Part shown: in pieces, positions 1-64,000 of the stretch | Layout of the letters: each line of letters begins with the position of its first letter | Numbering within the stretch: the first letter of the stretch is position 1 | Assembly: GCA_943789365.1 (NCBI GenBank) | Contig: CALSTV010000001.1 | Location: forward strand, 2,418,001-2,482,000 | Direction of reading: 5' to 3' | Length of the DNA stretch: 64,000 bases | DNA from: an uncultured Flavobacteriaceae bacterium | GTDB taxonomy: Bacteria; Bacteroidota; Bacteroidia; Flavobacteriales; Flavobacteriaceae | Made by a program: the position numbers and the translations under genes | Notes under the pieces: generated by a model | The model's input: the letters and a program-made list of their open reading frames with translations, nothing else | Told to the model about the DNA's origin: nothing | Databases searched by the model: none

Positions 1-1035
1 ATCTACCTGACCAATGGTTTTTGACGATTGGTCGCTTGAAATGGTGATTTTTAGGTCTGAAGGAAATACATCTTCTTGTGCTTTGGCAACAATCACTTGT
101 ACTTTTTCAGCAGCAGCAACCATGTTTTTACCAGCTCTTTTCTTAACATCTAACATCACTACACGTTCGCCATACTCTCTGGCATAGGTAGTTTTATCTT
201 TGTCTTGAAAAGCTATGGTAGCTATGTTTTTTAAATAGATAGGATTGTTGCGTTCGTTTTTTACGACAAAGTTTCCTAGTTCGTCTGGATCTTCAATTTC
301 TCCAAGAATACGAATGGTACGTCTTTGTCCGCTGGTGATATAGTTTCCTGCCGACATGGTTGCATTTCCATTATTAATGGCCTGTACAATGTCGTTGAAA
401 CTCACCTTGGCCGCCATCATTTTGTAGATGTCAACAGCAATTTCAACCTCTTTTTCTTGAGCACCACGGATGTCTACTTTCTTGATTTCAGACAAATCTT
501 CAATCTCATCTTCTAAATATTCTCCAAACTCTTTTAGTTTGTATACCGGGTAATCTCCAGACAAGTTGATGTTGAGAATTGGGATTTCTTCCGACATACT
601 CAAATCAAATGCATTAGGTTCTACCTTGGCGCCGTTAAAAGTAGGCCAGTCTTCACTTGATGTTTCCGCATCAATTTCGTCCTTTACCTTTTGTTTAGCC
701 TGGTCTACAGTAATGTTTTCATCAAACTCCACCACAACCATTGAATAGTCTTCTTGTGAAGTAGAAGTGATTTCAACCACATTACTCACCGTTTTCAATT
801 TGTCTTCTAACGGAGTTGTAATGAGTTTTTCAATATCTTCAGCCGTATTCCCAGGGTAGAGAGAACTGATGTATATTTTTGTTTCTTTAATTTCAGGAAA
901 ACTTTCTCTAGGCATGTTGAAATATGCCGAAGTTCCTAAAAAGAAAATCATGACCATCAATACATAGATGGTGGTTTTGTTATTAATTGCCCATGAGGAC
1001 AATCCAAATTCCTTTTCAACTTTTTTATCAGTCAT
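1..1035 (-). CDS. RND efflux permease (AcrB/HAE1 type), N-terminal part
   Basis: Partial gene: the start (ATG at 1033-1035, MTDKKVEKEFG) is inside the window and the C-terminus lies beyond base 1. The translated ~345 residues begin with a cytoplasmic tail, a transmembrane helix (NNKTTIYVLMVMIFFLG) and the PRESFPEI segment typical of the first periplasmic porter domain of RND pumps. Family knowledge: inner-membrane proton-driven exporter working with a membrane-fusion protein and a TolC-like channel. It is the last gene of a tetR-tolC-MFP-RND operon on this strand, 33 bp after the adaptor gene. The substrate cannot be read from the sequence. Confidence 0.93.
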   Translation of the reverse strand, partial: MTDKKVEKEFGLSSWAINNKTTIYVLMVMIFFLGTSAYFNMPRESFPEIKETKIYISSLYPGNTAEDIEKLITTPLEDKLKTVSNVVEITSTSQEDYSMVVVEFDENITVDQAKQKVKDEIDAETSSEDWPTFNGAKVEPNAFDLSMSEEIPILNINLSGDYPVYKLKEFGEYLEDEIEDLSEIKKVDIRGAQEKEVEIAVDIYKMMAAKVSFNDIVQAINNGNATMSAGNYITSGQRRTIRILGEIEDPDELGNFVVKNERNNPIYLKNIATIAFQDKDKTTYAREYGERVVMLDVKKRAGKNMVAAAEKVQVIVAKAQEDVFPSDLKITISSDQSSKTIGQVD

Positions 1036-1068
1036 TATTAGGTGTTTTTAACAGTTAGTTGCTATTGA

Positions 1069-2262
1069 TTAGTGCGCTAGGCTTAAGGTTTCGTTGCTCA
1101 CAATTTTTACTTGCTGCCCGTTGGTAACACTTCTGGCCCCTTCATTTATGATTTCCAAAGTGTTGTCGAAAGTTGTAAGCACTTCAATAATATCACCTTG
1201 TGTTTTACCAGTTTCAATTATTTTTCGTTCAACTGTAGCTTCATTGTTGTCCTTTTTGTTATTCACAATATAGATGTACTGTTCTCCTTTTGCGTTTTCA
1301 GATATGATGCTTTGTGGAATTAAGATAGCCGTTTCGTTTTGGTAATCGTTGATTTTTAACTTTGCAGTTAAGTTAGGCTTGATGTCCGATTTTGGGTTGG
1401 GTACTTTTACTTCTACCTTAAAAGTTCTGTTGTTTGGGTTTACATAATTCCCAACACTTCTTACAGATGCCTGTACTACTTTGTCTAAAATAGGGAAGTA
1501 TACTTCTACGTGTTTTCCTTTGGTTACAGAACTGATATAGCTTTCTGGAACGTCGGCATCGATATACATATCACTTAAGTTGATAATACGCAACAATTCA
1601 GATCCTTGACCTGGTGCAATCACCATACCTTCTTCTTTAAAAACATCATCTATCACACCGCTAAAAGGTGCTGTGATACGGGTTTTTTCTTGCTGCTTTT
1701 TTAGCTGTTTGATGGCGTTAATATTTGCAAAATAATTGGTTTCGGCACTTAGGTATTCTATTTCAGAACCGATTTTTTGTTCCCAAAGTGACTTTTGTCT
1801 TTCATAGGTTGTCTTTGCCAATTTAGTTTGGGTTTCTAATTGCGCAATTTGATCGCTCAATCCTCCGTCACTAAGGACTGCTAATACAGCTCCTTTTGAA
1901 ACATTTTGTCCTTCTTTTACATAGATTCGTTTGATGATTCCTGGAATTTCAGGATATACCAATACGTTTTTCTTGGTACTTACGTTTCCTTGTAATTCCA
2001 CATAGTGATTAAAAGGTACTTGTGTTACCTTAAATGTAGTAACTAAAGGCATTCTTTTTACAGTATCGTACAAAGAAATGGCTGCTGCCAAGGCGTCTAG
2101 TTTAATTGCGATTTCTTTTTGGTTGAGTTCAATTTCTTTTTTAGCGGTTCTCATGGCGGTAACATCCCCAGAACCAATTATTTCTTCCACTGAAATTTCA
2201 GGGCTGTCAGCACAAGAACTTAGAAGGATGCTGCTTACTATAAATGCGTAAATATATTTCAT
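1069..2262 (-). CDS. RND efflux periplasmic adaptor (membrane fusion protein)
   Basis: 397 residues. The N-terminus is a lipoprotein signal (MKYIYAFIVSSILLSSC, lipobox LSSC), so the protein is probably anchored as a lipoprotein facing the periplasm. A helical stretch (residues ~30-60) is followed by the barrel-sandwich/lipoyl half motif (LQGNVSTKKNVLVYPEIPGIIKRIYVKEGQNVSKG), a coiled-coil hairpin (~130-190) and the second lipoyl half (TRITAPFSGVIDDV), then beta-barrel domains. This order is that of AcrA/HlyD-family adaptors. It bridges the inner-membrane pump (next gene) and the outer-membrane channel (previous gene). Specificity unknown. Confidence 0.93.
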   Translation of the reverse strand: MKYIYAFIVSSILLSSCADSPEISVEEIIGSGDVTAMRTAKKEIELNQKEIAIKLDALAAAISLYDTVKRMPLVTTFKVTQVPFNHYVELQGNVSTKKNVLVYPEIPGIIKRIYVKEGQNVSKGAVLAVLSDGGLSDQIAQLETQTKLAKTTYERQKSLWEQKIGSEIEYLSAETNYFANINAIKQLKKQQEKTRITAPFSGVIDDVFKEEGMVIAPGQGSELLRIINLSDMYIDADVPESYISSVTKGKHVEVYFPILDKVVQASVRSVGNYVNPNNRTFKVEVKVPNPKSDIKPNLTAKLKINDYQNETAILIPQSIISENAKGEQYIYIVNNKKDNNEATVERKIIETGKTQGDIIEVLTTFDNTLEIINEGARSVTNGQQVKIVSNETLSLAH

Positions 2263-2285
2263 GATACTATTTTTTAGATATTATA

Positions 2286-3617
2286 TTAGTTGATGTTTAA
2301 TAAATTTTTAAGGGCTACTTTTTTGTTGATGACATCGATGATAGATTCGATATAATCTTGTTGACTAGAATAGAGTTGTACTTGAACCGTTCTAAGATCA
2401 ATACTACTTGCCATTCCTTGTGTGAATTTGATGGAGTTTTTGCGCTCAATCTTTTCTGCCAATGCCAGATTTTGTTTTCTGTTTTCATAGGTTTCGGCAG
2501 CTAGGATGTATTCGCTTTTTGCTTTTTTCAAATCCAGTTTGAGTTGTTGTTCAATATCTTTTAAACTGTTTTCGGAAACATCCCAATTGAGTTTTGCAAT
2601 GCGTTTTTTAGATCGGATATTAAAGGAAGTAAATATTGGAATGTTTACACTAACACCTGCTGAAGTAGCATTTAACCAAGTTTGATCTGAGCTAAACAAC
2701 CCGCTAAATTCACTGTTAAAACCTTGATAGTTTGTATTGAGAAAAGCAGAAACAGTAGGGAGTGATTTCATTTTTTCTAACTTGTATAACAACTCCTTGT
2801 TTTCAGTATCGTTCACTGCTATTTTATAATCGATATTGTTAAAAATATCATTTTGTTGAAATTCAGACTCTAGGGTTACATATTCGCTGATCAGCATATC
2901 GAGATTATCACTTAAGGTGATTTCAATTTCAGAATCGATGCCCAATAATAATTTTACATAACCGTTAGAAACTTCAGAAACGACTACTAAATTTTTCATT
3001 GAGTTTTCTAAATTAGAGAGGGTCAATTCCAACTGTTCTACGCTTTCCTCTTCACCCAAACCATTGGCAAAAACGGCTTGTGCTTCTTTTAGGTTGGATT
3101 TGATGTTCTCAATATTCTTTTCCAAAATTAAAATGCTTTCATCGGTAAGTAAAGAAGTCATATAGGCATTTACCACAATTTGCTCAATCTCATTGTCGGT
3201 CTTTTCCTTGTAGTTTTGGGAGATGTCTAAAAACACTTTAGTTGCCTGTAAACCTACTATGTAAGATCCGTCAAAGATCAATTGGGTAAGCGTAACACTT
3301 TGTGTCAAATTGTTTTTTGGAAAAAAGAAATTAATAGGGTCGTTAGGGTTTGAAGGATCACCTTCGATAGGTGTTTTTATATTGTTTGTATAATCAATTT
3401 TACCATTTATTTGTGGTAATCCTAGTGCTGTAGTTTCCCATTTTTGCTCTTCTGCCGCTTGAATGTTCAAGTTTGCATTTTGAATATTTCTATTGTGTGT
3501 CTTTGAATAAACAATAGCCTCATTTAGGCTAAAAGATGTTTTTTGTACTTCTTGTTCTTGCCCCATGGCACTAGCCACGATAAGCATTAATAAATAGAAG
3601 ATGTTGCTTTTTTTCAT
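2286..3617 (-). CDS. TolC-family outer-membrane efflux channel
   Basis: 443 residues with a cleavable signal peptide (MKKSNIFYLLMLIVASAMGQ). Two long alpha-helical repeats with heptad character (~30-215 and ~245-440) and the typical opening FSLNEAIVYSKTHNRNIQNANLNIQAAEEQKW identify an OEP/TolC protein, which forms a trimeric outer-membrane exit duct. The gene begins within the stop codon of the regulator before it (TAATG overlap, one base shared), so translation is probably coupled. It is followed after 23 bp by the adaptor gene. Confidence 0.93.
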   Translation of the reverse strand: MKKSNIFYLLMLIVASAMGQEQEVQKTSFSLNEAIVYSKTHNRNIQNANLNIQAAEEQKWETTALGLPQINGKIDYTNNIKTPIEGDPSNPNDPINFFFPKNNLTQSVTLTQLIFDGSYIVGLQATKVFLDISQNYKEKTDNEIEQIVVNAYMTSLLTDESILILEKNIENIKSNLKEAQAVFANGLGEEESVEQLELTLSNLENSMKNLVVVSEVSNGYVKLLLGIDSEIEITLSDNLDMLISEYVTLESEFQQNDIFNNIDYKIAVNDTENKELLYKLEKMKSLPTVSAFLNTNYQGFNSEFSGLFSSDQTWLNATSAGVSVNIPIFTSFNIRSKKRIAKLNWDVSENSLKDIEQQLKLDLKKAKSEYILAAETYENRKQNLALAEKIERKNSIKFTQGMASSIDLRTVQVQLYSSQQDYIESIIDVINKKVALKNLLNIN

Positions 3618-4222
3618 TACGAATTGTATTTGATTTTTGTTTGATCTAATGTTTGTACTCCTTTTTCTGTTGCAATACCGCGAACATGATAGTCGAGATA
3701 ATTTTCTAGCACGTAAGCTACTTCGTAGGTTTCTACCGGGAAAATTACAGGGTCCTTAATGCCCGTTACTCCCTTAAAATAAATTCTTGTGATAAGAGAA
3801 ATATCGATATCCTTTCTAAAATATCCTTCATCGATGCCGCGCTGTAGGTTTTCGGAAACACAGGACTGCATGACTTCAAACTTTCTTTCCATTAATGTTT
3901 TGTGAATTTTTGGATAGTACTTTTCCAATTGAAAGATGGGCGATGACTTTTCATCGTTCAAACTAGCCAGCATCAGTTTTTTTATTTGATATAGCTCTTC
4001 AATGGGGTTGAATTTTGCGTTATTGATATCGTCAATACCTGTGCAAATGGTATCGAAGAGACCGAAAGTAGCTTCTTCAACGAGTTTTCGTTTGTTGCAG
4101 TAATGCGAGTATATCGTCTTTTTTGAGATACACATCTTTTGAGCAATATCGTCCATCGTAACACTCTTAAACCCGAAGTTTAAGAACATTTCTGTCGCCG
4201 TTGCCAAAACTTTACTTTTCAT
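3617..4222 (-). CDS. TetR/AcrR-family transcriptional regulator
   Basis: 201 residues starting at MKSKVLATATEMF. An in-frame start 29 codons upstream is possible but would add a non-TetR extension and run through the operator-like palindrome at 4256-4290. Residues 1-50 are the TetR helix-turn-helix (FLNFGFKSVTMDDIAQKMCISKKTIYSHYCNKRKLV); the rest is a helical ligand-binding domain without recognisable specificity. It heads the efflux operon and is most likely its local repressor. Its stop overlaps the start of the TolC gene. Confidence 0.92.
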   Translation of the reverse strand: MKSKVLATATEMFLNFGFKSVTMDDIAQKMCISKKTIYSHYCNKRKLVEEATFGLFDTICTGIDDINNAKFNPIEELYQIKKLMLASLNDEKSSPIFQLEKYYPKIHKTLMERKFEVMQSCVSENLQRGIDEGYFRKDIDISLITRIYFKGVTGIKDPVIFPVETYEVAYVLENYLDYHVRGIATEKGVQTLDQTKIKYNS

Positions 4223-4255
4223 TTTTATTCTTTTTGAGGGTGTAAAAGTAGACAA

Positions 4256-4290
4256 GGAAACTTTAAAAACCAAAAAAGTTTCCAAAGTTT
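4256..4290. promoter_or_regulatory. Putative TetR operator upstream of the efflux operon
   Basis: A perfect inverted repeat with 9-bp arms, GGAAACTTT (4256-4264) and AAAGTTTCC (4275-4283), spacer 10 bp. A further AAAGTTT box follows directly (4285-4291), giving three AAACTTT/AAAGTTT boxes. It lies 34 bp upstream of the regulator's ATG, where a self-repressing TetR protein would bind. Binding is inferred from position and symmetry only. Confidence 0.55.
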
Positions 4291-4426
4291 TTTCGAGATG
4301 TGTGTACAAGTGTTTATAGGTGTTCAGGAAATACGGGACTTGTAGCGTTTTTATTTTTTTTGTAATTGTAGCGGAAAAAAGAGCGCAATTCCTCGGTTTC
4401 CATTATTTTTACAAAAAATTACAATT

Positions 4427-5398
4427 TTGAAAATAGCGGATTATAAAGCAGAGTTTTTAGCACATTTAGAAGCGAAGGTACAGGTAGCGGAGCCCAAAAA
4501 CTTATACCAACCGGTGCAGTATATATTGGATTTAGGAGGCAAGCGTTTGCGCCCTATCCTTGTATTGATGGGGGTTTCGGTATTTGAAAAAGATTATAAA
4601 AAAGGTCTGGATGCAGCCTTGGCAGTAGAGGTGTTTCATAATTTCACTTTGTTGCACGACGATATAATGGATGCTGCACCTGTACGCAGAGGAAAGGCGA
4701 CTGTTCATGAGAAATGGGATACCAATACCGCTATATTGTCTGGAGATGCCATGATGATTATGGCCAATCAATTGTTGGAAAGTTACGAGGGGGCGAGCTT
4801 TAAAAAATTGATGCAGCTCTTTAGCAAAACGGCAATAGAGGTGTGTGAGGGACAGCAATACGATATGGATTTTGAAACCCGCAGTGATGTGACCATTCCG
4901 GAATATATAGAAATGATTCGTTTAAAGACTTCGGTATTGGTAGCTGCGGCTTTACAAATGGGGGCGATTATAGCAGATGCCTCAGAATCTGATGCTCAGA
5001 AAATCTATGATTTTGGCTTGAATTTAGGATTGGCTTTTCAGTTGCAGGACGATTATCTAGATGCCTTTGGTGATCCCAAAACCTTTGGCAAGCAAGTCGG
5101 TGGTGATATCATAGAAAACAAGAAAACTTATTTGTATTTACAGGCCCTAGGAAAAGGAAGTACTGCACAAAAGGAACGTTTGACTCGTTTGTTTTCTGGA
5201 ACTGTTTTAGATACTGAATCAAAGGTTGAAGCGGTAAAGACAATCTTCAGAGAAACGGGGAGTGATCGAGCTACAAAAGAAGAAATAGCGCGCTATACAG
5301 AAAAAGCATTTAAGGTGTTAGATAGCTTGGCGATAGCAGAAAAGAGTCGGTCGGTATTACGCTTGTTTGGTGAGCAATTGATGACCCGTTCGGTTTAG
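4427..5398 (+). CDS. Polyprenyl (E-type) diphosphate synthase
   Basis: 323 residues, probable TTG start (LKIADYKAEFLAHL). Both aspartate-rich motifs of trans-prenyltransferases are present: LLHDDIMD at ~76-82 and QLQDDYLDAFGD at ~205-216, together with GGKRLRP at ~38-44. The enzyme condenses isopentenyl diphosphate onto an allylic diphosphate to build a long-chain polyprenyl diphosphate, for example a quinone side chain. Chain length cannot be deduced from the sequence alone. It is divergent from the efflux operon and stands alone. Confidence 0.9.
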   Translation: MKIADYKAEFLAHLEAKVQVAEPKNLYQPVQYILDLGGKRLRPILVLMGVSVFEKDYKKGLDAALAVEVFHNFTLLHDDIMDAAPVRRGKATVHEKWDTNTAILSGDAMMIMANQLLESYEGASFKKLMQLFSKTAIEVCEGQQYDMDFETRSDVTIPEYIEMIRLKTSVLVAAALQMGAIIADASESDAQKIYDFGLNLGLAFQLQDDYLDAFGDPKTFGKQVGGDIIENKKTYLYLQALGKGSTAQKERLTRLFSGTVLDTESKVEAVKTIFRETGSDRATKEEIARYTEKAFKVLDSLAIAEKSRSVLRLFGEQLMTRSV

Positions 5399-5433
5399 GA
5401 TTATTTTTTTTAGAATATTTTAGGCAAAAGCAT

Positions 5434-5462
5434 TGAGAATTGTAAAATATTGTTATTTTTGC
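5434..5462 (+). promoter_or_regulatory. Promoter of the CAT tRNA gene
   Basis: TTG (5434-5436), an 18-bp spacer and TATTTTTG (5455-5462), matching the Bacteroidetes TTG / TAnnTTTG promoter pattern. It ends 10 bp before the tRNA. Confidence 0.6.
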
Positions 5463-5472
5463 AATCCGTTTC

Positions 5473-5546
5473 GGACTCATAGCTCAGTTGGTTAGAGCAC
5501 CTGACTCATAATCAGGTGGTCCCAGGTTCGAGCCCTGGTGGGTCCA
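5473..5546 (+). tRNA. tRNA with anticodon CAT (Met or lysidine-modified Ile2)
   Basis: A 74-nt cloverleaf. The acceptor GGACTCA pairs with TGGGTCC, the discriminator is A, the D-arm is AGCTCAGTTGGTTAGAGCA, the anticodon stem CTGA/TCAG-type carries loop CTCATAA, and the T-arm is CAGG-TTCGAGC-CCTG. No CCA is encoded. Anticodon CAT is read as elongator Met by default, but tRNA-Ile2 with the same gene-level anticodon cannot be excluded by eye. A 100-bp tandem array starts at its 3' end. Confidence 0.93.
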
Positions 5547-6097
5547 CTATTGAAACGTAAAGCCTTGCAGCAATGTAAGGCTTTTTTTGTGTATTAAAGC
5601 AGCATTTTTAAGGATTGTGGTTCGAGTGCGCCTACTGGCGTATCCACTATTGAAACGTAAAGCCTTGCAGCAATGTAAGGCTTTTTTTGTGTATTAAAGC
5701 AGCATTTTTAAGGATTGTGGTTCGAGTGCGCCTACTGGCGTATCCACTATTGAAACGTAAAGCCTTGCAGCAATGTAAGGCTTTTTTTGTGTATTAAAGC
5801 AGCATTTTTAAGGGTTGTGGTTCGAGTGCGCCTACTGGCGTATCCACTATTGAAACGTAAAGCCTTGCAGCAATGTAAGGCTTTTTTTGTGTATTAAAGC
5901 AGCATTTTTAAGGGTTGTGGTTCGAGTGCGCCTACTGGCGTATCCACTATTGAAACGTAAAGCCTTGCAGCAATGTAAGGCTTTTTTTGTGTATTAAAGC
6001 AGCATTTTTAAGGGTTGTGGTTCGAGTGCGCCTACTGGCGTATCCACTATTGAAACGTAAAGCCTTGCAGCAATGTAAGGCTTTTTTTGTGTATTAA
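5547..6097 (+). repeat. 100-bp tandem repeat, five full copies plus a partial sixth
   Basis: Units start at 5547, 5647, 5747, 5847, 5947 and 6047 (the last stops about 50 bp in). Copies are almost identical; the visible difference is AAGGATTG in units 1-2 against AAGGGTTG in units 3-5. Each full unit carries a terminator-like hairpin (AGCCTT...AAGGCT plus T-run). It then carries a segment resembling a degenerate tRNA 3' end (GGTTCGAGTGCGCC...TATCCAC), whose TCCACTATTGAAACG junction copies the junction after the real tRNA. No ORF or spacer diversity, so not CRISPR. Confidence 0.95.
5559..5588 (+). terminator. Rho-independent terminator of the CAT tRNA (repeated in the array)
   Basis: Stem AGCCTT (5561-5566) with AAGGCT (5577-5582) followed by a T-run. 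The same hairpin recurs every 100 bp in the tandem array, giving six copies. Confidence 0.75.
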
Positions 6098-6106
6098 TAC
6101 GAACTG

Positions 6107-6330
6107 TCATTGCGAGGTACGAAGCAATCCCGAAGCAATTTATAACGTGGAATCGCAATCATATTGGCTTTTGTAGGTGAAGTTTAATTCGAAAGGCTCG
6201 CAATGACGAGTTGCTTGTGTGAGATTGCTTCGTACCTCGCAATGACGAGTTGCGTGTGAGATTGCTTCGTGCCTCGCAATGACGAGTTGCTTGTGTGAGA
6301 TTGCTTCGTATCTCGCAATGACGAGTTGCT
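6107..6330. repeat. REP-like palindromic repeats, inverted and tandem copies
   Basis: One copy reads TCATTGCGAGGTACGAAGCA (6108 on). After an AT-rich spacer, three near-identical copies of its reverse complement (GAGATTGCTTCGT.CCTCGC and on to AATGACGAG) start at about 6221, 6258 and 6297, 37-39 bp apart, plus a partial at ~6196. Another forward-type copy lies at 6732. Together they bracket the GIY-YIG gene. Confidence 0.85.
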
Positions 6331-6335
6331 TGTGA

Positions 6336-6641
6336 TTAATTCTCGAACAGCTCGGAAACCTGATCGGTTAGGTCACTCCAGTTTGGGTTTATTTCATTTA
6401 TCAAAGCAATCTTTCGAGCACTGTTTCCAGCTTTTAATTGTTTTTCTCTGGCAATCCCATCTCCAATCATTTGGAATGCTTCAAAATAGACTAGCTTGTT
6501 TAAATTATAACGAGCAGAAAATGATTTGGGATAGTGTTTGGATTTATGCTGAGCAATACGTTGGGCTAAGTTGGAAGTAACCCCTATGTATAAAGTAGTA
6601 TTGAACTTATTCGTAAGGATGTATACAAAACCAGGTTTCAT
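6336..6641 (-). CDS. Small GIY-YIG nuclease-domain protein
   Basis: 101 residues starting at MKPGFVYILTNKFN; an upstream in-frame start would add 27 non-family residues. The GIY-YIG signature appears as VYILTN...LYIGVTSNLAQRIAQHK, followed by an Arg/Glu region (YFEAFQMIGDGIAREKQLKAG) carrying the conserved Glu. Length and layout match stand-alone single-domain GIY-YIG proteins common in Bacteroidota. The family cuts DNA; the cellular role of these small members is not established. The stop abuts the REP-like repeat cluster, and a reverse-oriented repeat lies 90 bp upstream. Confidence 0.88.
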   Translation of the reverse strand: MKPGFVYILTNKFNTTLYIGVTSNLAQRIAQHKSKHYPKSFSARYNLNKLVYFEAFQMIGDGIAREKQLKAGNSARKIALINEINPNWSDLTDQVSELFEN

Positions 6642-6731
6642 TGCAATCAGTTTATAGTAGTTACAAGTTACGATTGTTTTTTTAGTATACGGTTGTATAC
6701 ATACCAAAAAAGAGTAAACCATTATCTACCA

Positions 6732-6758
6732 CGTCATTGCGAGGCACGAAGCAATCCC
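6732..6758. repeat. REP-like repeat copy upstream of the GIY-YIG gene
   Basis: CGTCATTGCGAGGCACGAAG and following bases: same family as 6107-6330, in inverted orientation to the tandem copies at 6221-6325. Confidence 0.8.
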
Positions 6759-7122
6759 ACACAAGTCACTAAGCAAATGAGTGTTGTTAGGTTAAGAAAT
6801 GAATGTGTGCTCTGTTTTTATTATGACTGAATAATTCATTTAATTCCTAACCTTGCTTGTGGAAAAAGCAATACTCACAACGTATATGTTTTCAACACTC
6901 AGAATCCAAATCCTTGTTTCTAATAAACACCAATAATGGTCAAAAAGGAAAACGGTACTCATCAATGCAAGTTGTTTCTTTAATTCAAAAAAAAAAAAAG
7001 GGAGGTTTGATAATTTTCCACAGTTTATTGAATTCGTCTCAATCTCATTTGGTTGATCACAACCGTTTTCTAGACAATAAAAATCGCTCCTAAGGTTTTA
7101 AAAAAAGCCTTACATTTACGCT
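6759..7122. other. Intergenic stretch without a convincing gene
   Basis: AT-rich, with an A13 run near 6990. A 78-codon open frame (6857-7093) has low-complexity, Lys/Ser/Gln-rich content and no family features, so it is not called. Confidence 0.6.
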
Positions 7123-7746
7123 ATGGACATACAACTAACAGCAGAAGAAAGAATTAAAATTTTGAATTCCGATGACATCTATGGAATTATGCAAAAGATG
7201 CTGCTTCGTGAAGACAAAATTGACCAAAACAGAGAACATTTTTGGGTAATTGGATTGGAAAACAACAATCGTATTCTTTTTGTTGAACTCATTAGTTTAG
7301 GTACGGTAAACAAGGCATTGGTAGAGCCTATGGAGGTTTTTAGTTTGGCATTGCAGAAAAGAGCGGTCAAAATATTATTATGCCATAACCACCCAAGCAA
7401 GGAATTAAGACCTTCGGATGCAGACAAAAATATAACCGATAAACTAATCCAGGTTGGAATTATAGTAGATACCCATGTGATTGACCATCTCATTATTTCT
7501 GACAGAAGTTATTTGAGCTTTAAAGATATTGGCTTGTTAGATGAGTTGAAAGAAAGCACCAAATATGTTCCTACCTATGTGCTGGAACAAAGAATTAAAA
7601 AACAAGTCATTGAGATTACGGAGCATAAAAGGAGTATTGAAATAGCCAAACAACTAAAAAGAAACGGTATAGATACAGCGACAATTGCTGAATCTACAGG
7701 ACTTTCAACCGAAGAAGTTCAAAAGCTTAGAGTTCGTAAAAAATAG
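7123..7746 (+). CDS. RadC-like JAB/MPN domain protein with C-terminal HTH-like tail
   Basis: 207 residues. Residues ~35-140 form a JAB domain with the JAMM metal motif H88-x-H90 (HNHPSKELRPSDAD) and D101, and an upstream Glu (E55), as in RadC. The helix-hairpin-helix part of full RadC (~220 residues) is missing, as in the short RadC-like proteins often carried on mobile elements. The tail (~165-205, IEIAKQLKRNGIDTATIAESTGLSTEEVQKLR) looks like the helix-turn-helix end found in Rpn-type recombination-promoting nucleases. Role unknown; it sits in a repeat-rich region between tRNA genes. Confidence 0.82.
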   Translation: MDIQLTAEERIKILNSDDIYGIMQKMLLREDKIDQNREHFWVIGLENNNRILFVELISLGTVNKALVEPMEVFSLALQKRAVKILLCHNHPSKELRPSDADKNITDKLIQVGIIVDTHVIDHLIISDRSYLSFKDIGLLDELKESTKYVPTYVLEQRIKKQVIEITEHKRSIEIAKQLKRNGIDTATIAESTGLSTEEVQKLRVRKK

Positions 7747-7841
7747 AATTCCTTGCAGCTTTTCTAAAATTTCAATTTGTCATTATGACGGCACGACCGC
7801 ATGACAATAAAACCCGTATTACTATCGCATTTCTTTTCTTA

Positions 7842-7873
7842 GTACTTATGTTTGAGCAAGCTCAGATAAGTAC
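7842..7873. repeat. Hairpin element, variant copy
   Basis: GTACTTAT (7842-7849) and ATAAGTAC (7866-7873) enclose an inner TGAGC-AA-GCTCA hairpin. Same inner core plan as the two longer hairpins at 7999 and 8745 but with a different outer stem. Confidence 0.7.
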
Positions 7874-7917
7874 AAAAAAAAGCTCTGCAAATGCAAAGTT
7901 TTTATTGTCGGGATGAT

Positions 7918-7998
7918 AGGATTACCTCCTTCCAGTCGGTGATCCTGAGTAGGGGGTTGTTGCTAATACAAGCCTGAAATGCTAGCGCATTTCTGGGT
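7918..7998. repeat. tRNA-remnant repeat unit next to tRNA-Pro(GGG)
   Basis: Starts as a tRNA 3' end read in reverse (GTCGGGATGATAGGATTACC) but diverges after the T-arm. It is the same unit as in the array at 8324-8740 (AGTCGGTGATCCTGAGTAGG). Confidence 0.75.
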
Positions 7999-8052
7999 TT
8001 TCTTTTTATAAAAGTGCTTTGGAGCAAGCTCCCGCACTTTTATAAAAAGAAA
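7999..8052. repeat. Long hairpin element copy 1
   Basis: 19-bp perfect arms (7999-8017 and 8034-8052) around an inner GGAGC-AA-GCTCC stem. It lies just beyond the terminator of tRNA-Pro(GGG). Confidence 0.85.
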
Positions 8053-8082
8053 GCCCGAGAATTAAAAACTCTCAGGCTTCTA
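8053..8082 (-). terminator. Terminator of tRNA-Pro(GGG)
   Basis: Read on the reverse strand: GAAGCCTGAGA, an AT loop and TCTCGGGCTT, then TCTTTTT. The same hairpin follows tRNA-Pro(TGG) at about 8803-8830. Confidence 0.7.
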
Positions 8083-8085
8083 TTG

Positions 8086-8160
8086 TCGGGATGACAGGAT
8101 TCGAACCTGCGACCACACGACCCCCAGCCGTGTACGCTAACCGGACTGCGCCACATCCCG
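8086..8160 (-). tRNA. tRNA-Pro (anticodon GGG)
   Basis: 75-nt cloverleaf on the reverse strand. Acceptor CGGGATG/CATCCCG, discriminator A, D-arm GCGC...GCGT, anticodon stem CACGG/TCGTG (last pair G-T) with loop CTGGGGG, T-arm GCAGG-TTCGAAT-CCTGT. Loop position 34-36 is GGG, so proline. No CCA encoded. Confidence 0.93.
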
Positions 8161-8170
8161 AATTGTATTG

Positions 8171-8201
8171 CAAGTATATAGATGTGTTTTCAATTGACAA
8201 A
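8171..8201 (-). promoter_or_regulatory. Promoter of tRNA-Pro(GGG)
   Basis: Read on the reverse strand: TTTG, 19-bp spacer, TATACTTG (one mismatch to TAnnTTTG), ending 10 bp from the tRNA 5' end. Confidence 0.5.
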
Positions 8202-8323
8202 GTTTTGAGGGGGTTTTTTTGTATGTTAGAAGGGGAGTACATAAAAAAAAGTAGTATTCTTGATTTTTTGAAGGCCCTATTTACAACTTTCACAGGTTTT
8301 AGTTTCTATTAGTATTCATTTTA

Positions 8324-8740
8324 GTCGGGGTGGCAGGATTACCTCCTTTTAGTCGGTGATCATGAATGGGAGTTGGTTGCTAATAAAAGCCTGAAATGCT
8401 GTTGATTTCGCGGATTTAAATTAATTATAAAATTTTAATAAGATAGGATTACCTCCTTCCAGTCGGTGATCCTGAGTAGGGGGTTGTTGCTAATACAAGC
8501 CTGAAATGCTGTTGATTTCGCGGAATTAATTTATTATAAAATTTTAATAAGATAGGATTACCTCCTTCCAGTCGGTGATCCTGAGTAAGGGGTTCGGTGC
8601 TCATAAAAAGCCTGAAATGCTGTTGATTTCGCGGATTTAAATTAATTATAAAATTTTAATAAGATAGGATTACCTCCTTCCAGTCGGTGATCCTGAGTAG
8701 GGGGTTGTTGCTAATACAAGCCTGAAATGCTAGCGCATTT
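8324..8740. repeat. Array of ~110-bp tRNA-remnant repeats
   Basis: Four units with AGGATTACCTCC starting at 8335, 8445, 8554 and 8666 (spacings 110, 109, 112), each followed by AGTCGGTGATC, a G-rich stretch and GCCTGAAATGC. The first begins with GTCGGGGTGGCAGGATT, which equals the reverse-read 3' end of tRNA-Pro(TGG). A fifth unit is at 7918. No frame or spacer diversity. Confidence 0.88.
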
Positions 8741-8744
8741 CTTG

Positions 8745-8802
8745 GCTTTCTTTTTATAAAAGTGCTTTGGAGCAAGCTCCCGCACTTTTATAAAAAGAAA
8801 GC
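8745..8802. repeat. Long hairpin element copy 2
   Basis: 21-bp perfect arms (8745-8765 and 8782-8802) with inner GGAGC-AA-GCTCC. Nearly identical to the copy at 7999 and in the same position relative to a tRNA-Pro gene. Confidence 0.85.
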
Positions 8803-8833
8803 CCGAGAATTAAAAATTCTCAGGCTTCTATTG

Positions 8834-8908
8834 TCGGGGTGGCAGGATTCGAACCTGCGACCTCCTCGTCCCAAACGAGGCGCGATGACCGGGCTACGCT
8901 ACACCCCG
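8834..8908 (-). tRNA. tRNA-Pro (anticodon TGG)
   Basis: 75-nt cloverleaf on the reverse strand. Acceptor CGGGGTG/CACCCCG, anticodon stem CCTCG/CGAGG with loop TTTGGGA, T-arm GCAGG-TTCGAAT-CCTGC. No CCA encoded. Its last 48 bases closely match the tRNA-Pro(GGG) gene. Confidence 0.95.
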
Positions 8909-8969
8909 AAGGTGTGAACGGTAGTGTAGTTTATCTCGAGCTTGTCGAGAGGCTACACCCCGAAGGTGT
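8898..8969. repeat. 18-bp direct repeats of the tRNA-Pro 5' end flanking a 36-bp palindromic insert
   Basis: GCTACACCCCGAAGGTGT occurs at 8898-8915 (spanning the tRNA 5' end) and again at 8952-8969. The 36 bp between contain TCTCGA-GCTTG-TCGAGA. Confidence 0.85.
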
Positions 8970-8998
8970 TTTTGAAATCAGTGCCCGATTTCGAGCTG

Positions 8999-9028
8999 CA
9001 AATATACAGCTTATTCTAAGTTGTACAA
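8999..9028 (-). promoter_or_regulatory. Promoter of tRNA-Pro(TGG)
   Basis: Read on the reverse strand: TTG (9026-9028), 19 bp, TATATTTG (8999-9006), an exact Bacteroidetes promoter match. It lies ~90 bp from the tRNA because the duplicated insert at 8916-8969 separates them. Confidence 0.6.
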
Positions 9029-9487
9029 TGATTATTTTGATTTTATTTTGACCTATTTAAGAGAAGTAAAGTATTAGGTATCGGGTATAAGTTAGAAAGT
9101 CAAAAGTCAAAAGGCATTGGGCAGTAGTTAATGGTCAGAAAATTTTTAGGGAGACAAAACAGCTCAACGCTTCAAAGTTAAAAGAGGCAATAGGCAATGG
9201 TCAGCAGTTTATGATATACTACCAACTGCATACCTCTCCAATATCAATCAGGCTTCTCAATCCGCCACAGACGGACGCGCTTCTTAACTCTCCTCTGGGC
9301 GCCTCGGCTTAAGCTTCAGCGGCAGCGGGTAGGCAGGCTCCTTTACTTCTTCAATTCTTAACTCCTTAACTTCTTAACTACTTCACCACTTTACTCCTCA
9401 ACACCTCCATGCTTCTAATATTGATTTTCCTTATTCTCAGATTATAAATACTTATAAACAATCCCTTTTTTAACTATCGATTTGTGC
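9029..9487. other. Intergenic region of low-complexity debris
   Basis: No gene seen. Contains AAGTCAAAAG-type short repeats (9098-9115), a GC-richer patch at ~9255-9345 and CTTAACTTCTTAAC-type runs (9350-9410). Confidence 0.6.
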
Positions 9488-9495
9488 TATTTTTG
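9488..9495 (+). promoter_or_regulatory. -7 box of trxB
   Basis: TATTTTTG, 28 bp upstream of the trxB start codon; no clear TTG element at the expected distance. Confidence 0.5.
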
Positions 9496-9523
9496 TCTTG
9501 GAAAAATGATAAAATAAGAAATT

Positions 9524-10471
9524 ATGTCAGATACTATAGAAAGAATCAAATGTTTGATTATCGGGTCGGGGCCCGCAGGATATACGGCAGCTATATATGC
9601 CTCAAGAGCCGATTTAAAACCTGTAATGTATACAGGAATGCAAATGGGAGGTCAGTTGACAACCACAACAGAAGTTGATAATTTTCCGGGATATCCTAAC
9701 GGAACCGATGGGACTGCCATGATGGAAGATTTAAAAAACCAAGCAGAGCGTTTTGGAACTGAAGTGCGTTTCGGATTGGCTACGAGTGTAGAGTTTGCAA
9801 AAGAAGCTGGAGGTATTCACAAGGTGGTGATTGATGGTGTAACGAATATCGAAGCAGAGACCGTAATTATTTCTACCGGTGCAACTGCAAAGTATTTAGG
9901 TTTAGAAAGTGAAGAACGTTTAAAAGGAGGTGGAGTTTCGGCTTGTGCTACCTGTGATGGTTTCTTTTACAAAGGACAAGATGTAGTAGTTGTAGGAGCA
10001 GGCGATACAGCAGCAGAGGAAGCAACCTATTTAGCAAATATCTGTAACAAAGTAACCTTGTTGGTACGTAAAGATTATATGAGAGCTTCTAAAGCTATGC
10101 AGCACCGTGTTGAAAAGACAGAAAATATTGAGGTGCTTTTTAATACAGAAATTGACGAGGTACTTGGTGATACTGTGGTTGAAGGAGTTCGCGCTGTAAA
10201 CAATCAAACACAAGAGAAACAAGATATTCCTGTAACCGGTGTGTTTATTGCGATAGGACATACGCCAAATACTGATATCTTTAAAGAGGTATTGGATATG
10301 GATGAGTCGGGGTATTTAATTACCGAAGGAAAATCGACCAAAACCAATTTACCGGGGGTTTTTGCAGCCGGTGATGTACAAGACAAAGAATACCGACAAG
10401 CCGTAACAGCTGCCGGTACCGGTTGTATGGCTGCACTGGATGCCGAACGTTATTTAGGAGCGTTGGAATAA
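9524..10471 (+). CDS. trxB: Thioredoxin reductase (NADPH)
   Basis: 315 residues, the usual length. N-terminal FAD-binding motif GSGPAGYTAAIYASRA (~14-29), redox pair C141-A-T-C144 (ACATCDGFF), NADPH-binding GAGDTAAEEA (~157-166), and the C-terminal FAD motif GVFAAGDVQD followed by RQAVTAAGTGCMAA. Transfers electrons from NADPH via FAD and the dithiol to thioredoxin in the cytoplasm. Stands alone, with its own promoter and a strong terminator shared with the convergent neighbour. Confidence 0.97.
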   Translation: MSDTIERIKCLIIGSGPAGYTAAIYASRADLKPVMYTGMQMGGQLTTTTEVDNFPGYPNGTDGTAMMEDLKNQAERFGTEVRFGLATSVEFAKEAGGIHKVVIDGVTNIEAETVIISTGATAKYLGLESEERLKGGGVSACATCDGFFYKGQDVVVVGAGDTAAEEATYLANICNKVTLLVRKDYMRASKAMQHRVEKTENIEVLFNTEIDEVLGDTVVEGVRAVNNQTQEKQDIPVTGVFIAIGHTPNTDIFKEVLDMDESGYLITEGKSTKTNLPGVFAAGDVQDKEYRQAVTAAGTGCMAALDAERYLGALE

Positions 10472-10492
10472 GCGCAAAATAGTATGTAGATA

Positions 10493-10525
10493 TAAAAAAA
10501 ACCTCAGGAAACTGAGGTTTTTTTA
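10493..10525. terminator. Bidirectional terminator between trxB and the large lipoprotein gene
   Basis: A-run, AACCTCAG-GAAA-CTGAGGTT, T-run: works in both directions between two convergent genes. Confidence 0.88.
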
Positions 10526-10545
10526 TGTTTAAAAAGGAGTTCTAT

Positions 10546-13500
10546 TTAGAACCCAAACCCTAATCCAAAACTAAATCTTGGACCGTCATCTGAATAGAAT
10601 AGTGCCATATTTCCGGTAATCATTTTTGTGGCATTCATCCAAATAGAACCTCCGTACGAATCGTGCCATCTTTTTGAAGATTCGTTCGGTACCCATACGC
10701 GCCCATAGTCATAACCCAAGGTAATTCCATAGCTGATGGGTACTAAGGCAGTGTTCCTTTCCTTTAAGGTAAGTCGAATGTCTGTGTTTTGGTAAAAACT
10801 GCCCTGTCCAGTAAAACGTTGGTTTCGATAGCCACGCAGTCCATCATCACCTCCAATACTTGCCGCTTGGTAGATTTCATAGCTGTCTTGAAAAACATGG
10901 TGGCCTTTTAATTTTGTAGACAGCGTAATACTGCCTGAGGTATTCAGTTTGTGGACAAAGCTCATACTAGACCTTATATAGGAGTTTTCGTCGCTGCTGT
11001 CTAAATTTGTTCGCCATCCAGATTGTAGTTCATATGCAAACCCGAGTGTTGGTAAAGAAAGATTGTCGTAATTTTCAAATTTAAACACACCTCTTGCTCC
11101 TGCGTAGTTTTCTCTTTCGTAGTCGTTATCGGAGGTAATTCTGTCTGGCTCGTCCCCAATTTCAATGCCTTCCAAAGGTGTTCCTATGGAAAAAGTGGCC
11201 CCGGAATGTCCATTCCAAACAAAGGCTGGTGTAAAGGACCTGTAGCTCAATTTTACACGATTGTAATCTTTGCCTCTATTGTCTTGTTCGTTCACAGTTT
11301 CATTACCTTCGCCAAAATAATTGATGCTGTAATTTGGGCTTGTAAATTTGGTATCAATATTAAAATTCCAATTCACCTTATTCGTGATAAAATCACCAGT
11401 ATAGCGAAAAGCGTAACCCTTTGTGGCATTGTAATACATGGCTTGCAAAGAGTGCTTGCTGCTATAGGGGTCTCTTTTGTATCCGTAATGCGTGAGTCCC
11501 GCTGAAAATCCAAAGCGAAACCCATCGTCTGGATTGGCACCGAGTTCTGGTACCAAGGCATAGGTGTTCTTTTTTATTTTTCTGTAATTGTACGTATTGT
11601 CCTCATAGCGATCAATCAAATCTAGGTGATTCTTTTTTGCGTCGAAACTATTCTTTTTACTTTTAAAGTCATGAATTTTTACGTTGGGCTTATCTTTCAC
11701 AACATACGTATCTTTGTTTTGTCCCCCAATAAGACGCACCTTCGCATTTCCTTTTTTAGATCCTTTTATTTCAAAATAATCCTTATCGTCTAATCCGTAT
11801 ATCCAAATTTCTTTGGTCTTATCGCTATGATAGGTGTTTTCGCGAATGAGTTTTCCTTTCTTTTCGTTTTTGATACTAAACATCTGTATGACGGTTTCGT
11901 GATTCTTGCCTTGGGTTATTTCGAACCAGTCATCGTCATCCGTTCCCAATTGAATTACAAATTTGGATAGATAATCGCTGTATGCTTTGGCTGTTTTGAT
12001 GAGTTCCTTTTTTCTAATTTTTAAAAGGCGTGCAATATTGGCTATAGTTTCGTCATGCACAGCAGTTGGGAAATCTTTAAAAGCTTCGTCAATCATTTCA
12101 TCTGTGAGCGTTTCCTGAATATATTGCGCTTCTTTGAGCCAAGTTGCAGATCTGTTGTTTTGGATGAATGCCAAATCGAGTGGGTAAGGTTCATCATTAA
12201 AGCCCTTAAGACCTCGAATTTTCTCATCAAAAGTTTGCATCAATCGAATAGGGGAAATAAGTTGGGTTAGGGTAGTCAATAGTAAACCGTCATAATTTGA
12301 AAAAGCCTGATCTCTATCTCGTGGGACAGGTCGGTACATTTTGCCTTTTTCAGTTTTGAATTCTGCCCAACGCCATTGATCTGCATGTCGGTCCCAGTCG
12401 CCAATTAACAAATCAAAAAGTCGAGCACGTATATAGGCCTGTTCATCTACATGGTTATCGGCATCTTTTCGTAGTGATTTAAAAAGGTCATCTGTGCTAA
12501 TTACTTTGTTTGCATAACCAAAGCTTTTCAAGTCGCCATGTCCTGAAGCGGCACGTTCTTCAATCATATACAAAGCATCTCCAAAACCTTCATTGAAATC
12601 TCCTAAAGCCTGCTGTTTAGGGATGTAATATAAAACAGGATTGGTGTGGTATACGCCAATGGGACTTGATAAATTGTCTATCACAAAAGGGGCATATGGA
12701 TGTGCAGAGGTATAAAAATCCAACAATAAATCTTCCGTATAAGTGTCTTTGAATTTTTTAATTACATATTGAGTTTGAAAAGCAACGGATTGTAAGAAGC
12801 GTGTTGCGCTCTTTTTTAAGGCACGCATGACATATTGTTTGCCGTCTTTGGTTTCCAAGCGCAATGAGTTCGACTGATTTCCACCGCCTTTTTTTACCGG
12901 TGTTAGTCCGCCAAACAAGGTATCTAACAGCGCTATTGGAGCTTCTACTGGTGTGCTGTAATACTTGCGGTAATGCTCGCCCCAAAAAAAACGATAGAAT
13001 TTACTTTTATCTGTTTCTTCTTTGCTGTAGATAGCAGCTTCTACACTTTGTCTTTTTTCTTTAGGGAATTTAAAAGGTTCTTTTACTTTTAGAGCTTTAA
13101 AAATTTCCTTTTCATAGACCAGACGGTCTTCTTTGTCATCCGTCGCTATGTATTGAATGTGGCTACTGCCGTCTTCGAAGAAATCGATATAAGCATATCC
13201 TTTATGACCGTAACTAAAACCGGTTGTGTTTCCCAATCGGGTAGCCGATGTTTTGGAACCGGAACCACTAATGATTTGGATGGTGTTGTCTTGTTCTAAA
13301 TACTGCATATTATGGTCGTGTCCTGAAAGAAATACTACCTTTTTATAAGGTTTAGTCAAGGTGCGAAGGTGTTTTGTGAATTCCGTATAATACCTGTTTT
13401 GAATGTCTTGTGGATTGGCTCCACTTGTTTTTCGAACCAAGTTTGCAAAAGAGCCAACCCCCGGGATGGGTACCTTGTCTTGAAAAGGAAACAAGTGACT

Positions 13501-14235
13501 TTTTGCACTGTAAGCACCTCCATGTGTTCCTTTTGAGAGTACAGGGTGATGAATGGCTATTAGTATGGTTTTTTGACTGTTTTTGTTCAGCATACCCTTT
13601 AGTTCTTCATAAAATTTCCGTTTGGATTTGATATATGGACAATTGTCGTTTATTGTTGGGTGCTTGTTCCAGTCTTCAAGTAGCCACTGTGAATCTATGG
13701 CTATGACAACGATATCGTCAGTCAGTTTTATTTTTTCAAGAGGACATCCACCCTGAGGGAAAAATACTTTTTTTGAATTCAATGCTTTTTCAATAAAATT
13801 TTGTTGGCGTTCTAAACCTTCTAATCCATCGGAATACCAATCGTGATTACCAGGTATAAAAATGGTTTTGCCTTCGAAATCTTTGGCAATATCTGTTTGG
13901 TTTTGAAGACTGTGTTCGGCCCTTTTTCGTTTCTGTTTTTTCTTTTTGGAAGGCATGCCTTTTGGGTAGATATTGTCTCCAAGAAAAATCAATCCGTTGT
14001 TTTTGCTAGTACTTACTAGTCTTTTTTTTAAGGATTGGAGAGCTATGGGCGTCGTGTCTTTCTCTGACATGCCTGCATCTCCAATTAAAAAGAGTCGGTA
14101 CGAAAGCTTAGAGTTTTGTGGAAGTGCTTCTTTAGGAAGGTATATATCTGAATATTGCGCCTCAAAAGTAGCACAGGCCTGTAATAGCATTACGCTCAAA
14201 ATAAAAACGAGAGAGTTACAAATTTTACTAGACAT
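10546..14235 (-). CDS. Large lipoprotein: metallophosphoesterase + possible kinase-like segment + outer-membrane barrel
   Basis: 1229 residues. Lipoprotein signal with Cys21 (LLQAC). Residues ~45-330 are a calcineurin-like phosphoesterase with all metal motifs: GDAG (52), LGDN, PGNHDW, AIHHPV and SGHDHN. Residues ~445-640 contain a glycine-rich loop (GGGNQSNSLRL), a Lys in YVMRALKKS, DWDRHADQW (~611-619) and PRDRDQAF (~636-643), an arrangement resembling the G-loop, Lys, DRHxxN and metal-Asp of atypical kinases. This is inference. The C-terminal ~330 residues are aromatic beta-strands ending in F, matching a D15/BamA-like surface-antigen barrel. Phosphoesterase-barrel proteins of this size occur in flavobacteria; substrate unknown. 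Confidence 0.85.
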   Translation of the reverse strand: MSSKICNSLVFILSVMLLQACATFEAQYSDIYLPKEALPQNSKLSYRLFLIGDAGMSEKDTTPIALQSLKKRLVSTSKNNGLIFLGDNIYPKGMPSKKKKQKRKRAEHSLQNQTDIAKDFEGKTIFIPGNHDWYSDGLEGLERQQNFIEKALNSKKVFFPQGGCPLEKIKLTDDIVVIAIDSQWLLEDWNKHPTINDNCPYIKSKRKFYEELKGMLNKNSQKTILIAIHHPVLSKGTHGGAYSAKSHLFPFQDKVPIPGVGSFANLVRKTSGANPQDIQNRYYTEFTKHLRTLTKPYKKVVFLSGHDHNMQYLEQDNTIQIISGSGSKTSATRLGNTTGFSYGHKGYAYIDFFEDGSSHIQYIATDDKEDRLVYEKEIFKALKVKEPFKFPKEKRQSVEAAIYSKEETDKSKFYRFFWGEHYRKYYSTPVEAPIALLDTLFGGLTPVKKGGGNQSNSLRLETKDGKQYVMRALKKSATRFLQSVAFQTQYVIKKFKDTYTEDLLLDFYTSAHPYAPFVIDNLSSPIGVYHTNPVLYYIPKQQALGDFNEGFGDALYMIEERAASGHGDLKSFGYANKVISTDDLFKSLRKDADNHVDEQAYIRARLFDLLIGDWDRHADQWRWAEFKTEKGKMYRPVPRDRDQAFSNYDGLLLTTLTQLISPIRLMQTFDEKIRGLKGFNDEPYPLDLAFIQNNRSATWLKEAQYIQETLTDEMIDEAFKDFPTAVHDETIANIARLLKIRKKELIKTAKAYSDYLSKFVIQLGTDDDDWFEITQGKNHETVIQMFSIKNEKKGKLIRENTYHSDKTKEIWIYGLDDKDYFEIKGSKKGNAKVRLIGGQNKDTYVVKDKPNVKIHDFKSKKNSFDAKKNHLDLIDRYEDNTYNYRKIKKNTYALVPELGANPDDGFRFGFSAGLTHYGYKRDPYSSKHSLQAMYYNATKGYAFRYTGDFITNKVNWNFNIDTKFTSPNYSINYFGEGNETVNEQDNRGKDYNRVKLSYRSFTPAFVWNGHSGATFSIGTPLEGIEIGDEPDRITSDNDYERENYAGARGVFKFENYDNLSLPTLGFAYELQSGWRTNLDSSDENSYIRSSMSFVHKLNTSGSITLSTKLKGHHVFQDSYEIYQAASIGGDDGLRGYRNQRFTGQGSFYQNTDIRLTLKERNTALVPISYGITLGYDYGRVWVPNESSKRWHDSYGGSIWMNATKMITGNMALFYSDDGPRFSFGLGFGF

Positions 14236-14276
14236 AGATGTTCTTCGATATTTTTTAAATGTACTACTAATTTGGT

Positions 14277-14284
14277 TATATTTG
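14277..14284 (+). promoter_or_regulatory. -7 box of the HD-PycTM gene
   Basis: TATATTTG, 26 bp upstream of the start codon. Confidence 0.5.
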
Positions 14285-14310
14285 GTATGCTTATTCTTTA
14301 AAAATAGTAT

Positions 14311-15543
14311 ATGGTAGGTTCTAAAATTTTATCTGAGGCAAATCAATATGTTTTAAATTTATTTAAAACTCAGTTGCCAAGTTCTGTATTGTATCACGAT
14401 TTTAATCATACCCAGCAGGTAGTTGTTGCAGCTGAAGAGATTGGAACCGGTATGCAGTTGTTAGATTCTGAATTGGAAATTGTATTGTTGGCTGCCTGGT
14501 TTCACGATACGGGTTTTGTACATGCATCAGATAACCATGAGGATCCTAGTAAAAAGGAAGCAGAGACTTTCTTAAAAGCGGCGAACTATGCTCCAGAAAA
14601 AATCGGAAAAGTAGTAGGATGTATTGAAGCTACCAGAATGCCTCAAAACCCCAAAAACTTGCTTGAGGAGGTTATTTGCGATGCAGATTTGTATCATTTA
14701 GGTATTTCAGATTTTACGAAGCGAAGTAATCTGTTACGTGTTGAATGTGATGTACATGGTAAAAAGCAATTTACGGATCTTGAATGGTTAGAAACGACGG
14801 CTAACTTTATTGGGAATCACAAATATTTTACGGATTATGCTTTTAAAAAATTGCATGATGAAAAGATTAATAACTGGTTAGAAACTCAGAAAGAGTTTGA
14901 AAAGTTAAGGGATAAACAAGCGTTAAAAGAAGAGAAAGAAGGAGTAAAGCTTGCCGAACAGCAAAAGAAACAAGAGAAATTAGAAAAACCCGACAAGGGG
15001 ATTGAAACTATGTTTCGGGTGACTTTGAGAAATCATATGAAACTGAGTGATATAGCAGATCGCAAGGCAAACATATTGTTGAGTGTAAATGCCATTATTT
15101 TGTCTATTGTTCTTGCCAATTTGATGCCTAAATTGGACAAAGAGAGCAATCAGTTTTTGGTGATGCCAACATTGGTTTTTATATTGACAGCTGTGTTCTC
15201 TATCGTAGGGGCAATTGTGTCTACACGACCCAAAATTACTTCAGGGAAATTTTCAAAACAAGATATCGAAAACAAAAAAGCGAACCTCTTATTTTTTGGG
15301 AATTTCCATAGGATGCCATTGTCAGATTTTCAATTTGGCGTTGATAAAATGATGAATGATAGAGATTTTTTATACGGATCGATGACCAAAGATCTTTATT
15401 TTTTAGGGGTGGTTTTGGCACGAAAATATAGATTACTACGCCTTACGTATACCGTTTTTATGGTTGGTATTATAGTTTCGGTAATTGCTTTTGTATATGC
15501 CTTTTTAACCATGCCAAACGATGTAGCTAATACTATTTTTTAG
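14311..15543 (+). CDS. HD phosphohydrolase fused to a PycTM (Pycsar effector-like) membrane domain
   Basis: 410 residues. N-terminal HD domain with H33 (YHDFNHTQQ), H65-D66 (WFHDTGF) and a distal Asp (CDADL, D124/D126): the full metal set. Residues ~190-232 are a charged coiled coil (K/E/Q-rich). Residues ~240-400 hold FRVTLRNHMKLSDIADRKANILLSVNAIILSIV, two membrane-hairpin helices, an amphipathic part and a final TM helix, typical of the PycTM domain of cyclic-nucleotide-activated membrane effectors. Known: PycTM effectors depolarise membranes in Pycsar defence. Here no nucleotide cyclase is adjacent, so a defence or housekeeping signalling role is undecided. Confidence 0.85.
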   Translation: MVGSKILSEANQYVLNLFKTQLPSSVLYHDFNHTQQVVVAAEEIGTGMQLLDSELEIVLLAAWFHDTGFVHASDNHEDPSKKEAETFLKAANYAPEKIGKVVGCIEATRMPQNPKNLLEEVICDADLYHLGISDFTKRSNLLRVECDVHGKKQFTDLEWLETTANFIGNHKYFTDYAFKKLHDEKINNWLETQKEFEKLRDKQALKEEKEGVKLAEQQKKQEKLEKPDKGIETMFRVTLRNHMKLSDIADRKANILLSVNAIILSIVLANLMPKLDKESNQFLVMPTLVFILTAVFSIVGAIVSTRPKITSGKFSKQDIENKKANLLFFGNFHRMPLSDFQFGVDKMMNDRDFLYGSMTKDLYFLGVVLARKYRLLRLTYTVFMVGIIVSVIAFVYAFLTMPNDVANTIF

Positions 15544-15572
15544 GTGTTTTAGATGCAATGCAATAAGAGGAC

Positions 15573-17954
15573 TTAATATGAATCTGATTTGACCACTTGC
15601 ATCAAGTCTTCAAAACTTATTTTTTCTGAATCCTTACTGTAATTGAGGGATACTCTTAGAGCTTTTAAACCCGAAATCCCTTGTAAATCTTCTACTTCTA
15701 ATTCTTCAATCCTACTTTTTAAATAACCTTTTGATTGCAGGAAGTGTATGTACTTTAAATACTCAATTCTGTCTGAATCATGGGTGTATATAATAGCAAT
15801 TTTATGAGGTTGGGTAATGCGCTCGTTTGTGTTTTTTATATGTGACTTGTCAATTCTTTTTTTAATGATTTCATAGCGAATATTGTAAGCACCATCAACG
15901 TCGAATTGTTTTTCGTCCATTCTAAATGTAATGGCTAGCGGGTTGCTATGGACCAATATTAGGGAGGCAATGTCTAAAGAATAACTGTTTTGTTTTTGCA
16001 GTTTGTACACTTTGTTTTCAAGTTCACAAATAAGTTTTAGTTGCCACAAACGCAAATTTTGTAAATATATAGTATGATAGGTTTTGTCTTTTACTAAGGA
16101 TTGACCTATATACATGTTGAAATCGACACCATCTGTTTTATAACGTTCAAAATAGTGAGGAAACATTTTTTGAGCTTCTTCTTGCTGTTCATCTATATAG
16201 TTTGCAAGTGTGTTGTTTAAAGTAGTAACATAGGCTTCGTATTCTTTTCTTTTTTTGTAAACGATATTCAACTGTGGGTTGATTTCTGTAGTATAGGCAT
16301 CAACCATTTGAGTTAAGGAATTGTTTACTGTTTTTATATGTTCAAAAACAGGTGTAATTTCGTTAATTAGAAATTGAGTCACCGTCTCTTCATCTCCAGT
16401 CTTTAACCCTTTAACAATAGATTGAATAAAGTTTTTCGTTCTAAAGATAAGTTCTTTGTAAACAGGTAGTTTTTCGAAGTTTAAAGTTTCCTGAATTATC
16501 GATACTACGGCCTCTAGCTGTAGAATTAAATCTTCCTGTATAGCTTTGTTACGCGCTGTAGAAGAACCTTTGATATCGCATTGTCCATAGAGTGGGAATA
16601 CATTTTCGAATACGATGGTGTCGAGGTTCTTTTCAGTTGTTTGCGCTGCCGTTATTTCACTTAAATGTTTATCGGCAGCCTGTAAAAATCTCCATTTAAC
16701 ACTAGGGTGTATTGAAGTATAGTTTTCTTGAATGATAGCATCTAACCTATTCTCTCGTTCTTCTTGTTTGCGCTCTGCAGCAATTGTAAATACAGGAATG
16801 ACGTCTTTTAATTTGTTGGCGATTATCGAATTAAGTTCGTGTTTGTTCTTTGCTCCTAATTCCATTAAACCCAATACTTTTCCTTTTGCTACCAAAGGTA
16901 AAAGCAGAATACTTCCAATCTTGTGTTTTTTTAAACTTTTGTAAAAATTGTTTTTTCCGGTTGTTATACCGTATTTTTCGGTGTCGGAAATAGCCATTAT
17001 CTGATGGTTTTTAAACACCTTAGTGATGATGTTGTCACAAAAATAGCCTTCACACATAGTCTCTAGATGTTCTGGAATTACAACACTCTTGTTGTGGTCT
17101 GAAGCAATTAATTTTAATTTGTTTTCTAAAGGGTCATATATAGAAAACCCAAAATGTAAATTAGGAATATCAAAAAGGGCTGCCAATTCTTTTTGGATTT
17201 CAATAAATATATTCGCCTCTTCTTTTAAAAGACTTGCCTTTAATCTAGAAATAATTTCATCAGAGGTAACATCAAATAAATTGACCAGTCCAAAGCCTTT
17301 TATTCGGTAACTGTTTGGAGGAAATATTTCCTTCCATTTTTCGATGTTGTCGAAATTATCTAAAAGACTTATAATATCTTCTTCAGTGACTTTTGGAGCT
17401 TCATTAGTTTTAGAGACTTCAAAAAAATCGCCATTAAACGCAGCCCTGTAATGTTTCATTTGCCCCGTTTTTTTATTCGGAATATCATAGAGAAAAGGAC
17501 GTTTAAAATCTAAATTGTATTTGTAATAGTAGCTAATAATGAAGCTACATGCCATGATGTATATTTTGTCGTCTTCAAAATTCCGAATATTAAATTCATA
17601 ATCGCTTCCGGCATCTTCGAGTATTTTTTCAAAACGAGTTGAAAATTTAAAAGTGGTAAAACTGAACGGAACACTTACCGCTTTTATCTCATTTGTCAGT
17701 AAAAGTTCAGGAAATAACAGGTCTAAAATTTTATTGATTTGAACTTGATACGTATTTATCAAAGTCATGTCAGAAAACCCATCTCTTAAAATGGGGTGCT
17801 TTTCAAGTTCAGTTAGTGTTTCTTTAGCTTCAATTCCAAAACTGTCAGATGTACTTGTTGATTTTTCTTCTAAAAATTCAAAAATTTTACCAAAACTTAG
17901 CTGAACCTGAAAAGGCAGTTCTTTGTTGAAATCTTGGACGTTAAGGACCTTCAT
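15573..17954 (-). CDS. GAF-domain protein, uncharacterised
   Basis: 793 residues, convergent with the HD-PycTM gene (29-bp gap, no clear terminator). Only the middle is recognisable: residues ~245-395 look like a GAF sensor domain (FIEIQKELAALF... ILLLPLVAKGKVLGLMELGAK). The flanking regions are helical, rich in Lys/Glu/Ile, without kinase, cyclase or DNA-binding motifs. No signal peptide or TM segment, so probably cytosolic. Similar long GAF proteins are conserved in flavobacteria but their function is not known to me. Ligand and output unknown. Confidence 0.75.
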   Translation of the reverse strand: MKVLNVQDFNKELPFQVQLSFGKIFEFLEEKSTSTSDSFGIEAKETLTELEKHPILRDGFSDMTLINTYQVQINKILDLLFPELLLTNEIKAVSVPFSFTTFKFSTRFEKILEDAGSDYEFNIRNFEDDKIYIMACSFIISYYYKYNLDFKRPFLYDIPNKKTGQMKHYRAAFNGDFFEVSKTNEAPKVTEEDIISLLDNFDNIEKWKEIFPPNSYRIKGFGLVNLFDVTSDEIISRLKASLLKEEANIFIEIQKELAALFDIPNLHFGFSIYDPLENKLKLIASDHNKSVVIPEHLETMCEGYFCDNIITKVFKNHQIMAISDTEKYGITTGKNNFYKSLKKHKIGSILLLPLVAKGKVLGLMELGAKNKHELNSIIANKLKDVIPVFTIAAERKQEERENRLDAIIQENYTSIHPSVKWRFLQAADKHLSEITAAQTTEKNLDTIVFENVFPLYGQCDIKGSSTARNKAIQEDLILQLEAVVSIIQETLNFEKLPVYKELIFRTKNFIQSIVKGLKTGDEETVTQFLINEITPVFEHIKTVNNSLTQMVDAYTTEINPQLNIVYKKRKEYEAYVTTLNNTLANYIDEQQEEAQKMFPHYFERYKTDGVDFNMYIGQSLVKDKTYHTIYLQNLRLWQLKLICELENKVYKLQKQNSYSLDIASLILVHSNPLAITFRMDEKQFDVDGAYNIRYEIIKKRIDKSHIKNTNERITQPHKIAIIYTHDSDRIEYLKYIHFLQSKGYLKSRIEELEVEDLQGISGLKALRVSLNYSKDSEKISFEDLMQVVKSDSY

Positions 17955-18087
17955 GTTATTTGTATTAAAACTTAAAGATAGTTAATTTAGATGTTATTAG
18001 TAGTGTTAGAAGGTGCTTACTTACAAAGATAGATGTGGATTTTCTTTGAGTCATGCAGATTGCTAGGTGCATCCATATGAGAATTGT

Positions 18088-18095
18088 TATATTTG
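18088..18095 (+). promoter_or_regulatory. -7 box of the YfiT-like gene
   Basis: TATATTTG, 31 bp upstream of the start codon. Confidence 0.45.
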
Positions 18096-18126
18096 AAAGA
18101 ATCTTAGATACTAAAAACAGACAAAG

Positions 18127-18672
18127 ATGGATGAAAAAGAAATATACAAATTAAAATTTCCCATTGGAGAATTTGAAAAACCTGAAATAATTGACAAAGC
18201 TCAAATTGATACATGGGTAGCGATACTCTTTGATTTTCCTCAACAAATAGAAGACATTACCAAAAATTTGTCTTCTAAAGAGCTGAATTGGAAATACCGA
18301 CCTGGAGGGTGGACGGTGAAGCAAGTGGTTCATCATTGTTCGGATAGTCATATGAATAGTTTGATACGTTTCAAATTGACATTGACAGAAGACAAACCTA
18401 CCATACGACCCTATTTTGAAGACCGCTGGGCGGAATTACCCGATTCGTTAGATGAAGATGTAAGCAACACCTTGCTTTTGCTTAAAGGAATTCATGCTAA
18501 ACTTGTATTTGTAATCCAGAATATGAAGGCAGCAGATTTCTCTAAACAATATGTACATCCGGAGCATGGAACTACTTTTAGTTTGGATGAAGTAGTCGGT
18601 ATATATGCATGGCATTCGCAGCATCATTTGGCGCATGTGCGACAGGCTTTGGAGGCCAAAGGTAAATACTAG
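18127..18672 (+). CDS. YfiT/DinB-family putative metal-dependent hydrolase or thiol transferase
   Basis: 181 residues. Four-helix DinB fold with the three-His metal site typical of YfiT: H69/H70 in WTVKQVVHHCSDSH, and H163/H166/H170 in AWHSQHHLAHVRQAL. The N-terminal KFPIGEFEKPE and YRPGGWTVKQV segments are characteristic of the YfiT/BstA subgroup, which includes bacillithiol transferases acting in detoxification. Whether this organism makes bacillithiol cannot be seen here, so the substrate is open. Followed after 51 bp by the acylase gene, possibly co-transcribed. Confidence 0.85.
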   Translation: MDEKEIYKLKFPIGEFEKPEIIDKAQIDTWVAILFDFPQQIEDITKNLSSKELNWKYRPGGWTVKQVVHHCSDSHMNSLIRFKLTLTEDKPTIRPYFEDRWAELPDSLDEDVSNTLLLLKGIHAKLVFVIQNMKAADFSKQYVHPEHGTTFSLDEVVGIYAWHSQHHLAHVRQALEAKGKY

Positions 18673-18723
18673 TTGTAGAGTGAATTTCAAATTTTAAGCA
18701 ATCAATAAACAAAAACCTTAGTC

Positions 18724-21144
18724 ATGATGTTTTTCCGAAATAAAATGTTTGTAGTATTGTCGTCACTTTTTGTTGTTTTGTTCGCAGTTGTCGCGCTTTT
18801 TGTAAACCATCATAAACCTGTATATAAGGGAATACTTCCTGTTTTTGGTATAGGGAATAATGTATCTGTATATTTCGATGCAATTGGGGTGCCTCATATT
18901 GAAGCGCAAACTCAGAAGGACGTATATACTGCTTTGGGGTATGTGCATGCACAAGACCGATTATGGCAAATGGAATTGTTGCGTCGTATTGCAGCAGGTC
19001 GTCTCTCGGAAATGTTCGGTGAAAAAACCATTGAGGTTGATAAATTCTTTAAAAGTTTAGGCATTGAAGCCGCGGCTCAAAAAACAATGCAAGAACTGGA
19101 TACAACAACTGCACCTTACGTGATGACGCAGGCGTACCTAGCCGGAATAAATCAATTTATAAAAGAAGGGGCAACACCCGTTGAGTTTTATTTGTTAGGT
19201 CTGGAAAAGGAAACGTATCAATTAAAAGATGTGTACAATGTTTTTGGTTATATGGCATTTAGTTTTGCTATGGCTCATAAAACAGACCCTATGCTTTCCT
19301 CTTTAAAATCAAAATTGGGCGTTGAATATCTCAGGGATTTACCCGTTGAAATTGACAGCCTGACAACTTCGATTATTGGGAATTCAAAATCATCAAAACA
19401 AACAGCAATCACGGCATCCATCAATCGAGTTTTAAAGTTGTTGCCAGCACCTATGTTAGTAGGTTCCAACGCCTGGGTCGTGGGGCCAAAAAAGACGGCA
19501 CATGGGAAAGTGATTTTTGAAAACGATCCGCATATTGGATTTGCACAGCCCGCGGTTTGGTATCAGGCACATTTAAAAACGCCCAATTTTGAAAGTTATG
19601 GGTTTCATTTAGGGCTAACACCATTCCCTATGTTAGCACATAATAGAGACTATGCATATGGGATCACTATGTTTGAAAACGACGATATAGATTTCTATCA
19701 AGAAAAACAAGCACCAGATAGTTCTTCGCACTATGTTTATAAAGGGCAGGAGCTTCCGTATAAAACTTCAAAACATACTATTCATGTGAAGGATGATGTG
19801 TCAGTGGATTTTGAAGTAAAAGAAACTATTCACGGTCCAATCGTAAACGATGTTATATCTGAAATTGGAACTCAAAACCCAGTTTCCATGTATTGGGTGT
19901 ATACGCAAGAGCCAAATAAATTACTAAAGGCATCCTATGGAATGTCACATGCAGTTTCGATGGAAGATTTTGAGAAAACGGTAAGTCTTATCCATGCACC
20001 AGGATTGAATATGATGTATGGTGACACCGTAGGAAATGTTGCTTGGTGGGCTGCTGGAAAACTGGTTGAACACAGTAACAGCGTGAATCCGAAATTTATA
20101 TTAAATGGTGAAGATGGCGAAGACGATCAATTGAATACAATTGATTTTTCTGAAAACCCGCACGCCATTAATCCAAAGAGTGGGTTTGTATATTCGGCGA
20201 ACAACCAATCTTTTGCAATAATTGAAAAAGAAGGACTGAAACAGAAGAAAGGTTATCATGGTTATTATTTGCCTGAAGACAGAGGACGGAGAATTGTAGA
20301 ATTATTAACGCCCAGTTCCAAAGTGACCAAAGAAGCTATGATGGAGATGACTTTAGATGTTACATCGAGTACTGCTTTGGAGTTTGTAAGTCATTTTCCG
20401 TTGGAAGAACTTGCGAAATCTTCATCTGAGAATGTTGCACAGGCGGTTGCGTATTTACAAAATTGGAATGGAGATTTTATGGTATCGTCTGTGGCGGCAA
20501 CCATCTATATGAAATTGATTTATGTGTATTTGGAAGCTACATTGAAAGATGAAATGGGAAGTGAACTTTTTAATCAGTTTTTAAATACACATATTCAAAA
20601 AAGAACCATCGGTCATTTGATAGGAAATGAGAATTCGCTTTGGTGGGATGATATCACAACTTCGGGCGTTAAAGAATCAAGATCCGAAGTGCTTACAACT
20701 GCTTTTTCTAATACCATAAGCGATTTGGAAAATCAATTAGGGTTGGATATGACAACTTGGAAATGGGGGCGTGTTCATACGGTAGAACATAAACATCCGA
20801 TTGGTGAAGTTGCGCTTTTTCGTTCTTTTCTAAATGTTGGACCCTTTGAAACGAATGGGGGGAATGAAGTGCTAAATAACTTGCAATATGATATCGATTC
20901 GACCGGTGTTTATAAGGTGAAATCGGGTCCGTCTACGCGTCGTGTCATCGATTTTTCGGATATAGAAAACAGTAAAGGAATTATTCCTACCGGGCAATCA
21001 GGGAATCCGTTTAGCAAGCATTATAAAGACCAATCAGATGCCTATTTGAAAGGGAAATTCTTTACAATGTTGTTAGATTTTGATGAGATTAAAAAATCCA
21101 ACGATACGTTGGTCCTTACTCCCGTGGCAAGCCAAACCTACTAG
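18724..21144 (+). CDS. Penicillin acylase-family (Ntn) amidohydrolase
   Basis: 806 residues with an N-terminal hydrophobic signal/anchor (~8-28). Shows the alpha-chain motif GVPHIEAQTQKDVYTALGYVHAQDRLWQMELLRR, the autocatalytic Ser248 (LVGSNAWVVGPKKTA) that becomes the beta-chain N-terminal nucleophile, and the C-terminal part PFETNGGNEVLNN...GPSTRRVIDFSD...GQSGNPFSKHY. Family members hydrolyse amides such as beta-lactam side chains or acyl-homoserine lactones; the substrate here is unknown. Export is likely. The last codons and stop lie inside a 40-bp palindrome that may terminate transcription. Confidence 0.92.
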   Translation: MMFFRNKMFVVLSSLFVVLFAVVALFVNHHKPVYKGILPVFGIGNNVSVYFDAIGVPHIEAQTQKDVYTALGYVHAQDRLWQMELLRRIAAGRLSEMFGEKTIEVDKFFKSLGIEAAAQKTMQELDTTTAPYVMTQAYLAGINQFIKEGATPVEFYLLGLEKETYQLKDVYNVFGYMAFSFAMAHKTDPMLSSLKSKLGVEYLRDLPVEIDSLTTSIIGNSKSSKQTAITASINRVLKLLPAPMLVGSNAWVVGPKKTAHGKVIFENDPHIGFAQPAVWYQAHLKTPNFESYGFHLGLTPFPMLAHNRDYAYGITMFENDDIDFYQEKQAPDSSSHYVYKGQELPYKTSKHTIHVKDDVSVDFEVKETIHGPIVNDVISEIGTQNPVSMYWVYTQEPNKLLKASYGMSHAVSMEDFEKTVSLIHAPGLNMMYGDTVGNVAWWAAGKLVEHSNSVNPKFILNGEDGEDDQLNTIDFSENPHAINPKSGFVYSANNQSFAIIEKEGLKQKKGYHGYYLPEDRGRRIVELLTPSSKVTKEAMMEMTLDVTSSTALEFVSHFPLEELAKSSSENVAQAVAYLQNWNGDFMVSSVAATIYMKLIYVYLEATLKDEMGSELFNQFLNTHIQKRTIGHLIGNENSLWWDDITTSGVKESRSEVLTTAFSNTISDLENQLGLDMTTWKWGRVHTVEHKHPIGEVALFRSFLNVGPFETNGGNEVLNNLQYDIDSTGVYKVKSGPSTRRVIDFSDIENSKGIIPTGQSGNPFSKHYKDQSDAYLKGKFFTMLLDFDEIKKSNDTLVLTPVASQTY

Positions 21145-21169
21145 GTCTTAAGACCTAGTAGGTTTGGCT
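21130..21169. repeat. Perfect 40-bp palindrome, probable bidirectional terminator
   Basis: AGCCAAACCTACTAGGTCTT followed by its exact reverse complement, no loop. It overlaps the acylase stop codon (21142-21144) and lies 19 bp from the convergent cysM stop. No T-run, so termination is inferred; it may be a member of a dispersed palindrome family. Confidence 0.85.
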
Positions 21170-21188
21170 AACGGGCTTAGGCTGTAAA

Positions 21189-22076
21189 TTACTCGAATAA
21201 ATCTGATGAAAGGTACCGATCGCCCCGGTCGCAAATAATAGCAACAACGACTCCTGATTCTAATGAATTCGCAATTTTTACAGCTGTAGCAACGGAGCCT
21301 CCGCTGCTCATTCCAGCAAAGATTCCTTCTTCATTTGCTAAACGTTTTGTCATGGCTCTTGCTTCTGTTTCGCTAACCTCAAGAACGCGATCTACTCTTT
21401 TGGCGTCATATATTTTAGGTAAATATTCTGCAGGCCATTTTCTAATTCCTGGGATTTTAGATCCATCACTTGGGTGAGCACCTATGATTTGAATATCCGG
21501 ATTCTGTTCTTTTAAGTATCGAGAGGTTCCCATAATAGTACCGGTAGTTCCCATGGCAGATACAAAATGTGTAACACTTCCTTTAGTGTCTCTCCATATC
21601 TCAGGTCCTGTAGTTTTATAATGTGCTCTCCAGTTGTCTTTATTTGCAAATTGATTCAGCATTATATAGCCACCTTCAGCCACTTTTTTATCTGCATAAT
21701 CTCGCGACCCAATAATTCCTTCAGCGGCAGGCGTTAGCACAACCTTTGCGCCATAAGCTCTCATCGTTTGCGTTCTTTCTTTAGTAGAATTTTCAGGTAA
21801 TACTAGTTCAATTTTGATTCCTAAAATTTGTGCTATCATAGCTAGCGCAATACCTGTGTTTCCACTTGTAGCTTCAATTAGAATGTCATCTTTTTTAATT
21901 ACTCCTTTTTCAAGAGCAGATGAAATCATATTGTAAGCAGCTCTATCCTTTACACTACCGCCAGGATTATTCCCTTCTAGCTTTAATAGAAGTTGAACGT
22001 TTTTATTTTTTACTAAATTCTGACTTATTACTAAGGGAGTATTTCCTATTAAATCAACAAGTTTTTTAGGCTTCAT
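21189..22076 (-). CDS. cysM: Cysteine synthase (O-acetylserine sulfhydrylase, CysM type)
   Basis: 295 residues. PLP lysine K43 in NNPGGSVKDRAAYN, the substrate loop TSGNTGIALA (~69-78), GTTGTIMG and the C-terminal AGMSSGGSVATA. Length and N-terminal IGNTPLV fit the CysM/CysK family; the shorter length favours CysM. Makes L-cysteine from O-acetylserine and sulfide in the cytosol. Directly follows cysE (17-bp gap), so both cysteine-specific steps form one operon behind the Cys-rich leader. Confidence 0.93.
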   Translation of the reverse strand: MKPKKLVDLIGNTPLVISQNLVKNKNVQLLLKLEGNNPGGSVKDRAAYNMISSALEKGVIKKDDILIEATSGNTGIALAMIAQILGIKIELVLPENSTKERTQTMRAYGAKVVLTPAAEGIIGSRDYADKKVAEGGYIMLNQFANKDNWRAHYKTTGPEIWRDTKGSVTHFVSAMGTTGTIMGTSRYLKEQNPDIQIIGAHPSDGSKIPGIRKWPAEYLPKIYDAKRVDRVLEVSETEARAMTKRLANEEGIFAGMSSGGSVATAVKIANSLESGVVVAIICDRGDRYLSSDLFE

Positions 22077-22093
22077 GGTATGAAATTAATGAA

Positions 22094-22891
22094 TTAACGG
22101 TCTTCTTTTTCTTTTATTTTTACATCAGTAGTAGTGGTGTTTAAAACTATTGAGTTTTCAGGTGTTGAGCGCGTAACCCACGAGTTACCGCCAACAATAC
22201 TGTTTTTACCAATAGTAGTTTCACCACCAAGAATAGTTGCATTTGCATAGATGCATACATGTTCTTCTACGGTAGGATGTCTTTTTTCATTTTTCATGTC
22301 TTTGCTAACGCTCAATGCACCTAATGTAACTCCTTGGTATATTTTTACATATTTTTCGATTACCGTTGTTTCTCCAATAACGATTCCAGTGGCGTGATCG
22401 ATAAAAAATGGAGAAGCAATACTTGCGCCGGCATGAATATCGGTTCCTGTGATTCTATGTGCATATTCACTCATTAACCTTGAAAATAACAACATGTCTA
22501 GCTTGTATAGTTCATGACTCAATCGGTAAATCGCTATGGCATAAAAACCAGGATACGCTAGGTATACCTCATCAATATTGTTCGAAGCCGGGTCGTTTTC
22601 CAATATGAAATTAGCATCTTGGTTTAATTTTTCTAAGACCTCTGGGAGCTTTGCAACGAATTTTTCCCAAACAGAATCGCATAAGTCTTCAGGTTTATTG
22701 CAAGCAATTACAGAAATGTCTTTAAAAAGTATTTCCAATTCGTTGATGCTTTCTTCTAGGTTCGCATTGGTGTCGAACAGGGTGTAAAATAACTTTTCAG
22801 TAAAGGCTTCAGTTTTTGTTTTGATACCGTAATTGATAGAGGTATGGTTTTTTAGTAAACCAATATTTTTGATAATCAGATCTTTTGTCAT
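22094..22891 (-). CDS. cysE: Serine O-acetyltransferase
   Basis: 265 residues. N-terminal helical domain (~1-140), then left-handed beta-helix hexapeptide repeats with the catalytic region TDIHAGASIASPFFIDHATGIVIGETTVIE and GVTLGALSV...RHPTVEEHVCIYANATILGGETTIGKNSIVGGNSWV. Converts serine and acetyl-CoA to O-acetylserine, the feedback-controlled first step of cysteine synthesis. First structural gene of the operon; it starts 80 bp after the stop of the Cys-codon leader ORF, with a hairpin in between. Confidence 0.94.
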   Translation of the reverse strand: MTKDLIIKNIGLLKNHTSINYGIKTKTEAFTEKLFYTLFDTNANLEESINELEILFKDISVIACNKPEDLCDSVWEKFVAKLPEVLEKLNQDANFILENDPASNNIDEVYLAYPGFYAIAIYRLSHELYKLDMLLFSRLMSEYAHRITGTDIHAGASIASPFFIDHATGIVIGETTVIEKYVKIYQGVTLGALSVSKDMKNEKRHPTVEEHVCIYANATILGGETTIGKNSIVGGNSWVTRSTPENSIVLNTTTTDVKIKEKEDR

Positions 22892-22915
22892 GATTATAGT
22901 GTATTGAGTGTTAAA

Positions 22916-22949
22916 TTGAAAAGTAAGCCTACGCTATAGCTTCGGCTTA
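22916..22949 (-). terminator. Candidate attenuator hairpin before cysE
   Basis: On the reverse strand TAAGCC (22944-22949) pairs with GGCTTA (22924-22929) around a GC-TATA-GC inner stem, followed by ACTTTTC. A competing pairing is possible: CCTAC (22962-22966 on the + strand as GTAGG), just after the leader stop, with GTAGG (22928-22932), part of this stem. Weak U-tract, so it may act partially. Confidence 0.5.
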
Positions 22950-22971
22950 TAAATAATAAAAGTAGGTATTT

Positions 22972-23049
22972 TTAGAAACAGCAACAACAATTGCACAAAG
23001 AATATTGTGCAGTATGTAGAAAGGAGTGTTGTTGGTTTTTTAAAAACAT
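22972..23049 (-). CDS. Cysteine-rich leader peptide of the cysE-cysM operon
   Basis: 25-codon ORF (ATG at 23047-23049, TAA at 22972-22974). It begins MFLKNQQHSF and ends CNCCCCF: five Cys in the last seven residues. It starts 23 bp downstream of an exact TATATTTG -7 box and ends 80 bp before cysE. A 7-bp hairpin (TGCACAA/TTGTGCA, 22992-23011) overlaps the first Cys codon. Cys runs in front of cysteine-synthesis genes fit a ribosome-stalling attenuator: scarce Cys-tRNA stalls the ribosome, freeing the antiterminator pairing. Inferred; I know of no description of this leader in flavobacteria. Confidence 0.75.
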   Translation of the reverse strand: MFLKNQQHSFLHTAQYSLCNCCCCF

Positions 23050-23072
23050 TTTGTCGTTCTTTATTAGGTTTA

Positions 23073-23080
23073 CAAATATA
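23073..23080 (-). promoter_or_regulatory. -7 box of the cys leader-cysE-cysM operon
   Basis: Reverse-strand TATATTTG, exact TAnnTTTG match, placing transcription start about 18 nt before the leader ATG. No good TTG element seen at -33. Confidence 0.6.
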
Positions 23081-23193
23081 GTCAAGTATTTTTTAATTTT
23101 CTCATAGATTTTCGTTTTGTGCAAATTGTAAAAATAAGTAAATGATGAATAGTCAGTTATTACACTATCTATAATTTCTGTCTATGACAATCA

Positions 23194-23227
23194 AAAAGCC
23201 CCTTCATATCACTAAGAAGGGGCTTTT
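23194..23227. terminator. Terminator downstream of leuA
   Basis: AAAAGCCCCTTC, 10-nt loop, GAAGGGGCTTTT: a 12-bp stem with T-runs in both directions, 18 bp past the leuA stop. Confidence 0.9.
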
Positions 23228-23245
23228 AAATACTTTAAAAAGTAC

Positions 23246-24406
23246 CTAAGCTTTGATGTTACATCTGTCCATTAGAATGTGCAGGTCTTCATCGTTAATT
23301 TCTTTTTTCGTGTCAGCAAATTTTAAAAACTCAGGGTAGGTAGCATCCAATTGAAGTTTTGTCAATTCGTATCCGTTATTTTTTAGTCTGTATGCCAATG
23401 CAGCTCTTCCACTTCTTGCTGTAAGTACAATAGAAGATTCTGTAACACCTACGTCTGCAGGGTCCATGATTTCATAGGTTTCTCTGTTTTTGATAACACC
23501 ATCTTGGTGAATCCCAGAACTGTGTGCAAAAGCATTATCTCCCACAACAGCTTTATTAGGTTGCACAACCATTCCCATACTTTCTTGAACCAATTGACTG
23601 ATGCCAAAAAGCATTTGTGTATTTATATTCGTGTCGAGATTTAAATAAGGGTGTTGTTTCATAATCATCACCACCTCTTCCAATGCCGTGTTTCCAGCAC
23701 GTTCACCAATACCGTTAATCGTACACTCAATTTGTCGAGCACCGTTCACAATACCTGCAATTGAATTTGCAGTAGCCAAACCTAAATCGTTATGACAATG
23801 ACAAGACAGAATTACATTTTCTATGCCTTTTACGTTTTCCTTAAGGTATTTTATTTTGGCTCCGTACTCTTCTGGTAAACAGTATCCGGTTGTGTCTGGA
23901 ATGTTTAAAACAGTAGCTCCAGATTTTATGACAGCCTCACATACACGAGCCAAATACTCATTGTCTGTTCTACCCGCATCTTCAGCATAAAACTCAATGT
24001 CTTCCACAAAACCTTTTGCATAACTTACGGCTGCTTGTGCTCGTTCGATAATTTTTTCCGGTGTTGTATTGAATTTGAATTTGATATGAGAATCAGAAGT
24101 TCCAATTCCAGTATGTATTCTTGGCTTTTTAGCATATTTTAACGCTTCAGCAGCCACTTTAATGTCGTTTTCATGCGCTCTTGTAAGTCCACAAACAGAT
24201 GCGTTTTTTACAATTTTAGAAATTTCTTCAACAGATTTAAAGTCGCCAGGGCTAGATACAGGAAATCCAGCTTCGATAATGTCAACCCCTAAAAGGTCTA
24301 ATTGCTCAGCAATGATTAATTTTTGAGAAGTATTTAGTTTACAACCAGGGACTTGTTCTCCGTCTCTAAGTGTAGTGTCAAAAATTTGAACATGATTATC
24401 TGCCAT
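23246..24406 (-). CDS. leuA: 2-isopropylmalate synthase, short form
   Basis: 386 residues from ATG ([21 protein letters not shown]); an in-frame GTG two codons earlier is less likely. Catalytic DTTLRDGEQ near the N-terminus, metal-binding [13 protein letters not shown] and the [15 protein letters not shown] segment are the DRE-TIM/LeuA signature. [11 protein letters not shown] is also present. Condenses acetyl-CoA with 2-oxoisovalerate in leucine synthesis. The long C-terminal allosteric (leucine-binding) domain of ~500-residue LeuA proteins is absent, as is common in Bacteroidota. Other leu genes are not in the window. Confidence 0.9.
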
Positions 24407-24795
24407 TGTCACTTATGTTTGTGTGTTAAAGATGAATCAAAAATAACTTGTTTTTTACTTTTTTATAAGGATAATTACGTTTTATTACTGTGTTCAATAC
24501 TTTTGATTGGTGTTGTAACAAACAGAAAATGAGGTGTTTATATTGAATCTTTTTACAATGGCTAGTTGCTTAATAAATGATGTAGTTGTAGAGGAGAGAT
24601 ATAATAATATTCTCTATTTGGATTGTGTACAATGAAATAGGAGCTTTTCTTAGGTGAAAGATATGTAAGATCTATGTTCCAAAGATTATAATATGTTAGA
24701 TAGAATTCATTTTTAATGGAGTATTGAAAAAACTGTAAAAATTATAGTAAGTTTGTTTTTATTTAAAGAAAATCAGATTTCTAATACTTCAAAAA
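24407..24795. promoter_or_regulatory. Divergent intergenic region with a leuA -7 box
   Basis: Reverse-strand TATTTTTG at 24438-24445, 32 bp from the leuA ATG. No leader ORF with Leu codons and no riboswitch-like structure was found; the rest is AT-rich with nothing recognised. Confidence 0.45.
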
Positions 24796-26337
24796 ATGGC
24801 TTCAGATCAAAAAGATTCACTGTTTTTATTGATAAAGTCTCTTTCGAAATCAGAAAAGAGACAGTTCAAACTATATGCCGGTCGGTTAGGAGGAAATGCT
24901 GAAGCTAATTTTATGGCGTTATTTACTATTTTAGATAAAATGGATGCCTATGATGAACTGTTGATCTTGAAAAAGACGAATATAAAAAAGCAACAGATTT
25001 CTAATTCCAAGGCGCATTTGTATAAGCAAATATTGATCAGTTTGCGTTTGAGTCCAATTCATCAAAATACGCGGACACAAATTCGTGAACAATTGGATTT
25101 TGCAACCATTTTATATAATAAAGGTCTATACAAGCAAAGTTTAAAAATCTTAGAGAAGGCAAAGAATGTCGCCATCAAAAAAGAAGAGAATACCCTTGCC
25201 TATGAATTGGTAGAATTGGAAAAGGTGATAGAATCACAATACATTACTAGGTCAATGAGTGATCGGGCAGATGTGCTTGCTGTCGAAGCAAAGAACATAT
25301 CGTCAAAAAACGTGATTGTTTCCAAGCTTTCAAATCTTTCATTACAATTGTATAGTTGGTTCTTAAAATATGGCTATGTTCGGGACGATACAGATTTTAA
25401 AATTGTAAACGATTATTACGAAGCGCGATTTCCAAAATACGAATTCTCGGAGCTTGGCTTTACTGGAAAGATGTTTTTGTTTCAGTCCAAGTTGTGGTAT
25501 GGTTTTATCAGTCAGGACTTTTTGTCTTGCTATAGATATTCTCAGAAGCTGGTTGCACTTTTCGATGAGTATCCAGATATGAAACAATTGCATCCTGTTT
25601 TTTATTTAAAAGCAGTGAATTATTCTCTTGAGTCCCTGTTTTATTTGCAACAAACATATAAGTTCAATGAAACCTTAATCGCTCTCGAAGATTCTATTGA
25701 GTATCAACGCTTTTTTGTAAATGAAAATACGCAGTTGCTTTCTAATTTGTATCTGTATCAGCACAAAATAAACCTGTATTATCTCGAAGGGGAATTTGTA
25801 AAAGGAACTGAGTTTGTTCCTGAAGTATTGAATCAGCTTAAGGCATTTGGGAAAAAGATAGATGCCCATCACGTCATGTTGTTTTATTACAAAATAGGAT
25901 GTATGTATTTTGGTGCAGGCGATTATGCAAATTGTATTCTCTATTTGAATAAAATTATTCAAAATAAAGATTTAAAAATGCGAGAAGATTTATTGTGTTA
26001 TACACGTGTTTTAGATCTAGTTGCGCATTACGAATCCGGTCAGGATCAGTATATTGATGAGTTGATAAAATCTACATACAAGTTTTTGTTGAAGATGGAT
26101 AACTTATACCATGTACAGCGAAAAATGATAAAGTTTTTAAGGAATTTATCTTCCCTGTATCCACATGAATTAAAAGACGCTTTTAAGAAGTTGCATAAAG
26201 AGTTGAAGGAGTTTGAAGACCATCCTTATGAGAAAAGAGCATTTTTGTATTTGGATATCATTTCATGGTTAGAATCGAATATTGAAGGCATTCCGGTGGA
26301 AGATGTAGTGAAGCGAAAAATGAGGTTGAAAGGGTAG
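24796..26337 (+). CDS. Conserved helical-repeat protein, function unknown
   Basis: 513 residues, no signal peptide. Starts MASDQKDSLFLLIKSLSKSEKRQFKLYAGRLG, then almost entirely alpha-helical with paired helices of TPR-like spacing (for example LYNKGLYKQSLKILEKAKNVAIKKEENTLAYELVELEKVIE and FGAGDYANCILYLNKIIQNKDLKMREDLLCYTRVLDLVAHYESG). I recognise this type as a conserved Bacteroidota hypothetical but know no function. A protein-binding scaffold role is possible from the TPR-like helices only. It is followed by the truA-like gene after 77 bp. Confidence 0.8.
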   Translation: MASDQKDSLFLLIKSLSKSEKRQFKLYAGRLGGNAEANFMALFTILDKMDAYDELLILKKTNIKKQQISNSKAHLYKQILISLRLSPIHQNTRTQIREQLDFATILYNKGLYKQSLKILEKAKNVAIKKEENTLAYELVELEKVIESQYITRSMSDRADVLAVEAKNISSKNVIVSKLSNLSLQLYSWFLKYGYVRDDTDFKIVNDYYEARFPKYEFSELGFTGKMFLFQSKLWYGFISQDFLSCYRYSQKLVALFDEYPDMKQLHPVFYLKAVNYSLESLFYLQQTYKFNETLIALEDSIEYQRFFVNENTQLLSNLYLYQHKINLYYLEGEFVKGTEFVPEVLNQLKAFGKKIDAHHVMLFYYKIGCMYFGAGDYANCILYLNKIIQNKDLKMREDLLCYTRVLDLVAHYESGQDQYIDELIKSTYKFLLKMDNLYHVQRKMIKFLRNLSSLYPHELKDAFKKLHKELKEFEDHPYEKRAFLYLDIISWLESNIEGIPVEDVVKRKMRLKG

Positions 26338-26346
26338 TTGGTTTTA

Positions 26347-26405
26347 GTCTGAAGTCTAAGGTCTGAAGTCAAAAGTCAAAAGTCAAAAGTCAGCGTCAGA
26401 GTCAA
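26347..26405 (+). repeat. AAAAGTC short tandem repeats
   Basis: Repeated GTCTGAAGTC and GTCAAAAGTC units between the helical-repeat gene and the truA-like gene. The same short unit occurs near 9098-9115. Confidence 0.7.
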
Positions 26406-26414
26406 AAGTCCAAA

Positions 26415-27191
26415 ATGAAGGCGAAGCACAGTTACTTAATAAAATTTCAATACTTGGGTTTTCGATACCATGGTTGGCAAGTGCAACCCAATGTAAAGAC
26501 CGTTCAAAAAATGGTAGAACGTACCTTGTCTTTTGTATTTGAGCACAAGGAGTTTAAAGTGTTGGGGGCAAGTAGAACCGATATGATGGTGTCTGCCCAT
26601 ATGTCTGCTTTTGAATTGTTTGTAGATGAACCGTTGGATGCATATTATTTAAAAAAACGTTTGAACAAAAGCCTGCCCAATGACATTCGCGTTTTGGAGG
26701 TTGAAGAGGTTTCAGAAAAGTTCAACATTATTAAAGATTCAAAAGAAAAAGAGTATCTCTATTTGTTTTCATATGGTGAAAAAATCCATCCTTTTTGTGC
26801 GCCTTTTATGCAAGGATATCTAGAAAACTTGGATATTGAATTGATGCAGCGAGGCGCAAAGTTGTTTGAAGGAATCCACAACTTTCAACGCTATGCATAC
26901 AAACCCTCAGAAAGAACGAATTTCATACGAGAGATAAACTTGTGTGAAATAGTAGAAAACACCGTATATACTGCTAATTTTTTTCCAGAAAAAAGTTTTG
27001 TGTTTCGGGTAAAAGGATCTGGTTTTATGCGTTATCAAGTTAGGCTCATGATGGGAGTGCTTTATCAATTAGGAAAAGGAGAAGTGACGATAGAATTCAT
27101 TAAAGACACTATAGAAAACCCTAACGCAAATACTCTAAAAGAATTGGCTCCAGCTTCTGGGTTGCAATTGGTTCAAATAACGTTTTTATAA
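26415..27191 (+). CDS. TruA-family tRNA pseudouridine synthase, divergent
   Basis: 258 residues. TruA fold opening LIKFQYLGFRYHGWQVQPNVKTVQKMVERTL and the catalytic Asp56 in GASRTDMMVSAH. The usual TruA loop is GRTDAGVHA, so the Asp and Arg are kept while AGVH is changed. Later YRVKG-like text reads FVFRVKGSGFMRYQVRLMMGVLYQLGKG, the conserved RNA-binding/active-site helix. Canonical TruA modifies U38-40 of tRNA anticodon stems; with this altered loop it may be a paralogue with another target. A second, canonical truA would be expected elsewhere. Confidence 0.87.
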   Translation: MKAKHSYLIKFQYLGFRYHGWQVQPNVKTVQKMVERTLSFVFEHKEFKVLGASRTDMMVSAHMSAFELFVDEPLDAYYLKKRLNKSLPNDIRVLEVEEVSEKFNIIKDSKEKEYLYLFSYGEKIHPFCAPFMQGYLENLDIELMQRGAKLFEGIHNFQRYAYKPSERTNFIREINLCEIVENTVYTANFFPEKSFVFRVKGSGFMRYQVRLMMGVLYQLGKGEVTIEFIKDTIENPNANTLKELAPASGLQLVQITFL

Positions 27192-27298
27192 CGGGTAGAT
27201 GTAAAATATATCTAAATATATTGAAGAATGAATTATTTTCATTGGTGTATGTAGTGAGTGCCTTTAAGTGTTTTTTATACGTTTAAATAAAATTACAG

Positions 27299-27306
27299 TA
27301 TATTTG
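27299..27306 (+). promoter_or_regulatory. -7 box of the 169-residue hypothetical gene
   Basis: TATATTTG, 19 bp upstream of the start codon. Confidence 0.5.
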
Positions 27307-27325
27307 AGAGTTAAAAAAGAAAAAT

Positions 27326-27835
27326 ATGAAGAATAGTTTTATTGCGCTCTGTGTTTTGTTTATTTTAATACTATCAAATACAGCTTGTGCACAAGATGCT
27401 TATCTTCGTATGTTTAAAACGGATTCTAAAAAAGAATACCTGATTAAAGAAGGACATCGTGTTAAGTTAAAAACAGAAGAGACGGGTAGGGTAAAAGGAA
27501 GGTTTTCTATTGTAGATGAAAATCATATAATTCTTGATGGTAGAAAAATAGCTCTAAATGATATAACGAAGATGAAAAGGAGTCCGTATATGGAGACTTT
27601 TTTGTTAAATGGGAATTTGTATTTTTGGGGAGGAGCACTTGTTGGTCAAGGTCTAGGTTTTTTTGCGTATTCGGGAGATTCTTATATGTTAGGTGCTGCT
27701 TTAGTTGGAGCTGGCTTGATATATTTGGCGACACAAGGTCCGGGTCTAAGACTTTATAGGAGCAGGGATAAAGGGTGGAAGTATGAAATTGTAAAGAAAA
27801 GTAAAGAGTTGCCGGAAACAGTTATACAGCAGTAG
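27326..27835 (+). CDS. Exported/membrane hypothetical protein
   Basis: 169 residues with a signal peptide (MKNSFIALCVLFILILSNTACA). A beta-rich 60-residue part (RMFKTDSKKEYLIKEGHRVKLKTEETGRVKGRFSIVDENHIILDGRKIALNDITKMKR) is followed by two Gly-rich hydrophobic segments (~92-135), probably membrane-inserted, and a basic tail. The first part resembles small exported beta-domains common in flavobacteria. No function recognised. It converges on the alkB-like gene 8 bp away. Confidence 0.7.
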   Translation: MKNSFIALCVLFILILSNTACAQDAYLRMFKTDSKKEYLIKEGHRVKLKTEETGRVKGRFSIVDENHIILDGRKIALNDITKMKRSPYMETFLLNGNLYFWGGALVGQGLGFFAYSGDSYMLGAALVGAGLIYLATQGPGLRLYRSRDKGWKYEIVKKSKELPETVIQQ

Positions 27836-27843
27836 TTCTGTTT

Positions 27844-28866
27844 TTAGCGCAATTTTTTATTCATAACACGCTTCCATAAAGGAGGAATTAGTGCTAGTAG
27901 CATCATACCAGGATATCCTGTTGGCATTTTTGGGCTTTCTGTGTTTGAATTTAGCAATTGGTATTTCTTACTTCCATTTTTGTGATGGTCCGAATGTCGA
28001 GATAAGTTAAAAAGATACAGTCGGCCAATCGGATGGTCAGAATCCCAGGAATGTGAAGGATTGGGTCTTTCGTAGCGTCCATTTGTCTTTTTTCTCAGCA
28101 GTCCATAGTGTTCAATATAGTTTACGGTTTCTAATAAAGCAATTCCGAAAGCTGCGGCAAGCAGAAAAGCAAGGAGCGCATGGTTTCCGAATAGGTAATA
28201 AATCAGAGTTAACAAAACGACGTTGGATATCGAATAAACAACCATTCTATTTCCAATTGAATATTTTCTTTTTCCCAGACGTTCCATTCGTTTGAATTCT
28301 AGATTCCATGCCATAGTATAGCTCGAAAAATGCGATCGAAACCAGAAAGCGTATACACTTTCGTTTTTTCTTGCGGTTGCGGGATCTTCCGGTGTGGCAA
28401 CTTTGTAGTGATGGCCTGCGTTATGGTAAGGTAAAAAATGACTGTCTAGTGAACTCAATAATAAGAGTTCTCCCAGAAACTGTACAAATCTATGGTTTCG
28501 GTGTCCTAATTCATGGCCTACATTGAGGCCCATAACACCACAACATAAGCCCATGGCCGTTATTTTCCCGAAGTAGCCTAAACTTAAAAAAGAACTCGTT
28601 TCTATAGTGTTTAAGAAGTAAAATAAAACAAAATATTGTACAGGTACTGCTAGGTAGAGCGCAATGTCATAAACTGTTTTGTTTTTTTCAATTCGACTTG
28701 TAGCTCGATCAAAGTTGGTAGTGTTAGGTGAGATATTCAATTCCAACAAAGGCAGTGCGACAAAAAAAACGAATAAGGCAGTAAAGGAATAGAGTCCATC
28801 TTGCTGAATTGAAAAGAAGACAATTAGCGGTAAGGTAAAGACGAGAAAATATGTATATCGTTTCAT
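27844..28866 (-). CDS. Alkane 1-monooxygenase-like integral membrane di-iron enzyme
   Basis: 340 residues with about six TM segments. Carries the histidine boxes of AlkB/fatty-acid-desaturase proteins: HELGHRNH (~120), HNAGHH (~150), the extra HYG (NYIEHYGL, ~252) and RHSDHH (~293), with the AlkB-type PSHSWDSDHPIGRLYLFNLSRHSDHH block. Family enzymes hydroxylate terminal methyl groups of alkanes or other lipids using O2 and rubredoxin electrons. No rubredoxin gene is adjacent, so substrate and electron donor are open. Monocistronic. Confidence 0.88.
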   Translation of the reverse strand: MKRYTYFLVFTLPLIVFFSIQQDGLYSFTALFVFFVALPLLELNISPNTTNFDRATSRIEKNKTVYDIALYLAVPVQYFVLFYFLNTIETSSFLSLGYFGKITAMGLCCGVMGLNVGHELGHRNHRFVQFLGELLLLSSLDSHFLPYHNAGHHYKVATPEDPATARKNESVYAFWFRSHFSSYTMAWNLEFKRMERLGKRKYSIGNRMVVYSISNVVLLTLIYYLFGNHALLAFLLAAAFGIALLETVNYIEHYGLLRKKTNGRYERPNPSHSWDSDHPIGRLYLFNLSRHSDHHKNGSKKYQLLNSNTESPKMPTGYPGMMLLALIPPLWKRVMNKKLR

Positions 28867-29269
28867 GATAGTTGTGTTCGAATTTATTTTAAATTCGTTT
28901 TTATTTATAGTGTTTCCGGTGTTTTAAAGATGTAAAAAATAGTGATTTTTATTGAGAATATAAAAAGATTAACATACTCTTGTTGTGAATGTGTTGTTTA
29001 TAGGTGTGTTTTGTTGTGAAATATTTATTTACAAGCCTAGTTATTTGTTTTGTTTAAGAATTATGCTACTTTTTTTTTGAGTTTATCATTGTAGAAAAAG
29101 ACTTGTAAGGTGTTGTTACACAGGGCTTAAAGAGCTTTTTTTTGAGTGTTGAGTAGCGTAGTGCTAAGTAGAGTATTTGTCAGTTTTTTTTGCGACAATA
29201 TTATATTTGCTTAAGAAATAGAAATCAACAAAGTAAAGTCCTATTTGTTAGGATGTAAAAACGAATAAA
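28867..29269 (+). promoter_or_regulatory. Upstream region of ilvD with a promoter
   Basis: TTTG (29176-29179), 22-bp spacer, TATATTTG (29202-29209), about 60 bp before the ilvD ATG. Upstream there is a weak hairpin with T8 (29125-29147). No ILV-rich leader peptide was found. Confidence 0.55.
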
Positions 29270-30949
29270 ATGGCATTAAATAAACACAGTAGTAGATTGA
29301 CTCAGGACGAATCTCAACCAGCATCACAGGCAATGTTGTATGCAGTTGGTCTGACCGATGAGGACATGAACAAACCGCAAATTGGAATTGCAAGTACTGG
29401 TTATGATGGGAATCCATGTAACATGCACTTGAATAATTTAGCAGCTGAAATAAAAAAAGAAGCAAACAATTCTGGACAAGTCGGATTGGTGTTTAATACC
29501 ATTGGAGTAAGTGACGGTATCTCTATGGGAACCTCAGGAATGAACTATTCCTTGGCTTCTAGAGATATTATTGCGGACTCAATGGAAACTGTTGTCAATG
29601 CACAAAGTTATGACGGTTTGATTGGAGTTGTTGGATGTGATAAAAATATGCCAGGGGCAATCATTGCGATGTTGCGTTTGAACAGGCCGTCAATAATGGT
29701 GTACGGTGGAACTATTGCCTCAGGAAAATACAAGGGAAGAAAATTAAATATTGTTTCCGCTTTTGAAGCACTAGGGCAGAAGGTAGCAGGAGAAATAGAC
29801 GATAAAGAATACAGAGAAATCATAAAAGCAGCCATTCCGGGTGCTGGTGCATGTGGTGGAATGTACACTGCAAATACAATGGCATCTTCAATTGAATGTA
29901 TGGGGTTGGCATTGCCATATAACTCATCTATTCCTGCAGAGAATCCAAATAAACTTTCGGAGTCTGAGCGTACTGCTTTGGCCATGAAAAATTTGTTGGA
30001 ATTGGATTTAAAACCAAAAGATATTGTAACTAAAAAGTCTATTGAAAATGCTGTGGCTATCGTAAATGCCTTAGGAGGGTCTACCAATGCAGTATTACAT
30101 TACTTGGCAATTGCATATGCTGCTGATATTGAGTTTACCTTAGAGGATTTTCAAAGAGTTTCAGATAGAACCCCTTTGATAGCCGACTTAAAACCTTCAG
30201 GTAAATACTTGATGGAAGATGTACACGGAGTAGGTGGAACACCAGCAATTATGAAATACTTGTTAGAGGAAGGCTTCTTGCATGGCGATTGTATGACGGT
30301 TACTGGTAAGACATTGGCTGAGAATTTGGCAGATGTTGAAGCGATGGAATTTGAGGAACAAGATGTCGTATTTCCAACAGACAAAGCCTTGAAATCTTCA
30401 GGGAACTTACAAATCTTATACGGAAACCTTGCAGAAGAAGGAGCTGTAGCAAAAATATCAGGAAATGAAGGCTTGAAGTTTGAAGGGAAAGCTGTGGTAT
30501 ATGATGGCGAACAAGCTGCGAATACAGGAATATCGAATGGAGAAGTGGAAAGAGGGGACGTCGTCGTTATCCGTTATGTTGGACCTAAAGGAGGACCTGG
30601 TATGCCGGAAATGTTAAAGCCGACTTCATTAATTATGGGAGCTGGTTTAGGAAAATCTGTTGCACTTATTACCGATGGACGATTCTCTGGTGGAACTCAT
30701 GGTTTTGTTGTTGGGCACATAACGCCAGAAGCACAACAAGGTGGTTTGATTGGATTGGTTGAAACTGGAGATACCATTTCAATTAGTGCGGAAGACAATT
30801 CTATTACTTTGAAAGTTTCTGAAGAGGAGATTGCAAAACGTAAAGGAAACTGGCAAACACCAGCTTTAAAACATAACAAAGGAATTTTATTCAAATACGC
30901 AAGATCAGTGGCTTCTGCCTCTGAGGGTTGTGTGACAGATAAATATTAA
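29270..30949 (+). CDS. ilvD: Dihydroxy-acid dehydratase
   Basis: 559 residues, full length. Iron-sulfur cysteines in [13 protein letters not shown] and [17 protein letters not shown], plus [15 protein letters not shown], and the C-terminal [21 protein letters not shown] signature. Dehydrates dihydroxyisovalerate and dihydroxymethylvalerate to 2-oxo acids for valine/isoleucine (and leucine) synthesis. First gene of an ilvD-ilvB-ilvN run on the same strand; ilvB follows after 78 bp. Confidence 0.97.
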
Positions 30950-31027
30950 TAGCGTAGCAAGTAGCGAGTATTTAGTTAGGAGTTTTAGACTAGATACCTG
31001 TTGCCTGATACTTAATACTTACGAAGT

Positions 31028-32728
31028 ATGAGTACAAAAACAGAAAGAATTATTGGGGCTGAAGCCGTAGTTAGAGCACTTTTAGAAGAAGGCGCAGATT
31101 TGGCTTATGGATATCCGGGTGGAGCCATTATGCCTATCTATGATGAACTATATAAATATCAAGATAAATTACAACATGTATTAACACGTCATGAGCAAGG
31201 AGCTATTCATGCGGCTCAAGGGTTTGCTCGCGTATCTGGTAAAGTTGGAGTCTGTTTGGCTACTTCTGGACCAGGAGCTACAAACTTAGTAACAGGTATT
31301 GCCGATGCACAAATTGATTCTACACCTTTGGTATGTATTACCGGACAAGTAGCATCGCATTTATTGGGAACTGATGCATTTCAGGAAACCGATGTTATTA
31401 GTATTTCTGCACCCGTGACCAAATGGAATATCCAAGTGACAAAATCACAAGACATTCCTGCTGCCATTGCAAAGGCTTTTTATATTGCTAAATCAGGACG
31501 TCCAGGTCCCGTTTTAATTGATATCACAAAAGATGCTCAATTAGGAGAATTAGATTATGCTTATGAAAAGTGTACAGGTGTTAGAAGTTACAAACCGATA
31601 CCTGAAACCAATATTGAAAAAGTAAAAGAAGCCGCAACATTGATCAATGCCGCTAAAAAGCCATTTATCGTGTTTGGTCAAGGCGTTATTTTAGGAGAAG
31701 CAGAAGCAGAACTAAAAGCGCTGATTGAAAAATCGGGAATTCCTTCGGCATGGACTGTTTTAGGCTTGTCTGCCTTGCCAACTGATCACCCTTTAAATGT
31801 AGGGATGGTTGGAATGCACGGACATTACGGACCGAATAAACTGACAAACGAATGCGATTTATTGATTGCTATAGGAATGCGTTTTGACGATCGTGTAACC
31901 GGAACTTTAGATACCTATGCCAAACAAGCGAAAGTAATCCATTTTGATATTGATCCTGCGGAGATCGATAAAAATGTAAAAACAGATGTTGCTGTAATAG
32001 GTAACGCTAAAGATACTTTAGCAAAAATAGTACCTTTTATCAATGATGCGAAGCATGAAGCTTGGCACAATGAATTTAAGGAATATAGAAAAATAGAAGA
32101 CGAGGCGGTTATCATTCCACAGTTAGAACCAACAAAAGAAGGTTTGACGATGGGTGAAGTAATTAACCAAGTAAATAAAGAAACCAACGGAGATGCAGTA
32201 ATAGTTTCTGATGTAGGTCAGCACCAGATGTTTACAGTACGTTATGCTGATTTTACAACTACCAGAAGTAATGTAACTTCAGGTGGTTTAGGAACCATGG
32301 GATTTGCGTTGCCAGCAGCCATTGGTGCTAAAATGGGAGCTCCAGAAAGAGAAGTAGTAGCCTATATTGGTGATGGTGGTTATCAAATGACTTGTCAAGA
32401 ATTAGGAACTATTTTGCAAACAGGAGCAGCCGTTAAGATTGTGGTGTTGAATAACGAGTTCTTAGGAATGGTACGTCAATGGCAACAGCTGTTCTTTGAT
32501 AAAAGATATGCTTCGACCGTAATGACCAATCCAGATTTTATAAAATTGGCAGAGGCTTATGATATCAAAGCAACGAAAGTGGTGAAACGTGAAGATTTGG
32601 CAGGTGCCGTAAAAGAAATGATCGCTTCAAAAGAATCTTATTTCTTGGAAGTGATGATTGAAAAGGAAGACAATGTATTTCCTATGGTGCCAACAGGAGC
32701 TAGTGTTTCAGATGTTAGATTAAGCTAA
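31028..32728 (+). CDS. ilvB: Acetolactate synthase, large subunit
   Basis: 566 residues. ThDP enzyme with the catalytic Glu region YGYPGGAIMPIYDELYK...RHEQGAIHAAQGFARVSGKVGVCLATSGPGATN and the ThDP-Mg motif GDGGYQMTCQELGTI...NNEFLGMVRQWQ. Joins two pyruvates, or pyruvate plus 2-oxobutyrate, to acetohydroxy acids. Partner of the small subunit encoded 88 bp downstream. Confidence 0.97.
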   Translation: MSTKTERIIGAEAVVRALLEEGADLAYGYPGGAIMPIYDELYKYQDKLQHVLTRHEQGAIHAAQGFARVSGKVGVCLATSGPGATNLVTGIADAQIDSTPLVCITGQVASHLLGTDAFQETDVISISAPVTKWNIQVTKSQDIPAAIAKAFYIAKSGRPGPVLIDITKDAQLGELDYAYEKCTGVRSYKPIPETNIEKVKEAATLINAAKKPFIVFGQGVILGEAEAELKALIEKSGIPSAWTVLGLSALPTDHPLNVGMVGMHGHYGPNKLTNECDLLIAIGMRFDDRVTGTLDTYAKQAKVIHFDIDPAEIDKNVKTDVAVIGNAKDTLAKIVPFINDAKHEAWHNEFKEYRKIEDEAVIIPQLEPTKEGLTMGEVINQVNKETNGDAVIVSDVGQHQMFTVRYADFTTTRSNVTSGGLGTMGFALPAAIGAKMGAPEREVVAYIGDGGYQMTCQELGTILQTGAAVKIVVLNNEFLGMVRQWQQLFFDKRYASTVMTNPDFIKLAEAYDIKATKVVKREDLAGAVKEMIASKESYFLEVMIEKEDNVFPMVPTGASVSDVRLS

Positions 32729-32816
32729 AGTTAGTTGTGAATTTTGAGTGTTTAGTTTTGAGTTGTTGTTATAAACATAACTCAATTGAAGACTTCAACA
32801 AGTAAACAAAAATAAA

Positions 32817-33335
32817 ATGGAAAAACAATTATATACAATTTCTGTATACACAGAAAACAATCCGGGATTACTGAATAGAATTGCAACTATTTTCTTAAAA
32901 AGACATATCAATATAGAAAGTTTAAACGTTTCAAGATCTGAAATTGAAAACGTACATCGTTTTACAATTTGTGCACATATGACCGAAGTGGCTGTAAAGA
33001 AACTGGTAGGCCAGATTGAAAAACAAATTGAAGTGATCAAAGCCTACTATCATACCGATGATGAGATTATTTTTCACGAAACAGCTCTGTATAAAATAGC
33101 TTCGAATCTGTTGTTTGACAAAAGAGAAATTCAAAATATTATCAAGAATAGTCATGCGAGTATTGTGACGGTAAATCCTGAGTTTTTTGTAATTGAAAAG
33201 ACGGGATTCAGAAGTGAAACTGAGGCCTTGTACGATGAATTAGCTCCTTATGGAATCATGCAGTTTGTGCGAACAGGAAGAATTTCGGTGTCTAAAACAG
33301 AGATGAAGATTTCAGAACAGTTGAAGAATTTATAG
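32817..33335 (+). CDS. ilvN: Acetolactate synthase, small (regulatory) subunit
   Basis: 172 residues. N-terminal ACT domain (YTISVYTENNPGLLNRIATIFLKRHINIESLNVSRSEIENVHRFTI) binding branched-chain amino acids for feedback control, followed by the ALS small-subunit C-domain (ALYKIASNLLFDKREIQNIIKN...PEFFVIEKTG). Also called ilvH by size. Followed by a strong terminator. Confidence 0.94.
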   Translation: MEKQLYTISVYTENNPGLLNRIATIFLKRHINIESLNVSRSEIENVHRFTICAHMTEVAVKKLVGQIEKQIEVIKAYYHTDDEIIFHETALYKIASNLLFDKREIQNIIKNSHASIVTVNPEFFVIEKTGFRSETEALYDELAPYGIMQFVRTGRISVSKTEMKISEQLKNL

Positions 33336-33363
33336 AAATACGTTTTCCTATGAGGATAGGGTC

Positions 33364-33391
33364 AAAGAGCGGCATTTGCCGCTCTTTTTTT
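33364..33391 (+). terminator. Terminator of the ilvDBN operon
   Basis: AGAGCGGC-ATTT-GCCGCTCT followed by a T7 run, 28 bp past the ilvN stop. Confidence 0.92.
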
Positions 33392-33419
33392 GTTCTGTCA
33401 ATACAGTTCGAAAAGTGTC

Positions 33420-33440
33420 ATGTCGAGCGGAGTCGAGACC
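33420..33440. repeat. TCGAGCGGAGTCGAG-type palindromic repeat
   Basis: TGTCGAGCGGAGTCGAGAC: same core as the repeats at 63909-63986. Confidence 0.75.
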
Positions 33441-33549
33441 TGCTAGCAGCTACCAATGAATTATAATCCTGATGGGGTGCAATTATTCATAAACTCTAGT
33501 AGCCGTCTTTACTATGTTGTGCGAGCGAATTAAGGTTTTAGGTACCAAC

Positions 33550-34200
33550 TTAGAATCGCTTTCCAATACTCAATCCTATCTTTCCCATCGTGTCTAGTTC
33601 GTCATGGATAAGGTAGCGTCCTATTCCCAGAAATAGTTCCAAATTGTATCCTTTTCTGTTGATCCATTTCTTCCCTATTCCAACACCCAAAGCAACATCC
33701 GTTAAAGTCTCGTATTCATAAGAAGAATTGTATAAGTGGTCATAGTTATACAATGATGAGTACTCTACAGAGGCAAGTGAAGCGAAAACTTCAACAAACA
33801 ATCCCCGGGCTCCGTAGTCTTTTCGGTTAAGAAAATAGAATCGGTAAAATGGTGTTATTGCAAAAGTTTGATAAGATTCTGAAGATTCCAGCAGGTCGTC
33901 ATTCAAATTGATAAGCGAAGAAACACCTGCACTATGATTAGTATTAAATATTCGTTCGTAGGAAAAATCTAATGTAGCAACTGTCATAAAGTATAGGGTA
34001 TTCCAACGTACTTCATGGGATCCATAAGAAGAAGCGTCTTCAAAGGAGCTGTTTTTTACTACTTCGACCTGAATCGTTTTGTTTTCTGTTGGACTTTTTT
34101 CCTCTTGGGCCCAAAGTCCATTTCCTTGTAAGATTAGCGTACATAGGGTGAAACTGATTTTAACTGTGTCTTTAAGATGACGTAATGATAGTCTTTTCAT
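33550..34200 (-). CDS. Outer-membrane beta-barrel-like hypothetical protein
   Basis: 216 residues with a signal peptide (cleavage near LWAQ, ~32). From residue ~65 on, alternating aromatic/hydrophobic beta-strands (WNTLYFMTVATLDFSYERIF, FAITPFYRFYF, GLFVEVFASLASVEYSS, DVALGVGIGKKW) end in a terminal Phe, as in small eight-stranded porin-like proteins (DUF3575-like). Function unknown. It is inverted between ilvN and ilvC and splits an otherwise typical ilv cluster. Confidence 0.72.
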   Translation of the reverse strand: MKRLSLRHLKDTVKISFTLCTLILQGNGLWAQEEKSPTENKTIQVEVVKNSSFEDASSYGSHEVRWNTLYFMTVATLDFSYERIFNTNHSAGVSSLINLNDDLLESSESYQTFAITPFYRFYFLNRKDYGARGLFVEVFASLASVEYSSLYNYDHLYNSSYEYETLTDVALGVGIGKKWINRKGYNLELFLGIGRYLIHDELDTMGKIGLSIGKRF

Positions 34201-34712
34201 AATTTTGTTTTTAATTATTAAAGAATAAATATAAGTATAAAAATAAACAAAAGTATAGTTTCGTGATGAATTTTAGTTGTCATGAAAAGTATGGAAAGCA
34301 ATGGCTTATTTGTTTTGATTAAAAGTCATTGAGCTACTGTGATTTTTTGCGTTCCCTTAACGAAAATGAAAACAGCTCGGTAAACTAATAGCAACTAGTA
34401 GAGAAATCTATAGATTTCCCCTGAGCAGGGGCATTTTGTGTTTAGAATTTATAATCGTCTGAATGTCTTATTTGAAAACTCGGGTTTTCGTTCTATTCAA
34501 TAGAAATCCCTGGATGAAAGCATATTATTAGAAAGACTACGATAAATTGTTCGAATTCATAGCAATCTTTTTAAAATTATACTGAAATAAAAAAAGGATT
34601 TTATATTTTTGCAATCTTAAATAAAAGAGGTGTGACTATTTTTAGAAGCATCACTTTCAATTATTTAAAGTTTCAAATCGAAAAAAATAAAAATTAATAA
34701 ACAATAGAAAAA
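34201..34712 (+). promoter_or_regulatory. Long upstream region of ilvC
   Basis: -7 box TATTTTTG at 34604-34611. Further upstream is a CCCCTG-AG-CAGGGG hairpin (34418-34431) and a 16-codon ORF (34282-34332) with the codon run Leu-Phe-Val-Leu-Ile. A leader role for it is speculative. Confidence 0.45.
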
Positions 34713-36185
34713 ATGGCAAATTATTTTAACACACTTTCTTTGCGTGAGCAATTAGAGCAATTGGGACAATGTGAATTTATGGACAGTTCTGAATTCAACG
34801 GAGGTGTAGATGCATTGAAAGGAAAAAAAATAGTTATTATTGGATGTGGAGCGCAAGGCTTAAACCAAGGCTTGAACATGAAAGACTCTGGTTTGGATGT
34901 TTCTTATACTTTAAGACCAGCAGCAATTGCAGAAAAAAGACAGTCTTTCTTGAATGCAACTGAAAATGGTTTTGCAGTAGGAACGTACGAAGAAATGATT
35001 CCTTCGGCTGATTTATTAATCAACCTTACGCCAGACAAACAACATACAGCGGTAGTTACGGCTGTAATGCCATTAATGAAACAAGGTGCTACATTATCTT
35101 ACTCACATGGATTCAACATTGTTGAAGAAGGAATGCAAGTAAGAAAAGACATCACTGTAATTATGGTGGCGCCTAAATCACCGGGTTCTGAGGTAAGAGA
35201 AGAATTCAAAAGAGGATTTGGAGTACCTACATTAATCGCGGTACACCCAGAGAACGATCCAGAAGGAAAAGGATGGGATTACGCAAAAGCATATGCAGTA
35301 GGAACAGGTGGTCATACCGCTGGTGTATTGCGTTCTTCTTTTGTTGCTGAGGTAAAATCTGACTTAATGGGTGAGCAAACAATTCTTTGTGGATTGTTGC
35401 AAACTGGATCTATCTTGTGTTTTGACAAAATGGTAGCGGAAGGTGTAGATGCAGGATATGCTTCTAAACTAATCCAATACGGATGGGAAACCATCACTGA
35501 GGCTTTAAAGCACGGTGGAATTACAAATATGATGGACAGATTGTCTAACCCAGCTAAGATTGCTGCATTTAAAGCATCTGAAGACTTAAAAGACATTATG
35601 CGTCCTTTGTTTCAAAAACATATGGATGATATCATCTCTGGTCACTTCTCTAAAACAATGATGGAAGACTGGGCAAATGACGATATCAACTTATTGACTT
35701 GGAGAGCTGCAACTGCAGAAACAAACTTCGAGAAAACCCCAGCAGGAGCTATTGAAATTTCTGAACAAGAATACTTCGATAATGGTGTGTTGATGGTTGC
35801 TATGGTAAAAGCAGGTGTTGAATTGGCTTTTGAAGCGATGGTTGACTCTGGAATTATCGACGAGTCTGCTTACTACGAGTCATTGCATGAAACGCCATTA
35901 ATTGCAAATACCATTGCAAGAAAGAAATTGTATGAAATGAACGCTGTAATTTCTGATACTGCAGAGTACGGATGTTACTTGTTTGACCATGCAGCAAAAC
36001 CATTAATCGCTGATTACGTAAAGAACGCTCCAAGCAACTTGGTTGGACGTCCGTTCAACGATGGTGCTAACGGTGTTGACAACAAAGAATTGATTGAAGT
36101 GAATGCTGCAATTAGAGAGCATGGAGTTGAGGAAATAGGAGAATACCTAAGAGAATCAATGACAGCAATGAAGAAAATTGTATAA
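34713..36185 (+). CDS. ilvC: Ketol-acid reductoisomerase, class II
   Basis: 490 residues, the long class II form. NADPH-binding [26 protein letters not shown] (~44-70), [18 protein letters not shown], and duplicated C-terminal knotted domains with the acidic metal ligands ([15 protein letters not shown]). Isomerises and reduces acetohydroxy acids to dihydroxy acids, between IlvBN and IlvD. Has its own promoter and terminator, separate from ilvDBN. Confidence 0.97.
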
Positions 36186-36207
36186 GTAACTACAGTTATA
36201 TAAAGAT

Positions 36208-36243
36208 AAAACCTGCTAACGAAATGCGTTAGCAGGTTTTTTT
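36208..36243 (+). terminator. Terminator of ilvC
   Basis: AAACCTGCTAAC-GAAATGC-GTTAGCAGGTTT followed by T's; A-run on the other side also serves the convergent nitroreductase gene. Confidence 0.92.
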
Positions 36244-36266
36244 ATGAATAAAAAAAACATACTATT

Positions 36267-36869
36267 TTAAATGTCTTCAATAATTGCTGCTAATGGCAGT
36301 CTTGATTTCGGTGTTTTTGAAGGTTGATTGAAGTCGTTTGCATCTCTATATCCTATGCAAACGGCAAAAAGAGGTCGGTACCCTTTTAGAGCTAATATAT
36401 CCATATAGGCATCGGGTTCGATTCCTTCCATAGGGGTGGAGTCAATCCCTAAACTAGCACAGGCACTAAGGAAAAAACCTAAGGAGATATATACCTGTTT
36501 GGATAACCATATGCGTGTTTCTTCATTTGTCATGGTGTCGAGATACCCCTTGAAAAGGTCAATTTTTTCTTCCGGTAAACAATGATATATCTGTTTATCG
36601 AGGATGCTGAGATTATCAATTACGCTAAAAACGACCAAATGACTCGCCTCTTGGATTTTATTTTCGTTATGATGTGAGACCTTTGAAAGCTTGGTCTTTA
36701 GTTCTTTGTTTCCAATAAAGGTGAACTTCCAAGGCTGTGTATTCAGTGAGGAAGGACTCATTCTTAAAATTTGTTTCAATTCTTGAATTTTTTCCGCGGG
36801 TATTTTATTTGTCGGGTCGTATTGTTTTGTGGAGTAACGGGTTTCTGCTAACTTTTTGAAATTCGTCAT
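36267..36869 (-). CDS. Nitroreductase-family FMN oxidoreductase
   Basis: 200 residues starting MTNFKKLAETRYSTKQYDPTNKIP; an earlier in-frame ATG would add 18 atypical residues. Family features: RYSTKQYD (FMN phosphate), RMSPSSLNTQPWKFTFIGN (FMN/substrate) and the C-terminal GYRPLFAVCIGYRDANDFN. Resembles NfsB/FMN-dependent NAD(P)H reductases of nitro compounds and quinones. Physiological substrate unknown. Monocistronic. Confidence 0.9.
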   Translation of the reverse strand: MTNFKKLAETRYSTKQYDPTNKIPAEKIQELKQILRMSPSSLNTQPWKFTFIGNKELKTKLSKVSHHNENKIQEASHLVVFSVIDNLSILDKQIYHCLPEEKIDLFKGYLDTMTNEETRIWLSKQVYISLGFFLSACASLGIDSTPMEGIEPDAYMDILALKGYRPLFAVCIGYRDANDFNQPSKTPKSRLPLAAIIEDI

Positions 36870-37011
36870 TTTTGAAATATTATTTTGCCTGTAAAGATAG
36901 GAGTTAGGACTAACAAAACCCAAAATGATAATACCCTTTGGGTTTGGCAGTTTATTTTTTTGAGGGTCATTTTTCTTAGCTATGCAACAGAACTCTAATT
37001 TAGATTAAGCA

Positions 37012-37040
37012 TAAAAAAGGCTACCTGAAAAGGCAGCCTC
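37012..37040 (-). terminator. Terminator downstream of GH paralogue 1
   Basis: Reverse strand: GAGGCTGCC-TTTTCA-GGTAGCCT then T6. It lies after the predicted original stop (37064-37066) of the hydrolase, as expected for a gene that formerly ended there. Confidence 0.8.
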
Positions 37041-37111
37041 ATTGTGTTGAATTGATAAAAAAATTATTTGACAATAAACTTTTCTGTTTTTACGGTACTA
37101 CCGTTTTTAAT

Positions 37112-39751
37112 TCATACAAAATACAAACCTGCGTCTAAATTTATTCTTTCCGTTAACTGAATAGAATTGGTCTGTTGCGGATCTTCTCTATGCATAAGCA
37201 ATACTCCGCTAAAATTAAAAATTGAAATTTCAGTTGTAGCTTCGAAAGTTTCCAAATTTAAATTGATATTTAAATCACCACCTTTTTCAACAAAAGTAGG
37301 ATATAAAATAAGAGAACCTATATAATCATTCTCTTCTGTATTGGTGTTTTTTTTAGTACTGATTTTATTTACACTATTGGAAGCCTCACAATTTATCTGA
37401 ATGTTATCGATACAAATAGGATAGTTTTTGGCCGTTATTTTTATTCGAACATCACCCGAAAATCCGAGGTTTTCTAAGTTGAATGTTTGAATCCCCGTAG
37501 CGTTTGTATCACCGACAGGCGGGGTGGTGCCAATAAGGGTATAATTTGCGTCTCCATCTTCTTTTGCATGTATTTTTAAATAAGCGGTTTCGTTATTGCT
37601 GGATGAAAAGGCTTTGGTATAGTCAAAACTCAAACTGTTCAATCCTGCATAAGGGATATCCGTCTTCAGTGTTGCATCGTCTTGCCCTCTTAGCATTAAT
37701 CCTTTTCCATCCGGGGCATAGGTTTGTGCATCTCTCGCGTCTGTATAAATCCAGGTAAGGTCATAATTCCCTAGAAAACTGCCATCGTTGGCGTTGTCAG
37801 ACCCAATGACAAGGTTGTCAAAAGTTTCATTGGTACAGCTATCATAAGGAGTCCATGAAATATTATCAACACAAAGAGGTTTGCTCTTTGCGCGAATTTT
37901 TATTTCCACATTTCCGTAAAAATTAAAATCATTCACACCAAATGAGAGCGGGGAAATACTATTTGCTTCTCCTACAATGCCAGAAGTACCCATCAAAACA
38001 AAATCGGTGTCTTCTGCTGTTTTGATATAAAGTTCTACATAGGCATTGTTGTTAGCAGTGTTTGTAAATGCTTTCGTCAATTGTACGGAGAGAGAGGATA
38101 TTCCTCCTGTTAAGCTGGTAGTTAATTCACTATCATCTTGTCCTCTTAGCATAATACTTTTTCCTGAGACTCCAAAGGACTGACCATCCCGTGCATCATT
38201 GTAGGTCCAGGTATTTCCATTGTCTCCCACAAAACTTCCGTCTGTGTCGTTTTCGCTAGCTGGTATGTTGAGTAATTCAAAAGTTTCAGTAGCACCTAAG
38301 GAACCAAGAATTTCTTTGGTGAATGTGAGTCTTGTATACGACATAGCTGGTAGTGAACAAGTAAAGGAATTTGATTCTGTAGGAACCGCAGATATACTAA
38401 TAGACTCTCCATAAAGGTCTTCTGTGTTCACAAGAGTAGTTCCTTCGATAAATGTAGTCGCTATTAAAGAAATTGAGCTTTGCAAATCAATCGTTGAATT
38501 TTGAATTGTTTCTGATTTGTTCAATAAGTAAACCAGAATTTCATCATTTTTTTCAACGGCCATTCCATAAACAGAAACATCTCCTGTATCTGTCATTTCA
38601 AGCATTTTACCACCTTGAGCTTTCGCAAGCATTTCAAAGCCTACAGACATTGGGTTGTATCGATAATTATTGCTTTTGTCAACAACACCTCCGTTTGCAC
38701 CGTCAGTACTTCTTAGGGTCGACCAATAGCAAGACATATACCAGTTCCCAAGAAAATGTTCTTGAAGCAAGTCTATGGCAACCATGCTCTGTGTGTATTT
38801 ATCAAATCCGGTGTGATTTCCCGAACCGTGTCCGTATTCATTGTTTGCAAATAGAAGATTGGGGTATCCAGCTGCCACAGCTGCGGCTTTAAGTGCTGGA
38901 AGTGTGGTTCTCCAGGCCCTTCCTCCATCAGAAAGTTCTTGAGAAGTTCCATTTTTTCTATCGCGTAAAGGCGTTTCAACTTTCCACTCTTCAAAAGTTC
39001 CCGGTGGAAGATCTGGCTTTCCTCCATAAGGCCATTTCCCATGTGTTTCGGCAATGTCAATATAATCACCAGCAATAGCAAGGTAGTCTGTAAGGTAGCT
39101 CGGCGTTAGATTGTTGTGGTTAAACATGGTTTTTATGTCAGGATCTGCTGCTTTCATCGCCATGGCATGATCTTTAAAAAGTCTTGCTTCATTAGCCGCA
39201 CTGTCATTTCCACCTTCATTACCCAAGTACCAAAAAGCACCGCCATGGCCTCTGCTTTTTACATAGTTGACCATTCGTACGGCTCGGTCTATACTTTCTT
39301 GTTCCATGTCGTAGTCATATCCGGAATTGATATTGACGCCGAGGAGCGGGGTAATTCCTGAAGCATCTGCGACGTCTAAATATTCATCTAGTCCAAACCA
39401 TTCAGAGGCCGGAACTTGATCTGCTGGGTCCCAATTCGGATCCCATGGATCTCCTCTGTTCACACCTGTAGGATTTTCCCAGTCCCAATATTTAACAATA
39501 CTACCTCCTGGATAACGCATGGTACTCACTCCTGCCGTATTCATCCATGCGATATAGCCATTCGCATCATTTTCATAAAAGGAATCTGGTTCGTTGTTGT
39601 ATACGGAATGCATTCCGACTATGTAGTCGCTTATTTGCCACTTTTCATTGTCTGTATGGATAGAAAATGAATTTTGAGCTTCCAGGTTATTGATACTAAA
39701 GAGCATTAGTAGCATTAACATGAAGTACTTACTTGATGTTTTGGTTTTCAT
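37112..39751 (-). CDS. Secreted clan GH-A-like hydrolase (paralogue 1), T9SS tail cut by TGA
   Basis: 879 residues as read. Signal peptide to ~25. Catalytic TIM-barrel-like part (~28-400) has MRYPGGSIVKYWDWENP, FWYLGNEG (E179, putative acid/base), AETHGKWPYGG (E235) and ANNEYG (E305, putative nucleophile). Two ~150-residue beta modules follow (~485-635 and ~640-790), each with MLRGQDD, then a T9SS sorting domain. The TGA at 37112-37114 interrupts GLYFV; beyond it the frame continues IKNGSTVKTEKFIVK to TAA at 37064-37066, the expected end of a T9SS tail. CAZy family not assigned. No clear C-box promoter. Confidence 0.85.
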   Translation of the reverse strand: MKTKTSSKYFMLMLLMLFSINNLEAQNSFSIHTDNEKWQISDYIVGMHSVYNNEPDSFYENDANGYIAWMNTAGVSTMRYPGGSIVKYWDWENPTGVNRGDPWDPNWDPADQVPASEWFGLDEYLDVADASGITPLLGVNINSGYDYDMEQESIDRAVRMVNYVKSRGHGGAFWYLGNEGGNDSAANEARLFKDHAMAMKAADPDIKTMFNHNNLTPSYLTDYLAIAGDYIDIAETHGKWPYGGKPDLPPGTFEEWKVETPLRDRKNGTSQELSDGGRAWRTTLPALKAAAVAAGYPNLLFANNEYGHGSGNHTGFDKYTQSMVAIDLLQEHFLGNWYMSCYWSTLRSTDGANGGVVDKSNNYRYNPMSVGFEMLAKAQGGKMLEMTDTGDVSVYGMAVEKNDEILVYLLNKSETIQNSTIDLQSSISLIATTFIEGTTLVNTEDLYGESISISAVPTESNSFTCSLPAMSYTRLTFTKEILGSLGATETFELLNIPASENDTDGSFVGDNGNTWTYNDARDGQSFGVSGKSIMLRGQDDSELTTSLTGGISSLSVQLTKAFTNTANNNAYVELYIKTAEDTDFVLMGTSGIVGEANSISPLSFGVNDFNFYGNVEIKIRAKSKPLCVDNISWTPYDSCTNETFDNLVIGSDNANDGSFLGNYDLTWIYTDARDAQTYAPDGKGLMLRGQDDATLKTDIPYAGLNSLSFDYTKAFSSSNNETAYLKIHAKEDGDANYTLIGTTPPVGDTNATGIQTFNLENLGFSGDVRIKITAKNYPICIDNIQINCEASNSVNKISTKKNTNTEENDYIGSLILYPTFVEKGGDLNINLNLETFEATTEISIFNFSGVLLMHREDPQQTNSIQLTERINLDAGLYFV

Positions 39752-40110
39752 TGGTTTATAGTTTTTGGTTAGTAATCTATAGTTTGTTTAAAAAGAAGTG
39801 GTTGTAAACTGAGAAGTTTCTTCTTTTTATACGAGGTGATTTTTAAATGTCTCTTTACAAGAAGGAGGTAATTATAGTAGCATAGGTAACAGATGATAGC
39901 TATATTACCTCGTTCTTGGCAGTTTTTGAAGCCAATACCTGGCGTTTAGATACATTGTGTTCTAGGTAAAAGGTATGGCGCTTCCTAGGTTTAGGAAACC
40001 TTTTTTTATTTTAAGTTAAAGCTGCAGATTTAGAATACTGTAAATGAACACAGTCCATTGAAACGGCCTGTGGTTCTTATCTAATCAAAATAGAACAGAT
40101 TTTATGCTTG
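39752..40110. other. Intergenic region upstream of GH paralogue 1
   Basis: No exact TAnnTTTG box. A weak C-box-like ATCACCTCG lies 22 bp from TCAGTTTA (39805-39812), a possible decayed copy of the locus promoter. A hairpin AGGTTT-AGG-AAACC plus T7 on the + strand (39987-40007) has no matching + gene. Confidence 0.4.
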
Positions 40111-41511
40111 TTACAATATAATTTTCTTGGCAATGACTTGGTTTTCAATCTTTATTTGCAAAATATATACACCACTTTTATCAATGCGGATACTAGCTGC
40201 TTTCGTTTTTTCTATTTGCGCTTTCACAAGTTTTCCTGTAACATCATATATTTTGTAGCTAAAGAACTTGTCAGAGGTAATACTTGTTCCGTTTTGGTTT
40301 TTGGTGATAGAGAGGTTGTTTTCAGCAAAATGATCTACCGCAAGTATGGTACCTTCTAATTTGAATTCGCTTATTGAAAAACCTTTAAGGCTCAGTTCGT
40401 AATTTTGGTATTGTGCGCCTGGTGTTACATTGAAGGTTTTCTGTTCGCCACTTGTAAAAGATTGACCTGTTTGTTCGTCGATTAAGATTTTATTTGTTAT
40501 TGGATTTTCGAACTCATCTAAAGCATCCACAAGACCATATAAACTCCAAAATCTAGCCCCAAATTCAAATTCGCTTCCTGCTACGGGTACCTTCCCTAAA
40601 ACTTTGGTGTCATCATGAATCTGACTTTGGTTGTTAGCAAATAACTTTTCATTGAAAAAATAACTTCCGTCATACTCTATCATAGCTCCTTGGGCTGAAT
40701 TTAAAGCGTCATACCCTAAATAGACCGTCTCAATTGCATCTGGTGTAATTCCATCTCCACCTATTTTCCAGGATGCTACGTTCGATCCATCAATGAATAT
40801 ATTGAGTTTCGAATTTGTGATTACGATACTTAATTGATATTGTGTGTCAGCAGCAATGGTAAATGCTTTTCCTGGTTTTAATTCGAATTTGAAATAAATA
40901 CTGAATTCTTCAGTTGCAATGTCATAATAAAAAACAACGTGCTCAGCAGGATCAGCAGTTTCCAAGCTTAACAACGTAACAACACCTGTCGTTCCACTTG
41001 CTATTTTGATCAGCGAAGAAAATGTAAATTCGTCTAATTCAACTCCTTTTCCTGTCAATGTTGCCTTTAGTGTATTTTTAGCACCACCTACAATCACAGA
41101 GTTTCCAATAAGACCTGTACCAATAGCCATAGCTTCTGTACCTGTTGCGTTTTCAGTCATTCCTGAGTCAAATAAAATATCCGTATGGTTAGACGCCGTG
41201 ATGCTGTAACTTGTGAGTTCTGTATCAGAGGTTGTGTCGATATTGAGCGCTGAATTAACAGCACTTATGTTTGTGTACGTGTTTGGGTTATCATCATTTA
41301 ATTCTGTAACGGGTGTCAATGTTTCCTCTCCCTGAATGTTAGAAGTCATTGTATAGGGGATTTCTTGCGCGTTGATTACGTTTGTAAATAATGCGAATGA
41401 CAAAAGAAGTAATAGGTTTTTAAAGTTGCTAATTTTTAATTGTTTATGATTATCTAATGAAAGTGCATAGGTTAAAAATGAGGAAAATAAGTGTAAAGTA
41501 ATTTTTTTCAT
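40111..41511 (-). CDS. Lectin-like (LamG/concanavalin-type) secreted protein with T9SS tail
   Basis: 466 residues. An N-terminal extension precedes a hydrophobic signal (FKNLLLLLSFALFTNVINAQ, cleavage ~49). Residues ~85-300 read as a beta-sandwich of LamG/concanavalin type (DEFTFSSLIKIASGTTGVVTLLSL... FYYDIATEEFSIYFKFEL...SIVITNSKLNIFIDGSNVASW). The end (FFSYKIYDVTGKLVKAQIEKTKAASIRIDKSGVYILQIKIENQVIAKKIIL) is a T9SS sorting domain. No catalytic motif seen; probably a surface glycan-binding protein. Own C-box promoter at 41554-41609. Confidence 0.75.
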   Translation of the reverse strand: MKKITLHLFSSFLTYALSLDNHKQLKISNFKNLLLLLSFALFTNVINAQEIPYTMTSNIQGEETLTPVTELNDDNPNTYTNISAVNSALNIDTTSDTELTSYSITASNHTDILFDSGMTENATGTEAMAIGTGLIGNSVIVGGAKNTLKATLTGKGVELDEFTFSSLIKIASGTTGVVTLLSLETADPAEHVVFYYDIATEEFSIYFKFELKPGKAFTIAADTQYQLSIVITNSKLNIFIDGSNVASWKIGGDGITPDAIETVYLGYDALNSAQGAMIEYDGSYFFNEKLFANNQSQIHDDTKVLGKVPVAGSEFEFGARFWSLYGLVDALDEFENPITNKILIDEQTGQSFTSGEQKTFNVTPGAQYQNYELSLKGFSISEFKLEGTILAVDHFAENNLSITKNQNGTSITSDKFFSYKIYDVTGKLVKAQIEKTKAASIRIDKSGVYILQIKIENQVIAKKIIL

Positions 41512-41553
41512 GGTTAATTTGTTTAATCAGTTTACTACATCATCGTAGCATCT

Positions 41554-41609
41554 CAAAAGTATATGATGTACAATAAATATACAGGGGGTGATTCAACGTT
41601 ATATAAGGT
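41554..41609 (-). promoter_or_regulatory. PUL promoter A: C-box operator plus -7 box
   Basis: Reverse strand: CCTTATATAACGTTGAATCA, CCCCCT (T at 41583), then 22 bp to TACTTTTG (41554-41561), 43 bp before the lectin-like gene's ATG. The downstream half matches the locus consensus; the upstream half is only CC. Confidence 0.7.
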
Positions 41610-41718
41610 ACATTCTGTCTTAAGCCTTTGTTTTATTGGGTTTAATGATTTTTTTTGTTGTGGTTTGTCTTTTTTGTCAGAAATAAAAAGCATTGAGATC
41701 TGTATCCCAATAAAACCA

Positions 41719-41760
41719 AAAAAACGGTCTGAAAAACCTACTTTTCAGACCGTCGTTTTT
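41719..41760 (-). terminator. Terminator of the GH paralogue 3-sulfatase-paralogue 2 operon
   Basis: ACGGTCTGAAAA and its complement separated by ~5 nt, with T-run on the reverse strand, 20 bp past the paralogue 2 stop. Confidence 0.9.
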
Positions 41761-41779
41761 ACCAAATTAGTTGTACTAA

Positions 41780-43576
41780 CTATTCTTTAATAATTTTAAA
41801 TCTTTTTTGTTGATGTGCTTTGTTTTGAATTTTTAAAACATAGCTGCCAGATTCTAGATTTTCTATAGAAATTCCCTTGTTAGTTGAAAACGTATTTTTT
41901 AATAACAATTGACCTTGTAGGTTGTATATTGAATAGTTGTGTATCGGGAAATTAGAATCTACAAAAATCTGTTTTTGTGAAGGATTTGGATGTACAGCTG
42001 TTTTCCACAAGGATGTTGTGTTGATTTGATCTGTACTCAAATCACTCTCATCTACATAGGTAAGTTTTGAATAGGATAGAGAAGGAAGTTCAACGCTGTG
42101 TGTATTCAATGCTATTTCGGTGCTCGTAAGAGCAATTACTTCTCCAAGTTCGTCGATGGTATTTACCATAGACTCCGACTTGCTTAATTTTAAGTCTAGT
42201 CCATTGGTGTTGTTGAAGTTCAATTGGATCTTTTTGGTATTCGAAGATTTATTCAAGACATACACAAGATATTTTCCGTTCTTTTTAGCCACAAAACCGT
42301 ACACAGAGTTCGCGGCATAATTTCCTTCTGTCAATGCAGCAACTTCAGCATCAATTACAGGGTCTTCTAATTTAATCATCTTGCCTTCAAGGGCCTCTGC
42401 TAAAAATTCAAAACCAAAATGCATTGGGTTTAGTTCATAGTCAAAATTTCGGTTTGTAGCCACACTAGTGTGCTCAGATTGGGTAGTTTTTATTTGTGAC
42501 CAATAGCAGGTCATATCCCAATTTCCAATAAAGTGTTCTTGAAGCATATCAATAACCAAAAGATTTTTGCTAAACCTGTCAAAGTTTAACATTCTACTGT
42601 TTTTTCCATGCCCATATTCATTGTTAGCAAATAATAAATTAGGATTTCCAGTTGCTGCAGCTTCTGCTCTTAGTGCTACTAATTCATTTCTCCATTCCCT
42701 TTGTCTGTTTTTTCGGTCTCTCAAAGGGTATTCTGTTTGCCATTCAGTAAAGGTGGCAGCCGGGTATTGGTTGATATCCGGGCTTCCTCCATACGGCCAC
42801 TTCCCATGGCTTTCCGCCATGTCAATATATTGTATGTCCTCAGTCTCACCGGTGTGTTCCTTCTTTTTTGCTTCGTTGAGGTATTGACGCAGGTAACTCG
42901 TGCTTAGGTTATTATGATTGAACATGATTTTGATGTCTGGATCGACTTGTTTCATATGGTATGCATGGAATTTTACCAATGCCGCCTCTTCTTCCCAGCC
43001 ACCGTTCATGCCTTCGTTTCCTAAATACCAAAAAGCACCTCCTAAGCCTTGTTGTTTTACATAGTTGACCATTCTTTTAGCCCTTTTCATGCTTTCGAAT
43101 TTTGTCATGTACCCCTGTGGGCTGGCACAAGAGGTAATGTTTACACCAAACATCGGGGTGATATTAGCATCTTTAACCACTTGTATGTATTCATCCAAAC
43201 CCGTCCATTCACTTGCGTCCACCTGATCTTCAGGGTTCCAGTCGGGTGACCAGATATCCTCGTTTCTTACACCGTTTGGGGTTTCCCAATCCCAGTACTT
43301 AACAATGGATCCTCCAGGATATCTCATGGTTGAAATCCCGGCTTCTTTCATCCAATCGGCATAGGTGCCAACCCCTCCTTTTAAATCGTATCGAGCTCCC
43401 GAATAAAAATCATCAGGTTCACTTGAGTATACAGAGTGCATACCCAGTAAATACTTACTAATGGTCCATTTTTCGTCCGACAAATCGATAAAAAAGTTTT
43501 TGTCAATAGTTTGAGCAAAGCCTTGAGAATACCATCCTATGAAAATAAGATATAGTAATTTTTTATGTAGGGTCAT
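41780..43576 (-). CDS. Secreted clan GH-A-like hydrolase (paralogue 2) with intact T9SS tail
   Basis: 598 residues. Signal peptide (cleavage after GFAQ, ~22). Same catalytic family as paralogues 1 and 3: STMRYPGGSIVKYWDWETP, FWYLGNEGMNGG, AESHGKWPYGG, ANNEYGHGKN and CYWSQ. A C-terminal beta domain is followed by a T9SS sorting domain ending SGSYVLKIQNKAHQQKRFKIIKE. Lacks the two MLRGQDD modules of paralogue 1. Third gene of an operon behind paralogue 3 and a sulfatase (35-bp gap). Expected at the cell surface or released. Confidence 0.87.
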   Translation of the reverse strand: MTLHKKLLYLIFIGWYSQGFAQTIDKNFFIDLSDEKWTISKYLLGMHSVYSSEPDDFYSGARYDLKGGVGTYADWMKEAGISTMRYPGGSIVKYWDWETPNGVRNEDIWSPDWNPEDQVDASEWTGLDEYIQVVKDANITPMFGVNITSCASPQGYMTKFESMKRAKRMVNYVKQQGLGGAFWYLGNEGMNGGWEEEAALVKFHAYHMKQVDPDIKIMFNHNNLSTSYLRQYLNEAKKKEHTGETEDIQYIDMAESHGKWPYGGSPDINQYPAATFTEWQTEYPLRDRKNRQREWRNELVALRAEAAATGNPNLLFANNEYGHGKNSRMLNFDRFSKNLLVIDMLQEHFIGNWDMTCYWSQIKTTQSEHTSVATNRNFDYELNPMHFGFEFLAEALEGKMIKLEDPVIDAEVAALTEGNYAANSVYGFVAKKNGKYLVYVLNKSSNTKKIQLNFNNTNGLDLKLSKSESMVNTIDELGEVIALTSTEIALNTHSVELPSLSYSKLTYVDESDLSTDQINTTSLWKTAVHPNPSQKQIFVDSNFPIHNYSIYNLQGQLLLKNTFSTNKGISIENLESGSYVLKIQNKAHQQKRFKIIKE

Positions 43577-43610
43577 GTATTAAGTTTGGTTGTTAGTAGC
43601 TCGTGTTCAA

Positions 43611-45443
43611 TTAAATTTTAACTGATTTTTCGATTTTCAGCACACAAGGTTTTTCTTTTCCGGTTTTCCAGAATGTAGCAGGTATTTCCGCTCCCATTTT
43701 TTTACCTTTTAGCAGTTCTTTAGCGTGTTGTGTATTTTTAATGGCAATTCCATCAATTTTTGTCAGCAAATAATTATAAGCCACGTTGATCGATTTACTT
43801 TTACTTACAAAGTTTTCTTTGTTTATATGCGTGATGTATACGCCGGTTCCATTTTTGAAATCCAATACATTTCTTACTTCATCGTTTATGTCTTGTATGT
43901 ATATATTGGTCGAACCTGAGTTGTTTGAAAGTTCCGTGCCCACAAAAGGCCATTGGGTATCAGATTTTCTTACCGGTGCAAATTTTCCGGCATGTTGTAT
44001 TAACTTCGCTTTCATTTCGGATACCATTTCCGGATGCTCGGCAGCGATATTGTGGAGTTCTTCAAAGTCTTCTTTGAGATTGTACAATTCTGCCCTGTCA
44101 TATTCCCATAGATAGACCATCTTATAGTCACCCGATCTTAAGGCTCCGTGCGGTACAGAAAGATAATACGGCGCTTTGTTTGCCATTTTGTTAAGGGCCC
44201 CTACATAGGAAGGATAGATCCAGTACAAATCTCTGTCCGCAATCTGTTTTGACTGACCGGTAATTACTGATTTTAAACTTTTTCCATCAACCTTATAAAC
44301 ACTGTTGTCCGATTTTAAGATGTTTCCTTTTTTATCTAATTTTCCTCCGGCGATATCGACAAAGGTTGGATATAAATCGAATAACATAAGCTGTTGGTCT
44401 GTACTTGTGTTCGATTTTGTAACCCCTGGCCAATAGATAGAAAAGGGTGTTCTGATCCCCCCTTCATAGGCATGGTTTTTTCGACCTTTTAAAGGTAGGT
44501 TAGACGTGTTGACATCCATATTTAGAAACCCCGATGCCGATGCGTCTCCCACACCTCCGTTGTCTGAAGCGAATACAATGATGGTATTATCTGCAATACC
44601 TAATTCTTTTACTTTGTCTAGAATACGACCCACATTGTAATCCAAACAGGCAATTTGACCTGCATAATCAGGCCTGTTGTCGTTTGCGATTCCTTTTTTT
44701 GCTTTCTTGTTCAAATAGGGGGCTATAAATTTGTCAGGTGCTTGTAAAGGACCATGAGGCAAGAATTGATGGTAGTCTAAAAAGAAAGGCTTTTCTTGTT
44801 TGACCGCCTTCTCTAAAAAATGCAAGGCTTCTCTGGCTAAAATATTTCCTACATGCCCATCTTCTTCCTCGTAATAAGGCAACGTGTTCATAGATTTGTA
44901 ATCCTTGCTCCCAGGACCATATTTTATATGTCCGTTTTTGTAGCCGTTATGGGTAGGTTTGTAAGTGATAAAATTTGAATCATAGCCTTGGTTGGAAGGA
45001 TGACTATTTCCATAATAGCCAACATGCCATTTCCCGATAATTCCTGTGTGGTATCCGGCAGCTTTCATTGCTTTGGCGACAGAGTACACGTTTTCCGGTA
45101 GACTTCCGGCACTGTTTGGAGGAATGACTGCTCTGTTTTTACCCAGGCCTCTTGTCGTTGAAGAAACGGCTACGATTCCCGTTTTTGCACCATACCTACC
45201 ACTTAGGTATGCTGCTCTGGTGGGGGCACAGTTTACACCGTTGGAATAGGCAAAATTAAAAGTGAGTCCTTTTTGTAATAAGGCGTCTATTCTCGGTGTC
45301 TCATAAAAATCAGATCTACCATCCACATCGCTCCAACCCAGGTCATCTGCGAGGATAAATATTATATTAGGCTTCTTTGTGCTTTGGGAATGAATGGACT
45401 GGCATATGATTACCAGAACAAATAGTAATTTGAAGTTTTTCAT
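43611..45443 (-). CDS. S1-family sulfatase with C-terminal PDZ-like domain
   Basis: 610 residues, signal peptide to ~20. Alkaline-phosphatase-type fold with IIFILADDLGWSD metal site, formylglycine motif C72-A-P-T-R, GKWHVGYYG and FASDNGGVGD. Removes sulfate esters, probably from algal polysaccharide fragments, after maturation of Cys72. Residues ~520-610 (GTGVYITHINKENF...YLLTKIDGIAIKNTQHAKELLKGKKMG) resemble a PDZ domain, unusual for this family. Two bases after paralogue 3, so co-translated. Confidence 0.92.
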   Translation of the reverse strand: MKNFKLLFVLVIICQSIHSQSTKKPNIIFILADDLGWSDVDGRSDFYETPRIDALLQKGLTFNFAYSNGVNCAPTRAAYLSGRYGAKTGIVAVSSTTRGLGKNRAVIPPNSAGSLPENVYSVAKAMKAAGYHTGIIGKWHVGYYGNSHPSNQGYDSNFITYKPTHNGYKNGHIKYGPGSKDYKSMNTLPYYEEEDGHVGNILAREALHFLEKAVKQEKPFFLDYHQFLPHGPLQAPDKFIAPYLNKKAKKGIANDNRPDYAGQIACLDYNVGRILDKVKELGIADNTIIVFASDNGGVGDASASGFLNMDVNTSNLPLKGRKNHAYEGGIRTPFSIYWPGVTKSNTSTDQQLMLFDLYPTFVDIAGGKLDKKGNILKSDNSVYKVDGKSLKSVITGQSKQIADRDLYWIYPSYVGALNKMANKAPYYLSVPHGALRSGDYKMVYLWEYDRAELYNLKEDFEELHNIAAEHPEMVSEMKAKLIQHAGKFAPVRKSDTQWPFVGTELSNNSGSTNIYIQDINDEVRNVLDFKNGTGVYITHINKENFVSKSKSINVAYNYLLTKIDGIAIKNTQHAKELLKGKKMGAEIPATFWKTGKEKPCVLKIEKSVKI

Positions 45444-45445
45444 TC

Positions 45446-46906
45446 TTAGTTGTTTTTAAATGTAAATCTTGTGTAAGACATAGGTTTTAGATTTGCGGTA
45501 TAGCTGTTTTTTTGTCGCTTTGGACTTACTTCTGTCGAAACCATTTTTCCAAATTTATCTTGGCTGTTGACCATCGATTTTCCTTCTGTAAAAACTAAAT
45601 TTTGATCGTCATTGAAGTGTAAGCTTACCTCTTGGTTGTCATTAGATTTATTTAGGACATAAACTAAATATTCACCTTCTTTTTTCGCTGCAAACCCATA
45701 AACGGATTTATTTCCGTCGAGGTTAGACGTCTCAAGCATGTTTCCTCCCTGTGCTTTTGCTAATAGCTCAAACCCATAACGCATTGCGTTGAAACGGTAG
45801 TTCTCTCGGGCACTACTTCGCACACTTTCCTCAGAAGAACTTCTCAGTTGCGACCAATAACAGGCCATATACCAGTTTCCGATAAAGAATTCCTGGAGCA
45901 TGTCTATCACCAACAAGCTTTTCGAATAGCGATCAAAGCCAAGCACATTGGAGCCTTTTCCGATACCGTATTCGTTGTTGGCAAATTTGATGTTTGGATA
46001 TCCGGCTTCTTTTGCTGCTTTTTGCAACAATGGGATTTGATCTCTCCAAATTCTATTGCTATTTTTTCTGTCTCTCAAAGGAGATTCTACCTGCCATTCA
46101 TCAAAAGTACCTGGTTCATAACCTTTAGGAGTCCCTCCATAAGGCCATTTTCCATGCGTTTCCACAATATCAATATAGTCACCGGCAATGGCCAAATACT
46201 TTTTTAAATAAGTGGGCGTTAAATGGTTTTGGTTGAACATACATTTGATATCAGGGTCAACAGCCTTCATGGCTTTTGCATGTTGTACAAAAAGTTTTGC
46301 TTCACTTTCCAAGCCACCATTTTTACCTTCGTTTCCTAAATACCAAAAAGCGCCACCCAATCCGGCGTCTTTTAAATACTTTACCATTTTTACCGCACGT
46401 TCTATACTTTCTTCTACTCTGTTGAATTGGTAACCAGAGGTAATGTTTACGCCTAATAATGGGGTAATGCCCGATTGCTTTACCACCGCTATGTATTCAT
46501 CTAGTCCAAACCATTCTTCTGGTTTTATCTGATTTTTAGGATTCCACTTAGGATCCCAAGAATCTAGTTTTAAATCACCTGTGGGGTTTTCCCAGTCCCA
46601 ATATTTTACCACCGTTCCACCCGGATATCTCATGGTGTTGATTCCTGTTTCTTTCATCCAATTGGCATAAGACCCATCTTCATAAAAAGCATCAGGTTCA
46701 AAGGAATACACTGAATGCATTCCTACCAAATAATCACTTATTTTCCATTTTACATTAGCTGTGTTGATGCTAAATGTAGTTTTGTCCTGGGCCTGAAGAT
46801 TGTTAAAGAGCAAACAAAATATGCATCCCAATAGGAATTGTGTTTTTGAAGTTTTTAATTGGTTTAATCGCATTGATTTGGTCTTAAAGAATGGGGTGGT
46901 TTTCAA
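45446..46906 (-). CDS. Clan GH-A-like hydrolase (paralogue 3), no T9SS tail
   Basis: 486 residues; start may be the ATG at residue 12 (MRLNQLKTSKTQF). Signal peptide ending LQAQ (~40). Same signatures as paralogues 1 and 2: TMRYPGGTVVKYWDWENP, FWYLGNEGKNGG, VETHGKWPYGG, FANNEYGIGKG. Ends SYTRFTFKNN directly after the catalytic/beta domain, so no sorting tail: likely periplasmic, acting on imported oligosaccharides. First gene of the operon; C-box promoter B lies upstream. Confidence 0.87.
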   Translation of the reverse strand: MKTTPFFKTKSMRLNQLKTSKTQFLLGCIFCLLFNNLQAQDKTTFSINTANVKWKISDYLVGMHSVYSFEPDAFYEDGSYANWMKETGINTMRYPGGTVVKYWDWENPTGDLKLDSWDPKWNPKNQIKPEEWFGLDEYIAVVKQSGITPLLGVNITSGYQFNRVEESIERAVKMVKYLKDAGLGGAFWYLGNEGKNGGLESEAKLFVQHAKAMKAVDPDIKCMFNQNHLTPTYLKKYLAIAGDYIDIVETHGKWPYGGTPKGYEPGTFDEWQVESPLRDRKNSNRIWRDQIPLLQKAAKEAGYPNIKFANNEYGIGKGSNVLGFDRYSKSLLVIDMLQEFFIGNWYMACYWSQLRSSSEESVRSSARENYRFNAMRYGFELLAKAQGGNMLETSNLDGNKSVYGFAAKKEGEYLVYVLNKSNDNQEVSLHFNDDQNLVFTEGKSMVNSQDKFGKMVSTEVSPKRQKNSYTANLKPMSYTRFTFKNN

Positions 46907-46967
46907 TTTTAGAGCTATTTGAGGTTGTTCGTTTAAGTTTTGTTAGAAACCCTTGTGGGAGTTTGTT

Positions 46968-47022
46968 CAAAATTAAGTTGTTTTTAGGAAAAATATAGGG
47001 GGGAATTCATCAATAATTAGAG
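46968..47022 (-). promoter_or_regulatory. PUL promoter B: C-box operator plus -7 box
   Basis: Reverse strand: CTCTAATTATTGATGAATT, CCCCCCT (T at 46997), then 22 bp to TAATTTTG (46968-46975). Sits between the broken sulfatase and the paralogue 3 operon. Confidence 0.75.
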
Positions 47023-47060
47023 TGTATTTCGTCTAGGGTGTCACAATTGTAGGTGATGCA

Positions 47061-48515
47061 TTACTTCTTCTTGTTTTTTTTACGCTGATTTTCAAAGTCA
47101 ACAGCCGCCTGCTCATTGATCATTTTCGGTCTTTTGGCATCCCACCATTGGTCATAGTATTGCTGCATTTTCAATTTTATTTCCGGATAGTTGGCCGACA
47201 CATCGGTGGTTTCTGTAGGGTCGTTCTGATGGTCAAAAAGTTGTGCTTCATCAACGGGTTTCCAAGGGCCTTGGGCTCCGGTTCCATTTACTAATCGAAA
47301 GCGTTCTGTCTGAATGGCATAATTTCGGTGTTTGTAGTTGTCGGCCTCACCGGCAGGCCAGCGTGATCTTGTTACGATTAACATACGATCGGACCAATCG
47401 TCTTTGGAGTTGTCGATTAATGGCACCAAACTTCGACCGGAGATCTCGTGGTTGACCTTAGTACCACATAATTCTGCCAATGTTGGAAGGATGTCTATGG
47501 AGCCTGCTATATGATTGCTTGTTGTGTTTGCTGGAATACACTTAGGAAAATAGAAGATAAGCGGTACACAGGAACTCCCTCGCCAGGTCTGTCCTTTTGC
47601 CCCGCGCATCCCCATATTGTAGAGTCCACCTTCTAAGAGTTTACCGTTGTTTGAATCGTGCCCAGCTCCGGAAGCACCTGATATGGCATGCCCATTGTCG
47701 GTGCTGTATATGATAAGGGTGTTTTCATTCAGTCCTAAATTATCCAAATGTGCCAGCATACGACCGATGTTAGCATCCAGATTGGAAATCATACCGTAAT
47801 AATCGACACCTCGAAATTTTTTTCCTTTTTTCTGTTGATACAACCCTTTGTTTTCATAAGGATCTGACCATTCCTTACCGACAACAGTGGGGCCGTGTGC
47901 GTTATAAGTGGGGATATAGCAAAAGAAGGGTTTTTTACTGTTCTCGTCTATCCATTCCATTGCCTCATTAAATAAGATGTCGGTTCGATACCCTTTTGAC
48001 TGACGCACAGTTCCATTATCAAGTAGCTTTGGGTCCCAATGATGCTTTTGGGAATCGTTATTCATGTTCACAGACCTGTCAAATCCTCGCTGATCGGGAC
48101 GATATCCCTCCGTGAGTCCCAGATGCCATTTTCCGAACATGGCGGTAGCATAGCCGGCCGATTTAAGAACTTGTGGAAGGGTAATCGCCTCCTGAGACAA
48201 ATAGTTTCGTTTGAGTATGGTATGCGTTACTCCGCTATGGAATTCATGGTTCCCCGTCATCAATTGGGCTCGGGTGGGGGCGCAAGAGGGCGCCACGTGG
48301 TAATTGGTAAATCGCATACCGCCTTTCCAAAGATGGTTGATGTTTGGAGTTTTGATTACCGGATTTCCAGCTGCCTAAATTTCTCCCCAACCCGTATCAT
48401 CGCTTAGAATAAAAATAATGTTTGGGCGCGAAGTTGAAAGGGATTTGGTTTTAGTTTGTGAAATCGCCTTTCCTCCAAGTAGCATTACACAGATACATAA
48501 GTTCAGTGCTTTCAT
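47061..48515 (-). pseudogene. S1-family sulfatase interrupted by TAG at codon 47
   Basis: Reading from ATG 48513-48515: signal-like N-terminus MKALNLCICVMLLGG, then RPNIIFILSDDTGWGEI, TAG (48375-48377), then AAGNPVIKTPNINHLWKGGMRFTNYHVAPSCAPTRAQL in the same frame. The 418-residue open part from ATG 48317 keeps the formylglycine CAPTR, GKWHLG, STDNGHA and the whole C-terminus. It lacks the signal peptide and the DD metal motif. If not a sequencing error, the product is inactive unless TAG is read through (CAG to TAG would explain it). Second gene after GH29, 47-bp gap. Confidence 0.85.
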
Positions 48516-48561
48516 GTTATTCTAATTTTTTGGATGTTGTAGTGCTGGATTTGATTTCGCT

Positions 48562-50205
48562 TTATTTTTTTACTATTTTAAACATTACTGGCCATGTTTT
48601 GTCTTTGAAAACAGACTGTGCTGGAGGTGTGATATAAAGCCCTTCTGCTGTTTTCTTCCAAGACACTTTAGCATCACTACCCAGTAATGACACAGATTTG
48701 ATCTCAACATCTTTACCAACGGCATCCGGACCGAAGGAGCTTAGAGTAAATGGCTTTTCTGGCCAAGAAAGATGTGTTGCATAAATGTTTTTTCCATCTT
48801 TGCTACGTGTATAGCGAATGTCACCTGAATGCAATTTATAGCGACCCATTTCTATTTTTTCTGGATCGTCATACACTTTGCCTTTCTTTTTTTCAATGGA
48901 AATAAACCCAAGACTTGTCCCTGGCTCGAGTTCTCCGTAAGTCAACCAAGGTCGACTTGCATGAATCCCTTCTCCGTTTACTTCCATCCAGGCAGCCATC
49001 TCTTTTAGAAATGCAATCTCTTGATCTTGGATGGAACCGTCTGTTTTGATGGCGAGGTTGAGTACTATATTTCCATTCTTACTAACTGCATCGATGATCT
49101 TAGAAAACAATATGGGTGTTGGAGTTCTCCTCCCTCTGCCCGGGCGATAGAACCAACCGGAAATAGAAGCATGCGTTTGCCATTTGTAAGGCGCAATATC
49201 AATGAGGTTTCCACCTTCATAATCAGGTATCGCTTCTTCCTTCCAAAGAGATTCACGCTTGAAGGTCAATACGGGATCCCAACCGCCTATCTGTGCCTTG
49301 TTGTAATAATTAGAGAGTACACGACGAAAGGCGTCCTGCCATAGATAACTTCCAGTTTTAGAGAAAACATCTGCACTTCCTCCATCCACGAAGATATAGT
49401 CGGGTTGAAATAGGTTTACTAGTTCGCCCATGGTATTTTCCCATTTTTTAACTGCGCTTGCTTTAGGTAAACCGTTTTCATCCAAGCCTACGCCATACAG
49501 CTGGTCGTAACGTGGGTTTCCAGTATCATAGCCCGGAATTTTTTTGTAATACCAAGAATGACGTGAGACATGGGTGGACACTCCAACTTTTATCCCTCGC
49601 TTACGTGCAGCATCAACCACTTCTTTGGTCGTGTTTCTCTTAGGCCCCATTTTAGCGGCATTGAATTCGTCAATCACCTTAGAATCCCACATGGCAAAAC
49701 CATCGTGGTGTATGGCCTGTGGAACAATGTATTTGACGCCTGCCTCATCGAGCAAACGAACCATTTCCTTTGGATTCCAACCCTTATCGTTCATTAGTGG
49801 AATCAAGTCTTTGTAACCAAAATATTTTGGATCTCCATACAAACGTTTGTGCAGGAGATAGGCTGTCGATTGCAAACTATCTGGCTTTATTTTTCCATTC
49901 TTCATATTAGGATACATATGTGACCCCCACTGTCCAACTGGGTTTTTTATCCCCGTATTCGAATCTTTGTATTTCCCTTTTTGCAAACAGAAGTCAGATA
50001 TTTCTTTATTCCATTTATCGCCAAGTGCTGTTTGAGGTCCCCAGTGATAAAAAAAACCGATTTTGGCATCTTGGTACCATTCTGGGACTTCGTATTGTGA
50101 AAGTGATTTTCTTGTTGGCTTGTATTCTACTTGACCAAAGGATACCAGACTTGTTAAGGTAAGGACGATTCCTATAAACTTGAATCTATTCTGCTTTGTA
50201 TTCAT
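48562..50205 (-). CDS. GH29 alpha-L-fucosidase-like glycoside hydrolase
   Basis: 547 residues with signal peptide (cleavage near SFGQ, ~25). GH29 layout: PEWYQDAKIGFFYHWGPQTA, YIVPQAIHHDGFAMWDS, and the nucleophile Asp274 in DYIFVDGGSADVF, then a C-terminal beta-sandwich. Family enzymes remove alpha-L-fucose; some marine and gut homologues act on alpha-L-galactose of porphyran, so the sugar is not certain. First gene of a two-gene operon with the interrupted sulfatase; promoter C upstream. Confidence 0.88.
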   Translation of the reverse strand: MNTKQNRFKFIGIVLTLTSLVSFGQVEYKPTRKSLSQYEVPEWYQDAKIGFFYHWGPQTALGDKWNKEISDFCLQKGKYKDSNTGIKNPVGQWGSHMYPNMKNGKIKPDSLQSTAYLLHKRLYGDPKYFGYKDLIPLMNDKGWNPKEMVRLLDEAGVKYIVPQAIHHDGFAMWDSKVIDEFNAAKMGPKRNTTKEVVDAARKRGIKVGVSTHVSRHSWYYKKIPGYDTGNPRYDQLYGVGLDENGLPKASAVKKWENTMGELVNLFQPDYIFVDGGSADVFSKTGSYLWQDAFRRVLSNYYNKAQIGGWDPVLTFKRESLWKEEAIPDYEGGNLIDIAPYKWQTHASISGWFYRPGRGRRTPTPILFSKIIDAVSKNGNIVLNLAIKTDGSIQDQEIAFLKEMAAWMEVNGEGIHASRPWLTYGELEPGTSLGFISIEKKKGKVYDDPEKIEMGRYKLHSGDIRYTRSKDGKNIYATHLSWPEKPFTLSSFGPDAVGKDVEIKSVSLLGSDAKVSWKKTAEGLYITPPAQSVFKDKTWPVMFKIVKK

Positions 50206-50237
50206 GCTTTTATTTTTAATGAATCTATTAATAGTTT

Positions 50238-50316
50238 CAAATGTAATGAATGCGTATGCTGTAAATAAGGGGCAACTTGTCTGTCTTAAGGGGGGGAATC
50301 AACATGTAGGGGGGCA
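50238..50316 (-). promoter_or_regulatory. PUL promoter C: three C-runs plus -7 box
   Basis: Reverse strand: CCCCCCT (T at 50308), TGTTGATT, CCCCCCCT (T at 50289), CCCCT (T at 50268), TACATTTG (50238-50245). The nearest C-run is 23 bp from the -7 box, the next 44 bp, consistent with half-sites on one DNA face. Confidence 0.65.
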
Positions 50317-50545
50317 TAGCTGAATTGTATGCCAAGAAGGGGGCTACATTTTTTTTATCAAATTAAATTCTTGTCTAAAGAATATATCGATGGTGTTTAT
50401 GGTTGAATTTTATGGTTTTTAACTTTACACCAGAACATGATACTTCGGAGAAAGTTGCATGAATACACAGGAGTCAGAACTTGAATTAAAAAACTACTTG
50501 TAATTTAAAATAAAAGAAATAGATGTTAAATTATAGTAATACTGC

Positions 50546-50622
50546 TTACTTTGTTACATAATTCGTATAAAACACCCCTTACTTTGTTACAATATATATA
50601 TATATGCATTGACTTTGTAACA
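50546..50622 (+). repeat. Three phased ACTTTGTTACA repeats
   Basis: TTACTTTGTTACA at 50546 and 50579 and a variant (GACTTTGTAACA) at 50611, 31-33 bp apart (three helical turns), immediately before the ATPase remnant. Possible operator; unproven. Confidence 0.65.
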
Positions 50623-50632
50623 ATATTTTATT

Positions 50633-51144
50633 TTGACTTTAAAAAGGCGTCTCACATCTAAATTGCATGAATGGAAAATAAAATCCAATCGCAAACCCTT
50701 AATAGTAAGAGGTGCAAGGCAAGTGGGGAAAACTACTCTGATCAATGAATTTTCAAAAACCTACAAACATCGCTTATATCTTAACCTAGAAAAAAAACAG
50801 ATAGCGAATACTTTGAGCGAACGGATACTGTAAATACAATTATTGAAGCTTTATTTATTTCAAACAATATTAGCTCTAGGGATATTAATAATACATTACT
50901 TTTTATTGATGAAATACAGGAGCAAGCAAAAGCGATACAGCTTTTACGATATTTTCATGAAGAGGCGTCGGAACTTCATGTCATAGCAGCTGGTTCCTTG
51001 CTTGAATTTGCACTTAAAGAGGTTCAAAGTTTTCCAGTGGGCAGGGTCGAGTTTTTGTACCTATATCCTTTTAATTTTATAGAATATTTAGAGGCAATTG
51101 GTCATAGGGCAAGTTTAGAGCAGCTTAAAAACTACCATTTATAA
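50633..51144 (+). pseudogene. AAA+ ATPase (DUF4143-type) fragment, frameshifted and truncated
   Basis: The N-terminal frame (possible TTG start) gives the Walker A region LIVRGARQVGKTTLINEF and YLNLEKK, then breaks at an eight-A run (~50791) into a 67-residue dead end. The next frame continues the family: DSEYFERTD...NTLLFIDEIQE (Walker B), VIAAGSLLEFAL...FPVGRVEFLYLYPFNFIEYLEA, stopping at 51142-51144. Full-length members are about 380-470 residues; here less than half remains. A decayed gene between two PUL units, not part of the glycan pathway. Confidence 0.85.
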
Positions 51145-51233
51145 AGCACCTGATTTGATGTAGCGGTAGTTGTTCTGTTTTTTAATCAAGTACGTCTTTT
51201 TTATACTAAAAAAGCAAAGAATAAATGCAGTCA

Positions 51234-54200
51234 TTATTTTACCTCCCCTTTTGATTTTCGATATTCACTTGGTGTTTGATTGAACATCGCTTTAAAGTGT
51301 TTTCTAAAATATTTCACGTCATTCAAACCTACATTTAGAATTACTTCCTGAACAGTTTGCTCTGTGATCGCTAACAAATTACCCGCTTTTTTAATGCGAA
51401 TGTCTCTTACGAATTCTACGATAGATTTGCCAGTTAGATCTTTAATTTTAGTGTATAATTTGGTTCTCCCCATAGCCATGGCATTGCATATGAATGTAAT
51501 GTTGAGTTTTTCATTTTCAATATTGTCTTCTATCAATTGAATGGTCTTTTGTAAGAATAGATCATCGTCGGTTAACTTACTAGTCGACTTCGGATTAAAA
51601 TGCAATTGTTTGGCGTAATACTCTGCAACATATTTTCTGTTTTCAAGAATCGTAAACACTTTGGCTAATAAAAGTTCAATCTTAAAAGGTTTTCTAACAT
51701 AATCTTCAATACCTAGTTTCAGGCCTTCCAATTCATTGGCTGTAGAGGTAACAGCTGTTAATAAAATGATGGGGATATGGTGCAGTTCTTCATTGGTTTT
51801 TATAAGTTTGCTGAATTCCATGCCATCCATTTCAGGCATCATTACATCGCTTATAATCACATCTGGGAGCTCTCTTTTCGCAATTTCAAAACCTTCTTTT
51901 CCATTTTCAGCATTCAATACTTTAAAATACTTTTTTACATGGCTGCTTATGTATTGTTGGATTTCTTTATTGTCTTCTACGATAAGTATTTTCTTAGTAA
52001 TCACATGGTCTTTATCCACTAAGTCTAAAATCGTTTGTTCAAAGTATTTTAAGGACTCTTCAGAAGATTGTGCTTCCTGAGGTGGACTAAATTGATGCGA
52101 TTGTTCAACTTGAATTTCATCTTTCCCCAGATATTCTTTTCCAACAGGTATCCGCAATGAAAATATACTTCCTTTATTGGGTTTGCTGACCGCATCTATT
52201 TTAAAGTGATGTAATTTGCAAATACTTTTTACCAATGCAAGGCCTAGACCAGTTCCTTTAGTGCTGAAGGTATTGTTCTTCTCTAGTTGGTAATATTGAT
52301 TAAATATTTGATTCAATTTTTTCAAAGGAATTCCTTTACCTGAATCAGCCAGTGTAATTTTTAGGTAATTTAATATGGGTTCTTCATTCTTGTTAAAAAC
52401 AGCAGTTTTCTTAGCATCTCCCTTTAGTTCAATTTTTAAAGAAATAGTACCATTGGTAGGGGTAAATTTAAAAGCGTTTGACAGCAGGTTTATAAGTATG
52501 GTTTCTAGTTTTTCTCTGTCGACATATACCGTAATATCTTGGGTCAGTTTTATAAGTTGATACGCAATGTTTTTTGAGGAAGCTTTTTCTTTAAAAAATA
52601 AAAATACCTCTGAAACGAATTCATTAATTTCTGTTGGACTAGTACTCAATACCTCATGTCCTAAATCCATTTTTCGAAAATCCAATAAGTTATTTGCCAT
52701 GTTTAATAACCTATTGGTGTGTTTACGCATAGATTTTAGTACTTCATTTCTGTTTTGTATGGCTTCACGGTTTTGGATCAAATCTTCCAAAGGCCCCGCT
52801 ATTAAGGTAAGAGGTGTTCTAATTTCGTGAGAAATCTTTGTGAAAAAGTCAAATTTTTCCTGATTTAATAGATGTCTTTTTTCAGCTTCTATTAATTTTT
52901 CCTCTATTTTTTTTCGGTTGTTTGTATAGCGATGGTAGCCGTAAAAAAGTACAAAAATCAAAAGGAAATAGAAAAAATAAGCGAGGTTACTAAAATACCA
53001 ATACGGTTTAATATAAATATACATTCGTGCCTCTTCTGAATCCCATAACCCGTCTTTATTGGTCCCTTTTATTCTGAAGGTGTAATTTCCTGTAGGCAAG
53101 TTTGAGAAAGCAGCTTTATGGTTGGGATAAAGACTTGTTACCCATTCTTTATGATAGGGTTCTAAGATATATTTTACTTTGTTTTTTTTGGGGTTTATAA
53201 AATTCAAAGGTTTGTAGTTGATACTAAATTGATTCTCTTCTGCTTTTAGATGAATTTTTGTGGTGTCTGTTATTTTTGAGTGCAACAGGATTCTATCGTT
53301 AATTTCATCGCCAATTGGTACAGGTGAATTGAATATTTCGATTCCTGTAATTTGAACATCTGTAGTTGTTGTTGTCGATTTTATTTTTGAAGGAGTAAAG
53401 AAATTTGTGCCGTTTACACCACCAAAATACATCACATTCGCACCTTTGTCGAAGAAAGAGGCTCCAATTTTAAAGGTGTTGCTCTGAAGTCCATCTTCTA
53501 CATCATAGTTGGTGATTTTTTTTGTTTCCGGGTTGAAGACAGAAATACCACGTCCGCCAATCCATATGTTATTATCGTTTCCTATTTGTATAGATGAGAT
53601 ATCATTATCTGCCAAACCGGATGTGGTGGTAACCCTTTCTATAGTATAGTTATAAGGACTGTCCTTTTCGTATCTTAAAGTATTGAGTCCTCCTCCAATG
53701 GTACCGATATAGAAGGTGTTATCATTGTCGGAAATAATGGTCCAGGTATGATTTATGCTAAGTCCTTTTGATGTCCCGTCTGCTACAATATGACTGTATT
53801 GAAGCTCATCTCTGTCTTTTAAATTGATGATGGTTATACCCGCATCTCGACTTGAAGCATACATGCATTTTCTTACGTCATTATAATATAGATAGGTAAG
53901 TTTATTGCTGCCTAAGGATTGTTTGTTGTAGGGTTCGTGAAAAATATGAGTAAAGGAATCCGTTTTTTTATTATAAATATTGATGCCATTGTTGAAATTT
54001 GCAATCCAAACTTGTCCTAAATGATCTTCAGCAATTGATACTATATTATTACTGCTAATGCCATGCTCTTTGTCTGTACCTTCTGTAAACTGTTTGATTA
54101 ATTTTTTATCCCGATATCTGAATAAACCTGCTGTTTTCGTTCCTAACCAAATGTCATTCTCGGAATCCTGAAAAATAAATCGGATATGTTTGTTTCTCAG

Positions 54201-55415
54201 TGCTTCAAATTGTGTACTGTATTTCTTCGTTTTTGTGTTGTAAATAGACAGTCCATTTCTAGATCCAATCCAAAGTTCTTCTTTGTGTGTTTTATCTTTT
54301 AGAATTGCCGATATAAACCCCTCAATCAAGCTATTGTTGCTAAGTGTTGATTTCGGTTGGCGTATGTGTCCAAAAGGCAGCTTTTGTAAATCTTTATAAA
54401 ACAAGCCGTAGCCCGAAGTACCAACCCACAACACATTATAAGAATCAATAAAAATGTTATTGATGTTGATTAAAGGAATTACTTCTTCTACTTTCATTTG
54501 ACTTTTTGAAGTAAATAGGCCTTTGTACAGGCCCTTTTCAGTTCCTAAAAAATATGTTTTACCGGTTTTGATGATGGAAGTAATGTTGTTTTGAGTGTTC
54601 CATTCAGGGATATTGATACATTCAATCTTATCTGTTATGTTGGTGTCAGAATTCCATATAAACAGCCCTTTTTTGCAACTTATCATTGTATGGCTGTTAT
54701 CCATGGGATAGCTTGCCAGGAGTTCTCCTGTCACGGTCTGGGACCAGATGGAAAGCTTATTTTTTGTTTTGTCATACGTGTGAATTGTACCATTGTCATC
54801 AAAGAAGTAAAAGCGCCCATTGATGTGTAGCATTTTTTTTAATTCGGGTAAATGAAAGGAGTTTCCTTTAAAAGGAATTTTTTTGATGTTGAGAGGTGGT
54901 AATTGATTTTCAAGCGATAGATTCAGGTGGGTGTCAAAAGTAATCAGTCCCGTTTTTTTATGAAAGAACCATAGGTTTTTATTCCGGTCAATATCAAACA
55001 TAAAAGAATTTGGAGCCAATTTAGGAATGTCTATTATTAAATGAAAAGATAGGGTTAAAAGATCATAGCAAAACAGCCCCTTGTCTTGAATTAAGATCCA
55101 AATTTTATCTTTGGTGCCAATTAATTTATGTATCCTATTTCCAGGGATGCTTTCTTCGTTGTTGGGGTCCCATTTGAATTTTTGAATGCTGTATCCGTCG
55201 TATTTATTCAATCCGCTGTTTGTGCCTATCCAGAGAAAGGAGTTGCTGTCTTGGATGATGCTTATGGCATCGCCGTGAGAGAGGCCTTCGTTCGTTGAAA
55301 TTTGCTTAAAACCTTCTACACGATTTAGTTGTTGTGCCCTTATGCTGGTACAGCAGAGGAGGTGCATGTAAAAAGATGTGAGTAAAAAGTTCTTTGTTAA
55401 TTTCCTGTAGGGCAT
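51234..55415 (-). CDS. Hybrid two-component system regulator (HTCS) of the PUL
   Basis: 1393 residues from ATG (MPYRKLTKNF). Signal sequence; ~14 beta-propeller repeats (WIGTNSGL, ILWVGTSGYGLF, DIWLGTKTAGLF); a Y_Y_Y domain ending YTFRIKGTNKDGLWDSE; one TM helix (~810-835). Then histidine kinase (phospho-acceptor His863 in KISHEIRTPL; NLLSNAFKF; DSGKGIPL), receiver (Asp1190 in IISDVMMPEMDG) and AraC-type HTH. Such proteins bind an oligosaccharide in the periplasm and activate their PUL. It lies in the middle of the locus, divergent from the SusCD unit, and is the obvious candidate to bind the shared C-box sites. Confidence 0.95.
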   Translation of the reverse strand: MPYRKLTKNFLLTSFYMHLLCCTSIRAQQLNRVEGFKQISTNEGLSHGDAISIIQDSNSFLWIGTNSGLNKYDGYSIQKFKWDPNNEESIPGNRIHKLIGTKDKIWILIQDKGLFCYDLLTLSFHLIIDIPKLAPNSFMFDIDRNKNLWFFHKKTGLITFDTHLNLSLENQLPPLNIKKIPFKGNSFHLPELKKMLHINGRFYFFDDNGTIHTYDKTKNKLSIWSQTVTGELLASYPMDNSHTMISCKKGLFIWNSDTNITDKIECINIPEWNTQNNITSIIKTGKTYFLGTEKGLYKGLFTSKSQMKVEEVIPLININNIFIDSYNVLWVGTSGYGLFYKDLQKLPFGHIRQPKSTLSNNSLIEGFISAILKDKTHKEELWIGSRNGLSIYNTKTKKYSTQFEALRNKHIRFIFQDSENDIWLGTKTAGLFRYRDKKLIKQFTEGTDKEHGISSNNIVSIAEDHLGQVWIANFNNGINIYNKKTDSFTHIFHEPYNKQSLGSNKLTYLYYNDVRKCMYASSRDAGITIINLKDRDELQYSHIVADGTSKGLSINHTWTIISDNDNTFYIGTIGGGLNTLRYEKDSPYNYTIERVTTTSGLADNDISSIQIGNDNNIWIGGRGISVFNPETKKITNYDVEDGLQSNTFKIGASFFDKGANVMYFGGVNGTNFFTPSKIKSTTTTTDVQITGIEIFNSPVPIGDEINDRILLHSKITDTTKIHLKAEENQFSINYKPLNFINPKKNKVKYILEPYHKEWVTSLYPNHKAAFSNLPTGNYTFRIKGTNKDGLWDSEEARMYIYIKPYWYFSNLAYFFYFLLIFVLFYGYHRYTNNRKKIEEKLIEAEKRHLLNQEKFDFFTKISHEIRTPLTLIAGPLEDLIQNREAIQNRNEVLKSMRKHTNRLLNMANNLLDFRKMDLGHEVLSTSPTEINEFVSEVFLFFKEKASSKNIAYQLIKLTQDITVYVDREKLETILINLLSNAFKFTPTNGTISLKIELKGDAKKTAVFNKNEEPILNYLKITLADSGKGIPLKKLNQIFNQYYQLEKNNTFSTKGTGLGLALVKSICKLHHFKIDAVSKPNKGSIFSLRIPVGKEYLGKDEIQVEQSHQFSPPQEAQSSEESLKYFEQTILDLVDKDHVITKKILIVEDNKEIQQYISSHVKKYFKVLNAENGKEGFEIAKRELPDVIISDVMMPEMDGMEFSKLIKTNEELHHIPIILLTAVTSTANELEGLKLGIEDYVRKPFKIELLLAKVFTILENRKYVAEYYAKQLHFNPKSTSKLTDDDLFLQKTIQLIEDNIENEKLNITFICNAMAMGRTKLYTKIKDLTGKSIVEFVRDIRIKKAGNLLAITEQTVQEVILNVGLNDVKYFRKHFKAMFNQTPSEYRKSKGEVK

Positions 55416-55484
55416 AAACAAATCTAAGTGTTTTTATGAATTTATTCAATGCATTACTATGAAAAATAATGGGTTTGTTGAATA

Positions 55485-55542
55485 GCCCCTTTTATATTGT
55501 TGAATCACCCCCTTTCAGAATTGCCGAACTCCGATACTTTTG
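55485..55542 (+). promoter_or_regulatory. PUL promoter D: C-box operator plus -7 box
   Basis: GCCCCT (55485-55490), ATATTGTTGAATCACCCCCT (C-run 55508-55512, T at 55513), then 22 bp to TACTTTTG (55535-55542). The two C-runs are 23 bp apart. Precedes the 302-residue T9SS protein. Confidence 0.78.
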
Positions 55543-55586
55543 GAAAACCAAACAAAAACTTATTAAACCATTAAAAACAAACTACA

Positions 55587-56495
55587 ATGAAAACAAAAAA
55601 CTACTTTTTACTGCTTTTTGTAACAATGACCGCTACGGTTTCAGCTCAAGATTTAATTGTAAAACGAGTGAATAATGTGTCGCCTTATTCTCCAAGTTTC
55701 TCAGGCTCATCATATTATTTTTCCTTTGTCGAAGTTCAGGTGCTAAATGCTACTATAGATTTAAACGATTACAAATTAAAGTATAAAGATGGAACGGATA
55801 ATTCAACAACAACCAAATCTATTGGTGCCATGTTTACTAAAACTATTGATAGTTATACAGATTCAAACCCCAATACAAGTACAAGTGACAACACCTCGAT
55901 ACCTGTAGGGGCCTCTTTTTATTTTGTTGAAATGTATAAGGTTGGTGGTGCAAGCAACCTTTCCTTGTCAAATGCTACCTTTTACAAAGTGTTTGCTGAT
56001 TATATGGGGTTTTCAGAAGCAGAGATGATCGATAAAAAATATTTCACAGTGGCTACAGTTGGTAACGAGGATTTTGATGCTTCGCTGAGTCATGCAGGTT
56101 CAGTGATTACCATAAAAAACGGAAGTTCAAATGAAGATATTTGGGAAGATGGTCTGGTAGATGATACAAAGGCGGTTCGAGTAACGCTGAGTCCTACAAC
56201 TACATTTAATCTTTCACAATGGAACTACAGTTCTGCAACCTTAGTTGTAAATGATGATTTCAAGAGTTATGAACAAGTATTTACACCGAACCCAGCTCGT
56301 GCGGGAACGGAATTGACATTCAATGACAAGAATCAAAAAGAAATTAGAGTTTATGATTTTTCTGGAGCGCTTAGAGATGCAAAAAATGGCGTAACGGAAA
56401 GTTATATTGTGCCAGAGAACTTAGGTCAAGGAGTGTATTTTTTTAATATACAATCCGAAGATGGACAAAGTGTTCACAAGATAATTATCAGATAA
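55587..56495 (+). CDS. Secreted T9SS-tailed protein of unknown function, PUL-linked
   Basis: 302 residues. Signal peptide (MKTKNYFLLLFVTMTATVSAQ). Residues ~25-205 form a beta-rich domain (VEVQVLNATIDLNDYKLKYKDGT..., SFYFVEMYKVGG...) reminiscent of lamin-tail-like surface domains, with no catalytic motif recognised. C-terminal ~75 residues are a T9SS sorting domain (FTPNPARAGTELTF...IRVYDFSGALRD...GVYFFNIQSEDGQSVHKIIIR). First gene divergent from the HTCS, with its own C-box promoter. Could be a surface glycan-binding protein; unproven. Confidence 0.75.
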   Translation: MKTKNYFLLLFVTMTATVSAQDLIVKRVNNVSPYSPSFSGSSYYFSFVEVQVLNATIDLNDYKLKYKDGTDNSTTTKSIGAMFTKTIDSYTDSNPNTSTSDNTSIPVGASFYFVEMYKVGGASNLSLSNATFYKVFADYMGFSEAEMIDKKYFTVATVGNEDFDASLSHAGSVITIKNGSSNEDIWEDGLVDDTKAVRVTLSPTTTFNLSQWNYSSATLVVNDDFKSYEQVFTPNPARAGTELTFNDKNQKEIRVYDFSGALRDAKNGVTESYIVPENLGQGVYFFNIQSEDGQSVHKIIIR

Positions 56496-56631
56496 GTGTA
56501 CACTCCCTCTGTTTAGATTTTAGTGGTGAGTTTTAATAGGAGTTCACCAAATTGAAATTGTTTAAGATGGAGTGTCGTGACAACCAGTGGTACGAAATCG
56601 ATTCAATCGAAAAATAGGGTTTTCGTTAAAA

Positions 56632-56690
56632 GCCCCCTAAGATATTGATGAATTACCCCCTATAGGAACTACAGAATTCAATTAGTTTTG
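56632..56690 (+). promoter_or_regulatory. PUL promoter E: C-box operator plus -7 box
   Basis: CCCCCT (T at 56638), ATATTGATGAATTACCCCCT (T at 56661), then 22 bp to TAGTTTTG (56683-56690). The two C-runs are 23 bp apart. Drives GH2-susC-susD. The TTG at 56688 lies inside the -7 box, ruling out the longer GH2 start. Confidence 0.8.
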
Positions 56691-56729
56691 AATGACAATA
56701 CAAATGAGTACAAAGAATATCCGAATACA

Positions 56730-59312
56730 ATGAATTCAAAAAGAAATATCTATTTAATTGGCATTTTAGGTGTCTTAACCTTATCAAGTTTTGTGATCAT
56801 AGGTTTTAATAAACATAAATCAAAACTTGGTGTTTTAAATAATGCAAATAGACATGTTTACAAAATAAATAAAGATTGGCGTTTTCAATTAGGTGATAGT
56901 CCTGATTTTAGTAACGATACATTTAATGACGCCTCTTGGAGGTTGTTAGATGTACCGCATGATTGGGGTGTAGAAGGTACATATGACACTATATATGGAA
57001 CCGATTGGCAATCTGGGTACCTTCCAACAGGTATTGGATGGTATCGAAAAGAATTAGAGCTCAAGGAAGACCCAAAATCACATACTGTAGAATTGCAATT
57101 CGATGGTGTGTACATGAATAGTACTGTATGGATCAATGGGAATTTCGTAGGGAATCACAAATATGGATATACTGCTTTTTATTACGATGTAACTTCGTTT
57201 TTAAGAAAAGGAAAAAATACCATTGCGGTAAAGGTAGATCATTCTAAGCCAAAATCAGGGAGATGGTATACAGGTTCGGGGATTTATAGAAATGTATGGT
57301 TGAGCATACTGCCAAAAACACATTTTAAGGCCTTAGAACAATATGTAGATGTTAATGTTGTGAATGATAGCTTGGTCATGATTGAAGCACATGCTGAAGT
57401 AGTCAATAAAAATAACAATAAGTTGAAAGCGTCATTGGTGCAAAAAATCTTCGATGAAAATCTGAAATTTTTAACAAGTAAAGAAAAGAAGATTCAGGTC
57501 GCATCCAATGGTAGTATTACTGCTTCTCAAAAAATAGAGCTCATAAACCCTCAACTGTGGTCGTTACAGACCCCGAATAGACATGTCATTGTAAATGAAT
57601 TACATGATAAGAAAGGGAATATAGTAGATTCAGATACCTTATATTTCGGAATTCGAAAGATTGAATTCAGTTCGAAGTGGGGATTTAAATTGAATAATGA
57701 AAACATAAAAATCAAAGGAGTTTGTATGCATCATGCTGCTGGGATCTATGGTTCAGCAGTGCCGGAGAGCATCTTGTTGTATAAATTACAACTATTGAAA
57801 GATATGGGATGTAATGCCATACGAACGGCGCACAATCCGTTTTCACCAGAATTTTATTCACTATGTGACTCGCTTGGAATCTTGGTGATGGACGAGGTTT
57901 TTGATGGTTGGGAAAATGCGAAAGCAGAAGACGATTATGGGTTGTATTTTGAAGAAAATTGGCAACAAGATGTGACGTCTTGGATTAAAACAAACAGAAA
58001 TCACCCAAGTATCTTTATGTATAGCATAGGAAATGAAGTAAAGAAACCTTCGGCTGAAACTCAAAAAATATTGATCGATTTTATTAAAAACATTGATGAT
58101 ACCCGTCCTATTACACAAGGAGGACATGACCCTACAAGAGGTATGGTAGATCATTTGTCAAAAACCCAATTGGATATCAAAGGATTTAATGGAGACGGTG
58201 AAGAAATTGGAAGGTATGAATCCTACCATAAAGCGCATCCAACCGTTCCTGTGATCGCAACAGAAGTACCACATACGTACCAAACAAGAGGTGTCTATAG
58301 AACAACAACCAATTGGAGACGGAGAGATTTTCCTGCAAAATGGGAAATTAGAAAAGGAACTGCAGGAACTATGAAAGGTCTTGAAGGAAAATGTTACCCA
58401 ATTCCTGATCTTTCGAAATCAGAAGTGTTTCCTGAAGAGGAATCTGCATATTATACTATACATGATAGTTTGTATTCGATTGTGAATCCTAATTTCTGGA
58501 AAGAAAATTTATATTTGCAATCCTCTTATGACAATGCTACGGTACGATCAAGCGCCCGAAAAGCATGGCAAAAAGTGGAAGAACTGGACTATGTAATGGG
58601 GCAATTTAGATGGACGGCTTTTGATTATTTGGGAGAAACCAACCAATGGCCATCTCGATTTGCGAATTTTGGAGTTATTGATATTGCAAACCTTCCAAAA
58701 GATCACTACTACTTGTATCAAAGTCTTTGGAGTAAAAAGCCAATGGTACATCTTTTACCACACTGGACACATCCAGGGAAAGAAGGAATTGCCATTCCTG
58801 TAGTTATTTATACAAACACGGAAGAAGTGGAACTGTTTTTAAATAGAAAATCGCTAGGAAGACAAACTTATAAAGGAGAGCAACTCGTATGGAATGTGCC
58901 TTATGAAAGAGGAACCATTACCGCGAAAGCATACGACAAAGGAAAAGTGGTTGCGGAAAAATCGTACAGCACAGCCACAGGAGAACAGCAGTTAAAAATT
59001 ACAACTAGCAAAGACGTACTATCCTCAAAAGATCACGAAAATGCTATGGTTACTATTGATATCGTTGATAGCAAAGGTAATTTATTCCCTTATGCAGATG
59101 ACTATATTTCTGTAGCAATAGAAGGAGCAGGAATATTAAAAGGAATTGATAATGGAAGTCCTATAGATTTGACCCCGTATAGCGCTTCTTCAAAAAGAGC
59201 CTTTAGAGGGAAGTTGGTGGCTTTTGTAGAAGCGCAAGGTAGTGGAGAAATAACCATAGCCATAAAAACAAAAGAAGGAGAAACAAAAACAATTAAACTA
59301 ACCAGTAAATAA
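56730..59312 (+). CDS. GH2 glycoside hydrolase (beta-galactosidase-like)
   Basis: 860 residues from ATG (MNSKRNIYLIG), N-terminal membrane anchor/signal. Sugar-binding domain (DWRFQLGDS...VPHDWGVEGTY), Ig-like domain and TIM barrel with IRTAHNPFSPEFYSLCDSLGILVMDEVFDGW, acid/base E436 (YSIGNEVKK) and likely nucleophile E512 (IATEVPHTY), then C-terminal Ig-like domains. Removes beta-linked sugars, most likely galactose or a modified galactose, from the non-reducing end. First gene of a GH2-susC-susD operon (29-bp gap to susC). Confidence 0.92.
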   Translation: MNSKRNIYLIGILGVLTLSSFVIIGFNKHKSKLGVLNNANRHVYKINKDWRFQLGDSPDFSNDTFNDASWRLLDVPHDWGVEGTYDTIYGTDWQSGYLPTGIGWYRKELELKEDPKSHTVELQFDGVYMNSTVWINGNFVGNHKYGYTAFYYDVTSFLRKGKNTIAVKVDHSKPKSGRWYTGSGIYRNVWLSILPKTHFKALEQYVDVNVVNDSLVMIEAHAEVVNKNNNKLKASLVQKIFDENLKFLTSKEKKIQVASNGSITASQKIELINPQLWSLQTPNRHVIVNELHDKKGNIVDSDTLYFGIRKIEFSSKWGFKLNNENIKIKGVCMHHAAGIYGSAVPESILLYKLQLLKDMGCNAIRTAHNPFSPEFYSLCDSLGILVMDEVFDGWENAKAEDDYGLYFEENWQQDVTSWIKTNRNHPSIFMYSIGNEVKKPSAETQKILIDFIKNIDDTRPITQGGHDPTRGMVDHLSKTQLDIKGFNGDGEEIGRYESYHKAHPTVPVIATEVPHTYQTRGVYRTTTNWRRRDFPAKWEIRKGTAGTMKGLEGKCYPIPDLSKSEVFPEEESAYYTIHDSLYSIVNPNFWKENLYLQSSYDNATVRSSARKAWQKVEELDYVMGQFRWTAFDYLGETNQWPSRFANFGVIDIANLPKDHYYLYQSLWSKKPMVHLLPHWTHPGKEGIAIPVVIYTNTEEVELFLNRKSLGRQTYKGEQLVWNVPYERGTITAKAYDKGKVVAEKSYSTATGEQQLKITTSKDVLSSKDHENAMVTIDIVDSKGNLFPYADDYISVAIEGAGILKGIDNGSPIDLTPYSASSKRAFRGKLVAFVEAQGSGEITIAIKTKEGETKTIKLTSK

Positions 59313-59341
59313 TCAAAAACTAACAAACGCAAGCTTAAATT

Positions 59342-62300
59342 ATGAAAATTAAATTGACAATTTGTTTTGTTTTTTGTCTTAGTTCTTTGGTCTCATGGGC
59401 GCAAAGCACTATTTCAGGAACAATCTTAGACGCATCAAAAAACCCGCTTCCGGGGGTAAATATTATTATCAAAGGGACAAATGATGGTACAGTTTCAGAC
59501 TTTGACGGAAACTATACAATTAAAGTGGATGAAGGACAAATTTTAGACTTTACCTATATAGGCTTTATTGAGCAGTCGGTGGAGATAAATGGACAAACCG
59601 TTTTAAATATTACCTTAAAAGAAGATTTTGCAAAACTTGAGGAGGTTGTGGTAGTAGGATATGGTACTGCAAAAAAATCAGATTTAACAGGGTCTGTGAA
59701 GTCAGTGACTTCAGATGAATTTCTCCAAGGAAACAACAATAGTGTACAAGGTTTGATATCGGGTAAAGTTGCAGGTGCGCGTGTAACCTCATCAAGTGGT
59801 GCTGAACCTGGAGCTGAAGCCACCATTCAAATAAGAGGGGTGAATTCTATTTCAGGAGATAACAATCCGCTGTATGTAGTAGATGGAATTCCTGTTCCGA
59901 ATACTTTTAATTTAGGGACAGATCTCAATCCTAATGATATTGAAAGTATCGATATATTAAAAGATGCATCGGCGACGGCAATTTATGGATCGAGAGCGGC
60001 GAACGGACTCGTTATGATTACCACGAAAAAAGCAGGGAAAGACAAAACGAAAGTTACCTTTAGTGCTGCCTCTGGTATAAAAGTATTGGTAAAACCTTTT
60101 GAATACGCTTCCGGAGCTGTTATGGCGACAACTGCAAATGAAACTGAAGAGTTTTTTGGTCGTGAACCGATTTATACTGAAGAGGAAATTGCTGAAATTG
60201 GAGCCGGTACAGATTGGATAGATGAAGGGACCAGAGCAGGGATATTTTCTGACTATTCGGTAGGTGTGTATTCTCGTGGTGAAACCTCTGTTTTCAATGT
60301 GAATATGGGCTACTATAACAATGAAGGAGTGATCAAAAATTCCGAATTTAACAGGTTGTCGCTTTCTACGAATTACTCGAAAAAATTCAATGATAAATTT
60401 TCTATGGATGGATCGATACGTGTCTCACATATCAATAACAATACCTTTTCTTTTAATGAAGGAAATAGTAGAGACGACGTATTGTATAGATTGTTAAGTA
60501 CTTCCCCTTTGTTTCCTGCCTATAATGAAGACGGTACCTATGGTACGCCACGAAATAATGTAGCTACTTTTGATGAAAATCCACTACCAGCAATTCTTGA
60601 GTCAACTAATGACAATAGAAGAACCAGTGTCTATTCAACGCTTGGATTTGAATATGAATTTAATGAAAATCTGAATGCTCGAATTAATTCTGGATTCTTA
60701 CTACAAGATTCTTTTACAGGAAGATACCTGCCTAAAATTGTTCCTAGCGGTGGATTGGTTGGTGGTTTTGCAGAAGTGAGTCATCAAGACGTAAGAGATT
60801 ATTTGCTAGAGGCCTTTCTAAATTACAATCTTGATATAGAAAAGAATAATACCAAGTTCTTATTAGGGGTGTCAACGCAAAATAATTTCAACGACCGCTA
60901 TAGAACAACGGCCAAAGGCTTTAATTCTGATGCCTATTTATACCATAATTTAGGGGCAGCAAATACGATTGATCCACTGTTTTCAAATTATGTGACCACC
61001 AAAAGACAATCTGCATTTTTTAGAGTAAATAACAATTATGCTCGTAGATATTTACTAACCGCAACGGTGAGGATGGATGCCTCGTCACGATTTGGAGATA
61101 ACAATAAAACAGGTGTATTTCCATCGATTGCTTTTGGTTGGAGAGCTTCAAATGAAGACTTTTTAAAGCACTCTAATGTTATTTCGAATTTGAAAATTAG
61201 AGGGAGTTATGGATTGACAGGAAATGACAGGATTCCTGCAGGACGTTCGAATGCCTTGTCTGAGACCACTTGGTCGACCTATGCATGGGGAGGAGAAAAT
61301 GGTGCTGTAGGTTTTAGTCCTTTAAACATTCCGAATCCCGACCTAAAGTGGGAAACCACAAAACAATACAATATTGGATTCGAATTAGGACTGCTGAAAA
61401 ATAGAGTTCAAATTGAATTCGACTATTACGATAAAACTACCGATGATTTATTGTTCCAAAGAGATATCAGTCGTTATCTTGGAAAGAAAACCTTCCTACA
61501 AAATATTGGGTCTGTTCGAAACAGTGGTGTAGAGTTTAATATCGATGCAATGGTGCTTAGAAAAGGAGACTTCAGATGGTCCTTAAACTACAACGTTGCC
61601 TATAATGAAAACGAAGTGCTTGAATTGCCTGAAGGAGCAGAGAGTTTAGCATTGGATGATAATGTGGGTGTTGGAGGGTCCAATTTCCCAGGATATCATA
61701 AATTACAGGTAGGAAAACCCGTCAGTGCCTATTATGGATTTGAAATAGATCGTATGTTACAAGCAGATGAAACTAGTGATGTACAACCTGAAATTCAGCC
61801 TGGAGAATATACTTTTAAAGACCAAAATGGAGACGGTGTTATAGACGAATTAGACAGAGTTTATTTAGGAAGTGGGTTGCCAAAGATTACTATGGGAATG
61901 ACAAACTCATTTCAATACAAAAACTTTTCAATGGATATGGTATTTACAGGAGCCTTTGACTATGTGCTTTTTAATGTAAACAGAGCCAGAAACGAAAGCC
62001 GTTGGTGGAAATCGGCTGAAGATAGGTGGACGATTACCAATCCGGATACCGATATTCCAAAGACGAATGGCTGGACTAATTCATCGGTTACAAACGACCG
62101 ATTTATTGAACGCGCGTCCTTCGTAAGGATACAGAATATCACCCTAGGATACAGAATTCCGAAAGAAGTTATTGGATTAAAGAATTTTAGAATTGCTGTT
62201 TCAGGAGAGAATTTGCATGTGTTTACAAATTACGAAGGATTTGATCCTGAACTTACTTCTTCAAACGACCCAACAAAAGCAGGTCTCGATTATAACACAT

Positions 62301-62347
62301 ATCCACAGAACAGAGTGTTTAGTTTAAAAATTAATGCAGAATTTTAG
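59342..62347 (+). CDS. SusC/RagA-type TonB-dependent outer-membrane transporter
   Basis: 1001 residues. Signal peptide (SWAQ end), carboxypeptidase-regulatory-like domain (STISGTILDASKNPLPGVNIIIKGTNDGT), plug domain (EEVVVVGYGTAKKSDLTGSV..., GVNSISGDNNPLYVVDGIPVP, ASATAIYGSRAANGLVMITTKK) and a 22-strand-type barrel ending FSLKINAEF. Imports oligosaccharides using TonB energy, with the SusD lipoprotein as lid. Immediately upstream of susD (3-bp gap). Confidence 0.96.
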   Translation: MKIKLTICFVFCLSSLVSWAQSTISGTILDASKNPLPGVNIIIKGTNDGTVSDFDGNYTIKVDEGQILDFTYIGFIEQSVEINGQTVLNITLKEDFAKLEEVVVVGYGTAKKSDLTGSVKSVTSDEFLQGNNNSVQGLISGKVAGARVTSSSGAEPGAEATIQIRGVNSISGDNNPLYVVDGIPVPNTFNLGTDLNPNDIESIDILKDASATAIYGSRAANGLVMITTKKAGKDKTKVTFSAASGIKVLVKPFEYASGAVMATTANETEEFFGREPIYTEEEIAEIGAGTDWIDEGTRAGIFSDYSVGVYSRGETSVFNVNMGYYNNEGVIKNSEFNRLSLSTNYSKKFNDKFSMDGSIRVSHINNNTFSFNEGNSRDDVLYRLLSTSPLFPAYNEDGTYGTPRNNVATFDENPLPAILESTNDNRRTSVYSTLGFEYEFNENLNARINSGFLLQDSFTGRYLPKIVPSGGLVGGFAEVSHQDVRDYLLEAFLNYNLDIEKNNTKFLLGVSTQNNFNDRYRTTAKGFNSDAYLYHNLGAANTIDPLFSNYVTTKRQSAFFRVNNNYARRYLLTATVRMDASSRFGDNNKTGVFPSIAFGWRASNEDFLKHSNVISNLKIRGSYGLTGNDRIPAGRSNALSETTWSTYAWGGENGAVGFSPLNIPNPDLKWETTKQYNIGFELGLLKNRVQIEFDYYDKTTDDLLFQRDISRYLGKKTFLQNIGSVRNSGVEFNIDAMVLRKGDFRWSLNYNVAYNENEVLELPEGAESLALDDNVGVGGSNFPGYHKLQVGKPVSAYYGFEIDRMLQADETSDVQPEIQPGEYTFKDQNGDGVIDELDRVYLGSGLPKITMGMTNSFQYKNFSMDMVFTGAFDYVLFNVNRARNESRWWKSAEDRWTITNPDTDIPKTNGWTNSSVTNDRFIERASFVRIQNITLGYRIPKEVIGLKNFRIAVSGENLHVFTNYEGFDPELTSSNDPTKAGLDYNTYPQNRVFSLKINAEF

Positions 62348-62350
62348 ATT

Positions 62351-63856
62351 ATGAAAAAAATAATAATTTTATTACTTAGTATAGTTATTGTCTCTTGTTC
62401 TAAATATTTAGAAGAGGATTTACTGACGAACCCGTCGTTAAATGGTTTGACAACGGAAGATGATGTAAAAGCAGCGCTTACAGGTGCTTATGCGGGACTT
62501 CTCGGAAGTTCGAATCCAGGATATTACGGTAGAAATTATTTGTATTTAAGAGAGGTGCCTACCGATAATCTTTTTGGTACAGGGGCAAGAAAAGACTTTG
62601 ATAACTTTGTAGGTCTAGGTACAAGTAATTCAGTAGTTGTCAATACCTACAACGATATTTATGCAATGATTTTGAAAGCAAATTTACTCGTTGATAATGT
62701 GGATAATGCAAACATAGATGAAGACTTAATCAACTGGTACAAAGCACAAGCGCAGTTTCTACTCGCATTGGGGTATTCTGATTTGACAAGTCTTTTTGGA
62801 GAGGTTGTATTAATTACTTCTTCTGTAAATGATATCGAAGAAAAACCATCTAGAACTTCTGTTGAAGAAGTCGAGCAATATATTTTAGCATTGCTAGAGG
62901 AGGCAATTCCGCATTTAGATAAAGAAGACGCTGAAAATTTACCCGGAGCGGCAACCTTGGGAGCTGGTTATGCTCTTAAAATGAAACTCCATCTAAAAAG
63001 AAAGGAATGGGCTAAAGTAGAGGAAACTGCCGATTTGATTATGGGATTGGGGAGATATAATTTATTGCCAAACATAGAAGATTTATACACCATCGGAAAT
63101 TCCTTCAATGAAGAAATTATTTTTTCTGTTAAAACAACTGGTGACCCTTATGGGAAATCATTGAATGCATTGGCTGCCGGAAGTACAGATATTGCCCAGC
63201 ATCAATACGATGGTCAAAATGATTATTGGGGATTCGGAACCTTTAGAGGCGAGCTCAAAGTATATTATTCGTATGACCCTGCCGATGATCGTTTTACGAA
63301 ATTGTTTCGACACAGTTTTATAGATAGAAAAGGAAAGACCGTTGGTCCAAAAACATTGGATAACAAAAATAATCCGGACGTAAACAAAAGTCTGCCTTAT
63401 ATTTATTCTGAAAAATATCCACATCCATTAGCTGGAACTGCAACGGATTTGAGAACAGATATTTACCATGGTAGTACTTTGTTTGTCTCTCGTTACGCAG
63501 AGGTACTATTAGCGAAGGCCGAAGCTTTAAACGAGATTAATGGTCCCTCACAGGAAGTGTTTGACTTGATCAATGAAGTTAGAAACAGAGCAAACCTTTC
63601 AAACTTGGAAACTACAGGGAGTTTTGATCAAACCTCTTTAAGAGATGCCATTTTTCAAGAGCGTCAGTGGGAATTTTATATGGAAGGATACAGAAGAGAT
63701 GATTTAATTCGACAAGGAACCTTTGTTGACAAAGTTAGACACTCGCATCTAAAAAGTACAGATTTAATCGATGTACAAGAATGCCATCAGTTATTTCCAA
63801 TTCCTGAAATTGAAAGATCACTGAATAAGAATCTTACGCAAAATGAGTGTTATTAA
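62351..63856 (+). CDS. SusD/RagB-type glycan-binding lipoprotein
   Basis: 501 residues. Lipoprotein signal MKKIIILLLSIVIVSC. SusD-like N-terminal part (LEEDLLTNPSLNGLTTEDDVKAALTGAYAGL), helical repeats, and the RagB/SusD C-terminal domain (RYAEVLLAKAEALNEINGPSQEVFDLINEVRNRANL...IFQERQWEFYMEGYRRDDLIRQGTF...LFPIPEIERSLNKNLTQNECY). Surface-bound partner of the SusC porin. Last recognised gene of the window. Confidence 0.96.
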   Translation: MKKIIILLLSIVIVSCSKYLEEDLLTNPSLNGLTTEDDVKAALTGAYAGLLGSSNPGYYGRNYLYLREVPTDNLFGTGARKDFDNFVGLGTSNSVVVNTYNDIYAMILKANLLVDNVDNANIDEDLINWYKAQAQFLLALGYSDLTSLFGEVVLITSSVNDIEEKPSRTSVEEVEQYILALLEEAIPHLDKEDAENLPGAATLGAGYALKMKLHLKRKEWAKVEETADLIMGLGRYNLLPNIEDLYTIGNSFNEEIIFSVKTTGDPYGKSLNALAAGSTDIAQHQYDGQNDYWGFGTFRGELKVYYSYDPADDRFTKLFRHSFIDRKGKTVGPKTLDNKNNPDVNKSLPYIYSEKYPHPLAGTATDLRTDIYHGSTLFVSRYAEVLLAKAEALNEINGPSQEVFDLINEVRNRANLSNLETTGSFDQTSLRDAIFQERQWEFYMEGYRRDDLIRQGTFVDKVRHSHLKSTDLIDVQECHQLFPIPEIERSLNKNLTQNECY

Positions 63857-63908
63857 GTTCTGTTCTAAAGAGAAATAGGAAGTAAGACTGAATCGTTAAA
63901 AAAGGAAT

Positions 63909-63986
63909 GTCACCTCGAGCGGAGTCGAGAGGTCGTGTTAATAAAAACCTCACTAAAAATTGAGTCTCGACTCCGCTCGACCTGAC
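63909..63986. repeat. Inverted TCGAGCGGAGTCGAGA repeats after susD
   Basis: TCGAGCGGAGTCGAGA (63915-63930) and its exact 16-bp complement (63965-63980) about 34 bp apart; could form a hairpin that ends the susCD transcript. Same core at 33420. Confidence 0.85.
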
Positions 63987-64000
63987 GTTGACCTTTGAGA

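Follow-up and report, generated by a model that had tools for sequence, protein, structure and literature searches.

The cysE and cysM genes in this 64,000-nucleotide stretch of flavobacterial DNA (the window) are preceded by a short ORF that ends in a run of Cys codons, and we put the probability that ribosome stalling in this leader tunes cysE-cysM, with no conserved intrinsic terminator involved, at about 0.68. The ORF lies on the minus strand (22972-23049) and, read from its ATG start, encodes MFLKNQQHSFLHTAQYSLCNCCCCF in 25 codons followed by TAA. As originally predicted, five of its last seven residues are Cys (CNCCCCF), the codon tract being TGC AAT TGT TGT TGC TGT (22978-22995). There is a TATATTTG box on the same strand (23073-23080) which ends 23 nt upstream of the leader ATG, the distance given in that prediction, and which matches TAnnTTTG, the flavobacterial sigma-A -7 consensus stated for F. 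psychrophilum at -12 to -5 (PMC9723704). This box is likely to be the leader promoter, in which case transcription would start near 23068, approximately 19 nt upstream of the ATG; reading by eye finds no TTG about 20 nt upstream of the box. The spacer between the leader stop and the cysE ATG is 80 nt (22892-22971, minus strand) and cysM follows cysE, both as had been described. According to NCBIfam profiles, cysE (22094-22891, minus strand) encodes a 265 aa cysE-type serine O-acetyltransferase (EpsC-like) and cysM (21189-22076, minus strand) a 295 aa cysteine synthase B. The score of CysM is well clear of the NCBIfam cut-offs; that of CysE barely reaches the cut-off of NF041874 (serine O-acetyltransferase EpsC; 150.2 vs 150) and is under that of TIGR01172 (cysE; 160.4 vs 210.65).

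Such an ORF rarely arises by chance in sequence of this composition. When the region upstream of cysE in the window was shuffled 20 000 times with dinucleotide frequencies retained, no shuffle had an ATG ORF with at least four Cys among its last eight residues (the real ORF has five), 15 had at least three and 283 had at least two.

In total, 219 cysE loci were examined, counting twice some genes that occur in two collections. A family-wide search supplied 30 of them, and scanning genome contigs supplied another 80, the best of 227 relatives. A search of Flavobacterium, in which 160 of 398 genomes matched, added 29 new loci, and 80 further regions were taken from its list, towards the lower ranks and away from the crowded F. 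johnsoniae group. The Flavobacterium sample omits about 50 of the 160 matching genomes. The other family cysE members that were looked at have about 55-62% identity, and the 26 loci in this range (L005-L030) were set aside from the main set; two initial scans found no such ORF in them, and L028 has one unrelated Cys cluster. Removal of duplicates by their last 150 nt left 161 distinct loci. A leader was scored where an ATG ORF had 21-27 codons and its last eight included at least two Cys.

Conservation of the ORF and of its Cys run among close relatives had been set beforehand as one test of the original prediction, and both are kept: the Cys-tailed ORF precedes cysE in 20 of the 161 loci, which belong to the window's genus and to Flavobacterium, and in all six genomes of the window's genus. 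At least three Cys are found in 19/161 real loci vs 1/9660 dinucleotide shuffles and at least two in 20/161 vs 47/9660; the 161 loci are kin to one another, so these counts are not independent trials. A tree of the cysE proteins requires nine changes of the leader label over the 161 rows; over the 37 group-labelled rows eight are required, three of them forced by well supported branches (4/500 shuffles did as well). The conservation and the counts against shuffled sequence indicate that the leader ORF is not a product of chance and is under selection.

The selection appears to bear on the Cys codons. Each of the 20 leaders has two to six Cys in its last eight codons (at least three in 19, at least four in 11 and at least five in 5), and all 76 Cys codons (50 TGT, 26 TGC) are within this tail. 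Counting back from the stop, Cys is found at codons -5, -4, -3 and -2 in 19, 15, 17 and 16 leaders, respectively. Mean pairwise amino-acid identity is 0.70 at codons -5 to -2 vs 0.16 at codons -18 to -9. Since the Cys codons have been kept while the rest of the peptide has drifted, the leader probably reports cysteine supply. The position of the ORF is also constant, with the leader stop 46-52 nt upstream of cysE in 18/20 loci (the exceptions are L068, 58 nt, and the window, 80 nt). The leader is dispensable, because 141 of the 161 relatives do not have it, and two loci look like recently decayed leaders. These (L216 and L226) have the long promoter without an intact ORF, and their cysE groups with that of L076, which has an intact leader (SH-aLRT 99); in L216 the Cys frame still ends NYCCCF-stop but has no ATG, and in L226 the frame also lacks an ATG and continues past the Cys codons.

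The presence of the leader goes along with the position of the promoter box. There is a TAnnTTTG box 154-189 nt upstream of cysE in 19/20 leader loci (the exception is L171), and eight of the 141 loci without the ORF have such a box 135-195 nt upstream. A TACTTTT box 31-60 nt upstream of cysE shows the opposite distribution, being found in 2/20 leader loci vs 125/141 loci without the ORF. The leaderless loci were classed as B (125 loci with a TTACTTTT or CTACTTTT box 38-58 nt upstream of cysE) or C (nine loci with a TAnnTTTG box 60-95 nt away); of those remaining, five have the long promoter but no intact ORF and two are of other kinds. The class B loci (for example L034, L035 and L225) have a strongly conserved CCTTACTTTTA-like box about 42 nt upstream of cysE. 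This near box reads TACTTTTA in comparison with TAnnTTTG, with exact TACTTTTG in L241 and L262, and we infer that it is likely to be a downstream promoter because seven of the eight consensus bases match. After correction for phylogeny, the association of the ORF with the promoter and with the start-codon repeat described below comes down to three supported independent pairs, a number at which significance is unreachable; for promoter and repeat alike, on average 1.9 of these pairs agree, none opposes and 1.1 show no difference.

There is an inverted repeat, ATAATCA...TGATTAT, across the cysE start codon (22872-22897, minus strand), which is a candidate hairpin of about -4 kcal/mol. In leader loci it takes the form ATAATC-ATGACAAAAGATCT-GATTAT or begins with GTAATC. 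All six stem pairs are present in 19/20 leader loci and in all five of the loci that have the long promoter without an intact ORF; elsewhere they are present in 0/9 class C and 22/125 class B loci. In L198 the ATG is one codon further in and both arms are retained at the same spacing. Codon usage in cysE was compared at codons whose amino acid is conserved in at least 90% of rows. Among 175 such codons in the 20 leader rows, eight are always written with a single codon, and these are codons 2-6, 9, 28 and 116. In class B, which is the larger set (118/125 rows usable), none of 193 conserved codons is single. Drawing 20 class B rows at random 200 times gave on average 9.4 single codons per set; codons 2, 4, 5 and 6 were never among them, and codon 3 was single in 44% of the sets. 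Codon 5 is CTG; elsewhere in the cysE genes that have a leader, 44 of 469 Leu codons are CTG. Nucleotide-level selection at the cysE start codon is well supported by this sequence comparison. The start region is predicted to fold with -3.2 to -6.5 kcal/mol in leader loci. We infer no more than that the repeat may act as an RNA hairpin, because there is no covariation and the fold is weak; with so little variation in the stem arms of leader loci, covariation does not separate an RNA hairpin from a DNA site.

The original prediction placed a switch of the his/trp type in the spacer, with the TAAGCC/GGCTTA hairpin as terminator, CCTAC/GTAGG as antiterminator and the position of the ribosome choosing between them. 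The leader on which this depends is real and conserved, with a promoter box upstream, and the hairpin is also there (22924-22949, minus strand), at -9.3 kcal/mol and followed by CTTTTC; the window spacer folded alone gives -9.9 kcal/mol (z -2.0). However, the hairpin is specific to the window species. It is missing from the other 19 leader loci, whose spacers (46-58 nt) fold alone with 0.0 to -0.9 kcal/mol, and the six genomes of the window's genus together contain a single exact copy of the motif. The hairpin explains most of the extra length of the window spacer, which without its 26 nt would be 54 nt, close to that of the other loci. There is no conserved intrinsic terminator between the leader and cysE among the 20 leader loci. 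In the window itself the U tract is short, and the two competing segments are present (CCTAC, 22962-22966; GTAGG, 22928-22932) but their pairing reaches -4.1 kcal/mol at best vs -9.3 for the hairpin and would be too weak to displace it. The predicted fold was the same for four positions of the ribosome (the stop and the first, second and last Cys codons), so the switch that the prediction drew from ribosome position is not borne out. What stands of the earlier interpretation is a Cys-codon leader in front of cysE-cysM; classical attenuation is improbable, even for the window species. It is about as improbable that the Cys codons are incidental to a DNA element, the TTGTTG-rich -33 region of a downstream TACTTTT promoter, with the ORF itself meaningless. 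TTTCTTT and TCTAAAAA-CACCTTACTTTTA are found at the same place in leaderless class B loci, so part of the leader ORF overlaps an old DNA element, and the window species has a TACTTTT-type box 36 nt upstream of cysE. Against this, 18/20 leader loci do not have the box in the scored stretch (that of the window is just outside it), the class B loci have the box but no Cys run, and the start codon, the open frame and the identity of the Cys residues are kept while TGT and TGC interchange.

Two further explanations were considered. The start-codon repeat could be a DNA operator at which a repressor exerts the true control by cysteine, with the leader secondary. The repeat is palindromic and nearly invariant in leader loci, and its stem persists in the 22 class B loci noted above, as an operator might. 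The exact pattern is found once per genome in all six genomes of the genus, and only at cysE, so there is no sign of a repressor regulon; moreover, loci whose promoter box is about 150 nt upstream retain the repeat, which is mostly eroded in loci with a near box. We consider an operator very unlikely. The leader could also be a plain enhancer of translation that feeds ribosomes to cysE, and reinitiation after leader ORFs has indeed been proposed to increase translation downstream (PMC4833913). That proposal, as set out in the same source, needs short distances (a peak at 11-14 bp in Bacteroidetes), in contrast with the 46-80 nt seen here, and it leaves the selection for Cys in front of cysteine genes unexplained, which makes it highly implausible.

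Regulation by ribosome stalling in the Cys-codon leader is the reading that we prefer, and it could work as follows. When charged Cys-tRNA is sufficient the ribosome would reach the UAA and depart, leaving the spacer bare and the cysE start partly closed; cysE would then be translated poorly, or Rho would stop transcription, or both. When Cys-tRNA is short the ribosome would stall at the very end of the leader, immediately upstream of the spacer, and would keep the mRNA productive by blocking Rho or decay or by aiding initiation, so that more CysE and CysM are made. The output could be Rho loading on the bare spacer or access to the cysE start codon; either fits. There is a rho gene in the window's genome (PF07497, E 8.6e-35). 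The spacers of leader loci have 23.3% C and 3.9% G, and the 50 nt immediately upstream of cysE in class B have 20.6% C and 3.6% G; because the leaderless class B loci are equally G-poor, this composition is no specific sign of Rho. With a stalled ribosome the predicted openness of the start hairpin changes by at most 0.05 in 19/20 loci and falls in L185, and no fold joins the Cys tract to the start hairpin among the 20 loci. Stalling at the first Cys codon is predicted to take the mean unpaired fraction of the cysE initiation region from 0.68 to 0.71 (p 0.053). The gain is above 0.1 in 4/20 loci (L002, L003, L033 and L211), three of them from the window's genus; for the window's own initiation region no change is predicted.

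Two RNA structures were considered as parts of such a mechanism and set aside. Hiding of the cysE initiation region by the Cys tract is not supported in general, as the mean unpaired fraction is 0.68 with real tails vs 0.66 with shuffled tails, a difference that runs opposite to sequestration (Wilcoxon p 0.008); L211 alone is clearly more paired there (z -7.0). Duplexes between the tail and the initiation region have -7.0 kcal/mol within a locus, -6.8 across species and -5.6 with shuffled tails. A long helix in which the Cys tract pairs with the 5' part of the leader is strong in a few loci (L076 and L220), and is weak and not general: its energy is -13.3 kcal/mol within a locus vs -11.6 across loci (p 0.014), and p is below 0.05 in 8/20 loci against tail shuffles and in 5/20 against shuffles of the 5' part. 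In folds of longer context some spacers (for example those of L033 and L211) are predicted to pair with the leader end, without a shared pattern.

This type of cysE (E at most 1e-108) is found in 2/91 genera sampled in the order, in 6/6 genomes of the window's genus and in the matching 160/398 Flavobacterium genomes. Flavicella is the source of the nearest named cysE genes (89%, 88% and 87%) among the best 80 of 227 relatives, and on this sequence evidence the window's host is Flavicella-like. cysM is directly downstream of cysE in 95/95 loci long enough to tell. The restriction of this cysE to two of 91 genera, together with the constant presence of cysM, suggests that cysE-cysM may have moved horizontally between Flavicella and Flavobacterium, leader included. 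A wider proposal is that Bacteroidota have a two-part cysteine switch without a terminator, composed of a Cys-tailed leader and a start-codon hairpin and working on mRNAs without a Shine-Dalgarno sequence, that this cassette travelled together with cysE-cysM between the two genera, and that it was lost when promoters shifted downstream. We offer this tentatively, as it is possible but, taken as a whole, rather doubtful.

Leaders with Cys runs are already known in Actinobacteria, and the leader in Bacteroidota is a variant of this known kind. In 2005 such leaders were predicted upstream of actinobacterial cys operons and cbs, without terminators and with Rho suggested (PMC1262725). The leader described here is like those in being a short ORF with a Cys run by its stop, in front of cysteine genes and with no conserved terminator; compared with what that paper describes, it differs in the phylum, in the gene order cysE-cysM, in the near-constant spacer of 46-52 nt and in the inverted repeat at the start codon. 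In mycobacteria, polycysteine short ORFs that are leaderless are reported to respond to cysteine (Canestrari et al. 2020, as cited in PMC9031893 and PMC13236596). According to the citing review those ORFs attenuate through the cysteine-dependent speed of ribosomes at contiguous Cys codons, to which the stalling proposed here is a likeness; for the leader in the window the promoter box predicts a 5' UTR of about 19 nt. The uORFC-8-2 motif upstream of cysS in Rhodobacterales also has tandem Cys codons in a uORF, and ribosome-mediated attenuation has been proposed for it (PMC8632094). That motif, as described there, has two stems and a terminator U run, whereas 19/20 spacers here have no stem of their own, and the gene downstream is a different one. 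In F. psychrophilum, which is of the same family, attenuation of amino-acid operons by leader peptides has been inferred in general terms, with no cysteine operon named in the main-text section concerned (PMC9723704). The actinobacterial study names the Rho-dependent tna attenuation of E. coli as a parallel (PMC1262725). At the flavobacterial locus, as at tna, a ribosome stalled at the leader end could shield a Rho site past the stop. TnaC senses free tryptophan via its nascent chain; here, by contrast, stalling is assumed to follow from a lack of charged tRNA-Cys. Our search of the literature, with subscription papers and supplements outside its scope, found no Cys leader reported for Bacteroidota, where amino-acid leader peptides seem little studied. 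The comparative record is clean, with Cys codons kept amid drift of the peptide, absences that track promoter position and a co-conserved element at the start codon, and the locus offers a compact test of gene control by a stalled ribosome without a conserved terminator.

When the six genomes of the genus were scanned at the loci of PF01507 and PF00291 matches, the leader was found only at cysE. Short Cys-tailed ORFs at L265, L266, L268, L269, L272 and L273 are within the larger PF01507 gene, and the scan of sulfur genes gave further ones at L278, L285, L282, L287 and L292. No Rfam family of cis-regulatory RNA scored above its gathering score in the window, where three tRNAs were the only matches. 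A genome-wide family of leaders ending in CCCF-stop was considered and rejected. The pattern TGYTGYTGYTTYTAA is found in 200/298 Flavobacteriaceae genomes, well above the backwards control. Thirty loci were drawn as examples and 28 gave matches (L131 and L151 gave no row), and for each of the 28 one of the two strands has a stop-to-stop frame of 100 codons or more that encloses the match. Coding sequence apparently explains the excess better than leaders do, which makes it a trap for pattern-based searches for leader peptides. The pattern TGYTGYTGYNNNTAA has 13 matches in the window's genome vs 11 in the control. In the same genome SYCCCQ-stop (L122, C1:3442699) ends 39 nt before the gene of a protein that, judged by eye, looks like a SulP sulfate permease; it is probably there by chance, because its frame, which lacks an ATG, opens only eight codons upstream.

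Finally, there are two repeats in the window on either side of the leader and its genes. At approximately 23193-23227, downstream of a 2-isopropylmalate synthase gene, there is a G+C-rich hairpin with a T run (AAAAGCCCCTTC...GAAGGGGCTTTTT), which looks like an intrinsic terminator and would restrict read-through into the leader. Directly downstream of cysM there is a perfect 40 nt inverted repeat (21130-21169; AGCCAAACCTACTAGGTCTT and its complement) which overlaps the 3' end of a convergent ORF of 806 aa (18724-21144) and is perhaps a bidirectional terminator.
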